Assembly: GCA_947496345.1 (NCBI GenBank)
Contig: CANMCL010000063.1
Coordinates: forward strand, 1 to 5,742
Source of the DNA: Actinomycetota bacterium
Lineage (GTDB): Bacteria > Actinomycetota > Actinomycetes > Nanopelagicales > Nanopelagicaceae
DNA: 5,742 nt
Direction of reading: 5' to 3'
The position numbers and the translations under genes are program-made. The first letter of the stretch is position 1. Every line of letters starts with the position of its first letter. Of the stretch, positions 1 through 5,742 are shown piece by piece. Below the pieces are notes generated by a model, which had not been told where the DNA came from, did not search any database, and saw nothing but the letters and a program-made list of their open reading frames with translations.

Positions 1-121
1 GCCAACAACTTCAGAAGGTCTTGACTTCTTCAACACCGGCGTTAAGTTGATTACTGATGACCCACAAGATGGAGTTCCATCAGAGACAACTGAATACGGT
101 CTAGCAAACGCTTGGGGTTAA
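1..121 (+). CDS. Sugar ABC transporter substrate-binding protein, C-terminal fragment
   Basis: This is the 3' end of a gene that begins before the window. Codons are in frame from position 2 and end at TAA 119-121, giving 39 residues. The tail contains FFNTGVKLITDDPQDG and ends in LANAWG. I see this as the C-terminal end of a periplasmic-binding-protein-like (RbsB/FrcB type) sugar receptor, where a final strand with a 'TGV.L.TD' pattern precedes a short tail. In an actinobacterium it would be a lipoprotein on the outer face of the membrane, handing substrate to the permease encoded next. The call rests mainly on position: binding protein, permease, ATPase is the normal order for this importer class. 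The lipobox and ligand-binding residues lie outside the window, so the substrate cannot be read here. Confidence 0.75.
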   Translation, partial: PTTSEGLDFFNTGVKLITDDPQDGVPSETTEYGLANAWG

Positions 122-128
122 TCCCAGC

Positions 129-149
129 TCTTTAGTGAATAACTAAAGA
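129..149 (+). other. Small hairpin after the binding-protein gene
   Basis: CTTTAGT at 130-136 is exactly complementary to ACTAAAG at 142-148, with a 5-nt loop (GAATA). One more T-A pair (129-149) extends the stem to 8 bp. It starts 8 nt after the binding-protein stop and lies just upstream of a much stronger hairpin. It is A/T-rich and probably weak alone. It could help protect the 3' end of the upstream mRNA, or it may be incidental. Confidence 0.4.
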
Positions 150-156
150 AGAGTGT

Positions 157-194
157 TTAAAGAGGGCGGCTGCTTCGGCAGTCGCCCTCTTTAA
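157..194 (+). terminator. UUCG-capped 17-bp hairpin, terminator or attenuator
   Basis: The arm at 157-173 pairs with 178-194 over 17 continuous pairs, including one G-U (169/182). The loop is TTCG closed by C-G, which is the exceptionally stable cUUCGg tetraloop. The core (GGGCGGCTGC) is far more GC-rich than its surroundings. The only T-run (190-192) is inside the 3' arm, and CTAAAA follows, so the classical U-tail is short. It sits between a binding-protein gene and its permease. There such hairpins often act as partial terminators or 3'-end stabilisers that make the binding protein more abundant than the membrane subunits. The structure is directly visible; the termination efficiency is inferred. 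Confidence 0.85.
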
Positions 195-258
195 CTAAAA
201 CAGCATTTGTAATAAGGTTTTAGCACTAGGGTTCGGTTACCTAACAAGTTCAGTTAAA

Positions 259-268
259 TCAATATTGA
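259..268. promoter_or_regulatory. 10-bp perfect palindrome upstream of the permease
   Basis: TCAATATTGA is a perfect 10-bp palindrome 27 bp before the GTG start of the permease. It overlaps a TTGACA hexamer at 265-270. It could be a half-site of an operator or chance in an A/T-rich spacer. It does not resemble the CG-centred LacI-family operator. No convincing -35/-10 pair could be assigned in 195-295, so whether the permease has its own promoter or depends on readthrough from upstream is open. Confidence 0.2.
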
Positions 269-284
269 CAATTTTTAGTTTTGA

Positions 285-289
285 AAGGA
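285..289 (+). promoter_or_regulatory. Ribosome binding site deciding the permease start
   Basis: AAGGA lies 6 nt before the GTG at 296. That is ideal Shine-Dalgarno spacing and favours GTG 296 over the in-frame TTG at 281, which would place this sequence inside the coding region. Confidence 0.7.
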
Positions 290-295
290 TTCCAA

Positions 296-1339
296 GTGAG
301 CCAAGATACGGCCGTCTACGACGCAGCATCAGAGTTTCAGGATCGCGCATCGTTTAGCCAAAAAATGCAAGCTCTTCTACATAAATATCCATGGCTGAGC
401 TCAACAATGGTGCTCGTTGTAGCATCAATTATCTTTAGTTTTTTCAATGAAAACTTTTTAACACCATCTAACTTCTCACTTATCCTTCAGCAAGTAGCGA
501 TCGTCGGTGCAGTAGCAGCCGGACAGACACTAATTATTCTGACCGCTGGTATCGACCTTTCTTGTGGCGCTATCGCAGTCTTTTCATCAATGACGATGGC
601 AAAATTAGTTCAAGGAACGCCTGGCGAAGGTGAACCAGTTGGTATCGCGATCTGGTTAGCATTCCCAGCCGGACTCCTTGTTGGCATGCTCGGTGGAGCA
701 ATTAACGGCTTCTTAGTAACAAAAGTTAAATTGCCACCATTCATCGTTACCTTGGGAACATTCAACGTATTCCTCGCCCTAACTCTGACTTTAACAAAGG
801 GAACTGTTCCTTCAATTGAGATGGATCCATTCCTATTAACCCTCGGTCATTATGTAGATCTCGGACCGTTCCGAGTTACAACTGGCGTTCTATTTATGTT
901 CGCTATGTATATGGTCTTGGCCTTCGTCTTGCGCTACACCTCTTGGGGACGCCACGTATATGCAGTCGGCGATGATATTGATGCAGCGCGCTTGGCGGGT
1001 ATTTCAGTCAACCGCGTTCTAATGAGCGTTTACATTGTTGCTGGCCTTACCTTCGCACTCGCAGCCTGGATTGTTATTGGCCGCGTTACTGTGGCAAGCC
1101 CGAACACGGGTGGTGATCTAAACCTCGATGCGATCACTGCGGTGGTTATTGGAGGTACCTCACTATTCGGTGGCCGCGGCACGATATTCGGCACGCTAAT
1201 TGGCGCCGTTATCGTGGGTGTTTTCCGTAATGGTTTGACACTTGCCGGCGTTGATTTGTACTACCAGCTCTTGGCTATCGGACTTCTTATTATCTTCGCG
1301 GTCTCGGTTGACCAATGGATCAGAAAGGCACGCAAATGA
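296..1339 (+). CDS. Sugar/cyclitol ABC transporter permease, RbsC/FrcC family
   Basis: This is the membrane subunit of a CUT2-type (ribose/xylose/fructose/inositol class) ABC importer. From GTG 296 it has 347 residues, normal for the family. About 36 mostly polar residues precede the first membrane segment. I count roughly nine to ten hydrophobic segments, near 37-50, 60-83, 88-105, 117-141, 147-167, 195-212, 240-262, 277-293, 296-314 and 320-341. Family signatures visible are AGIDLS (84-89), the cytoplasmic loop GRHVYAVGDDIDAARLAGI (218-236) that docks on the ATPase, and GGTSLFGGRGT (286-296). The stop overlaps the ATPase start in ATGA (1336-1339), so the two subunits are translationally coupled. 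The substrate cannot be deduced from the permease. The downstream IolE-like and Gfo/Idh/MocA genes make a cyclitol or sugar likely. Confidence 0.93.
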   Translation: MSQDTAVYDAASEFQDRASFSQKMQALLHKYPWLSSTMVLVVASIIFSFFNENFLTPSNFSLILQQVAIVGAVAAGQTLIILTAGIDLSCGAIAVFSSMTMAKLVQGTPGEGEPVGIAIWLAFPAGLLVGMLGGAINGFLVTKVKLPPFIVTLGTFNVFLALTLTLTKGTVPSIEMDPFLLTLGHYVDLGPFRVTTGVLFMFAMYMVLAFVLRYTSWGRHVYAVGDDIDAARLAGISVNRVLMSVYIVAGLTFALAAWIVIGRVTVASPNTGGDLNLDAITAVVIGGTSLFGGRGTIFGTLIGAVIVGVFRNGLTLAGVDLYYQLLAIGLLIIFAVSVDQWIRKARK

Positions 1340-2130
1340 GTAAGAAACCAATTCTTCAAGCCGTTGGGCTTGCGAAGTCATACGGTCGCGTCATCGCACT
1401 AGATGGCTCTGACTTGGAACTCTTTCCTGGTGAAGTTCTCGCAGTAGTCGGCGATAACGGAGCTGGTAAGTCAACAATGATCAAATGTTTATCTGGCGCT
1501 GAAGTACCTGATCAGGGTCAGATAATTCTTGATGGTCAAGAAGTTTCATTTAAGCGACCACAAGATGGTCGTCATGCCGGAATCGAAACCGTGTATCAGA
1601 CACTTGCTGTTGCACCGGCTCTCGATATCGCCGCCAATCTTTTCCTAGGTCGCGAAATGCGTAAGAAGGGTCCACTTGGATCAGTTCTCCGTATGATCGA
1701 TAGCTCTGGAATGCGCAAGGCTGCGAAAGAACATATTGCAGCACTTGGCATCGGAACAATTCAGAACATTGCACAGGCTGTTGAAACACTCTCTGGTGGT
1801 CAGCGTCAGGCAGTTGCAGTAGCTCGTGCTGCTGCATTCGGTCAGAAGGTGATCATCCTTGATGAGCCAACTGCAGCACTTGGTGTTCGTGAATCACGTC
1901 AGGTTCTCAAGCTAATCGAATCACTTCGTGATCGCGGTATGCCGGTTATTCTGATTTCACACAACATGCCGCAGGTCTTTGAAGTTGCAGATCGCATCCA
2001 GGTACAACGCCTCGGAAAGCGCGCTGCAGTTGTTACTCCAAAGAGCCACTCAATGAACGATGTTGTTGCAATCATGACTGGCGCTATGACAGTTGATAAG
2101 AAAGACCAAGCACTCAGTTCAGTTCGTTAA
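1336..2130 (+). CDS. Sugar ABC transporter ATPase, single-domain FrcA type
   Basis: This ATP-hydrolysing subunit powers the importer encoded just upstream. The chosen start is ATG 1336, with GAAAGG at 1323-1328 seven nt ahead, giving 264 residues. An in-frame ATG at 1315 lies inside the permease gene and lacks this support. All nucleotide-binding motifs are present: Walker A GDNGAGKST (39-47), Q-loop Gln88, signature LSGGQ (152-156), Walker B VIILDEP (172-178) and H-loop His209. The D-loop reads AALG where many ABC proteins have SALD. I recall this as normal for FrcA-like proteins. RbsA, XylG and MglA are about 500-residue proteins with two fused ATPase domains. This one has a single domain, as in FrcA of the rhizobial fructose system, so it should work as a homodimer. 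It ends 28 bp before the GMC gene on the same strand, suggesting one transcript. Confidence 0.94.
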   Translation: MSKKPILQAVGLAKSYGRVIALDGSDLELFPGEVLAVVGDNGAGKSTMIKCLSGAEVPDQGQIILDGQEVSFKRPQDGRHAGIETVYQTLAVAPALDIAANLFLGREMRKKGPLGSVLRMIDSSGMRKAAKEHIAALGIGTIQNIAQAVETLSGGQRQAVAVARAAAFGQKVIILDEPTAALGVRESRQVLKLIESLRDRGMPVILISHNMPQVFEVADRIQVQRLGKRAAVVTPKSHSMNDVVAIMTGAMTVDKKDQALSSVR

Positions 2131-2158
2131 TCTCTAAGTAAAAGTAGACCTAAAAACA

Positions 2159-3652
2159 ATGGCCACTCCGGTTCGTATTGAATCGGATGTGGTCATTGTT
2201 GGTTCTGGGATGGGTGGAGCAACCACTGCCTATGCCCTGGCAAATAAGGGCGTAAAGACCTTGGTTTTAGAACGTGGCGAACGGATGCCACGCGAGCCAG
2301 AGAATTGGTCACCTTCAGAAATCTTTATGAAGACTCGGTACAAGCCCAATGAAAAGTGGGTGGACGAGAAAGAGAAAGAGTTTGTTCCCGGCGTTCACTA
2401 CTTTGTCGGTGGAAATAGCAAAGTTTATGGAGCATCGCTTCCCCGTTTTAGCCGATTCGATTTCGGATTAATAAAGCACCAAGAGGGAATATCGCCAGCT
2501 TGGCCTTTTACATACGATGATTTAGAACCGTATTACTACGGCGCAGAAGAGTTATATCGCGTTCACGGTGATGCGCAGAATATTTACGGTAATACGCGCA
2601 GTACGCCATTTCCGTATCCTGCAATGAAACACGAGCCTTATGTTGAAGAACTCGGTAGGCGATTAACTAAAGCAGGCGTGCGCCCACATTCGAATTCAAT
2701 GGGAATTGATTTGGGGCCAGGTGGAAAGTGCATCCGCTGTAAGACTTGTGATGGTTTTGTTTGTAAATTAGATGCCAAAAGTGATGCTGAAGTAAATGCT
2801 TTGAATCCAGCGATTGCAACTGGCAATGTAACTTTGATGACCTCGGTGCAAGTAAATCGAATTGTTTTATCGGATGATAGAAAATCTGTTAGCCACTTAG
2901 AAGCAACTCGCAATGGGGAGCAGTTAGAAATTCACGGCAAGAAATTTGTGATTTCAGCTGGTTCGGTAAATACCGCAGCGCTCTTACTGCGCTCTGGTGT
3001 TGCCAATTCATCTGATCAAGTTGGACGCAATTTTATGATGCATAACAACAGCCACATTGCCGCTGTAGACATGCGCCGCAAGAACGATGTCACCTTCCAG
3101 AAAACACTCTCTTTCACAGACTGGTACTTAGACGGCGGCAAGGGTTATCCACTCGGTGCGGTTCAGTTAATCGGAAAAGTGCAAGGCATAATGATGAAAT
3201 CTTTTGCTAAGCACGTTCCGCTTCCACTGCTTAATTTGATTTCAGATCACAGCGTTGAATTTGTGGTGATGAGCGAGGATCTACCGCACCCTGATAACCG
3301 AGTGACTATCGCTGAAAACGGAGCGATTAAGATCGCCCGCAAATCTGTTGGTATGAAGACGCATATGGAACTTCTGCGCCGCGCCAAGAAAGTATTGCGC
3401 AAGGCGGGCTATCAAGGGATCTTTAGACAACCCTTTGATATTTCAATGAACTCGCATCAGTGCGGAACAACTGTGGCCGGCAACGATCCGCGCACCAGCG
3501 TCGTAGACGGATACTGCCGCAGCCACGATCATCACAATCTTTATCTAATTGATGGTGGATTCTTCCCATCATCTGCGGCTATGAATCCGGCGCTGACGAT
3601 CGCCGCGCAAGCACTGCGCGTTGTTGCCGAATCCGATCTTGCGAAAGTTTAA
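2159..3652 (+). CDS. GMC-family FAD-dependent oxidoreductase with Cys cluster
   Basis: This 497-residue flavoprotein of the glucose-methanol-choline family (COG2303-like) most likely oxidises a sugar or cyclitol hydroxyl to a ketone. The N-terminal FAD-binding motif is GSGMGG (15-20), with Glu38 ending the second strand of the Rossmann fold. GGNSKVYGAS (84-93) and ISAGSVNTAALLLRSG (265-280) are GMC landmarks. The C-terminal domain carries the catalytic pair His433 (in SHQCGT) and Asn476 (in MNPALT). Cys191, 194, 197 and 202 form a C-x2-C-x2-C-x4-C cluster in the middle. There is no Tat or Sec signal, so it acts in the cytoplasm on imported substrate. No good Shine-Dalgarno precedes ATG 2159, but the dinucleotide-binding strand begins near residue 10, so this start fits. 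The electron acceptor (oxygen, quinone or another protein) is unknown. Pyranose-oxidase or C-glycoside 3-oxidase-like activity is a possible alternative. Choline dehydrogenase is unlikely in this context. Confidence 0.88.
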   Translation: MATPVRIESDVVIVGSGMGGATTAYALANKGVKTLVLERGERMPREPENWSPSEIFMKTRYKPNEKWVDEKEKEFVPGVHYFVGGNSKVYGASLPRFSRFDFGLIKHQEGISPAWPFTYDDLEPYYYGAEELYRVHGDAQNIYGNTRSTPFPYPAMKHEPYVEELGRRLTKAGVRPHSNSMGIDLGPGGKCIRCKTCDGFVCKLDAKSDAEVNALNPAIATGNVTLMTSVQVNRIVLSDDRKSVSHLEATRNGEQLEIHGKKFVISAGSVNTAALLLRSGVANSSDQVGRNFMMHNNSHIAAVDMRRKNDVTFQKTLSFTDWYLDGGKGYPLGAVQLIGKVQGIMMKSFAKHVPLPLLNLISDHSVEFVVMSEDLPHPDNRVTIAENGAIKIARKSVGMKTHMELLRRAKKVLRKAGYQGIFRQPFDISMNSHQCGTTVAGNDPRTSVVDGYCRSHDHHNLYLIDGGFFPSSAAMNPALTIAAQALRVVAESDLAKV

Positions 3653-4512
3653 GAAAGCCCCAAGACGCGTGTAAGTTCGTTACGTAAATCTTTAGGATCG
3701 ACCGCAACTCCGGTCCAATACTCGATTGCGATTACCGCTTGGTTAACCACCATTCCTAATCCTTGCAGTGTGGTTGCTCCACGCTTACCGGCTTCGGTTA
3801 AGAAGTATGTTTGTGGCGGATTAACAATCACATCTGCCGCCAACATTCCGGGGCGAATCGAATCGAAGTTAATATCTTGTTGCCCTTCGGTGTTAACCAT
3901 GCCCATTGAAGTCGAGTTAATTACTACTTCGGCATCAAGCGGAATTTCAAATGTCTTATTCCACTCCACAAATTCGGCACTAGCGTTAGTTTTATCGTTT
4001 AATAACGCAGTCAGCTCTTCTCCGCGAGCACGTGAGCGATTTACAACATAGAACTTACTCGCACCCGCTAAAGCGAGTTCAACCGCGATTGCCCGCGCCG
4101 CGCCGCCTGCGCCAAGCAGAACAATGGTTTTTCCAGTCGCAGGAGTTATCTCTAAAAATGATTTAAGAAAACCTTTTCCGTCGGTATTTTCACCAATTAA
4201 TTTGCCATCGCGATTTACCGCGCAATTAACCGCTCCAATAAGCGCAGCCGATTCCCCCAGGCTATCTAAATACTTAATCACTTCGACTTTGTGCGGGATC
4301 GAGCAGTTAAAACCCTTCCAATTCATCGCTTTAGCGCCTGCTACAGCCGCGCCCAGCTGGTCTGGGTTCACTTCACAGTTGATGTATCGATAGTGCAGGT
4401 TATTGGCCTTGTAAGAGGCTTCCACCATTGCGACCGTTGGATTTGAGTCAGAACCTTGCGAGAAGCTGCCAGTTAATTCGTGGAGGAAAGATCCGCCTAT
4501 ATCCATAGTCAT
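3649..4512 (-). CDS. Shikimate/quinate dehydrogenase-family NADP oxidoreductase
   Basis: This 287-residue protein has the two-domain shikimate dehydrogenase fold and interconverts a ring ketone and alcohol with NADP(H). The catalytic pair is Lys75 (in SIPHK) and Asp111 (in ENTDG). Asn69 and Asn96 match substrate-pocket positions. The cofactor loop is GAGGAAR (134-140). Asn158-Arg159-Ser160 is the pattern used to bind the NADP 2'-phosphate. NSTSMGM (199-205) and the C-terminal GLGMVVNQ (251-258) are also typical. The carboxylate-binding Ser-x-Ser near the N-terminus is unusual: the region reads GSDSNPT (20-26). ATG 4512 is preceded by AAGG (4523-4520) at 7 nt. The gene is inserted antisense between GMC and IolE-like genes. 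Its stop overlaps the GMC stop. It could be the housekeeping AroE, but the context and odd N-terminus suggest a catabolic paralogue, so no gene symbol is given. Confidence 0.85.
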   Translation of the reverse strand: MTMDIGGSFLHELTGSFSQGSDSNPTVAMVEASYKANNLHYRYINCEVNPDQLGAAVAGAKAMNWKGFNCSIPHKVEVIKYLDSLGESAALIGAVNCAVNRDGKLIGENTDGKGFLKSFLEITPATGKTIVLLGAGGAARAIAVELALAGASKFYVVNRSRARGEELTALLNDKTNASAEFVEWNKTFEIPLDAEVVINSTSMGMVNTEGQQDINFDSIRPGMLAADVIVNPPQTYFLTEAGKRGATTLQGLGMVVNQAVIAIEYWTGVAVDPKDLRNELTRVLGLS

Positions 4513-4519
4513 GTTCAGA

Positions 4520-4523
4520 CCTT
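4520..4523 (-). promoter_or_regulatory. Ribosome binding site of the SDH-family gene
   Basis: AAGG (within ATAAGG on the minus strand) lies 7 nt before ATG 4512. It supports that start over the second Met two codons later. It also means the mRNA must begin upstream of about 4524, close to or inside the promoter of the divergent gene. Confidence 0.55.
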
Positions 4524-4534
4524 ATCGCGCAAGT

Positions 4535-4540
4535 TATGAT
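4535..4540 (+). promoter_or_regulatory. Putative -10 box for a leaderless transcript
   Basis: TATGAT matches the TATAAT consensus at 5 of 6 bases. It ends 6 nt before ATG 4547, so transcription would start at or next to the A of the start codon. No Shine-Dalgarno lies before this ATG, which fits a leaderless mRNA, a common arrangement in actinobacteria. The -35 region at 17-bp spacing (TGTTCA, 4512-4517) is poor. On the minus strand the overlapping CATAAC (4538-4533) could serve the divergent gene, but it matches only 4 of 6 bases. Confidence 0.5.
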
Positions 4541-4546
4541 CAGCCA

Positions 4547-5461
4547 ATGACCGCGACATTTTTACAACGCATCGCATCGGCACCTATTTCTTGGGGAATC
4601 TGTGAAGTCCCGGGTTGGGGCGCGATGTTGCCAACAAAACGAGTCTTATCTGAAATGACCAGTCTTGGTTTACCCGCAACAGAACTTGGTGCACCAGGAT
4701 TTTTCTCAGATGACTCCGCAGAACTTAAAGATCAATTAGCAGAATTTAAAATGTCGATGATCGGTGGATTTACTCCAGTTGTCTTGCACGATAAGTCACA
4801 GGAGAAAGCCACAATAGAAGCGGTGCTAAAGACAAGTAAGAAATTTCAAGAGATCGGCGCAACGCATTTAGTTTCATCACCAGTACAAAGTTGGGACTGG
4901 GCTAACCCAGAAGAACTCAGCAGCGATGAAGTTAAGCAATTTTTTAAGGTTTTGGCCGAAGTAGATCATATTTGTAAAGATCACGGACTTGTTCAAGTAG
5001 TACATCCACATTTACAGACCGTTGTTGAAACTAAGCGAGATATTGATCGTGTAGTAGAAAACTCAGATGTTATGTGGTGTTTGGATACTGGGCATATGAC
5101 AATCGGTGGCCAAGACACAGTTGAGTTCGCTAAGAAGTATTCCAGCCGAGTTGGCCACGTGCACTTAAAAGATGTAAATATGAAGTCTGTGCCACCTGTG
5201 CTTGCTCGACAACAGAGCATTATGGAAGGCGTACAGAAAGGTTTATTTACTCCGCTGGGACAAGGTGATGTACCAATTCTCGAAACAATTTTGGCGCTTG
5301 AGAGCGCTGGCTATCAAGGCTGGTATGTAATTGAACAAGATGTTGCTATCACTGGTGAAATGCCTGGTGTTGGCGAAGGCCCAATCACGGGTATGAAACA
5401 ATCTGTCGATTATTTACACAACGTTGCTGCACCTGCTGTAGCAAATTTAAAAACCAAATAA
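4547..5461 (+). CDS. IolE-like sugar phosphate isomerase/epimerase-family TIM barrel
   Basis: This protein of the xylose-isomerase-like TIM-barrel family is closest in pattern to inosose dehydratase (IolE), which removes water from 2-keto-myo-inositol. From ATG 4547 it has 304 residues, the usual IolE length. Family features are APISWGICEVPGWG (12-25), HPHLQTVVET (153-162), LDTGH (179-183), HVHLKDV (204-210), LFTPLGQGD (233-241) and WYVIEQD (259-265). Probable metal or substrate ligands are His153/His155, Asp180, His206 and Glu263. ATG 4511 is in frame but would add 12 unconserved-looking residues and overlap the divergent start codon, so I prefer 4547. A Gfo/Idh/MocA gene follows after 22 bp, matching the IolG/IolE pairing of inositol catabolism. 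A 3-keto-sugar epimerase, lyase or hydratase role is the main alternative. Confidence 0.85.
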   Translation: MTATFLQRIASAPISWGICEVPGWGAMLPTKRVLSEMTSLGLPATELGAPGFFSDDSAELKDQLAEFKMSMIGGFTPVVLHDKSQEKATIEAVLKTSKKFQEIGATHLVSSPVQSWDWANPEELSSDEVKQFFKVLAEVDHICKDHGLVQVVHPHLQTVVETKRDIDRVVENSDVMWCLDTGHMTIGGQDTVEFAKKYSSRVGHVHLKDVNMKSVPPVLARQQSIMEGVQKGLFTPLGQGDVPILETILALESAGYQGWYVIEQDVAITGEMPGVGEGPITGMKQSVDYLHNVAAPAVANLKTK

Positions 5462-5472
5462 GAAAACGAACT

Positions 5473-5477
5473 GGGAG
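5473..5477 (+). promoter_or_regulatory. Ribosome binding site for the Gfo/Idh/MocA gene
   Basis: GGGAG lies 6 nt before GTG 5484 and is the strongest Shine-Dalgarno in the window. It fixes a GTG start and contrasts with the apparently leaderless gene just upstream in the same transcript. Confidence 0.75.
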
Positions 5478-5483
5478 TAAAAA

Positions 5484-5742
5484 GTGTCTGATATTCGCGT
5501 AGGTGTCATCGGTGTAGGAATCATGGGAGCTGGCCACGCCAGGTACATCACAGACTCTGTTGACGGTGCTGTAGTCACCGCATTCTTCGATCTTGATGCA
5601 GCGCGCATGGATGCACTGGCAAATGAGTTATCTGCTAAATCAGGTGCCACAATTAATAAGCACTCCTCAGTCGCTGATCTAATCAATGATCCAACCGTAG
5701 ACGCGGTAATCATCTGTTCACCCGATGGCCTGCATCCAGAGC
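5484..5742 (+). CDS. Gfo/Idh/MocA-family dehydrogenase, N-terminal part (inositol 2-dehydrogenase-like)
   Basis: An open frame runs from GTG 5484 to the window edge (86 complete codons) without a stop, so the gene is cut by the window, not broken. The start reads SDIRVGVIGVGIMGAGHA, a Rossmann fold with GVGIMG (10-15) for NAD(P) binding. An acidic residue ends the second strand (FFDLDAARM, near 34-42), which favours NAD over NADP. VDAVIICSPDGLHPE (72-86) is the typical Gfo/Idh/MocA 'SP...H' turn after strand four. Enzymes of this family include IolG, which oxidises myo-inositol to the 2-keto compound that IolE dehydrates, so the adjacent pair makes biochemical sense. The catalytic EKP-type lysine motif and substrate domain lie outside the window. 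Other sugar dehydrogenases or oxidoreductases of the family cannot be excluded. Confidence 0.85.
   Translation, partial: MSDIRVGVIGVGIMGAGHARYITDSVDGAVVTAFFDLDAARMDALANELSAKSGATINKHSSVADLINDPTVDAVIICSPDGLHPE

Follow-up and report, generated by a model that had tools for sequence, protein, structure and literature searches.

Importers of the Frc (fructose) type have a characteristic gene order of sugar-binding protein (SBP), permease, single-domain ATPase and small kinase, and their ligands are fructose, ribose or mannose. Among sugar-oxidizing enzymes, sorbose dehydrogenases make 5-ketofructose. In the AroE fold, the HSxSP motif of AroE itself binds carboxylate. A 5-ketofructose reductase (KFR) of Tatumella converts 5-ketofructose to D-fructose (PMC7954740), and is a putative member of the class to which the solved structure 7cok belongs; in the same work a shikimate-dehydrogenase homologue from Clostridium, with 48% similarity to the Tatumella protein, was inactive on 5-ketofructose (PMC7954740). 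Here we compare these systems with a stretch of DNA of 5,742 nucleotides (hereafter the window, meaning the whole stretch analysed), which we read, at a probability of roughly 0.4, as two separate modules, a sugar oxidation–reduction epimerase and an ordinary inositol step.

The window corresponds to a locus of the Candidatus Planktophila type, made up of two modules (Table 1). Its nearest genome records are freshwater actinobacteria, including a MAG labelled LacPavin (L001, GMC 98%) and Candidatus Planktophila lacus (L006, GMC 93%), the former giving both the complete SBP gene upstream and the complete IolG-like gene downstream. Chance is excluded as an explanation of the layout, since all reading frames are intact and the GMC, AroE-fold and IolE-like proteins are 91–98% identical in the closest relatives (L001, L002 and L006). 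The families that a preliminary description had named at positions 2159–5742 (GMC, SDH-fold, IolE-like and Gfo/Idh/MocA) are confirmed by Pfam, NCBIfam and PDB matches. That description had also set these genes directly behind a sugar ABC importer; the importer does precede them, but the AroE-fold gene runs on the minus strand, towards the GMC gene and away from the IolE-like gene, so the four genes are not a single co-directional series downstream of the importer.

Table 1. Features of the 5,742-nucleotide window, with the matches on which each assignment rests (L001 is the LacPavin record)
Feature	Coordinates	Strand	Basis and remarks
Sugar-binding protein (SBP), last 39 residues	2..121	+	Full gene L001:6900-7964; Pfam Peripla_BP_4
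CUT2-type sugar ABC permease	281..1339	+	Pfam BPD_transp_2
ATPase, one ABC domain, 271 aa	1315..2130	+	Pfam ABC_tran
GMC flavoenzyme	2159..3652	+	Pfam GMC_oxred_N and GMC_oxred_C
AroE-fold enzyme, KFR (5-ketofructose reductase) class	3649..4512	-	7cok match, alignment, tree
IolE-like TIM barrel	4511..5461	+	TIGR04379 168.9 bits; alternative start possible at 4547
Gfo/IolG-like dehydrogenase, first 86 residues, truncated by window end	5484..5741	+	Pfam GFO_IDH_MocA

The AroE-fold gene belongs to the KFR class. Its closest solved relative is the 5-ketofructose reductase 7cok (E 2.7e-88), to which the protein is 52.1% identical over nearly the whole chain, as against 20.1–25.8% to eight separate AroE proteins of the order, and a tree splits the KFR class from these eight AroE rows with a support of 1.000. 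The HSxSP motif is kept in all eight separate AroE proteins, whereas NPT or NPS stands at this place in 13 of 13 KFR-class rows, 7cok included; the Lys and Asp of the PHK and NTDG motifs are retained, as in 7cok and 7col. Each of the eight genomes searched has a separate AroE, within about 550 bases of a gene that, as read from the sequence, begins like chorismate synthase (8/8). By the motif, tree and separate-AroE tests, all made on sequence, the window's gene is no shikimate dehydrogenase. A caution for annotation follows from the curated aroE model TIGR00507, which scores the KFR-class gene near its cut-off or higher and the separate AroE genes far below it: the window gene scores 201.6 bits, just over the cut-off of 200.2, and KFR-class genes pass in five of seven genomes, whereas the separate AroE genes score 130–148 bits (8/8). 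Compared with the 7cok/7col reductase, the enzyme is of the same class, while its gene is here paired with a GMC gene and its substrate is putative. The substrate of KFR may vary, because KFR occurs without GMC in four of the 16 KFR genomes of the order, and once, in L203, such a gene adjoins galactarate/altronate dehydratase genes.

By fold, the GMC flavoenzyme appears nearest to the group of fructose dehydrogenase (FDH) and FAD-glucose dehydrogenase (FAD-GDH). In the fold comparison, five of seven FDH chains rank above FAD-GDH and two are level with it; the TM-scores are level, and the sequence scores are 105 bits for FDH versus 134 bits for FAD-GDH. Neither sequence nor TM-score brings the protein nearer to FDH than to FAD-GDH, so fructose is not singled out as its substrate. 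Identity is about 25% to both the membrane-bound fructose dehydrogenase (FdhL) and the alpha subunit of FAD glucose dehydrogenase. In an alignment with residues mapped from PDB titles, Ser432 of GMC stands opposite Asn1146 of FDH, so the Asn of FDH is replaced. Unlike in FdhSCL, no small or cytochrome subunit gene adjoins GMC in L001, where its neighbours are the importer genes and KFR; PF13618, matched in one of 13 genomes, is a small-subunit family but perhaps not the one of FDH. Alignments no more than suggest a 3Fe-4S cluster in GMC, at Cys191/194/197/202; the relative P0120 carries Ser in place of the second Cys of this putative set.

The importer, GMC and KFR genes are a conserved unit. 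The comparison covered 131 genomes of the order, a sample of a larger group that includes drafts which may be incomplete; SBP is present in 13 of them and GMC in the same 13, the latter counted at an identity of at least 65% (G085, with GMC at 50% identity, was dropped from 14 matches). KFR is present in 16 of the 131 genomes, 12 of these being among the 13 with SBP and GMC. The preliminary description had suggested looking across related genomes for conserved co-occurrence of the families it named, and for GMC and the SDH-fold gene the comparison bears this out: all 12 genomes of this set that have both carry KFR next to GMC, on the opposite strand. Of 178 relatives, the best 80 GMC loci were compared: 20 have KFR no more than 6 kb from GMC, always on the opposite strand (20/20), and 19 have the importer ATPase at this range; homologue lists are confined to the best 120. 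On plasmids, all four records with KFR (E up to 1e-40; three annotated, one found by tblastn) have GMC adjoining on the same strand; a GMC relative occurs in 84 plasmid records, so a plasmid GMC does not imply KFR. A LacI-type regulator adjoins KFR in L198, and LacI-like genes, so named from the sequence, separate KFR from GMC in L024 and L032. A GMC–KFR pair accompanied by little beyond a regulator agrees with a conversion that is complete in itself and ends in a common sugar.

Importer proteins have their best matches among ribose systems. For the permease the best NCBIfam model is ribose permease, with 202.6 bits where the cut-off is 398; the ATPase matches just the first half of double-domain sugar ATPase models, and the PDB matches of the SBP point to no one ligand. 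A single-domain ATPase is common to this importer and the Frc importer. The small kinase of the Frc order, by contrast, was not found in the Planktophila loci L001–L008; in relatives, the importer genes are followed by a small P-loop kinase akin to the one in L207 in five of six plasmid regions opened around importer relatives, the Shinella region (L227) being the exception, and L009, L197, L199 and L207 have small kinases close to the importer. In the Tsukamurella plasmid region a PfkB kinase stands between the importer genes and the small kinase, and in L202 a small kinase overlaps the end of KFR. Additional sugar-type neighbours comprise RbsD/FucU mutarotases near the importer (L197, L206), a RhaM mutarotase between GMC and KFR (L016, L206), a ribokinase scoring over its cut-off near the importer or GMC (L196, L197, L207), and, close to the importer in L196 and L199, a PfkB kinase together with a class I-type aldolase. 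Since mutarotases act on reducing sugars, a sugar fits this setting better than a cyclitol. L207 speaks for an inositol importer, a reading that is weakened by the sugar mutarotases, ribokinases and small kinases found around the relatives of this importer.

An ordinary inositol pathway, with its remaining genes elsewhere, is most likely what the IolE-like and IolG-like genes belong to and complete. The IolE-like protein is nearest to IolE in fold, and an iol context is seen in relatives. Differently from the IolE and IolG of inositol catabolism, both proteins score below curated cut-offs, the IolE-like one with 168.9 bits against 290 for TIGR04379 and the full IolG-like one (L001:13326-14309) with 212.9 bits against 355 for TIGR04380; a 63% relative of the IolE-like protein lies among iolD, iolC and iolB in L016 and scores 169.5 bits with TIGR04379. 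Downstream iolA/B/C/D genes had been a second point to look for in related neighbourhoods, and here the outcome is divided: L016 and L206 hold importer, GMC, KFR and iol genes all together, but in a Planktophila genome (G001), where the window-type IolE is the strongest IolE match, iolD, iolA, iolB and iolC sit at two other places. In G001 the genes of the inositol pathway occupy three places or more.

In the mechanism we propose, module 1 would begin with an ABC importer of the Frc gene-order type taking up a monosaccharide. The cytoplasmic GMC enzyme would then oxidize one secondary alcohol to a ketone, passing the electrons to an acceptor, and the KFR-class enzyme would use NADPH to reduce the ketone from the opposite face. 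Overall this would be an epimerization, making an unusual sugar usable by normal metabolism; we infer the direction of this reaction as well as its substrate, electron acceptor and cofactor, and the best model would run from L-sorbose via 5-keto-D-fructose to D-fructose. Weighing against this model are the inactivity of the Clostridium homologue on 5-ketofructose and the KFR-class gene of L203, which has dehydratase genes and no GMC beside it. In module 2, which would work separately, the IolE-like protein would be an inosose dehydratase and the IolG-like protein an inositol dehydrogenase, with iolA, iolB, iolC and iolD encoded elsewhere.

Possible, if doubtful, is a single inositol-isomer pathway, in which the importer would take up an uncommon inositol, GMC would oxidize it to an inosose, KFR or IolG would interconvert isomers and IolE would dehydrate the inosose. 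Indeed, iolD is present in 12 of the 13 GMC genomes versus 25 of 118 others (Fisher 6e-7 for all genomes, 2.6e-4 with one Planktophila kept and 9e-4 with none) and in 14 of the 16 KFR genomes, although shared ecology could be the cause of the co-occurrence of GMC and iolD. The importer or GMC also stands beside iol-type genes in the window, in L016 and L206, in L207, where the importer is inside an iol cluster, and in L023, where GMC and the importer lie beside iolD-like and weakly IolE-like matches; moreover, the iol locus of L208 carries a ribokinase-like gene and RbsD. The GMC–KFR pair, however, also occurs with no iol genes nearby, both on alphaproteobacterial plasmids and in other actinobacteria, and IolE lies within 6 kb of GMC in seven of the 80 loci (the best 80 of 178 relatives) and beside it in seven of the 13 GMC genomes. 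One genome with SBP, GMC and KFR (G096) gives no iolD or iolB match, nor is iolD matched in three of six genomes with GMC–KFR and no importer at the locus, and the mutarotases and ribokinases of relatives fit a reducing sugar, not a cyclitol. Of the one joint pathway put forward in the preliminary description, the conserved importer–GMC–KFR unit stands, while a feed into IolE is unproven and a single pathway is not the best reading.

Distinctly unlikely, within the two-module reading, is a module 1 that acts on a pentose such as ribose, or on a keto sugar acid, instead of a ketohexose. The ribose-type matches of the importer, the ribokinase and RbsD genes of relatives and the dehydratase neighbours of KFR in L203 would agree with such a substrate, as would araB/araD and an apionate-like cluster upstream in L001, L002 and L006; against it, the KFR class is named for 5-ketofructose, and L007 keeps importer, GMC and KFR with most of that upstream cluster absent. 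Very improbable are the quinate/shikimate and C-glycoside routes raised earlier, the first rejected, in spite of its score above the aroE cut-off, because the HSxSP motif is replaced and a separate AroE is present, and contradicted also by the grouping with the KFR class, the second not favoured since the C-glucosyl oxidoreductase that shares the wider GMC fold and the 3-keto-glucoside lyases matched by the IolE-like TIM barrel both rank below other families.

Among the open-licence papers listed, compared by title and abstract beginnings, we found no description of a GMC–KFR pair, and the word shikimate is absent from the part consulted of a paper on Rhizobium GmcA (PMC7105596). Extending the two-module reading, we tentatively raise the somewhat unlikely prospect that GMC–KFR is a widespread, undescribed epimerase by which actinobacteria and alphaproteobacteria would turn a rare ketose, for example L-sorbose, into D-fructose via free 5-ketofructose. 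Such a pair would stay hidden, because its second gene is annotated as a shikimate dehydrogenase. If this extension is true, streamlined freshwater actinobacteria have a dedicated importer for an epimerase pair. If the two-module reading is right, it would give a function to a conserved pair annotated as a generic GMC oxidoreductase and a shikimate dehydrogenase, and would hint at what an abundant freshwater lineage may eat.

In the window, the stop codons of the GMC flavoenzyme gene and the 5-ketofructose reductase-class gene (KFR, AroE fold) overlap, and the start of the latter is shared with the longest frame of the IolE-like gene; such packing points to a highly compact genome. Visual inspection also suggested a G+C-rich inverted repeat with T residues after it, resembling a terminator or attenuator, in the gap that separates the stop codon of the binding-protein gene from the permease gene.

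Coordinates of features in the window and related loci
Locus	Position	Strand	Feature
Window	about 153-195		inverted repeat, T residues
Window	3649-3652		TTAA common to GMC and KFR stops
Window	4510-4513		CATG common to KFR and IolE-like starts
L001 (also L002, L006)	within 178-6766, upstream of importer	minus	araD, araB
L001 (also L002, L006)	178-6766, after araD/araB		PGDH_C/KARI-like gene, TIM barrel, SDR, weak D-apionate lactonase match
L006	13305-14974		NagB-like gene, opposite-strand ROK kinase gene
L203	5886-8702		KFR-class gene, galactarate/altronate dehydratase genes

In related genomes, the cluster upstream of the sugar ABC importer looks like an oxidative sugar pathway, its lactonase match in L001 reaching 75 of 750 bits; it is mostly absent from L007. 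The NagB-like and ROK kinase genes separate the IolE-like from the IolG-like gene in Candidatus Planktophila lacus (L006) and L002, an insertion absent in L001, L004, L005 and L007. Three records titled Bifidobacterium breve (L002, L033, L034) carry loci resembling those of freshwater actinobacteria, and their titles look wrong.

The curated aroE model TIGR00507 scores near or over its cut-off on KFR-class genes (window 3649-4512 and relatives), whereas the separate AroE genes of those genomes fall far under it, an annotation trap. In L203, GMC is absent where the KFR-class gene adjoins the dehydratase genes, and dehydrogenases of FMN-dependent and zinc-dependent types lie close by; KFR-class substrates may include several keto sugars or keto acids.
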